Shown here: one piece after another, positions 1 through 64,000 of the stretch
How the letters are laid out: each line of letters begins with the position of its first letter
Position numbering within the stretch: the stretch's first letter is position 1
Assembly (NCBI GenBank): GCA_013334865.1
Contig: JAAXWS010000011.1
Span: forward strand, 1 to 64,000
Source of the DNA: Chlorobiaceae bacterium
GTDB lineage: Bacteria; Bacteroidota; Chlorobiia; Chlorobiales; Chlorobiaceae
Reading direction: 5' to 3'
DNA: 64,000 nucleotides
Notes under the pieces: model-generated
Databases searched by the model: none
Told to the model about the DNA's origin: nothing
Seen by the model: only the letters and a program-made list of their open reading frames with translations
Translations under genes and position numbers: made by a program

Positions 1-1
1 G

Positions 2-100
2 GTCTTCTACAACCGAAAAAGGCTCCATTCATCCTTGGGAAATCTTGCTCCAGCCGAGTATCTACGAAACTATTATCAACCGAAGGCTGTGGCTTCTTGA
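2..100 (+). CDS. IS3-family transposase, C-terminal end only (cut by window edge)
   Basis: The first 32 codons read in frame as the end of a DDE transposase: a stretch beginning FYNRKRLHSSLGNLAPAEY and then a stop at 98-100. This arginine-rich block after the last catalytic glutamate is characteristic of the OrfB/integrase-core end of IS3-type elements. The rest of the gene lies outside the window, so completeness cannot be judged. Downstream sequence up to about 127, ending in CA, could be the right terminal inverted repeat, but the left end is not available for comparison. Confidence 0.75.
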   Translation, partial: VFYNRKRLHSSLGNLAPAEYLRNYYQPKAVAS

Positions 101-166
101 TGCGTCCATTTTTCCCTTGCAACTCCACGGTCTCAATGTGAACCCCAAATCGGGCTTGATTTATTT

Positions 167-347
167 GAGCTAAGTAACCTATTGCGTGGGGTGCCAAAAC
201 CTCTATCCCCTTGTTCATGATTGACTTACAGGGAATTTATCCTCCCTTTAAACAACATCTTCTTTAATAGGGGCTAATTTGCCCCATAAACTGTTTTATA
301 AGAGTGGTTTAAGGGATAATAATCCCACACGAGACGTTACTTAGCTC
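167..347. repeat. 181-bp element bounded by a 12-bp inverted repeat (MITE-like)
   Basis: GAGCTAAGTAAC at 167-178 is the exact reverse complement of GTTACTTAGCTC at 336-347, and weaker matching continues inwards. The interior is AT-rich, has no ORF and holds a small hairpin (GGGGC 271-275 with GCCCC 282-286). The size and terminal inverted repeats suggest a miniature transposable element or a decayed insertion between the IS3 end and the Fic gene. No target-site duplication was identified, so the mobile origin is inferred. Confidence 0.4.
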
Positions 348-349
348 AT

Positions 350-402
350 TTATTTTAGGATATCGCATTATCTTAAAATAATAGGAACTGTTATTTTAAG
401 AT
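350..402 (+). promoter_or_regulatory. Three-copy operator-like repeat upstream of the Fic gene
   Basis: ATCTTAAAATAA at 370-381 and TTATTTTAAGAT at 391-402 form a perfect 12-bp inverted repeat with a 9-nt spacer. A third copy, TTATTTTAGGAT at 350-361, matches 11 of 12 bases and is in direct orientation to the second. The array ends 15 nt before the Fic start codon, so a bound protein would overlap the promoter or leader. The Fic protein carries its own C-terminal winged-helix domain, which makes self-regulation plausible; that is inference. Confidence 0.5.
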
Positions 403-417
403 GAAACGATAACAGCG

Positions 418-1590
418 ATGAAGCGCTCACTTCAGGGACACTACAAAACGGTCACCACGGCAGGAGAATCTGTTGCGGCATACGTTCCGAAACCGTTGCC
501 TCCGGCGCCACCGATTGATTGGACTCCCCGGCTCAGGGAAGCATTCGATCAGGCGCTGCTTGCGTTGGGCCGCCTCGACAGCGTATCGAGATTGCTTCCG
601 GACACCTCGCTATTCCTGTCCATGTACATCAGGAAAGAGGCCGTACTTTCCTCCATGATCGAAGGGACCCAGTCGTCCCTCTCCGACCTGCTGTTGTTCG
701 AGCTCGATCAGGAACCCGGCGTTCCTGCCGCCGATGTGCAGGAGGTCAGCAATTATGTCGAAGCCCTGAACTACGGCATTTCACGCATGAAGGGGGGCTT
801 CCCGATCTCGCTCCGGCTCTTCAGGGAGATCCATGCAATCCTCCTCTCGAAAGGTCGCGGCAGCAGTAAAATGCCCGGCCAGTTCCGCAAGAGCCAGAAC
901 TGGATAGGTGGAACGCGACCGGGCAATGCCGTCTTCGTACCGCCGCCTCCGGATGAGGTGGTCGCCTGCATGGGCAGCCTTGAACTTTTCCTGCACGACA
1001 GGCCGGAACCGACTCCTGCCCTTCTGAAAGCAGCACTGGCTCATGTCCAGTTTGAAACGATCCATCCCTTCCTCGACGGTAACGGGCGTCTCGGACGGCT
1101 CATGATCACCCTCCTGCTTTGCGAACACGGAGTCCTCAGTCAACCGCTCCTCTACCTGAGCCTCTACTTCAAGCAGCACAGGAGTACCTATTACGAGTTG
1201 CTCGATTGCGTCAGGCTCACGGGTGAGTGGGAAAGCTGGCTTGAATTCTTTGCAGATGCGGTCAGGGCAACCGCCACACAGGCGGTCGAAACCGCACGAC
1301 AGCTCGTCGATCTCGCCCGCATCGACAGGGAGAAGATCCGGGAACTCGGGAGGTCTGCCCCCTCGACACTCACGGTGCACCGCGCATTGATCGAGCACCC
1401 GATAGGCAAGCCTTCATCGATCAGCGCATCGACCGGCCTCAGCCAGGCCACCGTCAACAAGGCCCTCTGCAATCTTGAACTACTCGGCATCGCCCGGGAG
1501 CGCACCGAAAAAAAACGAAACCGAATCTACTCCTACACCCGGTACATCGAAATCCTGAACAAGGGCACGGAGTTGTCAGACATGCGTTGA
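418..1590 (+). CDS. Fic-domain protein with C-terminal winged helix
   Basis: A 390-residue Fic-family protein, predicted to transfer AMP (or another nucleotide-derived group) to protein hydroxyl groups. The Fic signature HPFLDGNGRLGR lies at residues 216-227, with the catalytic His first and the phosphate-binding GNGR loop intact. An N-terminal SSMIEG (residues 78-83) matches the inhibitory helix [S/T]xxxE[G/N] of self-inhibited class II Fic proteins, its Glu expected to block ATP until released. Residues about 325-375 look like a winged helix-turn-helix, a common Fic architecture. There is no adjacent antitoxin gene. The promoter carries an operator-like repeat and the gene sits next to an IS3 end, so horizontal acquisition is likely. 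The target is unknown. Confidence 0.9.
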   Translation: MKRSLQGHYKTVTTAGESVAAYVPKPLPPAPPIDWTPRLREAFDQALLALGRLDSVSRLLPDTSLFLSMYIRKEAVLSSMIEGTQSSLSDLLLFELDQEPGVPAADVQEVSNYVEALNYGISRMKGGFPISLRLFREIHAILLSKGRGSSKMPGQFRKSQNWIGGTRPGNAVFVPPPPDEVVACMGSLELFLHDRPEPTPALLKAALAHVQFETIHPFLDGNGRLGRLMITLLLCEHGVLSQPLLYLSLYFKQHRSTYYELLDCVRLTGEWESWLEFFADAVRATATQAVETARQLVDLARIDREKIRELGRSAPSTLTVHRALIEHPIGKPSSISASTGLSQATVNKALCNLELLGIARERTEKKRNRIYSYTRYIEILNKGTELSDMR

Positions 1591-1605
1591 GAAACAATCA
1601 GGGAA

Positions 1606-1684
1606 AAGGGGACGACATTCATTTTTTACACTTGGCAACAGACCCGGCGGAAAGGAAATGTGAATGAAATGAATGCAGCCCCTT
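1606..1684. repeat. REP-like imperfect inverted repeat
   Basis: AAGGGGACGACATTCATTT (1606-1624) faces AAATGAATGCAGCCCCTT (1667-1684). The outer AAGGGG/CCCCTT and inner CATTCATTT/AAATGAATG pair perfectly around a short mismatched centre. This resembles the repetitive extragenic palindromes mobilised by RAYT (IS200-like Y1) transposases. No RAYT gene is present in the window. It also separates the end of the Fic gene from the convergent rlmD gene. Confidence 0.45.
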
Positions 1685-1695
1685 GACGCCCCGGC

Positions 1696-1737
1696 AATCG
1701 CTATCGGGTTCGGAACAGTGGGGGGGCGATAGCGATT
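1696..1737 (-). terminator. Hairpin downstream of rlmD, terminator candidate
   Basis: AATCGCTATCG (1696-1706) and CGATAGCGATT (1727-1737) form a perfect 11-bp stem just past the rlmD stop codon. There is no strong T-tract, so rho-independent termination is uncertain; it may be a dispersed repeat, because CGATTTCGATT-type sequence recurs near 32024. Confidence 0.35.
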
Positions 1738-1762
1738 TCGATTTGGACAGGATGGAACTACA

Positions 1763-3190
1763 TCACACTCGTTCGAAGCAGGCGACGGTTTCGATGTGGC
1801 TGGTCTGGGGGAACATGTCGACCGGCTGGATCATGGCGAGGCGGTAGCCTTTGGCGGCGATCTCCTTGCCATCACGGGCGAGGTTCGACGGGTTGCAGCT
1901 GACGTAGACGATGCGCTCGGGCTGGAGCTTGAGCATGGTCTCCAGCGCCTTGGGGTGCATGCCGGCGCGGGGCGGGTCGGTGACGATCACCCTGGGGGCT
2001 GCGTAGGGTTCGAGCTTCGCCTGCATCTGGTGGAAATCCTTCAGGTCGGCCTGGAAGAAGACGGCGTTGCCGATACCGTTGCGCTCGGCATTCATCCGGG
2101 CATCCTGGATGGCGCTCTCGACAACCTCGATGCCGATCGCCTGGCGGCAGTGGCGGGCGAGGTAGAGGGTGATGGTGCCGGTGCCGCAGTAGAGGTCGTA
2201 GACGGTGTCCTCCGGGCGCAGCCTGGCCTCGGCGAGGATCTGGTCGTACAGCGCTTCGGCCTGGCGGGTGTTGGTCTGGAAGAAGGAGTTGGCCGATATC
2301 CTGAAGTCGAGCCCGCCGAGCCGCTCGGTGACGAACCCCTCTCCGGACACGAGGTACTCCTGCTCGCCGGTGGCGACGGTGTTGCGGCGGCTGGTGACGT
2401 TGTTGACGACGGTCATCGCCTGGCCGGGGAGGGCGGCTTCGAGGCGCTCCCGCAGGGCCTGCATGACCGTTTTTTCATACCATGAGGTGACGATGTTGAC
2501 CATGAGCTGGTCGTGCCTCTCGCTGTATCGGAGCATGACGTTTCGCAGGTACCCTTCGTGCGCCTTGGCGGCGTAGGGGGCGAGCCCCTTTTCGAGGGCG
2601 AAGTCGCGCACCGTCGTGAGCACGGTGTTCATGCAGGCCTTGGCGAGGTAGCAGGTGTCGAGGTCGAGCACCTTCTCGAAATTGCCGGGAGCGTGGAAGC
2701 CGAGGGCGAAGGTTTTCGGCTTGCCGAGCTCCTCCTGCGCCATCTCCTCGGGCATGAGGTAGCGGGTGCTGGAGCAGGAGAACTCGACCTTGTTGCGGTA
2801 GTGGAACTGCTCGGGTGCAGGAAGCACCGGCAAAACCTCCGGGTTCTCGAATCCGCCGATGTGCACGAGGTCGTCGGCGACCTTCTTCTGCTTGTAGCGG
2901 AGCTGGGCCTCGTAGCCGACATGCATCCACTTGCAGCCACCACAAACGCCGAAGACCGGGCAGACGGGGGCGACGCGGTCGGCAGAGGGCTCGAGCACGT
3001 CGAGGCACACCGCTTCGAGGTAGCGCTGCTTGGCCTTGGTGACCCTGGCCGAAACGCGGTCGCCTACGGCAAGCGTCCCCTTGACCATAACCCCCATGCC
3101 GCTTTCGGTCCGGCCGAAACACTGGTCCTTGTCCGCGGGGTCGATGATGGTGAATTCGATGATATCGCCTTTCCTGTACTGGTGTTCCAC
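1763..3190 (-). CDS. rlmD: 23S rRNA (uracil-5-)-methyltransferase RlmD/TrmA family
   Basis: A 475-residue SAM-dependent RNA m5U methyltransferase, most like RlmD, which methylates U1939 of 23S rRNA. A TRAM-type RNA-binding domain occupies about residues 1-65. A cysteine cluster for a [4Fe-4S] centre follows (C77, C83, C86, and a further Cys near 160). The catalytic domain has the SAM-binding block VYDLYCGTGTITL, the DPPRAG motif, and the nucleophile in VSCNPSNLARD at about C432. It is the last gene of a colinear minus-strand run and starts 41 nt after the ROK kinase gene. TrmA/RlmC/RlmD paralogues differ in substrate; the Fe-S cysteines favour the RlmD type, but the exact uridine is inferred. 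Confidence 0.88.
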   Translation of the reverse strand: MEHQYRKGDIIEFTIIDPADKDQCFGRTESGMGVMVKGTLAVGDRVSARVTKAKQRYLEAVCLDVLEPSADRVAPVCPVFGVCGGCKWMHVGYEAQLRYKQKKVADDLVHIGGFENPEVLPVLPAPEQFHYRNKVEFSCSSTRYLMPEEMAQEELGKPKTFALGFHAPGNFEKVLDLDTCYLAKACMNTVLTTVRDFALEKGLAPYAAKAHEGYLRNVMLRYSERHDQLMVNIVTSWYEKTVMQALRERLEAALPGQAMTVVNNVTSRRNTVATGEQEYLVSGEGFVTERLGGLDFRISANSFFQTNTRQAEALYDQILAEARLRPEDTVYDLYCGTGTITLYLARHCRQAIGIEVVESAIQDARMNAERNGIGNAVFFQADLKDFHQMQAKLEPYAAPRVIVTDPPRAGMHPKALETMLKLQPERIVYVSCNPSNLARDGKEIAAKGYRLAMIQPVDMFPQTSHIETVACFERV

Positions 3191-3231
3191 GGTCTCTTGA
3201 TCGGTTGGTGCTGAAAAATGGCCGGCCGCCC

Positions 3232-4152
3232 TCAGGCGCCGGAGTCAGGATTGTTAAGGAGCGCCGCCCCGAAGACGCCGGCGCTGTCGCCGAGCGACGG
3301 CGGCAGCACGGGAATGTCGAGGGAGCGGTTGAAGAGATGGGCCTCGATGGCCTTGCGGGCCGCCGGGGTGTAGAGGTGCCGGATGTTGCCGACGCCGCCC
3401 CCGATGATGACGAGGTCCGGGTCGAGGATGTTGACCACGGCGGCCAGCGCCCTGCCGAACGAGGTGACGAGGCGGTCGATGGTCCGCCTGGCCGCAACAT
3501 CCCGGCCCGATGCGGCCGAGATCTCACGGAGGGGCAGGCGCCTCCCGCTGATCGATGCGTAGAAGGCCTCCAGGGCCGGGCCGGAGATCACCGTCTCGAC
3601 GCAGCCGCTGCGGCCGCAGTAGCATGGGGCCATCTCCCCGGGCAGAGGATTGTGGCCCCACTCGCCGGCGATGCCGTGCGCGCCGCGGTGGATCCGGCCG
3701 TCGAAAACGATGCCGCCGCCGACGCCGGTGCCGAGGATGATGCCGAAAGCTGTCCGACCGGGATGCCGCATCTCGTCCCGACCGGCCCCGAGCATCGCTT
3801 CGGCGAGCGCGAAGCAGTTGGCGTCGTTCTCGATCGCCAACTTCATGCCGAGCACCTCCTCGAGGTCCTTCTTCAGCGGCATGCCGTTCAGGCAGACGGT
3901 GTTGGAGTTCTTGACCACCCCGTCGGCCCCCTCGGTGCGGCCGGGGGTGCCGATGCCGATGGACTCCGGGCGGGGGATGCCGCTCTTTTCGGACATCGAT
4001 TCGACGAGGCCGCCGATCTGCATGAGGATGTGGCCGTACCCCCGCTCCTGCCGGGTATCGACACGCTGCCTGACGAGCGGCTGCATCGAATCGTCGAGGA
4101 TGACACCCTCGATCTTCGTGCCGCCGAGGTCGATGCCCCACCGCCGGTTCAT
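3232..4152 (-). CDS. ROK-family sugar kinase (glucokinase/fructokinase-like)
   Basis: A ROK (repressor, ORF, kinase) protein of 306 residues without the DNA-binding domain of ROK repressors, so probably an ATP-dependent hexose kinase. It opens with the phosphate-1 motif GIDLGGTKIEGVI. It has the sugar-binding block GRIHRGAHGIAGEWGHNPL and the ROK zinc motif CYCGRSGCVE. The ATG at 4150-4152 shares an ATGA with the stop of the upstream phosphatase gene and has a GGGGG ribosome-binding stretch 8 nt upstream; a GTG two codons earlier (4158) is too close to that site. Substrate specificity (glucose, fructose or N-acetyl sugar) cannot be read from the sequence. Confidence 0.85.
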   Translation of the reverse strand: MNRRWGIDLGGTKIEGVILDDSMQPLVRQRVDTRQERGYGHILMQIGGLVESMSEKSGIPRPESIGIGTPGRTEGADGVVKNSNTVCLNGMPLKKDLEEVLGMKLAIENDANCFALAEAMLGAGRDEMRHPGRTAFGIILGTGVGGGIVFDGRIHRGAHGIAGEWGHNPLPGEMAPCYCGRSGCVETVISGPALEAFYASISGRRLPLREISAASGRDVAARRTIDRLVTSFGRALAAVVNILDPDLVIIGGGVGNIRHLYTPAARKAIEAHLFNRSLDIPVLPPSLGDSAGVFGAALLNNPDSGA

Positions 4153-4748
4153 GGCCACAGCCCCCGTTCACGCATGGCCGCGCCGTGCACGAAGCGCTTG
4201 ACGGTCCACGCCGCGACCGTATAGACCAGGGCGGCGCTCGTGATGCCGATGGCGATGCCGCCGAGCACATCGCCAGGATAGTGGACGCCGACGTAGATGC
4301 GCGAGAAGGCCACCAGAATACCGTAGGCTACCATCAGCAGGACATAGGCACGGTCGACCGTAGCCCCGGCCCGGAAGAAGATCCAGACGGTCGCGGCGAC
4401 GGCTGCGGCATTGGCGGCGTGGGAGGAGGCGAAGGACCAGGAGTGGCTCTGGTTGACCAGAAGTCGGACTCCTTCGAGGGCGAAACAGGGACGGACCCGG
4501 TGGAAAAGGGGCTTCATGATCCCGGAGGCGGTGAAGTCGGCGATGCCGACGGCGATCGCGGCAAGGAGAAGAACGACGAAGCCGTCCCTCCCCCTTCTCA
4601 CGACCATGAATGCCCCGGCAAGGAGCAGGAGGGGAAGCGACAGGCCCGCATTGGTCAGGAAGAGCATCAGGTCGTCGGCCGCCGGGTGGGCCAGATGCCC
4701 GTTCACCAGCCGGAAGAGCCAGATGTCAGCCTGCTCGATGGGGCCCAT
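4149..4748 (-). CDS. PAP2-family membrane phosphatase
   Basis: A 199-residue integral membrane acid phosphatase of the PAP2 superfamily. The three active-site motifs are visible: KPLFHRVRP (KxxxxxxRP), SSH in WSFASSHAANAA, and SRIYVGVHYPGDV (SRxxxxxHxxxD). Several hydrophobic segments surround them. The size and layout fit undecaprenyl-pyrophosphate phosphatases of the BcrC/YbjG type, which recycle the lipid carrier for cell-wall synthesis, but lipid phosphate phosphatases have the same motifs. It starts 11 nt after yidC and overlaps the ROK gene by 4 nt, so it is probably cotranscribed with the membrane-insertase genes. Confidence 0.82.
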   Translation of the reverse strand: MGPIEQADIWLFRLVNGHLAHPAADDLMLFLTNAGLSLPLLLLAGAFMVVRRGRDGFVVLLLAAIAVGIADFTASGIMKPLFHRVRPCFALEGVRLLVNQSHSWSFASSHAANAAAVAATVWIFFRAGATVDRAYVLLMVAYGILVAFSRIYVGVHYPGDVLGGIAIGITSAALVYTVAAWTVKRFVHGAAMRERGLWP

Positions 4749-4759
4749 AACTCAAGCGG

Positions 4760-6511
4760 TTACTTCCGCCCCCCCTTCCCGGACTTCTGCGGCGCCTTGA
4801 CGGCTGACGCCGCCTTGAGCGTCGCGGCCGACGGAGTGGTGGTGGCGTTGATGTAGTACTGCTGCGCGACGCTGAAGATATTGAACATCAGGTAGTAGAG
4901 CCCGAGGCCCGCCGGCATGTTGTTGAAGAACAGGAGCATCATGGCGGGGAACATCCAAAGCATGACCTTCATCTGCTCGTTGCTCTGCGTGGATGGGGTG
5001 ATCTTCTGCTGCAGGTAGACGGTTACGGCCATCAGGATCGGGAAGACCGCGATGTGGTCTCCGTACATCGGGATCGCAAAGCCGAAGTCGAGGATCGAGT
5101 CGGGCACCGAAAGGTCCTTCGCCCAGAGGAAGCCGTGCTGGCGGAGCTGGATCGAGGAGCGGAACACGTAGAACATCGCGAAGAGCAGCGGCATCTGCAG
5201 AAGCGTCGGCAGGCAGCCTCCGAGCGGGTTCACGCCGGCATCCTTGTAGATGCGCCCCAGCTCGCTCTGGAGCTTGGCCGGGTTGTCCTTGTACTTGTCC
5301 TGCACCTCCTTCATGAGCGGCTGCAGCTCGGCCATCTTCTTCATCGATTTGGTCGACGCCATCGACAGCGGATAGGTGACCGCCTTGATCAGGAAGGCAA
5401 AGATGATGATGATGAGGCCGTAGTTGCCGACATAGCGGTTCATCAGGTTGAAGATCGGCAGGATGATGTACTCGGCGAACGGCCTGGTGAGCCAGTCCCA
5501 GCCGAAGTCCATGATCTTCTCGAGCCCGACGTTCAGCGACCTGACCGTATTGTAGTCGAGCGGGCCGGCATAGATGCGGTAGTGGTCCTCGACCACATTG
5601 CTTCCGGCCGGAAGGTTCATCTTGAGCGCCGCGATGTAGTTCTCGAAGTCGCTGCCGGCGGCCTTCGAGCCGTTCAGGTAGATGCCGTCAGTCTCGCGCC
5701 CGGGGATGAGCGCGGCGACGAAATACTTGCTCCTGACGGCGGCCCACTGCGCCTTGCCGGACGCCTCTTCCTTGTAGAAGGGCTGCTTGGAATCCTTCGC
5801 GTCGAGCTTGACGATGCCGCCGCCGAGGTAGGCACTCGCCAGGGCGTTGTTCGCCTCGTCGACCTTGTCCTTCTCGGAATAGGCCATGCCGCCGTCCCAG
5901 GCGAGCTGGTACTGGTTGCCGGCGATGGTCGAGCCGAAGCCGGTGAGCTTGAGGTCGTAACCGACGGTGTAGCTGTCGCCGGTGAAGGTGTAGGTCACCT
6001 GCATGCTTCTCGAGGAATCGACATCGAGAATGAAGCTGAGCGTCGCCTTGTTCGCGCCGCTCACCGTCAGGGCGGAATCCGCCGAAAGACTCCTGAAATT
6101 AAGGTCGCGGGTATCGATCCGCTTGCCGTCGCTGGTCAGGAACAGCATCGACAGCGCACCCTTCTGGCGCGACTGGACAAGGTCGAACGGCTTGTGCGCC
6201 CCATCGAGGTGCTTCTTCATCACCAGGGATTTCAGGGTTGCCCCTTTCGTGGAGATGGTCGCCTTCATCAGGTCGTTTTCGACGGTCACGAGACGCTCCG
6301 GGCCGGTGGAGGCAGAAGCGAAAGAGCCGAGGCTGTCAGCCTTCGTTGCCGTCGGCGCGGAGGACCGGGCAGCAGCCTGCTGCGTTGCGACGAGCTCCCT
6401 GCGGGCTGCCGCCTGTTCGAGGCCAGCCTTCTGCTGCGGCTTCATGAACTGCAGCCAGACCATCATGATCACAGCGATCAGGGCAAACCCTATCACCGAA
6501 TTTCTATCCAT
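4760..6511 (-). CDS. yidC: Membrane protein insertase YidC
   Basis: A 583-residue YidC/Oxa1/Alb3 insertase, which inserts and folds inner-membrane proteins alone or with SecYEG. It has an N-terminal transmembrane helix (residues about 5-22), a large periplasmic beta-sandwich region (about 70-340) as in Gram-negative YidC, and the conserved C-terminal five-helix core (about 345-560, including [18 protein letters not shown] and the glycine/proline-rich [17 protein letters not shown]). The C-terminal tail is basic, suited to ribosome contact. It sits 5 nt after yidD in the usual rpmH-rnpA-yidD-yidC order. In phototrophs this family also serves insertion of photosynthetic membrane proteins, which is inference here. 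Confidence 0.97.
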
Positions 6512-6516
6512 TAGTG

Positions 6517-6789
6517 CTAATCTTTAGAATTACCTGCTGTTGAACTTTTAGCGGGAGGCACGGGGTCGTATCCCCCCCTGGAAAACGGATTGCACCTGAG
6601 CACCCGCCAGACGGTCAGCCACGATGCGTAAAAGAAATTGTGCGTTCCGTACGCCTGAAGCGCATAACTGGAACAGGTGGGTTGATACTTGCAGGATGGG
6701 CCGAGAAGCGGCGAGAGAAATGTCTGGTAAAACCTGATCAGAAGGATCGGAACCGCATTGAAGAATTTCCGGATCGAATTGCCGTTCAT
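6517..6789 (-). CDS. yidD: Membrane protein insertion efficiency factor YidD
   Basis: A 90-residue YidD protein (UPF0161). It has the family core [20 protein letters not shown], then [12 protein letters not shown], and the cysteine near [13 protein letters not shown]. YidD is a small membrane-peripheral protein that improves YidC-dependent insertion. The gene overlaps the end of rnpA by 4 nt (ATGA at 6786-6789) and is followed after 5 nt by yidC. Length and gene order are typical. Confidence 0.94.
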
Positions 6790-7241
6790 AACGCATCTGT
6801 CGGGTATTCGGCGCCAGGCGCCTTGTTCATGCTCATCGTCATCCTCTCCTTGACGAACGCCTTCAGCAACCTGCCAACCTCTACCCTGAAATCCTGGAGA
6901 GAGGGGATTGCATCCCGTCTTCCCCGGTACATGAAGGCGACAAAGACAACCTCAGTGGCGCTGCTGGCCGGCAGGAGACGCTTTTCGAGTCGATAGGCCT
7001 CGCGCATCAGCCTTTTGATCCTGTTACGCTCAACGGCGACCGGCACATGCTTCTTGCCTACCGTAAAGAGAACCCTGACAGAAGCGCCCCTGCCGGCCTC
7101 CTGAGGCGCGACCGACGAGGTTATCATCATGAGTGCTCCGCCTTTCCGGCGGTTACCCGTCGCAAACAGGCGGGACAGGTTGGCGTTCCCGCGTGCTATT
7201 TCATGCCTGGGAAGGGCATTGATGCGCTTTCCTGTCAGCAT
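6786..7241 (-). CDS. rnpA: Ribonuclease P protein component
   Basis: A 151-residue RnpA, the protein subunit that supports RNase P RNA in 5' maturation of tRNAs. The signature [14 protein letters not shown] is present, preceded by the aromatic/hydrophobic strand [15 protein letters not shown]. The chain is longer than the usual 110-130 residues, with additions at both ends (the N-terminal first 20 residues and a C-terminal tail after LKAFVKERM). A later start within the first 30 codons is therefore possible. It lies between rpmH and yidD, as in most bacteria. Confidence 0.92.
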
Positions 7242-7279
7242 GCCGTCATGAAGATGCCATCATGTTGGCAATGCCGTCC

Positions 7280-7297
7280 GGGCAGCTTTCGCTGCCC
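7280..7297 (-). other. Small hairpin between rpmH and rnpA
   Basis: GGGCAGC (7280-7286), a four-base loop and GCTGCCC (7291-7297) form a compact 7-bp stem in the 75-nt gap between the rpmH stop and the rnpA start. There is no T-tract. A processing or attenuation role that lets rpmH be expressed above rnpA is plausible but not shown. Confidence 0.35.
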
Positions 7298-7316
7298 ATA
7301 CGGATCGCCGGGAGTT

Positions 7317-7466
7317 TTATCGCATTTCGCTGCTGACGCTCAGGGAGTGGCGCCCCTTGGCCCTTCTGGCAGACAGAACCTTCCTGCCGTTCTTGGTTGC
7401 CATGCGTGCCCTGAAACCGTGCTTGTTCCTTCTTTTCCTGTTGTGGGGCTGAAATGTCCTTTTCAT
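7317..7466 (-). CDS. rpmH: 50S ribosomal protein L34
   Basis: A 49-codon gene. The product starts [18 protein letters not shown] and continues through [10 protein letters not shown] and [11 protein letters not shown], which is the L34 signature. L34 is a small basic protein of the large ribosomal subunit. A purine-rich GAGGAG immediately precedes the ATG at 7466, with a second AGGAG about 9 nt further upstream. It is the first gene of the minus-strand run rpmH-rnpA-yidD-yidC and faces away from dnaA across the origin region. The C-terminus is a few residues longer than the roughly 44-residue enterobacterial protein. Confidence 0.95.
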
Positions 7467-7873
7467 CTCCTCAAGCTCCTCTCAAATGGGTTTATAAAAA
7501 TACAGGACATGCAATGTATCATTTTCCAAACTCAATAGCAAACAACGGGACGATCAAAAGACCGCGCCCCGCCCGCGCCCGCAAAAAGTTGTCAACAGTG
7601 TGGATAACTTGTTGATAAAAAAATTACCGACCACAGAAACCCCTTCCAACCCACGCTCCCCGCCCTATCCACACATGTTGACAACTTTTTGGATAATTTC
7701 CTATAAATCATTATTTAAAAACAAGATAATATGTTGAAAACTGCGCGCCGGCGACCAGCCTGATTCCCCGGCATTTTGCGCACCCGCATTGTTTTTTATC
7801 CACCGAAAACACTAACTTGTGAACAGCAAATGTTGATGAATAACCATCCCAACGCCTGTCACCCTCGTATCCA
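7467..7873. other. Origin region upstream of dnaA with a DnaA-box cluster
   Basis: This 407-nt gap between divergent rpmH and dnaA has no gene. It holds DnaA-box-like 9-mers: a perfect TTATCCACA on the minus strand (7599-7607), one-mismatch boxes at 7610-7618 (minus), 7665-7673 (plus, CTATCCACA), 7688-7696 (minus) and 7796-7804 (plus, TTATCCACC). The first two start 11 bp apart, about one helical turn. A/T-rich patches lie at about 7616-7625 and 7690-7735. It must also contain the dnaA and rpmH promoters. Together with the cluster after dnaA it is a good candidate for oriC. Confidence 0.7.
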
Positions 7874-9352
7874 ATGTCCGACCTGACCCAGCAGGAGACC
7901 CTGACCAGCCTGCCTTCCAGCACCATCCACACGAACCTGTTCGCCGAAAAGGTCTGGAACGCCTGCCTCGGGCTTATCCAGGAGAGCATCAATCCCCAGG
8001 CGTTCAAGACATGGTTCCTTCCTATCAGGCCGATCAGCTTTTCGGGCAGCGAGCTCACCATCGAGGTCCCGAGCCAGTTTTTCTACGAGTGGATTGAGGA
8101 GAACTATTCGGTTCACGTCAAGCAGGCTCTCAAGCAGGTCATAGGAGCGGAAGCCCGCCTGATCTACTCGATCGTGGTGGACAAGTCCCAGCTTCAGCCC
8201 GTCACCATTGAACTTCCGCACCAGAATAGCGCCCCGCCTGCCGATGTCGACCCCGTTGCATTGCCAAACACAGGCGACGCGGTTGCAAGGGCACGGTTCA
8301 ACAGCAACCGCGCACGGTTCGAAACAAACCTGAACCCCAAATACACGTTCTCAACCCTGATCAGGGGGGATTGCAATTCATTGGCCTTCGCTGCAGCAAA
8401 ATCGATCGCCCAGAACCCCGGCCAGAACGCCTTCAACCCGCTGGTCATCTACGGCGGCGTGGGCCTCGGGAAAACCCACATGATGCAGGCGATCGGCAAT
8501 GCCGTCCGTGAGAACCGGCTCACGGACTCCGTGCTTTATGTCTCAAGCGAAAAATTCGCCATCGATTTCGTCAATGCCATCCAGAACGGCAATATCCAGG
8601 AGTTCTCTTCGTTTTACCGGAACGTCGACGTGCTCATCATCGACGACATCCAGTTCTTTGCCGGCAAGGAGAAGACCCAGGAGGAGATCTTCCATATCTT
8701 CAACACCCTCCACCAGTCCAACAAACAGATCATCCTGTCGGCGGACAGGCCGATCAAGGAGATCAAGGGGATCGAGGACCGGCTCATCTCGCGCTTCAAC
8801 TGGGGCCTTTCGACGGACATCCAGCCGCCGGACTACGAGACGAGGAAAGCGATCATCCAGAGCAAGCTCCATCAAAGCGGGGTCATGCTTGACGGCACGG
8901 TCATCGAGTTCATAGCGACCAACGTCACCCATAACGTCAGGGAGCTCGAGGGCTGCATCGTGAAACTTTTGGCCGCTCATTCGCTCGACAACCAGGAGAT
9001 AGACCTGCAGTTCACCAAGTCGACCCTCAAGGACATAATCCGGTACAACACCAAGCAGCTCACCCTCGAGACGATCGAAAAGGCTGTCTGCGCCTATTTC
9101 TCGATCACCTCGAACGACCTGAAGGGAAAATCGAAGAAAAAGGAGATCGCCGTAGGCCGTCAGATCGCCATGTACCTCGGAAAGATCATGACCGATTCGT
9201 CACTGAAGACCATCGGCCTGCATTTCGGCGGAAGGGATCATTCGACCGTCATCCACGCGCTGAACACGATCGACAAGAAGATCGAGTCCTCGAACGAAGA
9301 GAGGAAAAAGATCGAGGAGCTGAAGAAACGCATCGAAATCATGTCGATGTAA
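7874..9352 (+). CDS. dnaA: Chromosomal replication initiator DnaA
   Basis: A 492-residue AAA+ initiator that binds DnaA boxes, melts the origin and helps load the replicative helicase. Domain I covers about residues 20-100, and a linker up to about 155. The AAA+ core has Walker A GGVGLGKT at residues 194-201 and Walker [11 protein letters not shown]. The DNA-binding domain IV carries the signature [15 protein letters not shown] near residue 455. No clear Shine-Dalgarno precedes the ATG at 7874. Putative DnaA boxes on both sides suggest autoregulation. It heads the conserved dnaA-dnaN-recF-DUF721 block. Confidence 0.97.
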
Positions 9353-9634
9353 GCGGGATGTGTATAACCTGTTGATTCAGTGTTGGGATTATCTTGATTT
9401 CCCCGATGTTGTCAACACACGGGACACAACCCCGAAAATGCTCCACAATTTCCCAACACGGCCATATGAGAGATATTCACAACTTGTCCACAGTTATCAA
9501 CACAGGGAAAATGGCCTTATCTTATTTAAAATCATACACATAAAAACAAATCTGCCGTAGTCGTCAAGAATTCCACAGCGACAACAACAGCAACAAAATT
9601 TTATTAATTAATTAATTATAAATGTTGTAAGACG
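9353..9634. other. dnaA-dnaN intergenic region: DnaA boxes and AT-only tract
   Basis: No gene is credible in this 282-nt gap. DnaA-box-like 9-mers are at 9359-9367 (minus, TTATACACA), 9473-9481 (ATATTCACA), 9484-9492 (TTGTCCACA) and 9494-9502 (TTATCAACA); the last three start 10-11 bp apart, as in a helically phased array. A 29-nt run of only A and T at 9595-9623, including a TTAA/ATTA repeat, lies just before dnaN and could act as the DNA-unwinding element. It also contains the dnaN leader. Confidence 0.65.
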
Positions 9635-10759
9635 ATGAAATTCACCACGACCATCAAAAAGCTCCAGGATGCGGTAAGCAAGGTTATCCTCGCTGTTCCG
9701 TCGAAATCGCTGGATGCACGCTTCGACAATGTCCATCTCCAGCTCGAAGATGGATCGCTGACGCTGTTCGCCACCGATGGTGAACTGTCCATCACGGCGA
9801 AATGCGAGGTTTCCTCTTCTGACCGCGGATCTGTGGCTATCAAGGCCAGAACGCTGCAGGATTTCCTCAGGAGCATGTATGATACCAGCGTTACCTTCGA
9901 CATCGACCGTCAGTCAGGCGGCGAGCAGGGGATGGTGCATATCACCACTGACAAGGGCAAGTACCGGATGCCCTGCATGTTCGGCGACAAGCCGGAAAGC
10001 AGCAAACGGAATTTCGACCTTTCGATAGGTCTCCAGCCTGCGGAGCTTCAGGACGTCATCCACAAGACGCTGTTCGCCTGCAGCGTCGATGGTATGCGCC
10101 CTGCAATGATGGGCGTACTGTTCGAATTCGAGGCCGGAGGGCTGACTGCCGTCGCCACCGACGGACATCGCCTCGTAAGGTGCCGCAAGAAGACCACCAC
10201 CGATATCGCGGAAAAACAGAAGATCGTCGTTCCATCCCGTGCCCTGTCGATCATCCAGAGGCTGCTCCAGAACGACGAGGTGAACATGGCTGTCGATGCT
10301 GAACGCAGGAACATCAGGTTCCAGTCAGAAAACGTTGAGCTCGAATCAGCGCTCATCGTCGAACCGTACCCGAATTACGAAGCGGTGATCCCAGTTGAAA
10401 ACGAGAAGAAGGTGGTTGTCGAGCGGGGCCAGATCCACGATTCTGTCAAGAGGGTAGGCAAGTTTTCAAGCATCGGCGACATCAAGGTCGTGATCGAAGG
10501 GTCCGGGATGAAGATCATGGCTGAAAATTCCAGCGAAGGCGAGTCCGCTCAGGAAGAGCTCTCCTGCGCATTCACCGGCGAGGAGATCACCATCGGTTTC
10601 AATTCGAGGTTTGTTGAGGCTGCCCTTGCACACATCGAAACCGACGAGGTCTGCATCGAGCTCAGCAGCCCCACGACTGCGGTTATCTTCAAGCCGGTGA
10701 AGGATGGGAGCCAGGAAGACCTCATCATTCTTGTCATGCCTGTGAGGATCAATAACTGA
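9635..10759 (+). CDS. dnaN: DNA polymerase III beta subunit (sliding clamp)
   Basis: A 374-residue beta clamp, the ring that tethers DNA polymerase III and other replication and repair proteins to DNA. Length matches the family (about 366-375), with three repeated clamp folds. The C-terminus ends in a peptide like the canonical MPMRL pocket end (LVMPVRINN), and the central AVATDGHRLV block is typical. It follows dnaA after the putative second DnaA-box cluster and precedes recF by 16 nt, so dnaN-recF are probably cotranscribed. Confidence 0.96.
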   Translation: MKFTTTIKKLQDAVSKVILAVPSKSLDARFDNVHLQLEDGSLTLFATDGELSITAKCEVSSSDRGSVAIKARTLQDFLRSMYDTSVTFDIDRQSGGEQGMVHITTDKGKYRMPCMFGDKPESSKRNFDLSIGLQPAELQDVIHKTLFACSVDGMRPAMMGVLFEFEAGGLTAVATDGHRLVRCRKKTTTDIAEKQKIVVPSRALSIIQRLLQNDEVNMAVDAERRNIRFQSENVELESALIVEPYPNYEAVIPVENEKKVVVERGQIHDSVKRVGKFSSIGDIKVVIEGSGMKIMAENSSEGESAQEELSCAFTGEEITIGFNSRFVEAALAHIETDEVCIELSSPTTAVIFKPVKDGSQEDLIILVMPVRINN

Positions 10760-10775
10760 TGTCAAAAGAGGGGCC

Positions 10776-11879
10776 TTGAGACTCGAATCCATCAGAATAG
10801 CCAATTTCAGGAACCACGACCTGTTGGAATTCGAGCCGGGACCCTCGATAACTGTCATCCATGGAAGGAATGGAAGCGGCAAGACGAGTATTCTCGAAGC
10901 CGTCCATTACTGTGCATTGACACGAGGGTTTTCAGGCAGTACCGACCGGGATTGCCTCACTTTCGGCAGTGAGTATTTCACGATCAGGGGCTCCTTCCTC
11001 AATGACCGGAACATGAGGACTGAGGTAAGGATCGCCTATTCGGCTGAAAACGAGAAGCAGGTCTTTGTCAACGAACAGGAGCTGGACTCCTTTTCACGAC
11101 ATGTCGGAGCCATACCCTGCGTCACTTTCACCCCAAACGAACTCTCCATAGTCAGTGGCCCGCCCTCTGAACGAAGGCGTTTTATCGATAGTTCGATATG
11201 CCAGTATGACAGGAAGTACCTCGCCGATATGGTGCAGTACCGAAGGGTTTTGCAACAGAGAAACGCGCTCCTAACGGCAGGTATCGATACTCCGTCAAAG
11301 ATGGCTGCATTCGATATCTGGACAGAACAGATAGCTGTACTCGCCGCAACGATCGTCAAAACGAGGCTGGATTTTATCAGGAAATTCGGATTGTTGTTCA
11401 GGGATATCTACTCATGGTTTCCCGGAAACCTTGAACCTGAAATGCTCTATCAAAGCTCATATGGAAAGTTTGACCAGGAAGATGGTTTTGAGGGATTGAC
11501 GGCATGTATCAGAAACCGTTACCAGCACATCAAAGAGCAGGAGATATATCGGAGGCAGACACTTGCAGGGCCTCACCGAGACGATCTGCAGCTTCTGACC
11601 GATGGACATGAAACCAGGAGGTATGCTTCGCAAGGCGAGCAAAGAAGTTATCTTATCGCGATGAAGATGGCTCTTCGCAGCTATCTTTTCGAATCTACAG
11701 GCGAGCATCCCATCATCCTTTTTGATGATCTTTTCAGTGAGTTGGATCCTGTTGTCGAGGAGCGGATTATTGATTCACTGTCGTCATGCGGACAGGTATT
11801 GATAACCTCTACCGTACCGATACAAGGGAATGTAATCATGCTCCATACCATGAATAAAGATCCGGAAAATAGAGACTGA
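10776..11879 (+). CDS. recF: DNA replication and repair protein RecF (TTG start)
   Basis: A 367-residue SMC-like ATPase that helps load RecA at gaps through RecFOR. Walker A is GRNGSGKTS at residues 30-38. The ABC-type signature is seen in ASQGEQRS near residue 288, and Walker B/D-loop in ILFDDLFSELD near residue 315. The start is TTG at 10776: it is preceded by AAGAGGGG, the protein from there begins MRLESIRIANFRNH as RecF should, and the ATG at 10759 is followed by a stop after six codons in another frame. A weak start codon may keep RecF low relative to the clamp. Confidence 0.94.
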   Translation: MRLESIRIANFRNHDLLEFEPGPSITVIHGRNGSGKTSILEAVHYCALTRGFSGSTDRDCLTFGSEYFTIRGSFLNDRNMRTEVRIAYSAENEKQVFVNEQELDSFSRHVGAIPCVTFTPNELSIVSGPPSERRRFIDSSICQYDRKYLADMVQYRRVLQQRNALLTAGIDTPSKMAAFDIWTEQIAVLAATIVKTRLDFIRKFGLLFRDIYSWFPGNLEPEMLYQSSYGKFDQEDGFEGLTACIRNRYQHIKEQEIYRRQTLAGPHRDDLQLLTDGHETRRYASQGEQRSYLIAMKMALRSYLFESTGEHPIILFDDLFSELDPVVEERIIDSLSSCGQVLITSTVPIQGNVIMLHTMNKDPENRD

Positions 11880-11886
11880 ATAATCC

Positions 11887-12180
11887 ATGACCCGAAGGAA
11901 AATACCACGGCAACTGACTTCCGTCATGGGGGAAATGTACCGCAGCATAGGCATGACTGAAGCCTATGATCAGTATCGTACGCTTCAGGTATGGAATATG
12001 GTTGTAGGTGATACGATCGCACGGATAACCTCTGTCGAGCAGTTGAAGGAGGGGGATCTCTACGTGAGGGTGAAAAACCCCTCCTGGAGGATGGAGCTCA
12101 ATTTCAGGAAAAAGGAGATTGCCGACCGACTTAACAAGGCAATCGGAAACGAGATGGTGAAGACGATCATTTTCAGGTAA
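11887..12180 (+). CDS. DUF721 (DciA-like) protein
   Basis: A 97-residue DUF721 protein. The family includes DciA, the ancestral loader or regulator of the replicative helicase DnaB in bacteria that lack DnaC/DnaI. The DUF721 core is visible in VWNMVVGDTIARITSVEQL followed by LYVRVKNPSWRMELNFRKKEI. It starts 7 nt after the recF stop, and this position in a dnaA-dnaN-recF cluster is common in Chlorobi and Bacteroidetes. It lacks the long extra domain of some DciA proteins. A direct helicase role is inferred from family membership. Confidence 0.8.
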   Translation: MTRRKIPRQLTSVMGEMYRSIGMTEAYDQYRTLQVWNMVVGDTIARITSVEQLKEGDLYVRVKNPSWRMELNFRKKEIADRLNKAIGNEMVKTIIFR

Positions 12181-12214
12181 AAAAAAAGGCTGCTCATGAA
12201 GGCAGCCTTTTTTT
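12181..12214. terminator. Bidirectional rho-independent terminator
   Basis: AAAAAAAGGCTGC (12181-12193), an 8-nt loop and GCAGCCTTTTTTT (12202-12214) form a 13-bp stem whose A/T flanks give a T-tract on both strands. It lies between the convergent ends of the DUF721 and flavodiiron genes and can serve both. Confidence 0.9.
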
Positions 12215-12228
12215 ATCTCACTGAGAGG

Positions 12229-13452
12229 TCAGAGGTTACAGCTCAGGTTGTACATTTCGATCATCTTGTTGGCGAAGTCGCGTCCGAACTGCCTGCACTC
12301 TTCGAACTCCGGTTCGTGAGGCTGGAACTTGACGGTGAGGTTCCTGTCGAACAGCTTCATTTTCAGGTTCGTAAGGTTGCTTTCGATGATCCTTACCCCC
12401 TCTCCGCTCCATCCGAAGGAACCGAAGGCTGCGGTGAGTTTTCCACGATCCCGTAGCGGATTGAGGACGGCAAAAATGTTGTAGACCTGGTGCACGATGT
12501 TCTGGTTGATGGTCGGTGAGCCGATGATGATGCCCATGGAGTGGGCGATCTTGTCTTCCAGCTTTTCCGTCGAAATGTTCTCGATGTCGCAGATATCGAC
12601 GCTGAAATCACATGCCGACCTCATGCCTTCCGCGATTGCATTGGCCATTAGCGTTGTGTTCTCGTAAGCCGAAACATAGGCAATAAGGATGCTTTTCTCG
12701 TTTGGCATCGCAATGGCGTTCGTAGCATACTTGTGCGAGAGGTCGACATACTTCTTCCAGTCAGAGCGAAGAATGGGACCGTGGCCGGGGCAGATGGCCC
12801 TGATATCAAGCGGACGGATCTTTTCGATGGCCTGCAGCATGTATTTACTGAACGGACGCAGGATGGCATCGAAATAGTACTTGAATGCATCATCGAAATC
12901 GCCCGCCAGATCGTCGTACATCTCTTCATGGCTGTAGTGGCATCCGAACGAGTCGCAGGTGAACAGGATGCGGTCCTCCTCGAGCCAGGAGTAGATCGTA
13001 TCGGGCCAGTGCAGGTTCGGTGCCCCGATGAAATGGATCGTCTTGTTGCCGAGGTCGAGCTTGTCGCCGTTTTTGACCACGAGGTGCTTGAAATCATGGC
13101 CGGTCTGGTCACGGAGGAACTTGATGGCATTGCCGCTGCCGACGACCGTCGCATTCGGGGCAACGGAGAGGAGGTTCCTTACGTTTCCAGAGTGGTCCGG
13201 TTCGGTGTGGTCGACGATGATGTACTCGATCTCTTCAGGATTCACGACCTTCCTGATCTTCTCGAGATAGGTCGGCCAGAATTTCACCTTCGTCGTTTCG
13301 ACGATGGTTTTTTTGTCGGCGTTGATGAAGTAGGAGTTGTAGGTGGTTCCGTACTTGGTCTCCATCACGATGTCGAAGGTGATCAGTCCCGGGTCGAGCA
13401 CGCCGATCCATGAAACGTCATCGGTTATCGGCAGTATCTTGTTGTCTGTCAT
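12229..13452 (-). CDS. Flavodiiron protein (A-type flavoprotein, O2/NO reductase)
   Basis: A 407-residue flavodiiron protein: an N-terminal metallo-beta-lactamase-fold diiron domain (to about residue 250) followed by a flavodoxin-like FMN domain starting near [14 protein letters not shown]. The diiron ligand motif HTEPDH (HxExDH) lies at residues 82-87, with later ligands in [16 protein letters not shown] and the GHGP loop. Such enzymes reduce O2 to water or NO to N2O using rubredoxin-type donors, protecting anaerobes from oxygen. No rubredoxin gene or fused rubredoxin domain is present here. It is convergent with the origin operon and separated from it by a strong terminator. Confidence 0.93.
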
Positions 13453-13631
13453 TGTTATATTCTTAAAAGTTATGATATATACGAATAAAAGATGAAATAA
13501 TTAGGTTAAGAGGTATAAATGCCTAAAAAAATAGCGCAAATAGGCTATTCTCTGTGAATAGTCAATCAAGAGAACGATAAGCAGAACAGGAAGCAATTCA
13601 GAGAAAAATCTACATAATTATGGGAATATGA

Positions 13632-16028
13632 TCAAAATGGTGTTTCGTCTCCATACAGGGAGTCGGTTTCCAGATGACGTATCTCCTTGACGACGCTGAT
13701 GCCTGCCGGGGAAAAAGCGAACAGGGTATCGGCTGAAAAAATGGTGCTGAAATCCTGCGGCTTGAAAAAAGGGAGGAATTTCTGCGCAAACTCGTCAAGC
13801 CTTTTCAGATAGAAATGGGTGTTTTCATCAGGATGATCCTTTTTCCACTCTTCTGCCAGGCGCCCCTTGTCGATATAGGAGGCTGCGCTCCCCGTTCCAC
13901 AGATATAGTAGGTCATCCGGTCGCCCTTGTTAACTTCGATACCCTGGCGTACAGCAATTTCATAGGTAATCGATTTCGACCTCTTCCCTGACCGGACATC
14001 GGCGACATACTGTTCCAGGGAACTCTTCATCGACTCGGTCCTCGAGAAATCCGCAATGTTAAGGCGGTGCTGCATGAGATTGTTCCTGTACTTCACATAG
14101 AGGTCATGGAGGCCCTGGATATCCTCATGGAGCAACAGGATGAAGCCCTCCCTGACGAAATCACGGCCGAATTTCTCCCCGCTTCTGCTGACAAGGGAAG
14201 AGCCTTTCAGTTTGAGCTTGTCCTGGTAGTCGAGCAGGACATAGTTTTTCTTCATGTAGGAGATCATCTTCCTGAAACGCCCGTCGAAGCCTATCGTGAT
14301 GCCGGGCGGCATCTTGCTTGAAACCTCATCGACGAGTGCTCGCTCCTGGGCTTCGGTGATTATCTCCGCCGGAGGTACCAGGAAAATGCCGTCGGTATCG
14401 ACTTCGATGACCTTCGAGCCTTTCGATTCGAACTCCCTGATCATCGTCTTGGCGATCTCCTGCCCATTGCTGGTGACCCTGTCAGCCTCTTCAAAATCGT
14501 TGAAGATCCCGCTACTGAAGCCTAGGTATCCGTACATGGCATTGATGATGATCTTGAACGAGTTCTGCATGGCGTCATAATTATCCGCAAGGGTGCGGTT
14601 CCCGTTCTCTTTCTCTTCAGCAGCACGCTTTTTTGCAGCGAAACGGAGATCCTTGAGATCCTTCAGGATAGCCGGGAAGGTCTTCAGGGTATCGGTTTTC
14701 GGGCAGATGCCGCACGAGAGCATGATCGAGGGATAGAGGGACTCGACGTCGGCATAGACGATAGGGCCGAGGATGCCCTTGACGAACACCTCGGTGAAGC
14801 CGCCTAGGTGTTGCTGACCGATCGATGGACGGGGTATCGACACTTTGCTTTTGATGTACTCCCTCACCATGAGCGCTTCGATTTTAGCAGCAGGGCCGAG
14901 CCGCGAGGCATGGGCATAGGTATAGGGCAGCATACGGGCGAGGTTGAAATTGCTCCCCGAGAGGAGAGCTGCCAGTTCCCTGGTTTCACGGACATCGTCG
15001 AGTGCGTAGGCAAGGAGGATTTCGGGGTTGTTGTCCCAGGTGTCGGCCAGATCCTTGTAGTCGACATATGTCCGGTTAGGAGAGGCGAAGTCGAAGAATT
15101 TCGCCGCAGCCTTGAGTCCATAGCTTGGAAGAGAGCGTTTCGACGTATCGTAGTTCTGGACGAGGAAGTAGGTGTCGATGACGTTCCTGCCGGGAATGTC
15201 GCAGTACTGGTAATCGAGGCTCCTTTCGGCGAATCGTATTGTTGCCGGGTATGACCTCGGCACCATGCCGTCCCTGCCAATCCTGAACGGAACACCGTTG
15301 AGTTCGCATCGACGCTGCAGGTATGGCAGGTCGAAACCGAAGATGTTGTGTCCCTCGATGACGTCAGGATCCTTTTCCCTGATGATGGCTACCAGCTCTT
15401 CTAGCAGCGCCTTTTCCGATCTTCCTTTTGAGTGGATGACGTGTTCCCATGACCGGTTGTCGCTGAGGGACACGATGATGACCGGGTCTTCACCGAACGA
15501 ATCTTTTCCGGCTCTCCCGCTTTTCGGACGATAGTAGGTTTCGATATCGAGCTGGAGGCGGTGAATATCTTCGAACAAAAGCCCTTTGAACAGTGTTTTT
15601 CCTGATTGAAGCAGGTATTGCGTGACGGCGTCTCCCCTGTTGTAGGTAAGATGGCTGTTGAAGCCCGACGCAGCCGTAGCCTCGTTGCCAGAAGGTATAT
15701 CCTGACTTCCGCTGTTGATATGGTCGAGTGCGGCCCGATAGTTTTTCCAGCTCCTGAAAATGGCGAGATGATTGAAATAGTTGTTGCCCGACAGATGAAT
15801 CAGCCAGAATTTCTCTTTGTCCGATGGGGTGAACCCGTCAAGGAGTTCGTTATCAGACAGGAAGAAAAACGGGAAGAACTGCTCGTCCCTATGGATGACA
15901 CGGTCTTCCATCCTTATGAATAGACGTATGCGGGAATCGTTGAGCTGGTAGGCGCCTACGATACCGGTTTCACGGTCCTTTCCGAAAAGGAGTTCATTGA
16001 AAATGGCTGGATCGATCGTGTTATTCAT
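13632..16028 (-). CDS. polB: Family-B DNA polymerase (DNA polymerase II-like)
   Basis: A 798-residue B-family DNA polymerase with an N-terminal 3'-5' exonuclease. Exo I is [10 protein letters not shown], Exo [15 protein letters not shown] and Exo [12 protein letters not shown]. Polymerase motif A is [13 protein letters not shown], motif B is around [13 protein letters not shown], and motif C is EVDTDGIFL, which carries DTDG rather than DTDS. All catalytic acids seem present, so both activities should be retained. In bacteria Pol II is associated with replication restart and lesion bypass rather than bulk replication. It is upstream of the flavodiiron gene in the same orientation but 180 nt away, so joint transcription is uncertain. 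Confidence 0.92.
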
Positions 16029-16066
16029 GGTCAGTGCAGGTGCGTGTTGAACAATGGGGGATGTGA

Positions 16067-16082
16067 GGTTTCACGTGAAACA
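16067..16082. other. parS-like centromere site 1
   Basis: The 16-mer here has the palindromic core GTTTCACGTGAAAC and matches the canonical parS TGTTTCACGTGAAACA at 15 of 16 positions. It lies in the 60-nt gap between the end of mnmG and the start of polB, about 8 kb from dnaA. ParB normally binds such sites to spread and recruit SMC near the origin. No parAB genes are in the window. Confidence 0.85.
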
Positions 16083-16088
16083 TCCGGT

Positions 16089-17966
16089 TCATCGACCGAT
16101 GCGTATCATCAGCACCGAGATGTCCGACGGCGAAACACCGAGAATCCTTGATGCCTGGCCGATCGTCGACGGTTTGTGTCTGGCCAGTTTTTCCCGGCCT
16201 TCGTTTGAGATGGACGAGAGGCTGTTGTAGTCGAAATGTTCCGGGATAAGCAAGGTGTCAAGGCGTGATATCCGATCAGTCATGAGCCTGTCGCGTTTGA
16301 TGTAGCCTTCATACTTGACCTCGATGTCTATCTGCTCGACGATGCGTCCTTGAGCGTCAAATGGCTCCAGGCCGTTGCGAACGGTATCGGAGGCGTCGAT
16401 GAGTTCAGCAAGGGAGATCCCCGGTCGCTTGACGATGCCTATCGCCCGCGAAGCCGACGGGATCAACGGCATACCTTTCCTTTCAAGCAGGCTGTTCACC
16501 TCATCAGGAAGAACCCTGATCTCCTCCAGGCGCTGCCTGCCGCGGTCGATTGCCTCCCGTAACCCACGGATACGCTCGCTGGACTCTCGAGAGATCATCC
16601 CGGACTCGTATGCCACCCTGCCAAGGCGGAGGTCAGCATTGTCGTGACGCAGGATGAGGCGGTGTTCAGCAGAAGAGGTGAACATCCTGTAAGGCTCTTT
16701 CGTTTCCTTGGTGACCAGGTCGTCGATGAGCACGCCGATGTATGCTTCGGCACGGCTCAGGACGAGCGGTTTCCGGCCACGGATTTTCAGGGATGCATTG
16801 ATTCCGGCCATAAGGCCCTGGGCCGCTGCCTCCTCATAGCCTGAAGTGCCGTTGATCTGGCCGGCAAAATAGAGGTTCTCGACCAGTTTTGTTTCCAGGG
16901 TAGAGCTGATCTGCCAGGGATGGAAGTAGTCATATTCGATGGCGTAACCCGGCCTGATCATCTTGACGTTTTCGAGGCCCGCGATTGTCCGAAGGGCTTT
17001 CATCTGTATATCTTCGGGTAGAGATGTAGAGAATCCATTCACGTACATCTCGATGGTATCAGAACCTTCCGGCTCCAGGAAGATATGGTGGCTGTCCTTG
17101 TCGGGGAATCTGAAAATCTTGTCCTCTACCGACGGGCAGTACCGTGGCCCGATCCCCTGCACCTTGCCGGTGAAGAGGGGGGAGCGGTCGAACCCCTGTC
17201 TGAGGATATCATGAGTGACGGCTGATGTTTTCGTCAGGTAGCAGGAGACGCGGTTCCTTTCTGCAACCGATTCGGTGCTGAATGAGAACGGTGTGGGGTC
17301 GGGATCCCCGGGCTGCTCGATAACCCGGGAGTAGTCGACGCTTCGCGCGTCGATGCGGGGCGGTGTCCCGGTTTTCAGTCTGCCATGGGTGAACCCTAGT
17401 GCCGCAAGTGATTCGGTCAGTCTCTCGACCGGCGGCTCAGCCATGGTCCTGCCTCCGGGATAGTGTGACATGCCGACATGGATCAGGCCGTTCAGGAATG
17501 TTCCGCAGGTGAGGATCGCAGCCGTTGACCTGATGCGGCGCCCGGATGTTACCACTACCCCTGTCAGCCGCCCGTTGTCGGCGATAATGCCGGTCACTGT
17601 ATCCTGGAGTATGTCGATGAGTGGTTCGTTTTCGACTGCACGCCGCATGTGGCGGCTGTAGCTCGCCTTATCCGCCTGGGCCCTCGGTGAGCGCATCGCC
17701 GCCCCCTTGCTTCTGTTGAGCATCCTGAACTGGATGCCTGTGGCGTCTATGGCCTTCGCCATTTCACCGCCAAGCGCATCGACCTCGCGTGTGATCTGTC
17801 CCTTTGCTACGCCACCAATCGCCGGGTTGCATGACATCCTGGCCACTGCCGAAAGGTCGCTCGTAATCAGCAGGCACGCGGAACCGCTTCTTGCGGCGGC
17901 AAGAGCCGCCTCGCATCCCGCATGGCCAGCTCCGACCACGATGATGTCATAGAGGGGATTTTCCAT
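16089..17966 (-). CDS. mnmG: tRNA uridine-5-carboxymethylaminomethyl modification enzyme MnmG (GidA)
   Basis: A 625-residue FAD-dependent enzyme that, with MnmE, installs the cmnm5 group on U34 of certain tRNAs. The FAD-binding [17 protein letters not shown] is near residue 12, and the family blocks [12 protein letters not shown] and [11 protein letters not shown] are intact. The C-terminal MnmE/tRNA-binding helices are full length. MnmE is not in the window. gidA is often near the origin; here the gene is flanked by parS-like palindromes, one of which includes the first base of its start codon, so ParB binding could affect its expression. Confidence 0.96.
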
Positions 17967-17981
17967 GTTTCACGTGAAACG
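17966..17981. other. parS-like centromere site 2
   Basis: The 16-mer here has the same GTTTCACGTGAAAC core and differs from canonical parS (TGTTTCACGTGAAACA) only in its last base. It begins at the first base of the mnmG start codon (minus strand), about 10 kb from dnaA and 1.9 kb from the first site. Two near-perfect matches so close together near the origin are very unlikely by chance. Confidence 0.85.
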
Positions 17982-18247
17982 TTTGAAGTAATGTCCTTTG
18001 AAATATAAAGCGCGCATGCCCTTAAAGTCCGAGATAATACTAAAATTGCAAAAAAAGCTCATTGACTCCATCATCACAGTTTTACGCCGACAGGATTTCT
18101 TTTGCAGATTGGTATATTGACGACAGTTGATCACTGGAATCGCGTTCGCTTTCCCGGCATCCGTCCGCTCCTCTCCGGATCCCTCCCGGAGCTTAAGAGG
18201 CATATATGAACCCATATACTTGTCAATCACCAACAGGAGGTGCTCTT

Positions 18248-18607
18248 ATGTCGTCCTATTTGAATATCTCCCTATCAGCGTTGCTGATGGCGTCGGCCTC
18301 GATTGCATTTTCGGCACCGGGGTTGGCCGCTTCGAAAGCCAGTATCAGGCAAAATGCAGACGTCGATCCCAGGGGCCAGGTTCTTTCACTCTCCTGCGCC
18401 GGTTGCCATGGTACTGACGGAAAGAGTGCCGGCATTATTCCGTCTTTCTACGGCAAGTCTCCGGAATACATCGAAAGCGCACTCAGGGATTTCAAGGCCG
18501 GCGAGCGGGCCTCGACGGTCATGATGCGTCATGCCAAAGGCTATACGGACGATGAGATTCATCTGATCGCCCAATATTTCGGAACTGTCTGGGGAAAAAA
18601 CAAATAA
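18248..18607 (+). CDS. fccA: Flavocytochrome c sulfide dehydrogenase, cytochrome subunit
   Basis: A 119-residue periplasmic c-type cytochrome that accepts electrons from the FccB flavoprotein during sulfide oxidation. After a Sec signal peptide (about residues 1-27, AxA-like end GLAAS) there is one haem motif, CAGCH, at residues 50-54 and a candidate distal Met in [12 protein letters not shown] single haem fits the small Chlorobium-type subunit rather than the dihaem Chromatium form. The start at 18248 follows AGGAGGTG by 5 nt; an in-frame ATG at 18206 lacks such a site and would spoil the signal peptide. fccB follows after 13 nt. Confidence 0.88.
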
Positions 18608-18620
18608 CCGGGAGGGCTCA

Positions 18621-19913
18621 ATGAGCACGAATATTTCACGAAGGGATTTCAACAGGCTGTTCGCCACCGGTGTCGCCGGGGCGGCCTTGGGGATGTTCGG
18701 AACCTCGGGGGCCGCCTTTGCTGCCGGTTACAGGGTCGTGGTGATCGGTGGTGGATTCGGTGGTGCAGCTACGGCCAAATACCTGAAAAAACTCGACCCG
18801 TCGCTCTCGGTAACTCTGGTTGAGCCGAAGGCTGCATATGTTACCTGCCCGTTCAGCAACTGGGTGCTTGGCGGCCTCCGGACGATGAAGCAGATCACGC
18901 AGACCTATGCCACCCTCGCACGCCGCTACGGCATACATGTCGTGCCGGATACGGTGGTCGGCATAGACACGGAAAAGGGGACCGTCAAGCTCAAGGGCGG
19001 CAGGGTGCTTGGGTACGACCGTCTTGTCGTCTCCCCCGGTATCGATTTCAAATGGTCGGCGATCGATGGCTACAGTGAGGCCCTCGCTGAATCGAAGATG
19101 CCGCATGCCTACCAGGCCGGACCGCAGACCCTCCTGCTTCAAAAACAGCTGCACGCCATGAAGAACGGCGGCACGGTCCTGATCTGTCCTCCCGGGAACC
19201 CGTTCCGCTGCCCTCCAGGCCCTTACGAACGCGCCAGCCTTATCGCGTATTACCTTAAGCAGCACAAGCCGAAGTCCAGGGTCATCATTCTCGATCCGAA
19301 AGACAAGTTCTCGAAACAGGGCCTTTTCAACAAGGGATGGAAGCGCCTCTATCCTGAGATGGTCGAGTGGCGCGGACCTGCCGCCGGCGGCAAGGTGCTC
19401 TCTGTCGATGGGGGGGCGATGTCCGTCCGGACCGACCTTGGCGAGCTCAGGGGTGATGTCATCAATATCATTCCTCCGCAGAAGGCCGGCCTCATCGCGT
19501 TTACTGCCGGCCTGACCGATGACAGCGGGTGGTGCCCCGTCAATCCAACCTCTTTCGAGTCGACGATCCACAAGAATGTCCATGTGATCGGCGACGCCTG
19601 CAAGGCTGGTGCCATGCCGAAATCCGGATTCGCCGCGAGCAGCCAGGGCAAGGTGGCCGCTGCCGCCATCATCAGGCTGCTCAGGGGGAAGGAGCCTGTC
19701 GCTCCGTCGCTGGTCAATACCTGCTACAGCCTGATCGGGAAGGAGTACGGCGTCTCTGTTGCCGGTGTCTATCAGCTCGCTCCTTCCGGGATCGTCGAAA
19801 TCCCCGGATCGGGCGGCTTGACGCCGATCGACGCTTCTGATGACCAGCTCATGCAGGAAGCGATGTTTGCGGAATCCTGGTACACCAACATCGTCAGGGA
19901 TATCTGGGCCTGA
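18621..19913 (+). CDS. fccB: Flavocytochrome c sulfide dehydrogenase, flavoprotein subunit
   Basis: A 430-residue FAD protein that oxidises sulfide in the periplasm and passes electrons to FccA. A twin-arginine signal (SRRDF, residues 6-10, cleavage near AFAA at about 35) implies folded export with FAD. The dinucleotide-binding loop GGGFGG is at 43-48. Cys76 (YVTCPF) corresponds to the Cys that carries FAD covalently in flavocytochrome c. Further cysteines in [14 protein letters not shown] and [10 protein letters not shown] fit the redox disulfide. A GGGAGGG ribosome-binding site precedes the start. The CoxF/SoxF branch is close, but pairing with the cytochrome supports FccB. Confidence 0.92.
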
Positions 19914-19933
19914 GCGTCTTTGATACAGCCGAT

Positions 19934-19967
19934 GAGGCCGTTCCGGATTCCGATCCGGGGCGGCCTC
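19934..19967 (+). terminator. Hairpin after fccB
   Basis: GAGGCCG (19934-19940) pairs with CGGCCTC (19961-19967) and an inner CCGGAT/ATCCGG stem (19943-19948, 19953-19958) stacks beneath it. It is followed by a short T-rich stretch (TGTTTTAT). It probably ends the fccAB transcript. Confidence 0.6.
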
Positions 19968-20122
19968 TCCTGTTTTATCCGTTGCGGAGCATCGTTGCTG
20001 CGTTGCCTGACGGATTTGTCATGGGGCTCACCGGATTGAAGCCGCCGGGGCGTCATTGTTAATCAGGGGCTCGTTTCCTATATTGAGCAAACTTTTCCAA
20101 TTATGCGTAAAGGCCATTTTTC

Positions 20123-21958
20123 ATGAAAAATAACCGGTTCAAGCTCATTCTCATCGCCGTGGTCGCGCTGGTGTCGGTATGGTCGATATGGCCTACCTAC
20201 CGGGACCATGAGTTGTCCCAGAAGCTGTCGGGTTTCCGATCGAGCGAGGACAGCCTCAAATTCGCCATCGACCATCGCGCCGAAATCGAGCAGGCCCGCG
20301 ACAAGAGCCTCAAGCTCGGCCTTGACCTCCGGGGTGGCATGCACCTCGTAATGGAGGTCGACCTGTTCGATCTCATCGAGCAGAAGGCCTGGAACAAGGA
20401 TGCGCGATTCCAGCAGATCATGGCGAGCGTGAGGAGCGTTGCCGCAACATCCGGCGACAGCCCTGTTGAGCTGCTTGCCACAGAGTTCAGGAAGCAGAAC
20501 ATCCCGCTCAGCCGCTATTTCTATGACATAAGGAACAGCGACCGTGAGATCGTGGACAAGCTGAACAAGGAGTCCCAGGATGCGCTGGTACGAGCAAAGG
20601 AGATCATCCGGAACCGTATCGACCAGTACGGCGTCGCCGAGCCCCTCATCCAGACGCAGGGGGCGCGCAGGATCATTATCGAGCTTTCCGGCGTCACCGA
20701 CGAGACCCGCGTCCGCAAGCTCCTGAAGGGGACGGCCAAGCTCGAATTCAGGTTGGTGAAAGAGCATGAATCGCTGCTCAGGGCCATCGACACCATCAAC
20801 TCCATGGCTGCCGAGGGCCAGGCCGTAAAGGCTCCTGCGGGTTCGTCCATGGCTTCGGCCGCTCCTGCCGACTCGGCTTCCGCCAAGGTTGCCGCTGCCC
20901 CTGCTGCCGGCCGCAAGCTCTCCGATGTGATCGGCGTCATGAAGAATGGCCTTGTTTTCACCCCCGAATATGCAAGGGAGTATGTCGCCAGCATGTTCAA
21001 GCGCGAGGATGTCCAGGCGAGGCTGCCTCAGGATACCGAGCTGCTGATCGCTGCCAAGCCCGAGCAGACCGAGAAGGGCGAGAAGTACTTCCCGATCTAC
21101 CTGGTAAAGAAGAGCCCTGAACTGACCGGCGGTGTGATCACTGAAGCAAAAGCGACATTCGGCACCCAGAATGTCCAGCCCGAGGTGAACATGTCGATGA
21201 ACGATGAGGGCACTTCCAAGTGGGCCCGAATCACCGGTGCGAACATCGGCAAGCAGATCGCCATTGTTCTCGACGGCGCCGTCTACAGCGCGCCGGTCGT
21301 GCAGTCGCGCATTCCCAACGGCAACTCGGTGATCAACGGCATTTCGAGCCTCGAAGAGGCCAAGGACCTCGAGATCATTCTCAAGGCAGGAGCCCTGCCT
21401 GCTCCGGTAAGGATCCTCGAGGAGCGGACCGTCGGCCCTTCCCTGGGATCGGACTACATCCGAGCCGGTCTGCAGTCGCTGATCTGGGGGTTCGTGGCCG
21501 TGGCGATCTTCATGATCATCTACTACAATAAGGCGGGTGTTGCCGCCGACTTTGCGCTGGTGCTCAACATTCTCGTCGTGATTTCGGTGCTGGCCGGGTT
21601 CAAGGCTTCGCTGTCACTTCCGGGTATCGCCGGTATCGTACTGACCATGGGCATGGCCGTTGACGCGAACGTGCTGATCTACGAGCGCATCCGGGAGGAG
21701 CTTGCCGAGGGCCGGAGCCTGAAGATGGCGGTCGATGCAGGATACAGCCGGGCGTTCTCGTCTATCCTCGATTCGCATGTGACGACCCTTGCGGCAGCAT
21801 TCCTGTTATCGCAGTTCGGGGTCGGCCCGGTGCAGGGGTTTGCCGTGACGCTCATGATCGGTACCGGCGCCAGCCTCTTCACGGCTATCGTCGTGACCAG
21901 GGTTATTTTCGACCTGCTGGTAGGCAGCGGGTTCATGAATGAGAAGAGTTTCGGATAA
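20123..21958 (+). CDS. secD: Protein translocase subunit SecD
   Basis: A 611-residue SecD, the RND-type partner of SecYEG that uses the proton gradient to pull proteins through to the periplasm. It has an N-terminal transmembrane helix (about residues 8-26), the conserved [16 protein letters not shown], a large periplasmic region with an Ala/Pro/Ser-rich low-complexity stretch (about 232-262), and five C-terminal helices including [18 protein letters not shown]. The low-complexity insert is not part of the core fold and is probably a flexible linker. secF follows after 20 nt. Confidence 0.96.
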
Positions 21959-21978
21959 ATTTCAACACACACGCGACT

Positions 21979-22905
21979 ATGCGCCTGTTCCAGAAGACCA
22001 ATTTCAATTTCATCAAGCATCGCAAGGTCGCCTATGCCGTCTCCCTGCTGTTGCTGCTGGCCGGCATGGTCTCCCTTTTCGTCAGGGGGCTGAACTACGG
22101 CATCGATTTCAAGGGCGGTTCCGAAGTCGTCATCAGGTTTGCCAAGCCGGTCGATGTCGGCGCTGTCCGAAATGTTATCGGCCAGGCTGGCGTTCGCGGT
22201 TCCGTCAAGCAGTACGGTATGGAACGGGCGGTGCTTCTCAGCACCGATTACCATGGTGAGACAGCTGACCTGAAAGGGCTGATCACCCGATCCCTTTCAG
22301 ACCGGATGCCCGGAAACCCCGGCGAAGTTGTCAGCATCCAGGCTGTCGGTCCGAGCATCGCCACGGACATGAAGTGGGCCGCCATGAAGGCTCTCGGGGC
22401 TGCGCTTGTCGGCATCCTCCTGTACGTCGGGTTCAGGTTCGAGATCAAGTTCGCCACGGCCGGCGTGCTCGCCATCTTCCATGACGTGCTGACGGTTCTC
22501 GGCCTGTTCAGTCTCCTGGGGGGGATTTTCGATTTCATGCCGCTCGAAGTCGATCAGAGCATTATCGCCGCATTCCTGACCATCGCCGGATATTCGATCA
22601 CCGACACGGTCGTTGTCTACGACCGTATCCGTGAACGCATCCGTGGCCAGAAGCCCTCGGAGTACGAGCGCATCTTCAACGAGAGCATGAACCAGACGCT
22701 TTCAAGGACCATCATCACCTCGGGGACCCTCATGATCTCGGTGCTGGTGCTCTTCATCTTTGCCGGCCCGGCCATACGCGGTTTCGCCTTCGCCATGTTC
22801 GCCGGTATCGTCGTCGGGACCTACTCATCGATCTTCGTGGCAGCTCCGATCGTATTCGATTGGCAGCAGCGATCGAAGAGCGCGATCAAGCTCAGGGGGG
22901 CCTGA
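21979..22905 (+). CDS. secF: Protein translocase subunit SecF
   Basis: A 308-residue SecF, which forms the SecDF complex. Diagnostic blocks are GLNYGIDFKGGSEVVIRF near residue 35, the ITDTVVVYDRIRERIRG helix, and NQTLSRTIITSGT. It has an N-terminal helix, a short periplasmic domain and five C-terminal helices. It lies directly behind secD in the normal order, and the two are almost certainly cotranscribed. Length is typical. Confidence 0.96.
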   Translation: MRLFQKTNFNFIKHRKVAYAVSLLLLLAGMVSLFVRGLNYGIDFKGGSEVVIRFAKPVDVGAVRNVIGQAGVRGSVKQYGMERAVLLSTDYHGETADLKGLITRSLSDRMPGNPGEVVSIQAVGPSIATDMKWAAMKALGAALVGILLYVGFRFEIKFATAGVLAIFHDVLTVLGLFSLLGGIFDFMPLEVDQSIIAAFLTIAGYSITDTVVVYDRIRERIRGQKPSEYERIFNESMNQTLSRTIITSGTLMISVLVLFIFAGPAIRGFAFAMFAGIVVGTYSSIFVAAPIVFDWQQRSKSAIKLRGA

Positions 22906-23043
22906 CCCTGGTCGTCATCTCCAGCAGTTCTCCGTGCTGAAGGCTGCCCGCAGTCTTCGGCACAGGGGCGCCTCTTCATGACTTCACAGCTTCGACCGGA
23001 TCCGCATGCACAGGTATAGCGTCAAACAGCTCAAGCAAACCCC

Positions 23044-24363
23044 ATGGATATGAAAAAAACACTCTTCACCATCCTTACCGCCATCACCACGATGACGTCC
23101 GGATTCTCGACGGCCATCGCAGCAGAGGCTTCCGACCGGATCGTCGCCGTCGTAGGCAACGAGATCATCCTCAAGTCGGAAATCGACGAGCGCGAGCTGA
23201 TGGTCCATTCCCAGTTCCCTGATGCCAGGAAGGACCCGGAACTCCGCAAGCGGCTGCTCGAGAACCTCGTCGACCAGAAGGTACTGTTCACGAAAGCCAA
23301 GATCGACAGCGTCAAGGTCGACGACAGTGCGATCAATGCCATGGTCACCGAGCGGTTTGCCTCGATCAGGGCCGGGTTCCCCTCCTCCAGGGACATGGAG
23401 GCCCGCTTCGGCAAGCCGATCAGCCGCATCAAGCAGGACCTCCGGGACGACCTCCGCGAGCAGCAGATGGTCGACAACCTCCGGAGGAAGCACATGAAGG
23501 AGGTGAATGTCACCTACGAGGAGGTCATGGAGTTCTACCGCAGGGAGAAAGAGAGCCTTCCGATGGTGCCGGAAACGGTATCGGTTTCCCAGATCATCAA
23601 ATATCCCCTCTTTTCCGATGTCGCCAAGCGCGATGCCCTGAGCAGGATCAAGGGTGTTCAGGCGCGCATCCAGTCCGGTGAGGATTTTGCGGCCCTGGCC
23701 GGCTCGATGTCGGACGATCCCGGTTCGAGGGCCCTCGGCGGCGACCTCGGCTTCGTGCAGAAAGGGGAACTTGTTCCGAGTTTCGAAGCCGCGGCATACG
23801 CCCTCAAGCCCGGTCAGATCTCGGCTCCCGTCGAGACCCGCTTCGGCTACCACATCATCCAGACGCTGGAAAAAGAGGGGAACTCCGTTCATGTGCGGCA
23901 TATCCTCGCGATGTTCGACCGCACCCAGCGCGACGTCGCCAAGACCATCGACCTGCTCAAAGGGGTCAGGATCGAGATACTTGCCGGCAAGACGACCTTT
24001 GCCGCCATGGCAGAAACCTATTCTGACGATCCCATGTCCGCCAAGCTCGGCGGCCTCATCAAGGCCGGGGGGGCCGGCGGGTCGATGTTCGAGCTTTCCT
24101 CGCTCAAGCCCGAGTTGCAGAAAATCATCTCCATGCTGAGAAAAGCGGGCGACGTCAGCGTGCCCGAGCAGATAGCCCCCGAAAAGGGGGATCCGTTCGT
24201 TGCCATGTTCCAGCTGAACTCGAGGACCGAGGCTCATCGCCTGACGCCCGAGCATGACTTCACGAAGCTTGAGGAGATGGCTGCGGATGAAAAACGAAAG
24301 CAGCTGTTCACCACATGGCTCGCTCAGTTGAAGAAAGTGGTGCAGATCAGGATAATGCCCTGA
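23044..24363 (+). CDS. SurA-like periplasmic peptidyl-prolyl isomerase
   Basis: A 439-residue exported chaperone/isomerase. A Sec signal peptide (about residues 1-26, ending TAIAAEA) is followed by a SurA N-terminal chaperone region (DRIVAVVGNEIILKSEIDER). Two parvulin-type domains come next: one around the GSMSDDPGSRALGGDLGFV stretch (near residue 220) and a second around YSDDPMSAKLGGLIK (near residue 325). This is the SurA layout, so it probably helps outer-membrane proteins fold after Sec export, fitting its place after secDF. A start two codons later (MKK) is equally possible. Confidence 0.88.
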   Translation: MDMKKTLFTILTAITTMTSGFSTAIAAEASDRIVAVVGNEIILKSEIDERELMVHSQFPDARKDPELRKRLLENLVDQKVLFTKAKIDSVKVDDSAINAMVTERFASIRAGFPSSRDMEARFGKPISRIKQDLRDDLREQQMVDNLRRKHMKEVNVTYEEVMEFYRREKESLPMVPETVSVSQIIKYPLFSDVAKRDALSRIKGVQARIQSGEDFAALAGSMSDDPGSRALGGDLGFVQKGELVPSFEAAAYALKPGQISAPVETRFGYHIIQTLEKEGNSVHVRHILAMFDRTQRDVAKTIDLLKGVRIEILAGKTTFAAMAETYSDDPMSAKLGGLIKAGGAGGSMFELSSLKPELQKIISMLRKAGDVSVPEQIAPEKGDPFVAMFQLNSRTEAHRLTPEHDFTKLEEMAADEKRKQLFTTWLAQLKKVVQIRIMP

Positions 24364-24373
24364 ACTTAACCGA

Positions 24374-24433
24374 AGCATGAAAAGCAGAACGCCGGATGAA
24401 GATCCCTTCACCCGGCGTTCTGCTTTTCATGCT
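24374..24433. terminator. 22-bp perfect inverted repeat between convergent surA-like and gyrB genes
   Basis: The arms 24374-24395 and 24412-24433 are exact reverse complements, with a 16-nt loop. The left arm starts AGCATGAAAAGCAGAACGCC. It starts 11 nt after the surA-like stop and ends 15 nt before the gyrB stop, so it can act as a shared bidirectional terminator. It has no long T-tract, although TTTT lies within the stem. Confidence 0.75.
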
Positions 24434-24448
24434 GGCCCGACTCTTCGG

Positions 24449-26856
<2,408 letters not shown>

Positions 26857-26866
26857 GGGAATGGGG

Positions 26867-27556
26867 TTATTTTTCTCCCAATTTGCGTAACTTGAAGCTC
26901 TTCCGGTGTATGGCGCAGCGGCCGTGGGTGGCGATCGACTCCACGTGACGGCCTGTCGGGTAGCCGAAATGCTCGTCGAAGCCGTATTCCGGGTACTCCA
27001 GCGCGTATCCGGTCATGATGGCGTCCCTCCTTGTTTTTGCCAGCACCGACGCAGCGGCGATGGAAAACACCTTCGAGTCCCCCTTCACGACGGTCCGGTA
27101 AGGTACCGGAAGCGACGGGCTGAACCGGTTCCCGTCCACCAGCAGCAGCTCTGGCGGTGGTTGCAGGGCTTCTGCCGCCAGGTTCATGGCGAGCATGGTT
27201 GCCTGGAGGATGTTGATGCGGTCGATCGTTTCTGCGTCGACGACGCCGATCGCCCACCCTTCCGCGGCGGATATGATTGCCGGAAGGAGGGCTGCACGCA
27301 GCTCCGCCGAGAGCTTCTTCGAGTCGTCCAGCCGCTCGAGGATGCCCGTCGGCCTGAAGTTTCGGGGAAAGACCACGGCCGCGGCCACGACCGGTCCGGC
27401 GAGCGGTCCCCTGCCGGCTTCGTCGATGCCGCAGATGCGGGCGTGACCGGCCCACAGAGGCTGTTCCCATGAGGTGTCGAGCATGTCGGCGCACGTTTTG
27501 ATGAGCTCTGGAATCGGGGCGATACACCAAGGTGCGAAAAAACGGGCGCCTCCCAA
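26867..27556 (-). CDS. rnhB: Ribonuclease HII
   Basis: RNase HII, which cleaves RNA in RNA/DNA hybrids and starts removal of misincorporated ribonucleotides. The catalytic motif [20 protein letters not shown] is present, with further acids in LLVDGN and in the [14 protein letters not shown] region. The full frame gives 229 residues, but homologues usually start about 10-20 residues before GIDEAGRG, so the ATG at 27484 (protein starting [10 protein letters not shown], 205 residues) is a strong alternative. It is divergent from rng and followed by the YraN gene. Confidence 0.93.
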
Positions 27557-27635
27557 AAATGTTGGCCGAATAAAGCTCCGACATGGCCCCGAAGTGTTAT
27601 ATTTTTGCAGGAATAACCATTAATAGCAGGCGTGT

Positions 27636-29333
27636 ATGAAGAAGAATGTGAAGAAGCAGCTCCTGATGAACAAGACCGGCGACGAGATCCAGGTCGCGCT
27701 GGTCGAGGAGGGCCGTCTTGCAGAGCTGATCATCGAGCGCCCCGAAAGCATGAGGAGCATCGGGGATATCTATCTCGGACGGGTTCATAAAGTGGTCGAA
27801 GGCCTGAAAGCCGCCTTCGTCGATATCGGCCAGAAGTCGGACGGCTTCCTCCATTTCTCGGATGTCGGCACGACCAGCGAGGATTACCGCGCGCTGGTCG
27901 AGGATGATGACGACGAGTCGGGAGCCGAGGATGGCGAGGGTGCGGAAGATGTCGACGACGAGGGCGATGCTTCACCTGCAGCAGCTGCGCCGGCCGCGGT
28001 CAGGGAGCCCGCAAGGCCATCCGGCCCCGGCAAGGGCGAGCCCCGCCCCGCTTCGGCCAAGGAGGCCGCCGAGCGCCGGCAGTCCTATACCCAGATGATC
28101 GCCAGCAAGCTGAAGCCGAACGACTCCATCCTTGTCCAGGTCATCAAGGAGCCGATCGGCACCAAAGGTTCGAGGCTTACCTCGGACATCACCATCGCCG
28201 GCCGGTTCATGGTGCTGCTGCCCTTCGGCGGCGGTCAGATCGCCGTCTCCCGGAGGGTCGTCTCCCGCAAGGAGCGCGTCCGGCTGAAGAAGCTGGTGCG
28301 TTCGATGCTTCCGGAAGGGTTCGGCGCGATCATCCGCACGGTCGCCGAGGACCAGGAGGAGACGCTGCTCAAGCAGGACCTCGAGAAGCTGCTGGCCAAG
28401 TGGACCCAGATCGAGCAGAAGCTCCAGGACGCCGCCCCGCCGCAGCTGATCTTCAAGGAGGATACCATCATCTCGAGCGTGCTCCGCGACTCCCTGACCT
28501 CCGATGTCACCGAGATCGTGGCCAACTCGAACTCGATCTACACCGAGACGCTGAACTACATCCAGTGGGCCGCACCGGAGATGGTCAGGAACGTTTCGCT
28601 CTACCAGGGCAAGCTGCCTCTTTTCGAGGGGTACGGCATCGCCAAGGATGTCGAGTCGATCTTCTCCCGCAAGGTGTGGCTGAAGTCCGGCGGCTATATC
28701 ATCATCGAGCACACCGAGGCCATGGTGGTGGTCGATGTCAACAGCGGCCGCTACGCCGCCAAGCGAGAGCAGGAGGAGAACTCCCTGAAGACCAACCTCG
28801 AGGCGGCACGCGAGGTCGTCCGCCAGCTCAGGCTGCGAGACATCGGCGGCATCATCGTGGTCGACTTCATCGACATGATCGACCCGAAGAACTCCAAGAA
28901 GGTCTATGACTCCATGAAGGCAGAGCTGCGCAACGACCGGGCGAAATCAAACATCCTTCCGCTCTCCGACTTCGGCATCATGCAGATCACCCGCGAGCGC
29001 ATCCGCCCTAGCCTCATGCAGCGCATGGGCGACCAGTGTCCGGCCTGTGGCGGCACCGGCGTGGTCCAGGCGCGCTTCACGACCATCAACCAGATCGAAC
29101 GCTGGCTCAGGAAGTATGCCCTGCAGCCGAAGGCCAAGTTCCAGCAGCTCGACCTCCACGTCAGCCCGACGGTGCTCGAGCCCATGCGCAACAGCGACAT
29201 GAAGACCGAGATGAAGTGGTTCCTGCAGCACCTGGTCTTCGTCAGCATCAGAGCCGACGAGAGTCTCCGCAGCGACGACTTCCGCTTCTACTCGAGGAAG
29301 GCCGGCACGGACATCACCGCAGAATACAACTGA
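27636..29333 (+). CDS. rng: Ribonuclease G/E family endoribonuclease
   Basis: A 565-residue RNase E/G catalytic-domain protein that processes rRNA and degrades mRNA. The S1 domain is near the N-terminus ([25 protein letters not shown]). The metal-binding aspartates are in [12 protein letters not shown] and [11 protein letters not shown]. The zinc-link motif CPACGGTG that joins the dimer is present. Unusually, the S1 domain is interrupted at about residues 88-145 by an acidic then Ala/Pro-rich low-complexity insert. There is no long C-terminal scaffold as in RNase E, so RNase G is the better name. Confidence 0.9.
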
Positions 29334-29351
29334 CAACGAAAACGAAGTACC

Positions 29352-30215
29352 ATGGAATACCAGCAGGTAAAGGATGCCATTCTCGAATATGCGGCGCTCG
29401 GCGCCGACCAGCTCAAGGCCGATCCGAAGGTCCGTGAGCTCTTCGCGAGCTTCAAGTCCCTCCTGAACAACGGCGCAGTACGTGCGGCAGAGCCCGACTC
29501 GTCGGGAAGCGGCTGGACGGTCAACCAGTGGGTCAAGCAGGGGATCCTGGTCGGCATGCGGCTCGGTGTGCTCGTCGAGGGTCATGTCGACGCAGGAGCC
29601 GCCGGCAGCTTCCCCTTCATCGACAAGGATACCTACCCGCTCCGCAGCTTCACGGCTGCGGACAACGTCCGCATCGTGCCCGGCGGATCGTCCGTGCGCG
29701 ACGGCGCCTGGCTCGCTCCTTCTGTGGTCATGATGCCCCCCTCTTACGTGAACGTCGGGGGATGGGTCGACGAGGGCACCATGATCGACTCCCACGTGCT
29801 GGTCGGCAGCTGCGCGCAGGTCGGCAGGAAGGTGCACCTTTCGGCAGGCGTGCAGGTCGGCGGCGTGCTTGAGCCGATCGGAGCCATGCCGGTCATCATC
29901 GAGGATGAGGTCATGGTTGGCGGCAACTGCGGCATCTACGAGGGGACGATTGTCCGGAAACGTGCCGTCATCGGCACCGGCGTCATCCTGAATGGCTCCA
30001 CGCCGGTCTACGACCTGGTCAACGGCACCATCCTGAGGAAGACGGCGGAATCCCCGCTCGTCATTCCCGAGGGGGCGGTGGTTGTCGCGGGCTCCCGAAA
30101 GGCGAAGGGCGATTTTGCCGCCGAACACGGACTTTCCATCTACACACCGCTCATCGTCAAGTACCGCGACGAGCGGACCGACAGCGCTACGGCGCTCGAA
30201 AGCGCACTCAGGTAA
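29352..30215 (+). CDS. dapD: 2,3,4,5-tetrahydropyridine-2,6-dicarboxylate N-succinyltransferase
   Basis: A 287-residue left-handed beta-helix acyltransferase of the succinylase branch of lysine and meso-diaminopimelate synthesis. The hexapeptide-repeat region includes [20 protein letters not shown], then [23 protein letters not shown], both close to the DapD signature. The N-terminal helical domain and full length are normal. The stop overlaps the start of the downstream protease by one base (TAATG), so translation is probably coupled. The other dap genes are elsewhere. Confidence 0.92.
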
Positions 30216-31927
30216 TGACCCGTAACCCTTTCGACTTTGCCGCCTTTCGAGGGCGCGGCCTCATCGCGGCGGCACTTGCCGCCGCGGCCATGTCCACGGG
30301 CTTGCCTACCGCCGAGGCGGGCAAGTTGGCGCCAACCAAGGCCGACTGGTTTTCCGCGGGGCGGAGCATCGAGCTTCTCGGGGAGGTGTATCGCGAAGTC
30401 GCGGAGAACTACGTCGATCCCGTCGACGTCAGCGAGCTGATGTCCGCCGGTATCGATGGCATGCTCGGCAGACTCGATCCCTACACGGCCTTCCTCGACG
30501 AATCAGGGACCCAGGAGCTCGACGAACTGACCACAGGCCATTATGCCGGCATCGGCATCACGCTCGGATTCGTTTCCGGGGACCTCTACATCACCTCGGT
30601 CATCGACGGCAACGCGGCATCGAAGGCCGGCCTGCTCATCGGCGACCGGATCGTTTCGGTGAACGGCACCCGGGTTCGCAACAAATCCATCGACGACGTC
30701 CGGGCGGCGATCAAGGGGCCTGTCGGCTCTGCCGTAAGGCTCGGCATCGAGCGTCCCGGAAGGCGGGGGTCCCGTGAGTACCGGCTCACGCGGGCCGAGG
30801 TAAAGGTCGATACCGTGAGCTATGCGGGCCTGTTCGGATCCGTCGGCTACATCGGCATGAACAGTTTCGGAGAGCACTCCTGCGACGAGCTCAGGAGCGC
30901 CTTGCAGACGCTGCAGCGACAGGCGGCGGAAGGCAGTGTCCCCCTGCAGGGGCTCGTGCTTGATCTCCGGGGGAATCCCGGCGGGCTTCTCAACGCGGCC
31001 GTCGACGTGGCGGGGGTATTCCTGGAGAAGGGCAGCAAGGTGGTCTCCACCATCGGGCGGGGGTCCGAGAACGGCCAGGTATACCTCACCACCACCGCGC
31101 CGCTGGCTCCCTCGCTTCCTCTCGCCCTTCTCATAGACGGCGAGAGCGCTTCGGCTTCCGAGATCGTGGCCGGGGCTGTCCAGGAGCACGACCGGGGCTT
31201 GATTGTCGGCGAGGTATCGTTCGGCAAGGGGCTTGTCCAGTCGATCATCAACCTGCCGTACGACCATCTCCTCAAGCTGACGACCTCAAAGTACCATACC
31301 CCTTCGGGCCGCCTCATCCAGAAGCCGCTGCCCCAGCCGGAAGGCTCCCGCAAGGTGCTCGTCGGTCCATCGGTCGTCGACTCGACCAGGGTGTACTTCA
31401 CCGGCCGGCACCGGAAGGTATTCGGCGGTGGCGGTATCAGGCCGGACGTCATCGTCCGGGCTCCGGAGCATTCGGAATACGAGCATGCTCTCGACAGGAA
31501 GGGCTTCTTCTTCGCTTATGCAAACAGCTACCGTGCTATCCACGAAAGGATCGACGCGCAGGATTTGCAGCGGGGGCGGCTTCTGGCCGACTTCAAGCGC
31601 TTCATCGACGGAAAGCGCTTTAGCTGGCGGTCTCGTTCGCAGCAGGCCCTGGACAGCCTGAAGATTGTCATCGGGAAAGAGTTCGGAAAGGATGTGGACT
31701 GGGTTGCCCCGCGGCTCGGCGATCTTGAAAAGGAGCTGTCGGCGAGGGCCTCGAAAGGGCTTGCCGGGGATTCCCTCCGCATTGCGACGGCCGTCAGGCT
31801 GGAACTTCTGCGCCATTATGACGAGAAGGCGGCCCGCCGCTCTGCGGTCGAGGTCGACCCGGTAGCCGCGAAAGCCTTCTCCCTGCTTACCGACCCCGCG
31901 GCCTACCGCTCGCTGCTCAAGCCGTAA
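30215..31927 (+). CDS. C-terminal processing peptidase (S41, Ctp/Prc family)
   Basis: A 570-residue periplasmic serine protease. After an N-terminal export signal (about residues 10-35) comes a PDZ domain (GIGITLGFVSGDLYITSV onwards, about residues 110-190) and the S41 protease core. The Ser-Lys dyad is seen in LIDGESASASEIVAGAVQ and SFGKGLVQ. Such proteases trim C-termini of envelope proteins; relatives mature photosystem proteins in oxygenic phototrophs. A C-terminal extension of about 150 residues after the core is longer than in CtpA and lacks known motifs. Coupled to dapD by a one-base overlap. Confidence 0.88.
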   Translation: MTRNPFDFAAFRGRGLIAAALAAAAMSTGLPTAEAGKLAPTKADWFSAGRSIELLGEVYREVAENYVDPVDVSELMSAGIDGMLGRLDPYTAFLDESGTQELDELTTGHYAGIGITLGFVSGDLYITSVIDGNAASKAGLLIGDRIVSVNGTRVRNKSIDDVRAAIKGPVGSAVRLGIERPGRRGSREYRLTRAEVKVDTVSYAGLFGSVGYIGMNSFGEHSCDELRSALQTLQRQAAEGSVPLQGLVLDLRGNPGGLLNAAVDVAGVFLEKGSKVVSTIGRGSENGQVYLTTTAPLAPSLPLALLIDGESASASEIVAGAVQEHDRGLIVGEVSFGKGLVQSIINLPYDHLLKLTTSKYHTPSGRLIQKPLPQPEGSRKVLVGPSVVDSTRVYFTGRHRKVFGGGGIRPDVIVRAPEHSEYEHALDRKGFFFAYANSYRAIHERIDAQDLQRGRLLADFKRFIDGKRFSWRSRSQQALDSLKIVIGKEFGKDVDWVAPRLGDLEKELSARASKGLAGDSLRIATAVRLELLRHYDEKAARRSAVEVDPVAAKAFSLLTDPAAYRSLLKP

Positions 31928-31980
31928 CGCTTCGCGAGTGACCTGTAGGGGTAAGGCTTGCCGTACCCTCTTGAGTTCTC

Positions 31981-32054
31981 GAAATCGAAATCGGTATCCA
32001 AATCGAAATCGATTTTTCGATCCCGATTTCGATTAGGATTAGGATTAGGATACC
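31981..32054. repeat. Nested inverted repeat with a three-copy ATTAGG tandem
   Basis: GGTATCC (31993-31999) pairs with GGATACC (32048-32054), and AATCGAAATCG (32001-32011) pairs with CGATTTCGATT (32024-32034). Between the inner and outer right arms is an exact three-copy hexamer ATTAGG at 32032-32049. An extra AAATCGAAATCG-type unit precedes it at about 31982. It lies between convergent genes and may end transcription, but the hexamer tandem is not explained by that. Confidence 0.6.
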
Positions 32055-32073
32055 CGGTGTTCCTCTTCACTCG

Positions 32074-32739
32074 TTACCTGTAACCCGTCACCCTCTTCGT
32101 CTGCTTGTGGATGCCGAGCACGATCAGCAGGTTGCTGACGCTCAGCAGGCTTTCGGCGAGCCCGTGCAGCAGGTCGTCGTGCGAGAGCGTTGGATAGCCA
32201 CGGACTTCGGTCGCCAGGTACATGCAGAAGATGGTCACCGATATGAACACCAGCACGAACCAGAATCCGAAGACGGTCAAACCCGAGAAGGCCTCGGGAT
32301 CCCTTTTCCTCACTTTCAGCAGCAGCACCAGGAACGCAAGGTAGACGACGCTCGAGACCTGCAGGATGGCATCGAACACGTTGTTCCCCATCCAGGACTG
32401 CGGGCGGCCGCTGACGACGATGCCTGCCATCGCGCCCACGATGCCCCTTGCTTGCGGTTTGCCGCGCCTGAGGATCGAGATCGTCGCGTAAAGCAGCGAG
32501 ATGCTTCCGAAGATGTTCACCAGCTCAGACAGGTCAAGCATGAGCGGGAGCCTGTCCCCCGAGATGTGGTAGCCGAGCACGAACCAGCTCCCGATCCAGT
32601 GCGGGATCATGAACAGGGCGAAGTTGCGGATGTCGCTCCGGCCGATGAGACGTCCGTAGCGCAAGAGCATCACGATGGCCACGCCCCACTCGAGGGAGGA
32701 GAAGAGGTGGACCACCCAGTTGAGTGGCGACAGCAGCAT
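32074..32739 (-). CDS. DUF2499-DUF3593-like multi-spanning membrane protein
   Basis: A 221-residue protein with about six hydrophobic segments. The N-terminal half (NWVVHLFSSLEWGVAIVMLL then a second block near DLSELVNIFGSISLLYAT) resembles DUF2499/Ycf49-like proteins of cyanobacteria and plastids. The C-terminal half (VSSVVYLAFLVLLLKVR, GFWFVLVFISVTIF, HGLAESLLSVSNLLIVLG) resembles DUF3593, usually a separate gene beside DUF2499 in cyanobacteria. These assignments are from memory of the families. Its ATG directly follows the TGA of bchP with no gap, so translation is probably coupled and a function with the reductase at the photosynthetic membrane is likely. The last codons coincide with a GTAAC-type dispersed repeat. 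Confidence 0.75.
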   Translation of the reverse strand: MLLSPLNWVVHLFSSLEWGVAIVMLLRYGRLIGRSDIRNFALFMIPHWIGSWFVLGYHISGDRLPLMLDLSELVNIFGSISLLYATISILRRGKPQARGIVGAMAGIVVSGRPQSWMGNNVFDAILQVSSVVYLAFLVLLLKVRKRDPEAFSGLTVFGFWFVLVFISVTIFCMYLATEVRGYPTLSHDDLLHGLAESLLSVSNLLIVLGIHKQTKRVTGYR

Positions 32740-33879
32740 TCAGCTTCCCTTTGCCAGGTGGTAGATGTTCTTGGCCATGATCTTCATCTGCACGCTCCAG
32801 GGTGCCGGCACCATCTTCTTGTAGAGGTAGGAGTCGAAGGTGATCTCCTGGACGTCGCGGTCCTCGCAGATAGCAACGAAACTCTCGCGCAGGCGGTCGG
32901 TTTTGTAGTAGACCGACTGCAGCGCCTGGAGGCCGAAGAAGATCGGCGAATAGAGGTTGCGGAACTTCTTCTCGTAAGCCGAGAGGGGCTTCTGGTAGCG
33001 GATGCGGTCGATCATCGCCTGCGCCCCCAGCTTGCCGGAGCGCATGGCGAAGAAGATCCCCTCGCCGTTCGCCGGGGTCACCAGCCCGGCGGCGTCGCCG
33101 ACCAGGATCGCCCGCTCCTGGGTGAATGAGCGGCGGGGTTTCATCGGGATCTTCGCCGCCTCGTCGAGGTAGGGTTTTTCGGTGATGCCGATCTTCTCCA
33201 CGAAGCGGCGCTGCAGGTGCTTCACGTTGTGCCGGTGCTCCTCGGTGCCCGTTCCGATGGCGATGTGGTCGGTCTTCGGGAAGATCCAGCCGTAGAAGTC
33301 CGGAGATACCTCTCCGTCGAACCAGATCTCCACCAGCTCCTCGTAGGGCTTGAGGGCGTCGCAGTAGTGGAAGCGCTGCTGCATGGCGATCACCTTCAGG
33401 TCGTTCTTCGGGAAGCCGAGTTCGTCGGCGGTCTTCGAATTCGCCCCATCGGCGCCGATGACGTATGATGCCTCCACCGGCGGGAGATCCTTCGACAGGT
33501 GGATCGTGAACCGGTCCGACGACCGGTCGATCTTCCGGACGAGGGCTTCAGTGACGGTAGCTCCGGCCTTCGCGGCCTCGTCGCGCAACCAGCTGTCGAA
33601 CCGTTCGCGGCGCACCATGCCGACATAGCCGTTCGGCATGCGCATCGAGATGGTCCGCCCCTTCGGGGAGCGCACGCTCATCTTCGAGAGCTTCTTTTCG
33701 ACCAGCGGGTCGGGGATGGCGAACTCCTCGATCAGTCCCAGCGGGATGGCGCCCCCGCACGGCTTGACGTTCGACAGGTGCCTTTCGATGAGGATGGTCG
33801 ACAGGCCGGCCTTCGCCAGCTCGGCGGCTGCTACGGCGCCTGATGGCCCTCCCCCTATGACTGCAACATCGTAACGCAT
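32740..33879 (-). CDS. bchP: Geranylgeranyl reductase family flavoprotein (BchP-like)
   Basis: A 379-residue FAD-dependent reductase of the ChlP/BchP family, expected to reduce the geranylgeranyl tail of (bacterio)chlorophyll to phytyl. It has the FAD loop [17 protein letters not shown] at residues 9-25, the family marker [15 protein letters not shown], the mid-protein VIGADGANS and the second FAD motif [18 protein letters not shown]. Related reductases act on menaquinone or archaeal lipids, so the exact substrate is inferred from organism type. It is followed without any gap by the DUF2499-DUF3593 gene. Confidence 0.82.
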
Positions 33880-33907
33880 GGTACTCGACTTTGGTGAAAA
33901 TGGTTGA

Positions 33908-35383
33908 TCAGGCCTTCATGAGGCTCGTGGCCAGGAACTCCGAAGTCTTCGATATGTCGATCCGCTCCTGTGCGGCCGTGTCTCGGTACCTCACCGTCAC
34001 CGTGCCGTCCTCGAGCGTCTGGTGGTCGACCGTGAAGCAGAACGGGGTGCCGATCTCGTCCTGGCGGCGGTAGCGCTTGCCGATCGATGCGGCATCGTCG
34101 TACTGCACGAGGAAGTTCTGCGACAGCTCCGAACAGAGTCTGTCGGCCCTCTCGCCCATCTCCCCTTTCTTCATGAGCGGCAGGATGGCCGCCTTCACCG
34201 GGGCCACCTTCGGCGACAGCTTCAGCATCACGCGCGGCTCGCCGTCCACCACGTCCTCGCGGTAGGCGTCGGAGAGCAGGGCGAGGAAGAGGCGGTCGGC
34301 GCCGGCCGAGGTCTCCACGACGTACGGGATGTAGCGCTCGTTGGTGGTCTGGTCGATGTACTCCATGTTCTTGCCCGAGTACTGCTGGTGCTGGCTGAGG
34401 TCGAAATCGGTTCTCGAGTGGATGCCCTCGATCTCCTCGATGCCGAACGGGAACTCGAACTTGATGTCGTAGGCCAGGTCGGCGTAGTGGGCAAGCTTGT
34501 CGTGCTTGTACCAGTGCAGCTTCCCGCGGCTGATGCCGAGGCTCTCCGTGTACCAGTTGATGCGCTCCTCCCTCCAGGCCTCGAAGGCCTCCGTCTGGGT
34601 GCCCGGCTTCACGAAGTACTGCATCTCCATCTGTTCGAACTCCACCATGCGGAAGATGAAGTTCCCCTTCACGATCTCGTTGCGGAACGCCTTGCCGATC
34701 TGCGCGATGCCGAACGGCACCTTCATGCGCGACGACTCGCGGACGTTGTGGAAGTTCACGAAGATGCCCTGCGCGGTCTCCGGCCTGAGGTAGACGATGC
34801 CCGCCGAGTCGGCCACGGCGCCCATGTTGCACTGGAACATCAGGTTGAACTGGCGAACTTCGGTCCAGTCGCCCGAGCCGGTGTCGGGGGCCTTGATCCC
34901 CTCGGTCGTGATGATTTCATACAGCGTGCGGTTCGGGTCATCGGTGCCGGCGGCGGCTTCGTAGGCAACCTTCACGGCGGCGGCCTGCGACTCCTTGCCG
35001 TCGCGCACCAGCTTGCCGATATGGTTCTCGATCAGGTGGTCGGCGCGGTAGCGGCGCTTGGTGGTGCGGTCGTCGATCATCGGATCGTTGAAGCTCGCCA
35101 CGTGGCCTGACGCCTCCCAGACGGTCGGGTTCATCATGATCGAGGCGTCGATGCCCACGATGTTCTGGTGGCGTCGCGTCATCGAGGTCCACCAGAGGTC
35201 CTTGACGTTTTTCTTCATCTCGCTGCCGAGCGGGCCGTAGTCGAAGCACGACGAGAGGCCGCCGTAGATCTCGGAGGAGGGGAAGATGAATCCGCGGCGC
35301 TTGGCCAGCGAGACCAGCTTGTGCATCACTTTATCGGGGGACAGGTTCTGCTCCTGCACCCTTGCCTGATCGGAATTGCTCAT
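33908..35383 (-). CDS. glyS: Glycyl-tRNA synthetase (dimeric class II)
   Basis: A 491-residue alpha2-type glycyl-tRNA synthetase. The N-terminal class-defining block [20 protein letters not shown] is present. Motif 2 is in [19 protein letters not shown], and the C-terminal anticodon-binding domain begins near [13 protein letters not shown]. The start at 35383 ([10 protein letters not shown]) is preferred: the frame extends 27 codons upstream, but that part is not homologue-like. Because this single-chain type is present, the alpha2beta2 glyQ/glyS system is not needed. The gene is 28 nt upstream of bchP in the same direction. Confidence 0.94.
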
Positions 35384-35614
35384 GATCGTATCGGAAGGTT
35401 TGATGGAATCCGTGTTGGGCCCCCGTCGGGAAGGCCGTAAAATACCTGACTTTAAATATAACAAAGAATGCGGATTTCATGCGCCTCCTCACTTGCCTCG
35501 TGTCAGTGAGCGGTAGCGCGATGCCGTTGTCGAAGAACTAATTGCAGGAAATGGACGTAATCGACATAATGGAGGGTAAGGAGATGAAGAAGATCCGGAG
35601 TAAACCAAACCTCA

Positions 35615-36076
35615 ATGAAAGTATTCCTGCCGCTCAACATCCGGGTGGACGACAAGAAGATCCTTTTCGTCGGTGGGGGGAAGATCGCCCTGCACAAGAT
35701 CCGGACCATCGAGAAGTACACCCGCAACATCACCATCGTCGCCCCCGAAATCATCGGGGAGCTGACGGGGAAGGGCTTTGCCGAAATCCTCAAACGATAC
35801 GAGCCGTCGGACCTCGACGGCTTTTTCCTCGTCTACGCCAGCACGAACGACCACGAGGTCAACCGCCGGGTAAAGGAGAACGCTGCCGCACGCGGCATCA
35901 TGGTCAATGTGGTCGACAACCGGGAACTGTCCGACTTCATTTCGCCGGCGATCATCAAGACTGGCGAGATGAGCGTGGCGGTCTCCTCGAACGGCAGCAA
36001 TGTCAAGAAGTCGGTCGAGTGGCGCAACCGCCTCCGCGACACCGTGATCAACCAGTGGGCCGAAGCCGACGACTAA
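35615..36076 (+). CDS. Precorrin-2 dehydrogenase / sirohydrochlorin ferrochelatase-type protein
   Basis: A 153-residue protein like the N-terminal part of CysG (SirC/Met8 family), which oxidises precorrin-2 to sirohydrochlorin with NAD. The NAD-binding loop is [20 protein letters not shown] near residue 16. The block [29 protein letters not shown] is characteristic. It is shorter than full CysG N-terminal modules (about 200-210 residues) and lacks most of the C-terminal helical dimerisation domain, so ferrochelatase activity is uncertain. The downstream methyltransferase starts 3 nt after its stop, making a two-gene siroheme/cobalamin unit. Confidence 0.87.
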
Positions 36077-36079
36077 CGC

Positions 36080-37111
36080 ATGAAGGAGCATCGCATCATG
36101 CAGAAAACCCCATCGATCCGGGAGCACGTGACGGCCGGTAAAAAAGGTTACGTCTACATCGCCGGGGCCGGGCCGGGAGACCCCGAGCTGCTGACCATGA
36201 AGGCCCACCGGGTGCTGCAGGAGGCGGACGTCATCCTCTATGATGACCTGGTAAGCCCGGAACTCGTCGAGCAGTACCCTGCCGAGAAGGTCTACACCGG
36301 CAAGCGCAAGGACAGCCACCACCTTGAACAGGAGGAGATCAACCGGGAGATCGTCCGCCACGCCCTCAAGGGAAAGGTTGTGGTGCGCCTCAAGGGGGGC
36401 GACCCCTTCATCTTCGGGAGGGGCGGCGAGGAGATCGACACCCTTCGCCGCGAAGGCATCGGCTACGAGATCATCCCCGGCATCACGGCCGCCCACGGTG
36501 CGAGCGCCTACACGGAGATCCCGCTCACCATGCGCAAGGTCTCCTCGTCGGTCGCTTTCTGCACCGGCCACCCGGTAAGCAGGATCCAGGTGCCCGACAC
36601 CGACACCATCGTCTACTACATGGTCGCCTCGACGGTCCACGACGTGCTCGACAAGGTTGCGGCCGGGGGGCGCAGCGGCGAGACGAAGGTCGCCGTCGTG
36701 CAGAACGCCACCTGCTACAACCAACAGACCTTCACCGGCACGCTGGACGAGTTCCGCAGGCGCGAACGGGCGGTCTACTCCCCGTCGCTGCTCATCATCG
36801 GCGACAACATCGGCCATTTCATCGAAAACAGCTGGCACTCCCGAAAGAGGAAGGTGCTCATGACCGGGGGTGATTCCCGCCGCTACAGCGGGACCGACTA
36901 CGTCGTGGTCAACTTGACGTGCCGGCGGGCCGCCGGGAGCTCCTCTCATGAGGCGCCCGTCGATCTCGAGTTCATCGACGAGATCTACTTCTCATCGCCG
37001 GATTGTGTCCGGAACTTCCGGCGCCTCTACGCCTCGATCCCCGACAGGATTTCCGTTGCCTCTGCCGACGACCTGACCGCTGAATCGCTGATGATGGAGT
37101 TCGGCAGGTGA
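36080..37111 (+). CDS. cobA: Uroporphyrinogen-III C-methyltransferase with HemD-like tail
   Basis: A 343-residue protein. Residues about 15-255 form a SUMT/CobA methyltransferase, which adds two methyl groups to uroporphyrinogen III to make precorrin-2. Its motifs are [35 protein letters not shown] and [18 protein letters not shown]. The last 80-90 residues, beginning near [18 protein letters not shown] and containing [16 protein letters not shown], resemble parts of uroporphyrinogen-III synthase (HemD), but are much too short for a full domain. This looks like a decayed CobA-HemD fusion. A start at the second Met (36098) is also possible. Confidence 0.88.
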
Positions 37112-37174
37112 GGCTGGCCGACTGACACTGATCGGGGGAGGAGGACTTGGGGCTGGAGAGGGCTCTGGAACTCC

Positions 37175-37498
37175 TTATCCGGTCTGGATCTCGGTCTTGA
37201 GGGCGATCTCTTCGAGGACCGCGCTGACGCGGAGGCACTCGACGATGCTCCCTGAATACACGACGGATCTGCCGTTGTTGTGCACCTCCCAGGTGTGCTT
37301 TTCCGCTTTTGCCCGGGTGCAGCGGACGGCCTTGATGATCTGGAAGATCACCTCGTCGAACGTGTGCACGTCGTCGTTGAAAAGCACCACGCGATAAGCA
37401 TCCTGCGTGTCGGTGCCGGCAACGGCCTCTTCGGTCCGGACTTCCGGGTTCTGCGTTGCGGCGAGCCTTGTCGTCTCCATGTATCGTGTTCCGTTCAT
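37175..37498 (-). CDS. clpS: ATP-dependent Clp protease adaptor ClpS
   Basis: A 107-residue ClpS adaptor, which delivers N-degron substrates to ClpA/ClpC with ClpP. The core [20 protein letters not shown] carries the conserved NDD segment of the substrate pocket; [16 protein letters not shown] follows as expected for the Clp-contacting face. The first 25-30 residues are variable, and a start at the second Met ([10 protein letters not shown]) is possible. No clp ATPase gene is adjacent. Confidence 0.9.
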
Positions 37499-37563
37499 CG
37501 GTGTTCAGCGTTATCCCTGACTCAATCTATCGATCATTGTCGACTCTTTCAAGTGGCGTGGGC

Positions 37564-38511
37564 TCAGGCCTCCACGACCGGTTCGAGTGCTCCGAACGAC
37601 ATGCCTGCTTCGGAAAGCTCTACTCGGCACCTCGCTCCGACGGGCATGGTCATGAGCTCCTGGATATGGCCGTACGAGAGTCCCGTCAGGACCGGCGTCC
37701 CCTCGGGCATCCTGTTCGCGTAGTAGGAGAACATCTTGTCGAACCGGTAGTCCCTGTTCTCGTCCGAGGGGTTCTTGCAGAACTGCCCGAACATGAGGCC
37801 GCGGCACTTCTGGATGAGGCTGGCGTTGAAAAGGTGCGAGAGCATCCTGTCGATACGGTAGGCGGGTTCGTTGATGTCCTCGGCGAAGAGCAGGGATCCC
37901 CTGAACGACGGGAGGAACGGCGTGCCGATCATGGACGAGAGCACCGAAAGGTTGCCTCCGATCAGGCGCCCGGTGGCAGCTCCGGGCTTCAGGCACCGGA
38001 CCGGGTGGTCCGGGAAGTTCCTGAGCGAGCGTCCGTATGCCGGGTCGGTCAGCACTCCCCAGAAGTTCTCCTCGGTGTACGCGGTCGGGGCATAGAGCTC
38101 CGTGGCGATCATCGGCCCCGAGAAGTTGACCAGGCCGGTCCTGGCGAACACGGAGAGCGAGATCGCCGTGATGTCGGAGTAACCGACGAGGATCTTTGGG
38201 TTCGAGGCGATGAGGTCGTAGTCGATCCGGTCGAGCAGCCTCGTCGCCCCTGCGCCTCCGCGCAGGCAGAAGACTGCCTTGACGCCGGTGTCGGAGAACA
38301 TCTGGTGGATGTCGTGCAGCTTGTACCGGTCGGTGTGCGCCGGGTCGTGTTCGGCCTGGTTCAGGTAACGGGAGGGTTTGACCCTGTAGCCGTTGCGCTC
38401 GAGGTACGCCACGGCCTGGCCGATCTTTTCCGGTTCGGCGCAGGTCGAAGAGGGGGAGATCAGTCCGATAACGTCTCCCTTGCGAAGGGCTTTTGGTATC
38501 AGGATCCTCAT
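37564..38511 (-). CDS. LD-carboxypeptidase (peptidase family S66)
   Basis: A 315-residue S66 peptidase (LdcA/MccF type) that cleaves the L,D bond of muropeptide tetrapeptides in the cytoplasm during cell-wall recycling. The Ser nucleophile lies in ILVGYSDITAISL, preceded by CLRGGAGATRLL. The Glu/His partners are in LLFAEDINEPAYRIDRML and TGLSYGHIQELMTMPVG. There is no signal peptide. MccF-like immunity proteins share the fold, so the wall-recycling role is inferred. It begins 11 nt beyond the atpDC terminator and so has its own promoter or depends on readthrough. Confidence 0.88.
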   Translation of the reverse strand: MRILIPKALRKGDVIGLISPSSTCAEPEKIGQAVAYLERNGYRVKPSRYLNQAEHDPAHTDRYKLHDIHQMFSDTGVKAVFCLRGGAGATRLLDRIDYDLIASNPKILVGYSDITAISLSVFARTGLVNFSGPMIATELYAPTAYTEENFWGVLTDPAYGRSLRNFPDHPVRCLKPGAATGRLIGGNLSVLSSMIGTPFLPSFRGSLLFAEDINEPAYRIDRMLSHLFNASLIQKCRGLMFGQFCKNPSDENRDYRFDKMFSYYANRMPEGTPVLTGLSYGHIQELMTMPVGARCRVELSEAGMSFGALEPVVEA

Positions 38512-38521
38512 GGGCGAAAAA

Positions 38522-38557
38522 AAACATCAGCAGCACTTGTCGGCACTGCTGATGTTT
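38522..38557 (-). terminator. Rho-independent terminator of atpD-atpC
   Basis: On the minus strand, AAACATCAGCAG is followed by a 12-nt loop, CTGCTGATGTTT and a run of eight T. The stem arms are 38522-38533 and 38546-38557, just after the atpC stop. It should end the atpDC transcript before the LD-carboxypeptidase gene. Confidence 0.9.
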
Positions 38558-38587
38558 CAGGTTGGTTGCGCTTCCGGGGCTTCTCCC

Positions 38588-38854
38588 TCAGGAGACGTCC
38601 TCGGTAAGCAGAATCGCCTTGTTGTTGCTCACTTCGAAGAAGCCGTCGGCAATCTGGAACGACTGCGTGGACTTGTCGGGAAGCGAGAGCTTCACCTTGC
38701 CGTTTTTCAGTGCGGCGAGCAGCGGCGCATGGCCTTTCAGGACCTGGAAGAGTCCGTCCTGACCGGGAGCGATGATGCTGCTGACCTCACCCGAGAAGAA
38801 CAGCTTCTGCGGCGTGACGATGTCGATCGTTAAGGCTTTATCGGAACTGGCCAT
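38588..38854 (-). CDS. atpC: ATP synthase F1 epsilon subunit
   Basis: An 88-residue epsilon subunit of the F1 rotor. It has the N-terminal beta-sandwich sequence [20 protein letters not shown], then [20 protein letters not shown] and [17 protein letters not shown]. The C-terminal helical hairpin of the roughly 135-residue proteobacterial protein is absent, as in other Chlorobi and Bacteroidetes; this removes the classic inhibitory arm. It starts 14 nt after atpD. A two-gene beta-epsilon operon apart from the other ATP synthase genes is known from green sulfur bacteria. Confidence 0.95.
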
Positions 38855-38868
38855 GTCTTCCCGTTGGT

Positions 38869-40338
<1,470 letters not shown>

Positions 40339-40375
40339 TCAGCCTTCCGATGGTTGGCCGGCGACGGTTAGTTTG

Positions 40376-40447
40376 AGCCACCTGAGGGACTTGAACCCAC
40401 GACCTACTATTTACGAAACAGTTGCTCTACCACTGAGCTAAGGTGGC
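40376..40447 (-). tRNA. tRNA-Thr (anticodon CGU)
   Basis: Read on the minus strand, the 72 nt fold as a tRNA. The acceptor stem GCCACCT/AGGTGGC is perfect. The D-arm is GCTC-AGTGGTA-GAGC. The anticodon stem ACTGT/ATAGT closes the 7-nt loop TTCGTAA, giving anticodon CGT, which reads ACG (threonine). The T-arm is GTGGG-TTCAAGT-CCCTC with one T-T mismatch. The 3' CCA is not encoded, and the discriminator is T. Confidence 0.92.
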
Positions 40448-40632
40448 CTTGAAACGGCAGCCCGACAGGCGAGCTACAAAATCAAAGCCAAAATATAGCT
40501 TAATTGTTTTCAAAACACAAAGCAATTATCAGGAGCCCGAAGGGTTGAAAAATATCGCGGATTACCCTATTATTCATGGCGCGACCGTCGTTATCATTGG
40601 CCAGTTTCATTACATTGAGCAAAGGATCCGAT

Positions 40633-41160
40633 ATGAAAAACACCCTGTCCCGATTCCAGGCCCTTTGTGCCACCCTGCTGATCGTGATCGCAGCCCTGAC
40701 CCTTGCCCATCCCGCCATGGCGGCGCCGGTCAAGGCGCCCTCCTTTTCCGGGGTCACCATAGACGGCAAGCCATTCTCATCCGGCACGCTTGCCGGCAAG
40801 CCTTACATCGTCAACTTCTTCGCGACCTGGTGCCCGCCATGCCGCGCGGAGATACCCGACATGGTCGCGGTCCAGAAGGAATGGGCCCCGAAAGGCTTCA
40901 CCTTCGTCGGTATCGCCGTCAATGAAAAAGTGCCTTCCGTGCAGGGCTTCATGAAGAGCAACGGGATCACCTATCCTGTGCTCATGGCCACCCCGGAGCT
41001 TGTCCAGGCCTTCAACCGCCATGTCGACGGCGGCATTTCGGGTATTCCGACGACCTTCGTCGTCGACGCTTCGGGCAACCTGACCAATGTCATCATCGGG
41101 CCCCGCGACAAGGCGGCGTTCGAGCAGATCATCAGGGCATCGCTCCCGAAGAAGAAGTGA
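40633..41160 (+). CDS. TlpA-like periplasmic thioredoxin
   Basis: A 175-residue exported thioredoxin-fold protein of the TlpA/ResA type. The start at 40633 follows AAAGGA and gives a clear Sec signal peptide (residues about 1-30, cleaved after PAMA). The active site is WCPPC in NFFATWCPPCRAEIPDM, and the cis-proline loop is GIPTTFVVD. Such proteins reduce disulfides in apocytochromes c or other periplasmic partners, often for cytochrome c maturation. No ccm/ccs genes are adjacent, so the partner is unknown. A strong terminator follows. Confidence 0.9.
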   Translation: MKNTLSRFQALCATLLIVIAALTLAHPAMAAPVKAPSFSGVTIDGKPFSSGTLAGKPYIVNFFATWCPPCRAEIPDMVAVQKEWAPKGFTFVGIAVNEKVPSVQGFMKSNGITYPVLMATPELVQAFNRHVDGGISGIPTTFVVDASGNLTNVIIGPRDKAAFEQIIRASLPKKK

Positions 41161-41237
41161 AATGAGTCCCGCCGCAATGTTTCCGACTGCAATGCCTACC
41201 GCAAGAGACCGCAGGCTTCACGCATCATCACCACGTA

Positions 41238-41274
41238 CGCCCCGGAGGACCAGTTCGCCGGGGCGCGTTTTTTT
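41238..41274 (+). terminator. Rho-independent terminator after tlpA-like gene
   Basis: CGCCCCGG (41238-41245) and CCGGGGCG (41258-41265) form an 8-bp GC stem followed by a seven-T run at 41268-41274. Confidence 0.85.
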
Positions 41275-41322
41275 CTCCCCTTTTTTCCGTTAACCCGTTC
41301 TCATCAACCGATCATTATCATT

Positions 41323-43185
41323 ATGGAACCGATCCCTCTCAACGCACCTGCATACGTCAGGAACCGTAAGCTGTTACAATGGGTCAAGGAGACTGCAGAG
41401 CTCTGCTTGCCTGATTCCGTGTACTGGTGCGACGGTTCACAGGAGGAGTATGACCGCCTGTGCGGCGAAATGGTGAACAGCGGCACCTTCATCAGGCTCT
41501 CCGAACAGAAGCGCCCGAACAGCTACCTCTGCCGTTCGGACCCGAGCGACGTCGCCAGGGTCGAGGATCGCACCTTCATCTGCAGCATCCGCAAGCAGGA
41601 TGCCGGTCCGACCAACAACTGGGTGGCCCCCAGGGAGATGAAGTCGACCCTCAAAAAGCTGTTCTCAGGCTGCATGAAGGGGCGCACCATGTATGTCATC
41701 CCCTTCAGCATGGGTCCGCTCGGATCGCACATCTCCCACATCGGCGTGGAGATCTCCGATTCGCCTTACGTGGTCACCAACATGCGGATCATGACCAGGA
41801 TGGGACGCGCCGCCATGGAGCTCCTCGGCGAGGAGTCCGATTTCGTGCCGTGCCTGCACTCGGTCGGTGCGCCGCTCGAGCCCGGCCAGCAGGATGTCCC
41901 GTGGCCCTGCAACGACACCAAGTATATCGTCCACTTTCCCGAAGAGCGCTCGATCGTCTCTTTCGGAAGCGGCTACGGCGGCAACGCCCTGCTCGGCAAG
42001 AAATGTTTCGCCCTTCGCATCGCCTCATCGATGGCCCGTGACGAAGGCTGGCTTGCCGAGCACATGCTGATCCTTGGCGTCGAATCCCCCGAAGGCGAGA
42101 AAGACTACGTGGCCGCCGCCTTCCCGAGCGCCTGCGGCAAGACCAACTTCGCCATGATGATCCCGCCGACGGAAATGGAGGGCTGGAAGATCACTACCAT
42201 CGGCGACGACATCGCCTGGATCAAGCCCGGCAAGGACGGGCGCCTGCACGCGATCAACCCCGAGTACGGCTTTTTCGGCGTCGCCCCCGGCACTTCGGTG
42301 AAGAGCAACCCGAACGCCATGGCCACCCTGTACGCCAACTGCATCTTCACCAACGTGGCGCTGACCCCGGACGGAGACGTCTGGTGGGAGGATATGACCA
42401 AGGAGGCTCCGCCGTCGCTCATCGACTGGCAGGGCAAGCCATGGACTCCCGACTGCGGGCGTCCTGCAGCCCACCCGAACGCGCGCTTCACCTCGCCGGC
42501 GAGCCAGTGCCCCTCGATCGATCCCGGTTGGGAGAATCCCGAGGGAGTGCCGATCTCGGCCTTCATCTTCGGCGGTCGCCGTGGCGACACCATCCCGCTG
42601 GTCTACCAGTCGGCGAACTGGTACTACGGCGTCTACCTTGCCGCCACGATGGGCTCGGAAAAGACCGCCGCCGCCGCCGGCAAGATCGGCGACGTCCGCC
42701 GCGACCCCTTCGCCATGCTGCCCTTCTGCGGCTACCACATGGGCGACTACTTCAACCATTGGCTGCAGATGGGACGCACCCTCTCCGAGCCGCCGAGGAT
42801 CTTCGGCGTGAACTGGTTCCGCAAGGACGAGAACGGCAAATTCCTCTGGCCGGGCTTCGGCGACAACATGCGGGTCCTCAAGTGGATCATCGGCAGGGTG
42901 CACGGCCGTTCGGCCGCGGTCGAAAGCCCGCTCGGCTGGATGCCGAAGTACGAGTCGCTTGACTGGCGCGGGCTCGAGGACTTCACGTTCGAGCAGTTCA
43001 CCAAGCTCATGTCGGTCGACCGCGAGGCCTGGAAGCAGGAGCTCTTCTCGCACGAGGAGCTGCTCGAGAAGCTCTACGACAAGCTGCCGAAGGAGTTCAA
43101 CCACATCCGTGAGCTGATGCTTTCGACGCTCTGGATGTCGCCCGAGCACTGGGCGCTTGCTCCCGAGCGCTACTCGGAGCAGTGA
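41323..43185 (+). CDS. pckG: Phosphoenolpyruvate carboxykinase (GTP)
   Basis: A 620-residue GTP-dependent PEPCK, which interconverts oxaloacetate and PEP. The kinase-1a P-loop is [15 protein letters not shown] with the active-site Cys of the GTP class. Other blocks include [41 protein letters not shown] and [16 protein letters not shown]. Length matches GTP-type enzymes. In a bacterium fixing CO2 by the reverse TCA cycle it may run either way at the PEP/oxaloacetate node; direction cannot be read from sequence. It stands alone between terminators. Confidence 0.95.
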
Positions 43186-43255
43186 CGAGCGGGAATGGTC
43201 GTGATGCGTAACGCGTAACGCGTGACACTTGACGAACGTGATGCGGATGATTCCG

Positions 43256-43283
43256 AAAGAGCGGGCAGCGATGTCCGCTCTTT
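43256..43283 (+). terminator. Terminator after pckG
   Basis: AAAGAGCGG (43256-43264) pairs with CCGCTCTTT (43275-43283), and the T-run continues to 43284, giving a compact rho-independent terminator. A GTAACGC tandem (about 43206-43226), a type of dispersed repeat, precedes it. Confidence 0.75.
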
Positions 43284-43312
43284 TATTCGTTTGCCGGGAA
43301 TTGTTGGAAAAA

Positions 43313-43341
43313 GAAAAGGCGCCCTTGAACGGCGCCTTTTC
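43313..43341. terminator. Second terminator, convergent pckG/dodecin
   Basis: GAAAAGGCGCC (43313-43323) pairs perfectly with GGCGCCTTTTC (43331-43341) around a 7-nt loop. A/T flanks give short T-tracts in both directions. It follows the dodecin stop (43362) on the minus strand and backs up the pckG terminator on the plus strand. Confidence 0.8.
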
Positions 43342-43361
43342 GCATGATCCTTCGACCGCGC

Positions 43362-43571
43362 TCAGTCTTCGAGCGTGAAGCCGATCTTGACGGTGACCTG
43401 CCAGTAGGCGACTTTCTGGTTCTCGACGTGGCAGCGGGTTTCGACGACTTCGACCCAGCGGATGTTCCTGACCGATTCTGCGGCTTTTGCGACGGCGTTG
43501 TTCACGGCCTCTTCGATGCTGGACGGGGAGGAGCCGACGACCTCGATCTTCTTATAGATGTGTGAGCTCAT
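43362..43571 (-). CDS. Dodecin (flavin-binding protein)
   Basis: A 69-residue dodecin, a dodecameric shell that stores or buffers FMN, riboflavin or CoA. It matches the family closely: [20 protein letters not shown] at the N-terminus, then the flavin-stacking Trp in [11 protein letters not shown], and the C-terminal strand [10 protein letters not shown]. Dodecins protect cells from light-driven flavin damage, which suits a phototroph, though this is inference. No operon partner is seen. Confidence 0.93.
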
Positions 43572-44617
43572 GATGCAAGATGTTTGCGGTTTATGGGATG
43601 ATAACGGTAAATCCGCCGGGCGGATGCTCTTTTCAGGATAAGGAAAAATAGGATTCGCGGACGGAAAAAATTTCCGATACCCGATAATTTCTTCATCGGC
43701 TGTCGATCGACCGGGTCGGCCGGAATGCCTCTAAGTTATTGCTCGGTAATCGGTAAGGTGGTGCGCTCGGCTTCCTTTGGCGCGCTCCCGGGCGATGAAT
43801 TCGTTTGCGGGAATCCTTCTTTTGTGTTAATATATCGATATTCGCTTATATAGATATACGGTTTTCCGGTGAGCCGGAATCCTTGTCCGTTTTGCCGCAT
43901 CCTTCCGAACCCTGAATCTGTCGTTCCGGTCGCTGCCGGCAGTGAGCCTGTTCCGGTGCTCCAGCCGCATCCGGCGATCCCCGACGGTTCATCTCCATGG
44001 CCGGCCAGCATGCAACGCGCTGGCTGTTTCAGGGACCTCCCCCGGCCGGCTACCGCCGACCGGGCTCAAGACGGCCGGAAGCACACTGCCGCAAGGTTGT
44101 GCTTCCGGACCTGAAACTGCTGCTTTGCAGCATCTGCGAACGGTGAGGACAGCCGCGGCCTGTCCTTCATCGACAGTAAAGATCCTGATCAGCTCAGATT
44201 CTGGCGTGATTCGTCCATGAATACGGATTCACGATCGAGTCGGGACGTCGCAAAGGCGACAGCGTTGACCATGCTTTTCAAGCCTCGGGTGCGGTTCGGC
44301 CCCTGGAATGTTTAACCATTTGACCGGGAACAGCACCAATGAATGGTCGCAGGATCGACTCGCGTGAGCCTATCGACTCCGGCCTGGAGGGTGGGGATGG
44401 TGAATCTGAAAACGGTTCGCCGTTTTTTTCCAGATGCCGGCTCAACAGGGCCGGGTTCGCCGGACGCAACGAATGCACGGCAGGTGAGCCGGGTTCAGGA
44501 TTCGGCGGCGAATTCTGAACCGAAGGGGTTCGGGGCGGCTGTGCGTCCCATGGCGCGGACTCTGCCTCAGGCCGGAGCTCGCGGAGCGAAGAGTCGGATA
44601 GTGAGCGTTGACGTTCT
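43572..44617. other. About 1 kb without a recognisable gene
   Basis: The region from the dodecin start to the hairpin before the transporter gene contains only short frames (up to about 90 codons) whose products match no family I know. An AT-rich patch with a palindromic ATATCGATAT lies near 43830-43860; the rest is GC-rich. A 10-bp perfect hairpin, CCGGAAGCAC (44075-44084) with GTGCTTCCGG (44099-44108), is the clearest structure. No tmRNA, RNase P or SRP RNA consensus was found by eye. It could be a decayed gene or hold an unannotated RNA. Confidence 0.4.
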
Positions 44618-44655
44618 CCGTTGAGCCTTCCCGGGTTGGCGGGAAAGCTCAACGG
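44618..44655 (-). terminator. Long hairpin after the acetate-transporter gene
   Basis: CCGTTGAGC (44618-44626) pairs with GCTCAACGG (44647-44655), and an inner TTCCCG/CGGGAA stem extends it to about 15 bp. It lies 14 nt past the stop of the minus-strand transporter gene. A T-tract is missing, so it may be an mRNA 3'-end stabiliser as much as a terminator. Confidence 0.6.
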
Positions 44656-44669
44656 TCGACGGTAGACGG

Positions 44670-45215
44670 TCAGAGGCCAAGCGAGTGCAGCAGCAGCGGG
44701 AGGGCGCAGACACCGATCGCCACGTTCAGTGCGCCGCAGATCTTGGTGATGACGTTGTTGTGCTTGTACCAGGTGAACGGCAGCAGGATGGTCAGGCCGT
44801 TGATGAGCACCAGGACGGTGCCGAGGGGCCAGATCTTGCCGAGCATGAACGCCTTGTAGCTGAAGAGCGCGGTCATGAAGAAGATGCCGAGAAAGAAGTG
44901 GGCGTAGACCTTCTTGTCTCCGGGATTGTAGAAGTGCATGGCCACGACGACCCAGAACAGTCCGTAGGTGGCGAAGATGGTCCCGATATACACGCGGGCT
45001 TCCGGAGGCATGCCCACATCGAACAGGTAGAGGACGACGGCCGTGAAGATCTGGGCGACCCCGCCGAACCACAGGGCGACGTTCGCCAGGCTTCTGAAGA
45101 GCTTGCCGTGGTCGGTTTCGTTGTTGAGGCCGAAGCCGAGCTGCTCGAGGCCGAATACCCATACGGTCACCATGAGGCCGAATACCCCTATAGCTTCCGG
45201 ATTGACAACGTTCAT
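44670..45215 (-). CDS. Acetate uptake transporter family protein (GPR1/FUN34/YaaH, SatP-like)
   Basis: A 181-residue membrane protein with six hydrophobic segments. It starts with the family NPxxxG motif (VNPEAIGVFGLMVTVWVFGL). Mid-protein GGVAQIFTAVVLYLF and ATYGLFWVVVAMHFY also fit the SatP/AceTr family of acetate/succinate-proton symporters or channels. Green sulfur bacteria photoassimilate acetate, so import is a sensible role, but the ligand is inferred. It stands alone, with a hairpin at its 3' end. Confidence 0.85.
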   Translation of the reverse strand: MNVVNPEAIGVFGLMVTVWVFGLEQLGFGLNNETDHGKLFRSLANVALWFGGVAQIFTAVVLYLFDVGMPPEARVYIGTIFATYGLFWVVVAMHFYNPGDKKVYAHFFLGIFFMTALFSYKAFMLGKIWPLGTVLVLINGLTILLPFTWYKHNNVITKICGALNVAIGVCALPLLLHSLGL

Positions 45216-45473
45216 CTGAAGTACTCCTTTCTCTTTGTGTTGGTTGTTGTGTTCCGGTTTCCGGAGATTTTATACGGAACTGCAGCAATTCCGAAAACCG
45301 AGCCAAAATTTACCGTTAATAAACTTCAATTCTGATTTTTTTAAATCGGATCAAGGTTGTATTGGGTGTTGACGGCAGCTTGGGCAGGCTTTTCTGGACT
45401 TCGTTGAAGAAATCCCGTCGTTTTTCATACCTTTTCAGCGGCAGAAACTCCGAGAGAACGATGATTACCTTAC

Positions 45474-46790
45474 ATGAGCGCAGCTTCAGAAGGCCCGTCA
45501 AGAAAACCTCCTTCCGGTAACGGCCATGAAGCCTCGTCCGGCCTGAAGCCGCGCCTCCTTTCGGCTTTTCCCGCATTTGCCAGCCGGAATTTCCGCCTCT
45601 ACTTCATCGGCCAGATCGTGTCGATGATCGGCACCTGGCTGCAGATGGTCGCGCAGGGGTGGCTGGTGCTCGAAATGACCGGTTCCGCTTTCTGGGTGGG
45701 CGTCGCAGCGGCGACCTCGACCATACCGACCCTTTTCCTCTCGCTCATCGGCGGCGTGATCGTGGACCGCTACCCCCGCAAGGTCATCCTGCTCTGGACG
45801 CAGTCGCTCTCCATGGCCCTCGCCTTCATTCTCGGTACTTTCACGCTGACCCATTCCGTGACCCTCCCGGTCATCCTGGTGCTTGCATTCCTGCTCGGCT
45901 GCATCGGCGCGGTGGCGACCCCGGCCATCCAGGCCTTCCTCAGCGAGATGGTCGACCGCAGCCAGCTGCACTCGGCCGTTGCGCTCAACGCATCGATCTT
46001 CAACGCCTCAAGGGTCATCGGCCCCGCCATCGCAGGCCTCATGATCTCATGGGTCGGCACGGGCGGCGCATTCGTGGCCAACGGCCTGAGCTATGTTGCC
46101 GTCATCGTCGCCCTGCTTGCGATTTCGACGCCGCGTGTAGAGCCGAAGAGCGTCAACGAACACCCCCTGCAGTCGATCCGGGACGGAGTATCCTACACCT
46201 GGCGCCATCCGCTCCTCAGGACGATCGTCCTGTTCGTGGCCGCCGTGTCGATCTTCGGCTGGTCCTTCATGGCGATGCTTCCGGTGGTCGCCAAGCAAAC
46301 CTTCGGGCTCGGCGCTTCCGGCATGGGCACGCTTTTCTCGGCTTTCGGCATGGGCTCGCTGACCGCGACCTTCTTGGTCTCGATGTCGAGCGGGCGGATC
46401 GGCGCCCCGAGGATGGTTGTGGGAGGCATCCTCACCTTCACCCTGGCGCTGATCGCCTTCACCTTTGCGACGGCCGTACCGCTCGCCCTCTGCTTCCTTT
46501 TCATCTCAGGTCTCGGCATGCTTTCAGCGTTCGCCACCATGACCGCCACCGTGCAGCGGCTGGTCGAAGATCGCTACCGGGGGCGCGTGATGAGCATCTA
46601 CCTTATGGTGCTGATGGGGCTGATGCCGGTCGGCAACTTCATGATCGGCATTATTTCAGAGCGTTTCGGCACCGCTGTGGCTATCCGTTTCGGCACGGCG
46701 GTTACCCTGGTGGCCACCGTGGCCCTCATCGCCTCCCGCAACAGGATTTCGGAGGCCTGGGCCTCATACAGGGCTACCGAAGGGGTATAG
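45474..46790 (+). CDS. MFS transporter (EntS/DHA3-like exporter)
   Basis: A 438-residue major facilitator with about 12 transmembrane helices. The N-terminal block FRLYFIGQIVSMIGTWLQMVA, then SLIGGVIVDRYPRKVILLW (MFS motif A), is typical of the EntS/DUF894 drug or siderophore exporter group. The first 30 residues are Ser/Pro-rich and cytoplasmic, and there is no convincing ribosome-binding site at 45474. The substrate is unknown. The msrB gene follows 31-49 nt downstream and may be cotranscribed. Confidence 0.85.
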   Translation: MSAASEGPSRKPPSGNGHEASSGLKPRLLSAFPAFASRNFRLYFIGQIVSMIGTWLQMVAQGWLVLEMTGSAFWVGVAAATSTIPTLFLSLIGGVIVDRYPRKVILLWTQSLSMALAFILGTFTLTHSVTLPVILVLAFLLGCIGAVATPAIQAFLSEMVDRSQLHSAVALNASIFNASRVIGPAIAGLMISWVGTGGAFVANGLSYVAVIVALLAISTPRVEPKSVNEHPLQSIRDGVSYTWRHPLLRTIVLFVAAVSIFGWSFMAMLPVVAKQTFGLGASGMGTLFSAFGMGSLTATFLVSMSSGRIGAPRMVVGGILTFTLALIAFTFATAVPLALCFLFISGLGMLSAFATMTATVQRLVEDRYRGRVMSIYLMVLMGLMPVGNFMIGIISERFGTAVAIRFGTAVTLVATVALIASRNRISEAWASYRATEGV

Positions 46791-46839
46791 CGGGAACCGT
46801 ATCGGCGACGGACCGGTTCAGATGGAGAACGATGGTCCC

Positions 46840-47385
46840 ATGAAAAGCCGGTCGCTTGTGAACATGCTGCTGTTGACGTCGGCCCTGACCGCCTGCCGAG
46901 CCGGCACTCCCTCATCGCCAACACCGGAATCCGCATCCATGAACCAAAAGAAGCACGCATCAAACCCCTGGTACTCGAGGACCGACACCTCGAAGCTCGA
47001 ACTGCCGGACAGCACGTGGAAGCGGGTGCTGCCGCCCGACCTGTACGAGGTGGCCCGGCACGGTGAAACCGAAAGGGCGTTCACCGGCAGGTACCGGGAC
47101 TTCGAAGGGATAGGAACCTACTACTGCGCGGCCTGCGGCAACGCGCTATTCCGTTCCGAAGCCAAGTTCGCAAGCACCTGCGGGTGGCCCAGCTTTTTCG
47201 AGGCCGAGCGTCCAGGCACTCTGGCATACAGGACTGACAGATCATTCGGTATGGTGCGGACCGAAGTCCTGTGCGGCCGTTGCGGCGCGCATCTCGGTCA
47301 CCTTTTCGATGACGGCCCGCCGCCGACGGGGAAACGCTTCTGCATGAACTCGATCTCCCTCGAGTTCGAACCCGACCGAAAGTGA
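46840..47385 (+). CDS. msrB: Peptide-methionine (R)-S-oxide reductase, probable lipoprotein
   Basis: An MsrB that reduces methionine-R-sulfoxide in oxidised proteins. It contains the zinc cysteines CAACG and CGRCGAHLGHLF, plus CGWPSF, and the catalytic Cys in GKRFCMNSISLEF. From the ATG at 46840 (with GGAGAAC upstream) the protein starts with a lipoprotein signal ending LTAC, predicting a membrane-anchored periplasmic enzyme of about 181 residues. An in-frame ATG at 46822 would add six residues and weaken the signal. Envelope repair of oxidised methionine fits an anaerobe exposed to light and oxygen. Confidence 0.9.
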   Translation: MKSRSLVNMLLLTSALTACRAGTPSSPTPESASMNQKKHASNPWYSRTDTSKLELPDSTWKRVLPPDLYEVARHGETERAFTGRYRDFEGIGTYYCAACGNALFRSEAKFASTCGWPSFFEAERPGTLAYRTDRSFGMVRTEVLCGRCGAHLGHLFDDGPPPTGKRFCMNSISLEFEPDRK

Positions 47386-47455
47386 TGGTGATTCGTGCGT
47401 GAGGCCGTTTCTTTCTCGATTTCGATGTTGCAGTGGGTGGTATGCTTGGCGGGCC

Positions 47456-49063
47456 TCAGTGTGCTGACGAGAGGTCGGCCTTCTCCGACTTGTCTACCCT
47501 GATGAACATCAGGAGTGGCAGGCAGCACAGGAAGAGGAGGGCGATGAGCATGAAGGCGTCCATATATGCCAGATGGTGGCTCTGGGTGGTAACGGTATAC
47601 TCGAGCGCCTTCAGTGAGGATTGCTGCGCCTCGACCGGGGAGAGTGTCCTCGTTCCGAAGAGCTGCTTCATCCCTTCCAGCCGCATTGCGGCCGCAGGGT
47701 CGTAGGGCGACAGGTGCGAGAGGATTTCGTTCCGGTGCACGGCGACCCGCTTGGCGATGAAGGTGTTCGTGATGGCGATTCCGAACGACCCTCCGAGCTG
47801 GCGGACCATGTTGTTCAGGCCGGTAGCCTGACCGATGTCCCGGCCGTGCAGGCCGGTGACGGCGAGCATGGTCACCGGGATGAAGATGAAGCCGAGGGCA
47901 AGGCCCCGGATCAGCAGCACCCAGAAGAAATTCGCGGCGCCGGACTGGAGCGTCTGCTGTCCCAGCTGCCAGCAGAAGAACATGAACGCGCTCATCCCGA
48001 AGGTCATCAGCAGCTTGGGCGAAGCACCCCGCTGCAGGGCGATGCCGAGCGGCAGCGAAATGATGCCGGTGAGCATCGCGCTCGGGAAGAGCACCAGGCC
48101 GGTAAGCAGGGCCGTGAAGCCGAGCAGGCGCTGCACGAAGACAGGGAAGACGAAGAGCGAGCCGTACAGGCCGTAGCCGACGATGAAGGTGAGTACGGCG
48201 GCGATGGCCAGGTTCTTGCTTCGTCCCAGTACGCTCAGGTCGACCGCCGGGTGGTCGGTGTGCAGTTCGTGCCAGACGAAAAGAAGCAGCGACACGACCG
48301 CGATGATCGTGAACCAGGTGATATACGGGGTTTCGAACCAGTCTTTCGATTCGCCGCGCTCGAGGATGAACTGCAGCGAGCCGATGCCCACGGAGAGCAG
48401 GCCGATCCCCGCCCAGTCGATCTTTTGGACCGTGTGCTTCACCTTCGGCTCATTGATGAAGGTGAGGGCCGCCCAGGCGGCAAGGAGGCCGATAGGGATG
48501 TTGACGAAGAAGCACCACTCCCAGGCGAAGTAGTCCACCAGGAAGCCGCCGAGCAGCGGGCCGATGGTCGGGCCGAGCACAAGGCCCATCGAGAAGATGC
48601 CGGTCGCCGCGCCCCGCTCCTCCGGCTTGAACGTTTCGTACAGGATGGCCTGCGATGTCGGCAGGAGCGCTCCGCCGCCGATTCCCTGGATGAACCTGAA
48701 GAACACCAGCATCCAGATGTTCGTAGACATGCCGCAGAGGACCGATGCGGCCGTGAAGAGCAGGATCGATCCGATGAAGTAGGTGCGCCGCCCCAGGAGG
48801 TTCCCGAGGAATCCCGAGAGGGGGATGACGATCACGTTCGCGATGGCGTAGCTGGTCACCACCCATGAGACATCCTCGATGCTCGCCCCCAGGTTGCCGC
48901 TGATGTGGTTGATCGCCACGTTGACGATGGTCGTGTCGATCAGCTCGAGCATGGCCGCCACGATGACCGTGACGGTGATGATCACCTTCCGTATGCCCGT
49001 CTCGTAGGCGTGCGCCGGGAGCTGGTGCGCCGGATCGGCGATGGTTCGGTTTGCCTGTGTCAT
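47456..49063 (-). CDS. emrB: DHA2-family MFS drug exporter (EmrB/QacA type)
   Basis: A 535-residue exporter with about 14 transmembrane helices. MFS motif A is in GFLGNLLGRRTYFIG, and antiporter motif C is LVLGPTIGPLLGGF. It overlaps the EmrA-like gene by 4 nt (ATGA, 49060-49063). With EmrA and TolC proteins from the same operon it should form a three-part pump across both membranes. Substrates are unknown; hydrophobic drugs, fatty acids or bile-salt-like compounds are usual for the family. Confidence 0.9.
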   Translation of the reverse strand: MTQANRTIADPAHQLPAHAYETGIRKVIITVTVIVAAMLELIDTTIVNVAINHISGNLGASIEDVSWVVTSYAIANVIVIPLSGFLGNLLGRRTYFIGSILLFTAASVLCGMSTNIWMLVFFRFIQGIGGGALLPTSQAILYETFKPEERGAATGIFSMGLVLGPTIGPLLGGFLVDYFAWEWCFFVNIPIGLLAAWAALTFINEPKVKHTVQKIDWAGIGLLSVGIGSLQFILERGESKDWFETPYITWFTIIAVVSLLLFVWHELHTDHPAVDLSVLGRSKNLAIAAVLTFIVGYGLYGSLFVFPVFVQRLLGFTALLTGLVLFPSAMLTGIISLPLGIALQRGASPKLLMTFGMSAFMFFCWQLGQQTLQSGAANFFWVLLIRGLALGFIFIPVTMLAVTGLHGRDIGQATGLNNMVRQLGGSFGIAITNTFIAKRVAVHRNEILSHLSPYDPAAAMRLEGMKQLFGTRTLSPVEAQQSSLKALEYTVTTQSHHLAYMDAFMLIALLFLCCLPLLMFIRVDKSEKADLSSAH

Positions 49064-50001
49064 TTTACCTTCACTTCGACGATCACATTCATTCCTGCGG
49101 CCAGCGGCTCCTCAGGGCGCCGGTCGAACACGACCTTGACCGGAACCCGCTGGGCGACCTTCACGAAATTGCCGCTCGCGTTGTCCGGGGGCAGCAGGGT
49201 GAATTTGGCTCCCGTGCCCGCGGAGATCGATTCGACGTGCCCCGTAAACTCCTTGCCGGGGAATGCGTCGATGCTGATCTTGACCGGCTGGCCGGGACGC
49301 ATGTTGGCGAGCTGCGTCTCCTTGAAGTTCGCCACGACCCAGAGGTCGCTGCTGCCGACGATCGCGATGAGCTGCTGGCCCGGCGTGACATACTGGCCGG
49401 GCTCCACGGCCTTCTTCGAGACCCGTCCTGCAGCCGGGGCGGTGATGGCCGTCCAGGAGAGCTGGAGTTCGGCGTTCTTCAGCTCGGCTTCACGCAGCTT
49501 TACCTGATTGCCGGCAGCCGCACGCTGCGCCGAGGAGCCCGTCGCGCCGGCGGTCGCTGCATCGAGCTCCGCCTGCGAGATGACGTCCTGGCGCTGCAGG
49601 TTCCGGCTCCTGCGCAGGTCCGCACCGAGTTTCAGCTCGGTGGCCCCGGCGGCGGCAGCCTGGGACTTCGCGACCATGAGCGCCGCCTCGGCCATGTCGC
49701 GCCGTACCTGGTAATCCGCCGGGTCGAGCACGATGAGCGTGTCCCCCTTCGCGACGGCCTGGTTGTCCTTCGCCCTGACTTCGGCCACTTTTCCCGGGAC
49801 GCGCGGTATCACCGGGTACACATCCCCTTCGATCTGGGCGTTATCGGTTTCGACGTAGCTGAACGAGCGGAAGAGCTTCATGCCTCCCCATACGAGGCCG
49901 ACGGCCAGCAGTACGCCGAACATGGCCATCCTGACCGGTGACGAGGAGCCTGTCTTCTGCTCTTTCTTCCCTTCCTTGCTCTGGATCTGCGATTCTGCCA
50001 T
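49060..50001 (-). CDS. emrA: HlyD/EmrA-family membrane fusion protein
   Basis: A 313-residue periplasmic adaptor with one N-terminal transmembrane helix (about residues 25-43). The first lipoyl half-motif is VPGKVAEVRAKDNQAVAKGD, then a coiled-coil hairpin (about 100-160) and the second half AGRVSKKAVEPGQYVTPGQQ. The Ser/Lys/Glu-rich N-terminal tail is cytoplasmic. It links the EmrB-like pump to the TolC-like channel. The gene follows the UspA gene by 33 nt and overlaps emrB by 4 nt, within the sigma54-type efflux operon. Confidence 0.9.
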   Translation of the reverse strand: MAESQIQSKEGKKEQKTGSSSPVRMAMFGVLLAVGLVWGGMKLFRSFSYVETDNAQIEGDVYPVIPRVPGKVAEVRAKDNQAVAKGDTLIVLDPADYQVRRDMAEAALMVAKSQAAAAGATELKLGADLRRSRNLQRQDVISQAELDAATAGATGSSAQRAAAGNQVKLREAELKNAELQLSWTAITAPAAGRVSKKAVEPGQYVTPGQQLIAIVGSSDLWVVANFKETQLANMRPGQPVKISIDAFPGKEFTGHVESISAGTGAKFTLLPPDNASGNFVKVAQRVPVKVVFDRRPEEPLAAGMNVIVEVKVK

Positions 50002-50034
50002 GGGTGATCAATCGTTGTGGTTTGTCAAAACTGC

Positions 50035-50475
50035 TTATGCCGTTTGGGCTATGCCGGGCGCCGGCGACTTCAGCACCAGCACCTGGCAAGGTGCCTGGCG
50101 CATGACCGCCTCGGTGGTGCTTCCCACCAGGAGGCGGGGAATGTTGTTTGCGCCGTGCGATCCGAGCACGATCAGCTCGGCGCCATGACGTCTCGCCTGG
50201 TCGATGATGACTTCAGCCGGAGAGCCGTACTCGACGGTGAACCGGACGTTGCACCGGTATGCCGAAAGCATGTCGGAATAGCGCGAAAAATGGTGGAGGT
50301 GCTCTTTCAGGAGAGCCCCGTGATCGCCTGCGTCGGGGCTTCCGACATGCAGGACGATCAGCTCCATATCGGGAGCGTGCCGCTCGGCGACGTGGATCAG
50401 CGCATTCTCCGATGAGGGCGAGAAGTCGACCGGGCAGAGGATGGATTTCGGTGTTGTCAAGGTTGTTGCGGTCAT
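50035..50475 (-). CDS. Universal stress protein (UspA family)
   Basis: A 146-residue UspA domain. It opens SILCPVDFSPSSENALIHVA and ends with the ATP-binding-type loop LGSHGANNIPRLLVGSTTEAV (G-2x-G-9x-G(S/T)), so nucleotide binding is likely. The start at 50475 shares ATGA with the tolC stop; the frame extends five codons further up, but the coupled ATG is preferred. Placing a UspA protein inside a three-part pump operon is unusual and suggests that pump expression is tied to a stress signal. Confidence 0.87.
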   Translation of the reverse strand: MTATTLTTPKSILCPVDFSPSSENALIHVAERHAPDMELIVLHVGSPDAGDHGALLKEHLHHFSRYSDMLSAYRCNVRFTVEYGSPAEVIIDQARRHGAELIVLGSHGANNIPRLLVGSTTEAVMRQAPCQVLVLKSPAPGIAQTA

Positions 50476-51806
50476 GGTGCCGGTATCCATTGGTTTCCGA
50501 TCGGGTCGCCCGAAGCGCGCCGGACGTCGTAAGCGTTGAGCACATATTCGTAGCGTGCCTGCAGATTCGCCAGCTCGGCCTGCGCCAGCGCCGATTCTGC
50601 ATCGAGGAGGTCGAGGGTCGTCCCCATGCCGTTCTGGTGGCGGATCCGCGCCTGCCGGGCCGCGAGGTCGGCCTTGGAGACCTGAAGGGCGGAGGTTCCG
50701 ATCTTTTCCCTGCTCGTATGCAGCGAGTTGAGCGCCTGCTTCACTTCGGCCTGCGCCACTTCTTCAGTATCGATACGCTCCAGCTCGGCGGCATGCATCA
50801 TGGCGGTTGCCTCGCTTGTTGCCGCGCTGGTCCTGAAGCCCGTGAAGAGCGGAACTTGGACCTGGATGCCGGCCATGACGTTGGTGCGCTGCTCGTTGAT
50901 GTTCGGCACGTATCCGTTTGCGGTGCCCCACGATGCGGCTCCGCTGATCGTCGGGAACCACTCTTTCGCCGCAAGGGACTTCCGCGCTTCGGCCGCACGG
51001 GCGTTTTCACGTGAGAGTGCCACTTCAGGTCGCTTTTCGAGCGCCGTGGCGGTCAGTCTCTCGGCGTTCGTGTCGGCCGCGTCGGTATCAAACGACCCTT
51101 TCAGCGACAGAGGGGCGCTTGCCTTGAGTCCGCAGAGCCGGCGAAAGGTGGTGCCCTGGTTCTCGAGCTGCGACTGCAGGTCGATCTTCCGGTTTTTGGC
51201 CGCGGAGAGCCGCACCTCGGTGGTCAGGAGGTCGAAGCGGGTAGCGGCGCCCTCCCGGTAGCGCTTCTCCATGTTTTCGAGGTTGCTGCCGAGTGCGGCG
51301 ATCTCCTTGTCCTGGACCTTCACGGCCTCCTGCAGGAAGAGTATCGAGTAGAAGGCGCGGATGGTTGCGAGCGAAAGGTCGCGGACGGTCAGGTCCCTCG
51401 AGAGGCCGGCGGCGGCCATTCCTGACCTGGCGAGGTCCACCCTGCGGCCGGTACGGCCGAAGTCGAACAGCATCATCTCGGCCGTTAGCTTCGCCGTGTA
51501 GTTGTTGTTGGGCATGAACTGCATTCCCTGCAGCTCGGATACGGGATCGATGTAGGTGTACCCCGCTTTCGCCGAGATCTGCGGGAAGTAGCCGCTGCGG
51601 CTCTGGGTGACCTTAGCTTCGGCGGCTTTCACCTCATCGTTCGCCCGCAATGCCCTCGGGTTGTGCTCGCGCGTGAGGCGTATCGCCTCGTCGAGCGTCA
51701 GCGGTGCCGTCGGCGCCACTGCGGCATCGGCAGCGAAACCGGGCCGTGACATGGCGAGGAGTGCGGTTAGGGCGATCAGCGTGGCTCTGCGGTTGCGTGT
51801 CTTCAT
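50472..51806 (-). CDS. TolC-family outer-membrane efflux channel
   Basis: A 444-residue outer-membrane efflux protein. A Sec signal peptide (about residues 1-26, ending GFAADA) precedes two repeated coiled-coil/beta units; [20 protein letters not shown] and the repeat around [18 protein letters not shown] mark the two halves. It is the first gene of the efflux operon, starting about 24 nt after the predicted sigma54 transcription start, with GAAGGA as ribosome-binding site. Confidence 0.9.
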
Positions 51807-51840
51807 GATCCTTCACTGGTTTATCGATTGTTATTCATAC

Positions 51841-51856
51841 TACAACAATCGTGCCA
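51841..51856 (-). promoter_or_regulatory. Sigma54 (-24/-12) promoter candidate for the efflux operon
   Basis: On the minus strand the sequence is TGGCACGATTGTTGTA. It matches the consensus TGGCACG-N4-TTGC(A/T) with GG and the -12 element spaced by ten bases; the only change is GT for GC at -12. Transcription would start near 51830 and reach the tolC ATG (51806) after about 24 nt. A sigma54-dependent activator gene is divergently encoded right next to it. Confidence 0.7.
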
Positions 51857-52001
51857 TTTCCGCCGTTTATCTTTCGCTGCCCGTAACTGCAAGTATTTTA
51901 AGGCTTTTGCTGTTTCCTGCCGTCTCTTTTGGGTTTGGTGTATTCTGAAAATATCGGAATATTCTGTTATTGGTGTTCTGAATAATACAGAAACATGCCC
52001 C

Positions 52002-54103
<2,102 letters not shown>

Positions 54104-54116
<13 letters not shown>

Positions 54117-54165
54117 CTCCATCAACCATCGTCGTTACTTTGGTTGATGGAGTTACCATCGTCCC
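54104..54165. terminator. 24-bp perfect inverted repeat spanning a stop codon, between convergent genes
   Basis: The arms 54104-54127 and 54142-54165 are exact reverse complements (left arm begins GGGACGATGGTAACTCC), with a 14-nt loop. The left arm encodes the last codons and the TAA of the sigma54 activator; the right arm ends 5 nt before the stop of the convergent aminotransferase. It can act as a bidirectional terminator, but has no T-tract. Confidence 0.7.
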
Positions 54166-54170
54166 CAGGG

Positions 54171-55364
54171 TCAGCCGCAGACGGCGCGGATGGCTTCGGC
54201 GACGATCGGGATGCCGCGTTCGATCTCTTCGGGCGAGTTGTTGCAGTAGGAGAGGCGCATGGTGTTGTTGCGGGTGCCTTCGGGGTCGAAGGTGCTGCCG
54301 GTGACGAAGACCGCGCCGCCCTCGATGGCGAGCTTCAGGATGGCCGTGGCGTCGGCGCCTTCGGGCAGGGTGAGCCAGATGTAGAATCCCCCCTTCGGTT
54401 CGTTCCACCGCACGTACTCCGGCAGGTGGCGCCTCAGCGCTTGGGCCATGCTTGCGGCGCGCCGCTTGTACTCCTGGCGCACCGAGGCGACGTAGGCGTC
54501 GATCTTCCCGGAGCGGATGAAGGCGTCCGCGATCACCTGGGTGAAGCTCGGCGAGCAGGCGTCGGCCGACTGCTTGATAAGTTCGCACTTCTCCCAGATC
54601 GCTTCGGGCGCGAGCAGCCAGCCGAGCCGCAGGCCCGGGCCGAGGATCTTGGAGAAGGAGCCGGTGTAGCAGACGTCGAGCCCTTCGGGATCCATCGACT
54701 TGATGGGGCGCAGGCGGTCGAGGTGCTCCTCGCTGAACCAGAGGTCGCCATAGGCGTCGTCCTCGATGAGCGGGATGTCCCGCCCCTGCAGCGTTTCGAC
54801 GAGCTGCCGCTTCCGTTCGGAGGTGTAGAGCATGCCTCCGGGGTTGTGGAAGTAGGGGGTGATGTACAGGAACTTCGCCGGATCGGGCCGTTCGGCCTCT
54901 TCGCGGAGCATGCCGATGTCGATCCCCTCCTCGTCCACCGGGATGGAGGCGATGTCGGCGCCGCAGGCGCGGAAGGCCGCGATGGCGCCGATGAAGCAGG
55001 GGTACTCGGTCAGTACCCGGTCGCCGGGATCGATGAACGCTTTGGCGAGGATGCTCAGCGCCTGCTGCGACCCGGTCGTGACCATGAGGCGGTTGCTCTT
55101 CACAGGCAGCCCCTTGCGCTCAAGGAACCCTCCGAGCGACTCGAGCAGCGACGGCAGGCCGGGCGTCGGGCCGTACTGGAACGCGGCCCGCTTCGACTTC
55201 CCGTCGAGCCCACGGAACAGCTCCTCCACCTCGTCGACCGGGAACAGTTCGTTGCCCGGCATCCCCCCGGCGAAGGAGATGATGTCGGGCCTCGAAGCGA
55301 GGCTCATGAGCTCCCTGATGGCCGAGGAGCGAAGCGCGGATACGGAGGTCGAAAAGCGGGGCAT
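54171..55364 (-). CDS. PLP-dependent aminotransferase (class I/II, LysN/2-aminoadipate-like)
   Basis: A 397-residue fold-type I aminotransferase. The N-terminal block IISFAGGMPGNELFPVDEVE and the substrate loop TTGSQQALSIL are typical. The PLP lysine is in YTGSFSKILGPGLRLGW, and the C-terminal MRLSYCNNSPEEIERGI matches the LysN/MocR-related aminotransferase group. The start at 55364 is preferred, because the 40 codons of open frame upstream run through a GC palindrome and are not homologue-like. Its place after iorAB-paaK-ACT suggests it links aromatic (or branched) amino acids and their 2-oxo acids, feeding IorAB. Confidence 0.88.
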   Translation of the reverse strand: MPRFSTSVSALRSSAIRELMSLASRPDIISFAGGMPGNELFPVDEVEELFRGLDGKSKRAAFQYGPTPGLPSLLESLGGFLERKGLPVKSNRLMVTTGSQQALSILAKAFIDPGDRVLTEYPCFIGAIAAFRACGADIASIPVDEEGIDIGMLREEAERPDPAKFLYITPYFHNPGGMLYTSERKRQLVETLQGRDIPLIEDDAYGDLWFSEEHLDRLRPIKSMDPEGLDVCYTGSFSKILGPGLRLGWLLAPEAIWEKCELIKQSADACSPSFTQVIADAFIRSGKIDAYVASVRQEYKRRAASMAQALRRHLPEYVRWNEPKGGFYIWLTLPEGADATAILKLAIEGGAVFVTGSTFDPEGTRNNTMRLSYCNNSPEEIERGIPIVAEAIRAVCG

Positions 55365-55400
55365 GGGTTGTCTGTTTCGGTTTGCTGGGCCTGACGCAGT

Positions 55401-55420
55401 CCCCGGGCTCAAGCCCGGGG
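55401..55420. repeat. 20-bp GC palindrome
   Basis: CCCCGGGCT, two bases, then AGCCCGGGG: a near-perfect palindrome flanked by GT and CTACA. The same kind of GTAGCCCCGGGCTTGAGC palindrome is widespread as a dispersed intergenic repeat in bacteria. It lies between the ACT gene and the aminotransferase gene and could attenuate readthrough. Confidence 0.55.
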
Positions 55421-55527
55421 CTACACAGGAAAATGCAAGATTTGCATGTCCGTCGGGACGAATCCCTCCTGAATATGGGATCACCCCATGGATATCGGAA
55501 TAGAATCTCTCATGCCCGGGGAGTGCG

Positions 55528-55956
55528 TCACACCTGGTACACGTCGCCAGTCTTCAGCAATTCCATCTTGTGCAGCTGCAGCACCTCGATGGCCTTCTGG
55601 GGCGTGTCGGTGCGGATGACCGCGGTCGCCCGGCCGTCGCCGGAGGCGAAGGCGTACATGTACTCGATCGAGATGCCGTTGTCCGTGAGGAGCTGCAGCG
55701 CCTTGTGCAGGCCTCCCGGCTTGTTGGGCATGACCATGCCGATGACGTCGGTGATCTTCACGGCGAACCCCTGCTCCTTCAGCACCTTTTCGGCCAGCTC
55801 GGGCTTGCCGGTGATCACGCGCAGGATGCCGAAGTCGGTCGTGTCGGCGATGCTGAAGGCCGAGATGTTGATGTCGTTGTCGTAGAGGATGCCGGTCAGT
55901 TCGGTCAGCCGGCCGGCGCGGTTTTCGAGAAACACCGAGAGTTGCTTGATGATCAT
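55528..55956 (-). CDS. ACT-domain regulatory protein
   Basis: A 142-residue protein made of two ACT domains in tandem: one from IIKQLSVFLENRAGRLTELT, and a second from KITDVIGMVMPNKPGGLHKA. ACT domains bind amino acids. Two-ACT proteins of this size often sit beside phenylacetate-CoA ligase and iorAB genes, where they may sense an aromatic amino acid; the ligand is not known. It starts 18 nt after paaK in the same operon. Confidence 0.88.
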   Translation of the reverse strand: MIIKQLSVFLENRAGRLTELTGILYDNDINISAFSIADTTDFGILRVITGKPELAEKVLKEQGFAVKITDVIGMVMPNKPGGLHKALQLLTDNGISIEYMYAFASGDGRATAVIRTDTPQKAIEVLQLHKMELLKTGDVYQV

Positions 55957-55974
55957 GGTGGCTCCTCCTTGCGG

Positions 55975-57276
55975 TTACGAGAGTTTGCGTTTGTCAACGA
56001 CGCGCTGCGCCTTGCCCTGGCTGCGCTCGATCGTTCCGGGTTCGACCAGCCTGACCGAGGCGTGCAGGCCGAGGATGCTGGTGAGGTTGCCGCTGATGCG
56101 CTTGCGGAGCCCTTCGAGCACCTTGACCTCGTCGGAGAAGAACTGGTCCTCGACCTCGACCTGGATCTCGAGGGTGTCGAGGTTGTTCTGCCGGTCGACC
56201 ACGAGCAGGTAGTGCGGCCGGGTCTCGCTCATCTCGAGCAGCACCGACTCGACCTGCGACGGGAAGACGTTCACGCCGCGGATGATGAGCATGTCGTCCG
56301 AACGGCCGACGCACTTCTCCATGCGCACCAGCGTGCGGCCGCATTCGCATCGGTCGACGTGCAGGCGGGTGAGGTCGCGCGTGCGGTAGCGCAGGAGCGG
56401 CAGGGCCTCTTTGGTGACCGCGGTGAACACCAGCTCGCCGAGCTCGCCGTAGGGCAGTACCTCGCCGGTCTCGGGGTTGATGATCTCGGGGATGAAGTGG
56501 TCCTCGAAGATGTGCATCCCTTTCTGGAAGGAGCACTCCATCGAGACGCCGGGCCCGATCACCTCGGAGAGGCCGTAGATGTCATAGGCCTTGATGCCGA
56601 GCAGCTGCTGGATCTCGGTGCGCATCTGTTCGGTCCACGGCTCTGCGCCGAAGATGCCCGCCTTCAGCTTGATCTTCGAGGGGTCGAGCTTCGCGTCCCG
56701 GATCGATTCGCCGAGGAAGGCCGCGTAGGAGGGGGTGCAGGCGATAGCCGTCGAGCCGAAATCCTCGAGGAGCTGGAGCTGCTTCATGGTGTTGCCGCCG
56801 GAGATCGGGATGACCGACGCGCCGACCTTCTCGGCGCCGTAGTGCAGGCCGAGGCCGCCGGTGAAGAGCCCGTAGCCGTAGGCCACCTGGATGATGTCGT
56901 GCTTCGTTACGCCGGCCATGGTCAGCGAGCGGGCGACCACCTCTGACCACATCAGGATGTCGTTGTGGGTGTAGCCCACCACGGTCGACTTGCCGGTGGT
57001 GCCGCTCGAGGCGTGGAAGCGGACGACGTCCGACTGGGGCACGGCGAAGAGTCCGAAGGGGTAGTTGTCGCGCAGGTCCTGCTTGGTGGTGAACGGGAGC
57101 TTTCTCAGGTCGTCGACGGTGCGGACGTCGCCCGGCTCGATGCCCATCTCCTGCAGCTTCTGGCGGTAGAACGGGACGTTGAAGTAGATCCGCTCGACCA
57201 TTTGGCGGAGCCTTTCGCCCTGCAGCGAGGCCAGCTGTTCGCGGCCCATGCATTCATGATGCTCGTTCCAGATCAT
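55975..57276 (-). CDS. paaK: Phenylacetate-CoA ligase
   Basis: A 433-residue adenylate-forming ligase that makes phenylacetyl-CoA (or a similar arylacetyl-CoA). The AMP-binding loop SSGTTGKST is at residues 90-98, with the further family blocks [33 protein letters not shown] and YRTRDLTRL. The start at 57276 follows from homology and lies 14 nt after iorB; the open frame upstream is read-through of iorB in another frame. With IorAB, which converts arylpyruvates to arylacyl-CoA, it suggests salvage or turnover of aryl acids linked to aromatic amino acids. Confidence 0.92.
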
Positions 57277-57290
57277 TGATAGATGGTAAG

Positions 57291-57866
57291 TTAGGTGTTT
57301 GAGAGCTCCAGTCCCTTGCGGAACGCCCTGATGTTGATGTCGACGATGTCGCGCCCCTTGGCCCCGAACAGGGCCTCGATGCCGGCTTCGAGCTTTTCGG
57401 GTGCGATGCCGGTGAAGGGGGCGCCCGCGCCCAGCATGACCATGTTCGATGCGCGCGCGCTGCCGGCCTCCCTGGCGATCTCGGCCGCATGCACCTGCAC
57501 CGGGCGGCCGGCCTTGCCCAGCTCGGCGAGGATCTCCTCCATCGGCGGGTAGCCGGGCATGTTCACGAACGGCTCGAGGGCGGTGACCACGTGGCCGCCG
57601 GGCGCGAGCCATGGCAGGTAGCGGAGGGCTTCAAGCGGTTCGACCGAAAGGATCAGGTCGGCCGTGCCGAGCGCGATCAGGTCGGCGAAGAGCTCATGGT
57701 CGGCGATCCGCAGGTGCGACTGCACGGCGCCGCCCCGCTGGCTCATGCCGTGCACCTCGGCCTGGCGGATGTTGAGCCCTTCGTGGAGGGCCGCCCAGTC
57801 GATGACCGCGGCGATGCTGAGGATTCCCTGTCCGCCGACGCCGGCGAGTATGATGTTTTTCTGCAT
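57291..57866 (-). CDS. iorB: Indolepyruvate:ferredoxin oxidoreductase, beta subunit
   Basis: A 191-residue gamma-type 2-oxoacid oxidoreductase domain. It opens with [20 protein letters not shown] and has the family block [19 protein letters not shown]. It pairs with IorA to convert aryl pyruvates plus CoA to aryl-acetyl-CoA, CO2 and reduced ferredoxin, or the reverse at low potential. It follows iorA by 6 nt. Confidence 0.93.
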
Positions 57867-57872
57867 GTCCGG

Positions 57873-59477
57873 TTACTGCCCTGTGGCCGCTGCGCGGCGT
57901 TTCTCCTTTGCTGCCTTCTCGACGCAGTCGCGCTGCGCGATGACGACCGAGACTCCGTCGTACGCGAACTCCTCGCGCAGCACGGCGATGTTCTCCTCGA
58001 GGTTCTTCCTGAGCGGCACGATGGTCCTGATATGGGAGGCTTCGACGCCGAGCCCGATGCAGATCTCCACGAGTTTCGACCCGGTGGCCGAGGAGTGCTG
58101 ACCGCCGGTCATGGCGGTGGTGTCGTTGTCCGCGATGACGACCGTCACCGGAGAGCGGTCGTTGACCGCGTCGAGCAGGCCGGTCATGCCGGAGTGGGTG
58201 AAGGTCGAGTCGCCGATGACGCACACGGCGGGCCGGAGTCCGGCGTCCGCGGCCCCCTTGGCCATGGTGATGGATGCCCCCATGTCCACGCAGGTGTGGA
58301 TCGCGCTGTATGGAGGAAGGGCGCCGAGCGTGTAGCAGCCGATATCCGAGAAGACGTGGTGGTCGGCGTGCTCCCTGACGGCGATGTTGATCGCGTCGAA
58401 CATGTCGCGGTGGCCGCACCCCTTGCAGAGCTCCGGTGGCCGGTTGACCACGATGCCCGGTACGGCAGCTGTTTCCGGCAGCTCGACCCCGAGCGCCGAG
58501 GCAAGCAGGTCGGTGGTGAGCTCGCCGGTGCGGGGCAGGGCGCCGTCCATGCGGCCGCGAACCTTCGGGGAGCCGAAGTAGCCGCGGAAGAGCTCTTCGT
58601 AGACCGGGTAGCCCTCCTCGACGACGAGCACTTCGGAGCAGGCGGCGAACAGTTCATCCACCATTCTCCTCGGTAGCGGATACTGGCCGATCTTCAGCAC
58701 CCGGCAGTCGAGCCCGTGGGCGGTGCGTGCCTCCATCGCGTAGTTGTAGCCGATGCCGAAGGCGATCACCCCGACGGGGCCGCTGCCCTCGACCATGCGG
58801 TTCAGGAACGACGCTTCCGACAGCTCTTCGAGCTTCGGCTGGAGGTCGAGCAGGTGGCGGTACTGCACCCTGGCGTTGTGCGGCATGAGTACGAACCGTT
58901 CGGGGGCGTACTCGGCGTTCAGCGGGTTCTGCCCCGACGCGGCGCGCTGTTCGACCCCTGCGCGCGAGTGCGACAGGCGGGTGGTCATCCTGACGATGAC
59001 CGGCAGGCGCATTGCCTCCGAGAGCCCGAAGGCGTGGAACATCGTGTCGTAGAGCTCCTGCTGCGACGCCGGCTCGAGCACCGGCACCATGGCGAAGCGG
59101 CCGTAGACGCGGCTGTCCTGCTCGTTCTGCGACGAGTGCATCGACGGGTCGTCGGCCACGGCGAGCACCAGGCCGCCGTTCACGCCGGTGATGGCCGAGT
59201 TGATGAAGGCGTCGGCGGCGACGTTCAGCCCCACGTGCTTCATGCACACGAGGCTCCGTTTTCCGGCGTAGGACATGCCGAGCGCGGCCTCGTAGGCCGT
59301 CTTCTCGTTGGCCGACCAGGATGAGCGGACCGCGCCTGCGCGGGCAGCCTTCGAACGCTGGATGTATTCGGTGATTTCGGTGGAAGGGGTCCCGGGGTAG
59401 GCGTAGACGCCCGATATGCCGGCATCGAGGGCGCCCTGTGCGACGGCCTCCGCACCGAGGAGAAGTTGACGGTTCAT
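57873..59477 (-). CDS. iorA: Indolepyruvate:ferredoxin oxidoreductase, alpha subunit (no C-terminal ferredoxin domain)
   Basis: A 534-residue alpha subunit. The N-terminal pyrimidine-binding half has GVYAYPGTPSTEITEYIQ and CMKHVGLNVAADAFINSA; the C-terminal TPP-binding half has CKGCGHRDMFDAIN and GDSTFTHSGMTGLLDAVN. Classical IorA continues with a two-cluster 4Fe-4S domain; here the chain ends in RDCVEKAAKEKRRAA with no cysteine clusters. Either the cluster domain is a separate protein, or electron transfer differs. It is the first gene of the operon iorA-iorB-paaK-ACT-aminotransferase. Confidence 0.92.
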   Translation of the reverse strand: MNRQLLLGAEAVAQGALDAGISGVYAYPGTPSTEITEYIQRSKAARAGAVRSSWSANEKTAYEAALGMSYAGKRSLVCMKHVGLNVAADAFINSAITGVNGGLVLAVADDPSMHSSQNEQDSRVYGRFAMVPVLEPASQQELYDTMFHAFGLSEAMRLPVIVRMTTRLSHSRAGVEQRAASGQNPLNAEYAPERFVLMPHNARVQYRHLLDLQPKLEELSEASFLNRMVEGSGPVGVIAFGIGYNYAMEARTAHGLDCRVLKIGQYPLPRRMVDELFAACSEVLVVEEGYPVYEELFRGYFGSPKVRGRMDGALPRTGELTTDLLASALGVELPETAAVPGIVVNRPPELCKGCGHRDMFDAINIAVREHADHHVFSDIGCYTLGALPPYSAIHTCVDMGASITMAKGAADAGLRPAVCVIGDSTFTHSGMTGLLDAVNDRSPVTVVIADNDTTAMTGGQHSSATGSKLVEICIGLGVEASHIRTIVPLRKNLEENIAVLREEFAYDGVSVVIAQRDCVEKAAKEKRRAAATGQ

Positions 59478-59619
59478 TCGCTGTCAGTACTGATTCGCCC
59501 CCTGAGAGGCGTAATTGCTATGGGTAAAGATCATAAAATTTTCCTTCCCGAGAGAGTGAAAAATATCGCTCGGTTTCCCGCTCCCGTTGCTGCGCCTTGG
59601 TTTTCTCTCCTCCGCGAGG

Positions 59620-59634
59620 TACCTTTGAAAGGTA
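59620..59634. promoter_or_regulatory. Palindrome upstream of the NlpC/P60-like gene
   Basis: TACCTTTGAAAGGTA is a 15-bp palindrome (7-bp arms, one-base centre) about 85 nt before the ATG at 59718, in a 240-nt divergent promoter region shared with iorA. It is a candidate operator only; no regulator is known. Confidence 0.3.
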
Positions 59635-59717
59635 AAGTATCCCCCTCCCCTGTTTCCCCTTCTGTACCAAGCCGGCCGGCATGCGGTTTCAATTATCAGA
59701 GAAGGAGGGATTCTACC

Positions 59718-60476
59718 ATGGCCAGAGACATTCCGATCAGTGAACTACGCCCCTGCGACGTGCTGCTCTACCACGGCGACTCGGTCGTATCGCAGGTTAT
59801 CCAGTGGTTTGACGGCACCGAGTACGGCCACGCTTCGATCTACGATGGCGAGATGGTCGTCGAAGCCATTGCGGAAGGTGTGGTTACGAACGATGTGGCT
59901 TCTTCGGCCGCCGGCAGCCTCTTCGTGGATGTCTGGCGGATGAGGAAGGACGGGCATTTCATCGGATCGCCCGGACTGCCCGAAGGCCCCGTGCTTGACG
60001 TTGTCGCAAAGTATTCCTCAGAGGGCGGCCGCTACGCCGCCGAAGAGCTCCTTCTGCTTGCGCTGCTCTGCACCACCCGCCGCCTGCCGATGCCGTTCCT
60101 GAGGTGGGCCCTCGACCGCGCCTCCTCATGGCTCGAGGAGCTGGTTGACGAGGAGCGCGAACCCATGATCTGCTCCGAGCTGGTTTTCCGCTGCTTTTCG
60201 GAAGCCGGAGGCGAGTACTATCCTCGAATCAGGGGTGTGGACATCAGGGCGAAGGTCGAGACCCTGCACATGCCCGGTCAGCCGCTTCGCCGGATGTCGC
60301 CGGCGGATCGCGAGGTCGCGGAGTTCCTCGACCGGTATGCGGCCGCCCGGAGCATGGGGTCGCGTGACCGGCTGCTCATGGCGGCCGTCGAGGCTGACCC
60401 GAATTTCATCACGCCCGGCGACCTGAAGCGGAGCCCTGACTTCACGAAGGTCGGCCGGTTGCGGTTGCCGTCATGA
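59718..60476 (+). CDS. Permuted NlpC/P60-like (YiiX/YycO-type) protein
   Basis: A 252-residue protein from the ATG at 59718, which follows GAAGGAGGG by 7 nt. The fold is a circularly permuted papain-like NlpC/P60 domain: His in [15 protein letters not shown], with an acidic partner following, and the Cys in [13 protein letters not shown]. The family includes YiiX and YycO amidase/hydrolase-like proteins; substrates are mostly unknown. There is no obvious signal peptide, so it appears cytoplasmic. Its stop codon overlaps the stop of the convergent Get3/ArsA gene by 6 nt. Confidence 0.78.
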
Positions 60477-61679
60477 CACCGGCTGCGGCACCCCCTCCTT
60501 CTTCCTGAACTCGATGACCAGCCACTTGTCTTCGTAGCCGGCGCCGGCGACCCTCATGCCGGCGAGGAAGGTCGGCAGGACCACCCCTTTCTGGTAGTTG
60601 CCGATCCTGACGGTCATCGAGTCGCCGATCTGGGTGACGTTGGCCTCCATGCGGTTGTCCGACACGAAAGGCAGGCGAAGCTTCATCAGGTAGTGCCCAT
60701 CGCCCTCCTTCCTGATGTCGACGTGCTCCTCGTGGTAGAAGATGTCCAGGGGGTTCCGCCCGCCGTACACCGTCTCGCCGACCTTTCCGAGCATCTCCAG
60801 GCCGAGCACCTCGGTGCGGAACAGCGGCACCTGCGTGATCGGGATGGGCGCGAACGCGGTCTCGATCTGCTCGATGTATTTTTTCTGGATCTCCTTCCAG
60901 CCCTTGAAATACTGGCCGTCCACGTCGTCCATGTAGACCCGGTTGATGACGATCTGGTCGACGGTGATGTTGTAGAGGTTCAGGTAGGTCAGCGCCCGCA
61001 TCGACTCCTTGATCACCATCTTCTCCGGGTTCATGACCAGGCGGACGGTTGTTTTCGATCCGTCGGAGAGCAGTTCGATGATCCCCTCGACCGAAGAGAA
61101 GAGGTGGTCGACCTGGTCGTACACCTCGGTTTCCGGCACGAAATCGTGCAGGCGTCCGATCCGTTTCGACAGCGGCCGTATCACCGGCTTGACCACGTAC
61201 TTCTCGAGGTTCCGCATCAGCTTCAGCATCCATCCGAAGGTCTCCGGGATGGAGAGCAGCCGCAGGGTCTCGCCGGTGGGGGCGCAGTCGACCACCAGCA
61301 GGTCGTACTCGTTCGACTCGTTGTAGCGCTTGATGTAGGAGAGGGAGAAGAGCTCCTCCATGCCGGGCAGCACTCCCATCTCCTCGACGTAGATGCCCTT
61401 GATGCCCTGCACCTCCATGAGGTGCGCGAAGTGCTCGCGGACGATCTCCCAGTTGAGCGACAGGTCGCCATAGACGCTCACCTCCTGGCCATAGAGGTTT
61501 TCGGCGATCTTTACCGGCGACGGGCCAAGCTCGATGTCGAAGGAGTCTCCCAGGCTGTGGGCCGGATCGGTGGAGATCACCAGGGTCCGGTATCCCATGG
61601 CTGCGGCCCTGACTGCGGTCGCTGCCGCGATGGAGGTTTTGCCCACGCCGCCTTTGCCTGTGAACACGATGTTTCTCAT
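60471..61679 (-). CDS. ArsA/Get3-family ATPase with C-terminal alpha-crystallin-like domain
   Basis: A 402-residue P-loop ATPase. The deviant Walker A is [11 protein letters not shown] at residues 5-15, and switch I is [13 protein letters not shown] single ATPase unit is followed by about 80 residues ([19 protein letters not shown] and onwards) like the HSP20/alpha-crystallin domain found on Get3d-type proteins of cyanobacteria and plastids. No arsenite cysteines or other ars genes are nearby, so arsenical export is unlikely; membrane-protein targeting or chaperoning is a better guess. The start follows AAGGAGG at 61679; the frame is open 15 codons earlier. Confidence 0.85.
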
Positions 61680-61846
61680 GTAGCCTCCTTGTGGGGGAAG
61701 GTGCATTCGATGCAGCAACTGCATTCTCTCTAACCTCTGCCCGAGGCTGAAAATTCATCCTCGGGGCCGGTGAGGAGACGCTCTTTTTTGAAAAAATATA
61801 CGAGCGCCTGTTGCTTTATTATGGGCTTATGCTTAAAATCAAAATA

Positions 61847-61864
61847 ATGCATTTCAATATGCAT
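61847..61864. promoter_or_regulatory. ATGCAT dyad upstream of the sulfide:quinone reductase gene
   Basis: Two ATGCAT hexamers (61847-61852 and 61859-61864), each palindromic, with a 6-nt spacer, lie in the AT-rich 340-nt divergent region between the ArsA-like and sqr genes. They could bind a regulator of either gene. No promoter elements are certain here, and the sqr start codon has no clear ribosome-binding site. Confidence 0.3.
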
Positions 61865-62021
61865 GTCAGGCGTCTCTCTTGCCCTGACCGTCATGCAAGC
61901 CCGTTCTCTCTTATTGGTCACTTTTTCCTCAAACGGCAATACCCGTCGGGAGCATTTCCCTGCGCACAGATCCGAACCTGTAAAAAGTGTCGGTATTAAC
62001 AATTGAAAACCCTGACTTCTT

Positions 62022-63479
62022 ATGGCAAAGGTCGTCGTATTAGGGGCTGGTGTTGCAGGTCACACCTGCGCCTCGTTTCTCAAGAAGAAACTGGGCAAGG
62101 CTCATGAGGTGGTGGTCGTCAGCCCGAACAGCTACTACCAGTGGATCCCGTCGAACATCTGGGTCGGCGTCGGCCAGATGACCATCGACCAGGTCCGCTT
62201 CAAACTGCAGAAGGTCTATGACCGCTGGGGGATCGTCTTCAAGCAGGCCAAGGCTGTATCCATCTATCCTGAGGGCTATCCCGGGTATGATCGCGCATAT
62301 GTGACGATCGAGTACACCGAAGGCGAAAAAGCAGGGCAGACCGAGGCCGTCGACTACGATTACCTCGTGAACGCCACCGGCCCGAAGCTCAACTTCGAGG
62401 GAACCGAGGGACTGGGCCCGGACAAGAACAGCTTGTCCGTGTGTACTTACAGCCATGCGGCCCACGCATGGGAGAAGTTGCAGGAGAGCATCAGGAAGAT
62501 GCAGAACGGCCAGAAGCAGCGATTCCTCATCGGCACCGGACACGCCATGGCTACCTGCCAGGGCGCGGCATTCGAGTACATCCTGAACGTGGCCTACGAG
62601 ATCTCGAAGCGCGGCCTGAGCAAGATGGCCGAGATCACCTGGATCTCCAATGAATATGAAGTCGGAGACTTCGGCATGGGCGGCGCCTTCATCAAGCGCG
62701 GCGGCTACGTCACCCCGACCAAAGTATTCACCGAGTCGATCCTGGCCGAATACGGCATCAAGTGGATCCGCCGGGCAGGCGTCTACAAGGTCGAGCTGGG
62801 CGTCGCACATTACGAGACCCTCGGCGGCGAGATGAAGACGCAGGAGTTCGATTTCTCCATGCTGATTCCCTCCTTCTCCGGCGTCGGCCTGACCGCGTTC
62901 GACAAGAACGGTGCCGACATCACCGAGAAGATGTTCCTGCCGAACAAGTTCATGAAGGTCGACGCTGACTACACCGCCAAGCCCTTCGAGCAGTGGTCGG
63001 CCGCTGACTGGCCGAGCGTCTACCAGACGCCGATGTACGACAACATCTACGCCGTCGGCATCGCGTTCGCTCCTCCGCATCCGATCTCCAAGCCGCAGTC
63101 GAGCCCCAGCGGGCGCCAGATCTTCCCGACCCCTCCCCGCACCGGCATGCCGTCGGGCGTCATGGGCAAGATCGCCGCGCTTAACATCGCCGAGCAGATC
63201 AAGGGTGGCCACAAGGAGCACCACCACAAGGCCTCGATGGCCCGCATGGGCGCAGCCTGCATCGTTTCCGGCGGTTTCGGTTCCTTCGACGGCCTCGGCG
63301 CCTCGATGACCGTCTACCCGGTCGTACCCGACTGGGACAAGTACCCGGAGTGGGGCCGCGATATGAACTACTCGGTGGGCGAAGCCGGCCTTGCCGGCCA
63401 CTGGCTGAAGTTCATCCTGCACTACCTCTTCTTCCACAAGGCGAAGGGGTATCCGTTCTGGTACCTGATCCCGGAGTGA
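62022..63479 (+). CDS. sqr: Sulfide:quinone oxidoreductase (Chlorobi type)
   Basis: A 485-residue membrane-associated flavoprotein that oxidises sulfide and reduces quinone. The FAD loop VVVLGAGVAGHTCASFLKKK is at residues 4-23, and the second nucleotide-binding region is LIGTGHAMATCQGAAFEYI. Several cysteines (in HTCA, SVCTYSH, ATCQGA and AACIVSGG) include candidates for the sulfide/polysulfide pair. The C-terminus has an amphipathic, aromatic segment (WLKFILHYLFFHKAKGYPF) for membrane binding. It is longer than type I SQR and resembles the Chlorobium subgroup; the exact type is not assigned. A 51-codon gene follows after 56 nt. Confidence 0.87.
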   Translation: MAKVVVLGAGVAGHTCASFLKKKLGKAHEVVVVSPNSYYQWIPSNIWVGVGQMTIDQVRFKLQKVYDRWGIVFKQAKAVSIYPEGYPGYDRAYVTIEYTEGEKAGQTEAVDYDYLVNATGPKLNFEGTEGLGPDKNSLSVCTYSHAAHAWEKLQESIRKMQNGQKQRFLIGTGHAMATCQGAAFEYILNVAYEISKRGLSKMAEITWISNEYEVGDFGMGGAFIKRGGYVTPTKVFTESILAEYGIKWIRRAGVYKVELGVAHYETLGGEMKTQEFDFSMLIPSFSGVGLTAFDKNGADITEKMFLPNKFMKVDADYTAKPFEQWSAADWPSVYQTPMYDNIYAVGIAFAPPHPISKPQSSPSGRQIFPTPPRTGMPSGVMGKIAALNIAEQIKGGHKEHHHKASMARMGAACIVSGGFGSFDGLGASMTVYPVVPDWDKYPEWGRDMNYSVGEAGLAGHWLKFILHYLFFHKAKGYPFWYLIPE

Positions 63480-63535
63480 CCGCAAGGCTCCGGCAAGCGA
63501 CATGAACAAGTCTGAAACTCAATAATTCGAGAACC

Positions 63536-63691
63536 ATGAGCAATAAAATCAAGGCATACTACGACGAGGCCTACCCGCCGGTCCCCGACAAGACCACGCT
63601 TTTCTGGCGCAAGTTCGTTCCGTGGCAGATCATCAGGTTCTTCATCCTGAACCTCAAGATCATGCGCATCGTCGTCGGCGGCCACTCCTGA
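63536..63691 (+). CDS. 51-residue hypothetical protein downstream of sqr
   Basis: A short frame from ATG 63536 to TGA 63689-63691. The product starts MSNKIKAYYDEAYPPVPDK. Residues 24-47 (WRKFVPWQIIRFFILNLKIM onwards) are an aromatic and hydrophobic stretch rich in positive charges, likely a membrane-bound helix. It follows sqr by 56 nt and is itself followed by a strong hairpin, so it seems to be the last gene of an sqr transcript. It resembles no family I can name. The codons are strongly GC-ending and coding-like. A small accessory or anchor for SQR is the simplest idea. Confidence 0.65.
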   Translation: MSNKIKAYYDEAYPPVPDKTTLFWRKFVPWQIIRFFILNLKIMRIVVGGHS

Positions 63692-63721
63692 CTCCCGACC
63701 AGCCTCCCTCTTCTTCGATTT

Positions 63722-63743
63722 GCCCCCGGCTTCTGCCGGGGGC
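63722..63743 (+). terminator. GC-rich hairpin ending the sqr transcript
   Basis: GCCCCCGGC (63722-63730) and GCCGGGGGC (63735-63743) form a 9-bp stem with loop TTCT. An outer CTCTTC/GAAGAG pairing extends the structure. No T-tract follows. Confidence 0.6.
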
Positions 63744-63916
63744 TTGAAGAGCCACCTCTCGCCCATCCTCCAGCAGGAAAGCAATCCGACGAAATCCTTT
63801 TCAACACGTTCGATGGACATGATGTGCGTTTCGCCCGTCGTCCCGCAACCGTTCGAACCGTATGCTGTCTACAGCGGTCTGCGGCCAGCGACGAAGATGT
63901 CGCCTCAGGCTGTTCT

Positions 63917-64000
63917 TTAGAGGTATTCGACCACCTCGGCGAGGAGCTTGCGGGTCTTGGGGCGGGTTTCGGCGTCCGCGGAGGCGTAGCCGAGGGGGGT
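63917..64000 (-). CDS. Nitroreductase-family protein, C-terminal end only (cut by window edge)
   Basis: The last 27 codons of a minus-strand gene end at a TAA (63917-63919). The peptide TPLGYASADAETRPKTRKLL resembles the LGYP..RPRKPLEE end of FMN-dependent nitroreductases. Only this tail is visible, so the assignment is tentative. It is convergent with the sqr unit; the 170 nt between the sqr hairpin and this stop hold no credible gene. Confidence 0.45.
   Translation of the reverse strand, partial: TPLGYASADAETRPKTRKLLAEVVEYL

Follow-up and report, generated by a model that had tools for sequence, protein, structure and literature searches.

A short gene directly downstream of sqr, on the same strand, encodes a genuine 51-amino-acid protein, and every complete SqrD-class sulfide:quinone reductase (SQR) gene that we checked, in several bacterial phyla, carries a version of it. 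We propose that SqrD has in this protein a small subunit of its own, which would be co-transcribed with it and whose helix would lie in or at the membrane and complete, in trans, the membrane anchor and the wall of the quinone entrance. We give this reading a probability of about 0.57.

A conserved small gene behind sqr

The window, which is the whole 64,000-nucleotide stretch of Chlorobiaceae DNA analyzed here, places the short frame between sqr and a strong RNA hairpin (Table 1). An earlier note on this DNA had described the frame as coding-like and as lying before a strong hairpin; its conservation and its dN/dS confirm the first point, and a z of -3.67 confirms the hairpin. Intact homologues are present in about 35 of the 61 nearest genomes (E < 1e-14), and among these 61 a homologue occurs wherever a close relative of the window SQR is present. 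Scanning GTDB contigs gave 127 places with relatives; the 80 that we retained all come from Chlorobi and Bacteroidota. For 80 distinct coding sequences (44 codons each, 698 unsaturated pairs), the median dN/dS was 0.062, and in Chlorobaculum-like sequences the substitutions at codon positions 1:2:3 stand at 2056:770:6304. Stops interrupt the five other frames in 47-80 of the 80 sequences, and the region has no match in Rfam. We conclude that the small gene is under strong purifying selection. The earlier note had raised two grounds for doubt, a frame that is not conserved and a lack of synonymous-site bias, and both are excluded by the intact homologues and the low dN/dS.

Table 1. Features of the window and of related loci in other genomes and plasmids
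Feature	Position	Strand	Size	Remark
sqr, sulfide:quinone reductase	62022..63479	+	485 aa	predicted SqrD/CT0117 (type IV) kind
Intergenic gap, sqr to small gene	63480..63535	+	56 nt	
Small gene	63536..63691	+	51 aa	ATG start, TGA stop; MSNKIKAYYDEAYPPVPDKTTLFWRKFVPWQIIRFFILNLKIMRIVVGGHS
Strong RNA hairpin 3' of small gene	63712..63750	+		faces convergent gene
Get3/ArsA-type ATPase	60471-61679	-		divergent, upstream of sqr
FccA/FccB-like pair	18206-19913	+		cytochrome c and flavoprotein genes
Second SqrD-like SQR with 38-aa companion	L145, L146, L147, L148			genomes G031, G029, G033, G024
Relic of small gene	L150 1730-1830	-		G034:C37
Broken SQR and small gene	L197 3010-3530	+		G350:C37
DUF2892 proteins beside non-SqrD SQR-like genes	L221 3213-3416; L222 1658-1861 and 3400-3591

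A frame this short, with a strong hairpin alongside, could in principle be no gene at all but a chance ORF, an RNA element or a leader. The dN/dS of 0.06, the third-position bias, the survival of the frame in very divergent sequences and the lack of an Rfam match reduce the probability of such a reading to a negligible level. Together with the stops in the other frames, they also rule out an antisense gene.

The hairpin has a 9-bp GC stem at 63722-63743 and probably marks the end of the transcript. We only infer that it acts as a terminator, because it has no clear U-tract; it is also absent from the list produced by the terminator scan. At the other end of the locus, we considered the divergent Get3/ArsA-type ATPase as a partner that might insert a tail-anchored protein. 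It lies upstream in Chlorobaculum-like loci only and is absent beside the SQR/small-gene pair in Chlorobium and Bacteroidales, so it has no general part. Elsewhere in the window, cytochrome c and flavoprotein genes resemble FccA/FccB of flavocytochrome c sulfide dehydrogenase and would make up a second system for oxidising sulfide. Inspection of the sequence showed that the window's other distant SQR match, at 18.6-19.9 kb, is the flavocytochrome c sulfide dehydrogenase subunit adjoining its cytochrome.

The enzyme belongs to the SqrD class

SQRs are treated as monotopic enzymes made of a single protein. The window SQR aligns over its full length, at 87% identity, with the SQR at 112 kb of genome G003 and is its orthologue. 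We take the G003 gene to be CT0117 of C. tepidum TLS. Judged by sequence, the window enzyme is of the SqrD/CT0117 kind, CT0117 being SqrD, a type IV SQR (PMC4584964, PMC3368242, PMC4288042). SqrD is responsible for most of the SQR activity of C. tepidum in normal growth (PMC4288042, PMC3368242), and the class is also conserved in Sulfurimonas (PMC4584964).

Structures have been reported for SQRs of types I, II and V, with none for type IV as of a 2022 source (PMC9666304). Using Foldseek on a model of SqrD, we found that the best matches were the SQRs of Acidithiobacillus ferrooxidans and Aquifex aeolicus (type I folds, TMt 0.84-0.88). Cysteines 141, 179 and 412 (model-sequence numbering) are invariant in 41 rows and align with the sulfide-oxidising cysteines of solved SQRs. 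Beyond the last conserved cysteine, the model consists of strands and one long helix (456-473), and the chain ends at residue 485.

The small gene follows the enzyme across phyla

The small-protein profile (A1), for which homologues had been collected on peptide similarity and not on gene neighborhood, and the SQR were searched separately in one set of 395 genomes from the phylum. The small gene lies downstream on the same strand at 106 of the 108 SQR matches (about 40% identity or more, fragments counted), at a distance of 4-282 nt and most commonly 35-60 nt. Both remaining matches are SQR fragments at contig ends. Among the more distant SQR-like genes of these genomes, 0 of 23 have the small gene. 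The earlier note had suggested looking downstream of the sqr paralogues, and these counts show that the link between the small gene and SqrD-class enzymes is near-absolute. Matches to the small gene that are not linked to an SQR are contig-end copies or short relics. The relic in genome G034 is a frameshifted small gene without its SQR, which comes after a DUF2892-like gene, a methyltransferase gene and another SQR-like gene, and G367 holds a second unlinked short relic. In G350 neither the SQR gene nor its small companion is intact any longer, a case of joint decay of the pair.

Several Chlorobium genomes encode an SQR paralogue of about 40% identity that has its own divergent 38-aa companion (MRPTSFQKFLMRCRIYQFWRFIVLNIKILKAVHHEKTS and close variants). 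In the two-SQR genomes G024, G029, G031 and G033, a different version of the small protein stands behind each SQR, so the version depends on the enzyme that it accompanies, not on the host species. This second SqrD-like SQR of Chlorobium is possibly the enzyme named 'SqrX' in PMC4288042.

The pairing extends beyond the phylum. Three SQRs of >50% identity were found in 72,556 plasmids, in Ca. Thiodictyon syntrophicum, Sulfurovum mangrovi and Marivivens, so that gamma- and alphaproteobacteria and Campylobacterota are all represented. Each is followed by a CDS of 52-53 aa with the same core, and a search of all 72,556 plasmids with the Thiodictyon small protein gave matches at those three places only. 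The remark in the earlier note that genes of this size are commonly missed in annotation holds in part: these three homologues are annotated, each as 'hypothetical protein', and two of them bear late-series locus tags. Viral contigs contained no relative of the window SQR. Around two plasmid SQR-like genes of greater distance, the neighbors are DUF2892 genes instead; such small membrane proteins flank non-SqrD SQR-like genes (Table 1), which suggests that short membrane proteins may go with other SQR-like enzymes too.

Pairing is thus near-perfect across phyla. Of the earlier proposal of a dedicated SQR subunit, the part that stands is that the gene is dedicated to SQR and not to a locus, as the pairing across phyla and the two co-resident paralogues demonstrate. 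There is thus strong support for a protein dedicated to SQR; its place as a subunit is a proposal, set out below.

Sequence and predicted shape of the small protein

The window protein comprises a Tyr/Pro-rich arm (residues 1-19), a short helix (about 20-26), a kink at Val28/Pro29, a long helix (about 28-47) and the tail GGHS. The helices are predicted by AlphaFold2 on a close relative of 52 aa (L133), in which they span residues 20-27 and 29-48, equivalent to about 20-26 and 28-47 in the window protein, with pLDDT of 89-95 at residues 21-40. The conserved residues are Q31, R34, N39, K41 and R44; Gln31 is invariant and the Arg, Asn and Lys are near-invariant. We describe the family core as Q31-x2-[RK]34-[FYW]35-x2-[LI]38-[NS]39-x-[KR]41, with apolar residues at all intervening positions. 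The window protein has Q31 followed by IIRFFILNLK, in agreement with this motif, and one member (L198) has Met at the [RK] position. Longer versions have the arm Y-x2-E-x-YPP-x-P, and in other lineages RKH or GGHGGTR takes the place of GGHS at the C-terminus.

The basic and aromatic helix described in the earlier note is borne out by this core, and its hydrophobicity is borderline for a transmembrane helix (best 19-residue hydropathy 0.9-2.1 in the family). Net charge ranges from +5 to +9. The hydrophobic moment of the helix showed no excess over shuffled sequence. Searches of Pfam, NCBIfam, PHROGs and PDB sequences with the window protein gave no match, and none of 23 family members matches Pfam or NCBIfam.

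A proposed subunit at the membrane interface

In most SQRs the C-terminus carries a pair of amphipathic helices, the first of which adjoins the quinone channel or site (PMC9666304). Because the SqrD model has only one C-terminal helix, we propose that the small protein is the missing second helix. The small gene would be co-transcribed with sqr, and the long helix of its product (about 28-47) would sit in or at the membrane beside the C-terminal membrane helix of SqrD. Gln31 and the stripe formed by Arg34, Lys41 and Arg44 would face lipid head groups or SqrD, and the Tyr/Pro-rich arm might clamp the body of the enzyme. In this way the small protein would supply, in trans, a second C-terminal helix that serves as anchor and as wall of the quinone entrance. 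More tentatively, and at less than even odds, type IV SQR may be an obligate two-protein enzyme in which the second membrane helix was split off as a subunit of 38-58 aa and spread jointly with the enzyme through Chlorobi, Bacteroidota, Proteobacteria and Campylobacterota.

We modeled the two proteins together by folding the SQR and small protein of L133 as one read-through chain, which is a modeling device only; this relative was used because the gap in the window is out of frame. The helix block had means of 76-86 and was equally confident when folded alone, so the linked chain, which came with no interface score, carries no weight either way on binding. Mutual information between the proteins gave top pairs scattered across the SQR, from 33.6 effective sequences, and likewise located no interface; aligning the small protein and the SqrD tail with the C-termini of solved SQRs gave no signal. 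Against a helix in trans stand the type VI SQRs, which have one helix and for which we know of no partner. Chan et al. are said to have found, in 2009, that recombinant CT0117 expressed without the small gene is active as an SQR. If so, the small protein is not strictly needed for catalysis, and attachment, stability, targeting or quinone access would be likelier roles than chemistry.

As a maturation or targeting factor, the small protein might instead assist FAD loading, membrane insertion or placement at the periplasmic face and be no part of the finished enzyme. Strict pairing and selection fit this as well, SqrD has no obvious N-terminal signal peptide and enters its Rossmann fold at once (MAKVVVLGAG), and a charge of +5 to +9 is often seen in membrane-targeting peptides. 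Many chaperones, however, serve more than one protein or work in trans from a distant site, and one subtype-matched copy per SQR gene fits a stoichiometric subunit better, so we consider such a factor rather unlikely. The pairing and the size would also suit a regulatory micropeptide, an inhibitor or activator that tunes, for example, the affinity of SqrD for quinone or sulfide. SqrD expression is reported to be constitutive (PMC4584964), which would make post-translational control possible, but the core is constrained like a structural element with no regulator-like variability, and the chances of this role appear low.

Less probable again is that the small membrane protein acts independently of SqrD and has only its transcript in common with it. 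The orphan relic in G034 and the conjectural nature of physical contact with SqrD speak for it; that orphan copy is frameshifted, however, and the pairing persists across phyla, on plasmids and with the second paralogue. The earlier note had also suggested, as one option, that the protein passes on polysulfide. A carrier of sulfur or electrons (polysulfide, persulfide) from SqrD would fit its position beside a sulfide-oxidising enzyme and the C-terminal His of many versions. Because there is no Cys in the window protein and none conserved in the family core, and with the His missing from several versions, this role is largely refuted and very improbable.

Relation to known small subunits

The proposed SqrD subunit has parallels in respiratory enzymes. 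CydX is the small subunit of cytochrome bd. CcoM, a small subunit of cbb3 oxidase, is given as 36 aa (PMC10433244). Like the SqrD companion, these are tiny (35-50 aa) hydrophobic helix proteins that are tied to one quinone or respiratory enzyme and easily overlooked in annotation. They differ in being transmembrane helices of multi-subunit integral complexes, whereas SQR is a monotopic enzyme regarded as consisting of one protein, and searches of Pfam, NCBIfam and PHROGs found no sequence relation to them. The helix pair of type I SQR (SqrA) from A. aeolicus and A. ferrooxidans offers a membrane-end helix on the same enzyme fold, and the small protein could be a functional counterpart of the SqrA C-terminal helix, although the SqrA helices are encoded in cis and have no detectable sequence similarity to it. 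The fold matches of the SqrD model also include YjlD (9a63_B). In the YjlC-YjlD pair of Bacillus subtilis, a small partner of a type II NADH dehydrogenase, a related flavoprotein fold likewise has a partner protein, but YjlC, a soluble DUF1641 protein, is larger than the SqrD companion and has an unrelated sequence. DUF2892 proteins are likewise short membrane proteins beside SQR-like genes; they belong to another family with another sequence and adjoin other SQR types.

Our search, which covered openly accessible papers, found no earlier description of a small SqrD companion. A universal companion would alter how type IV SQR is cloned, expressed and modeled, and would offer a starting point for explaining how a monotopic enzyme that lacks a signal gets to its side of the membrane and to the quinone pool. 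Members of the family can also be used to tell SqrD-class genes from other SQR-like genes. Because the complete SqrD-class genes checked all carry the small gene, it is probable that an enzyme regarded as a single protein has a partner at the membrane interface that had been overlooked.
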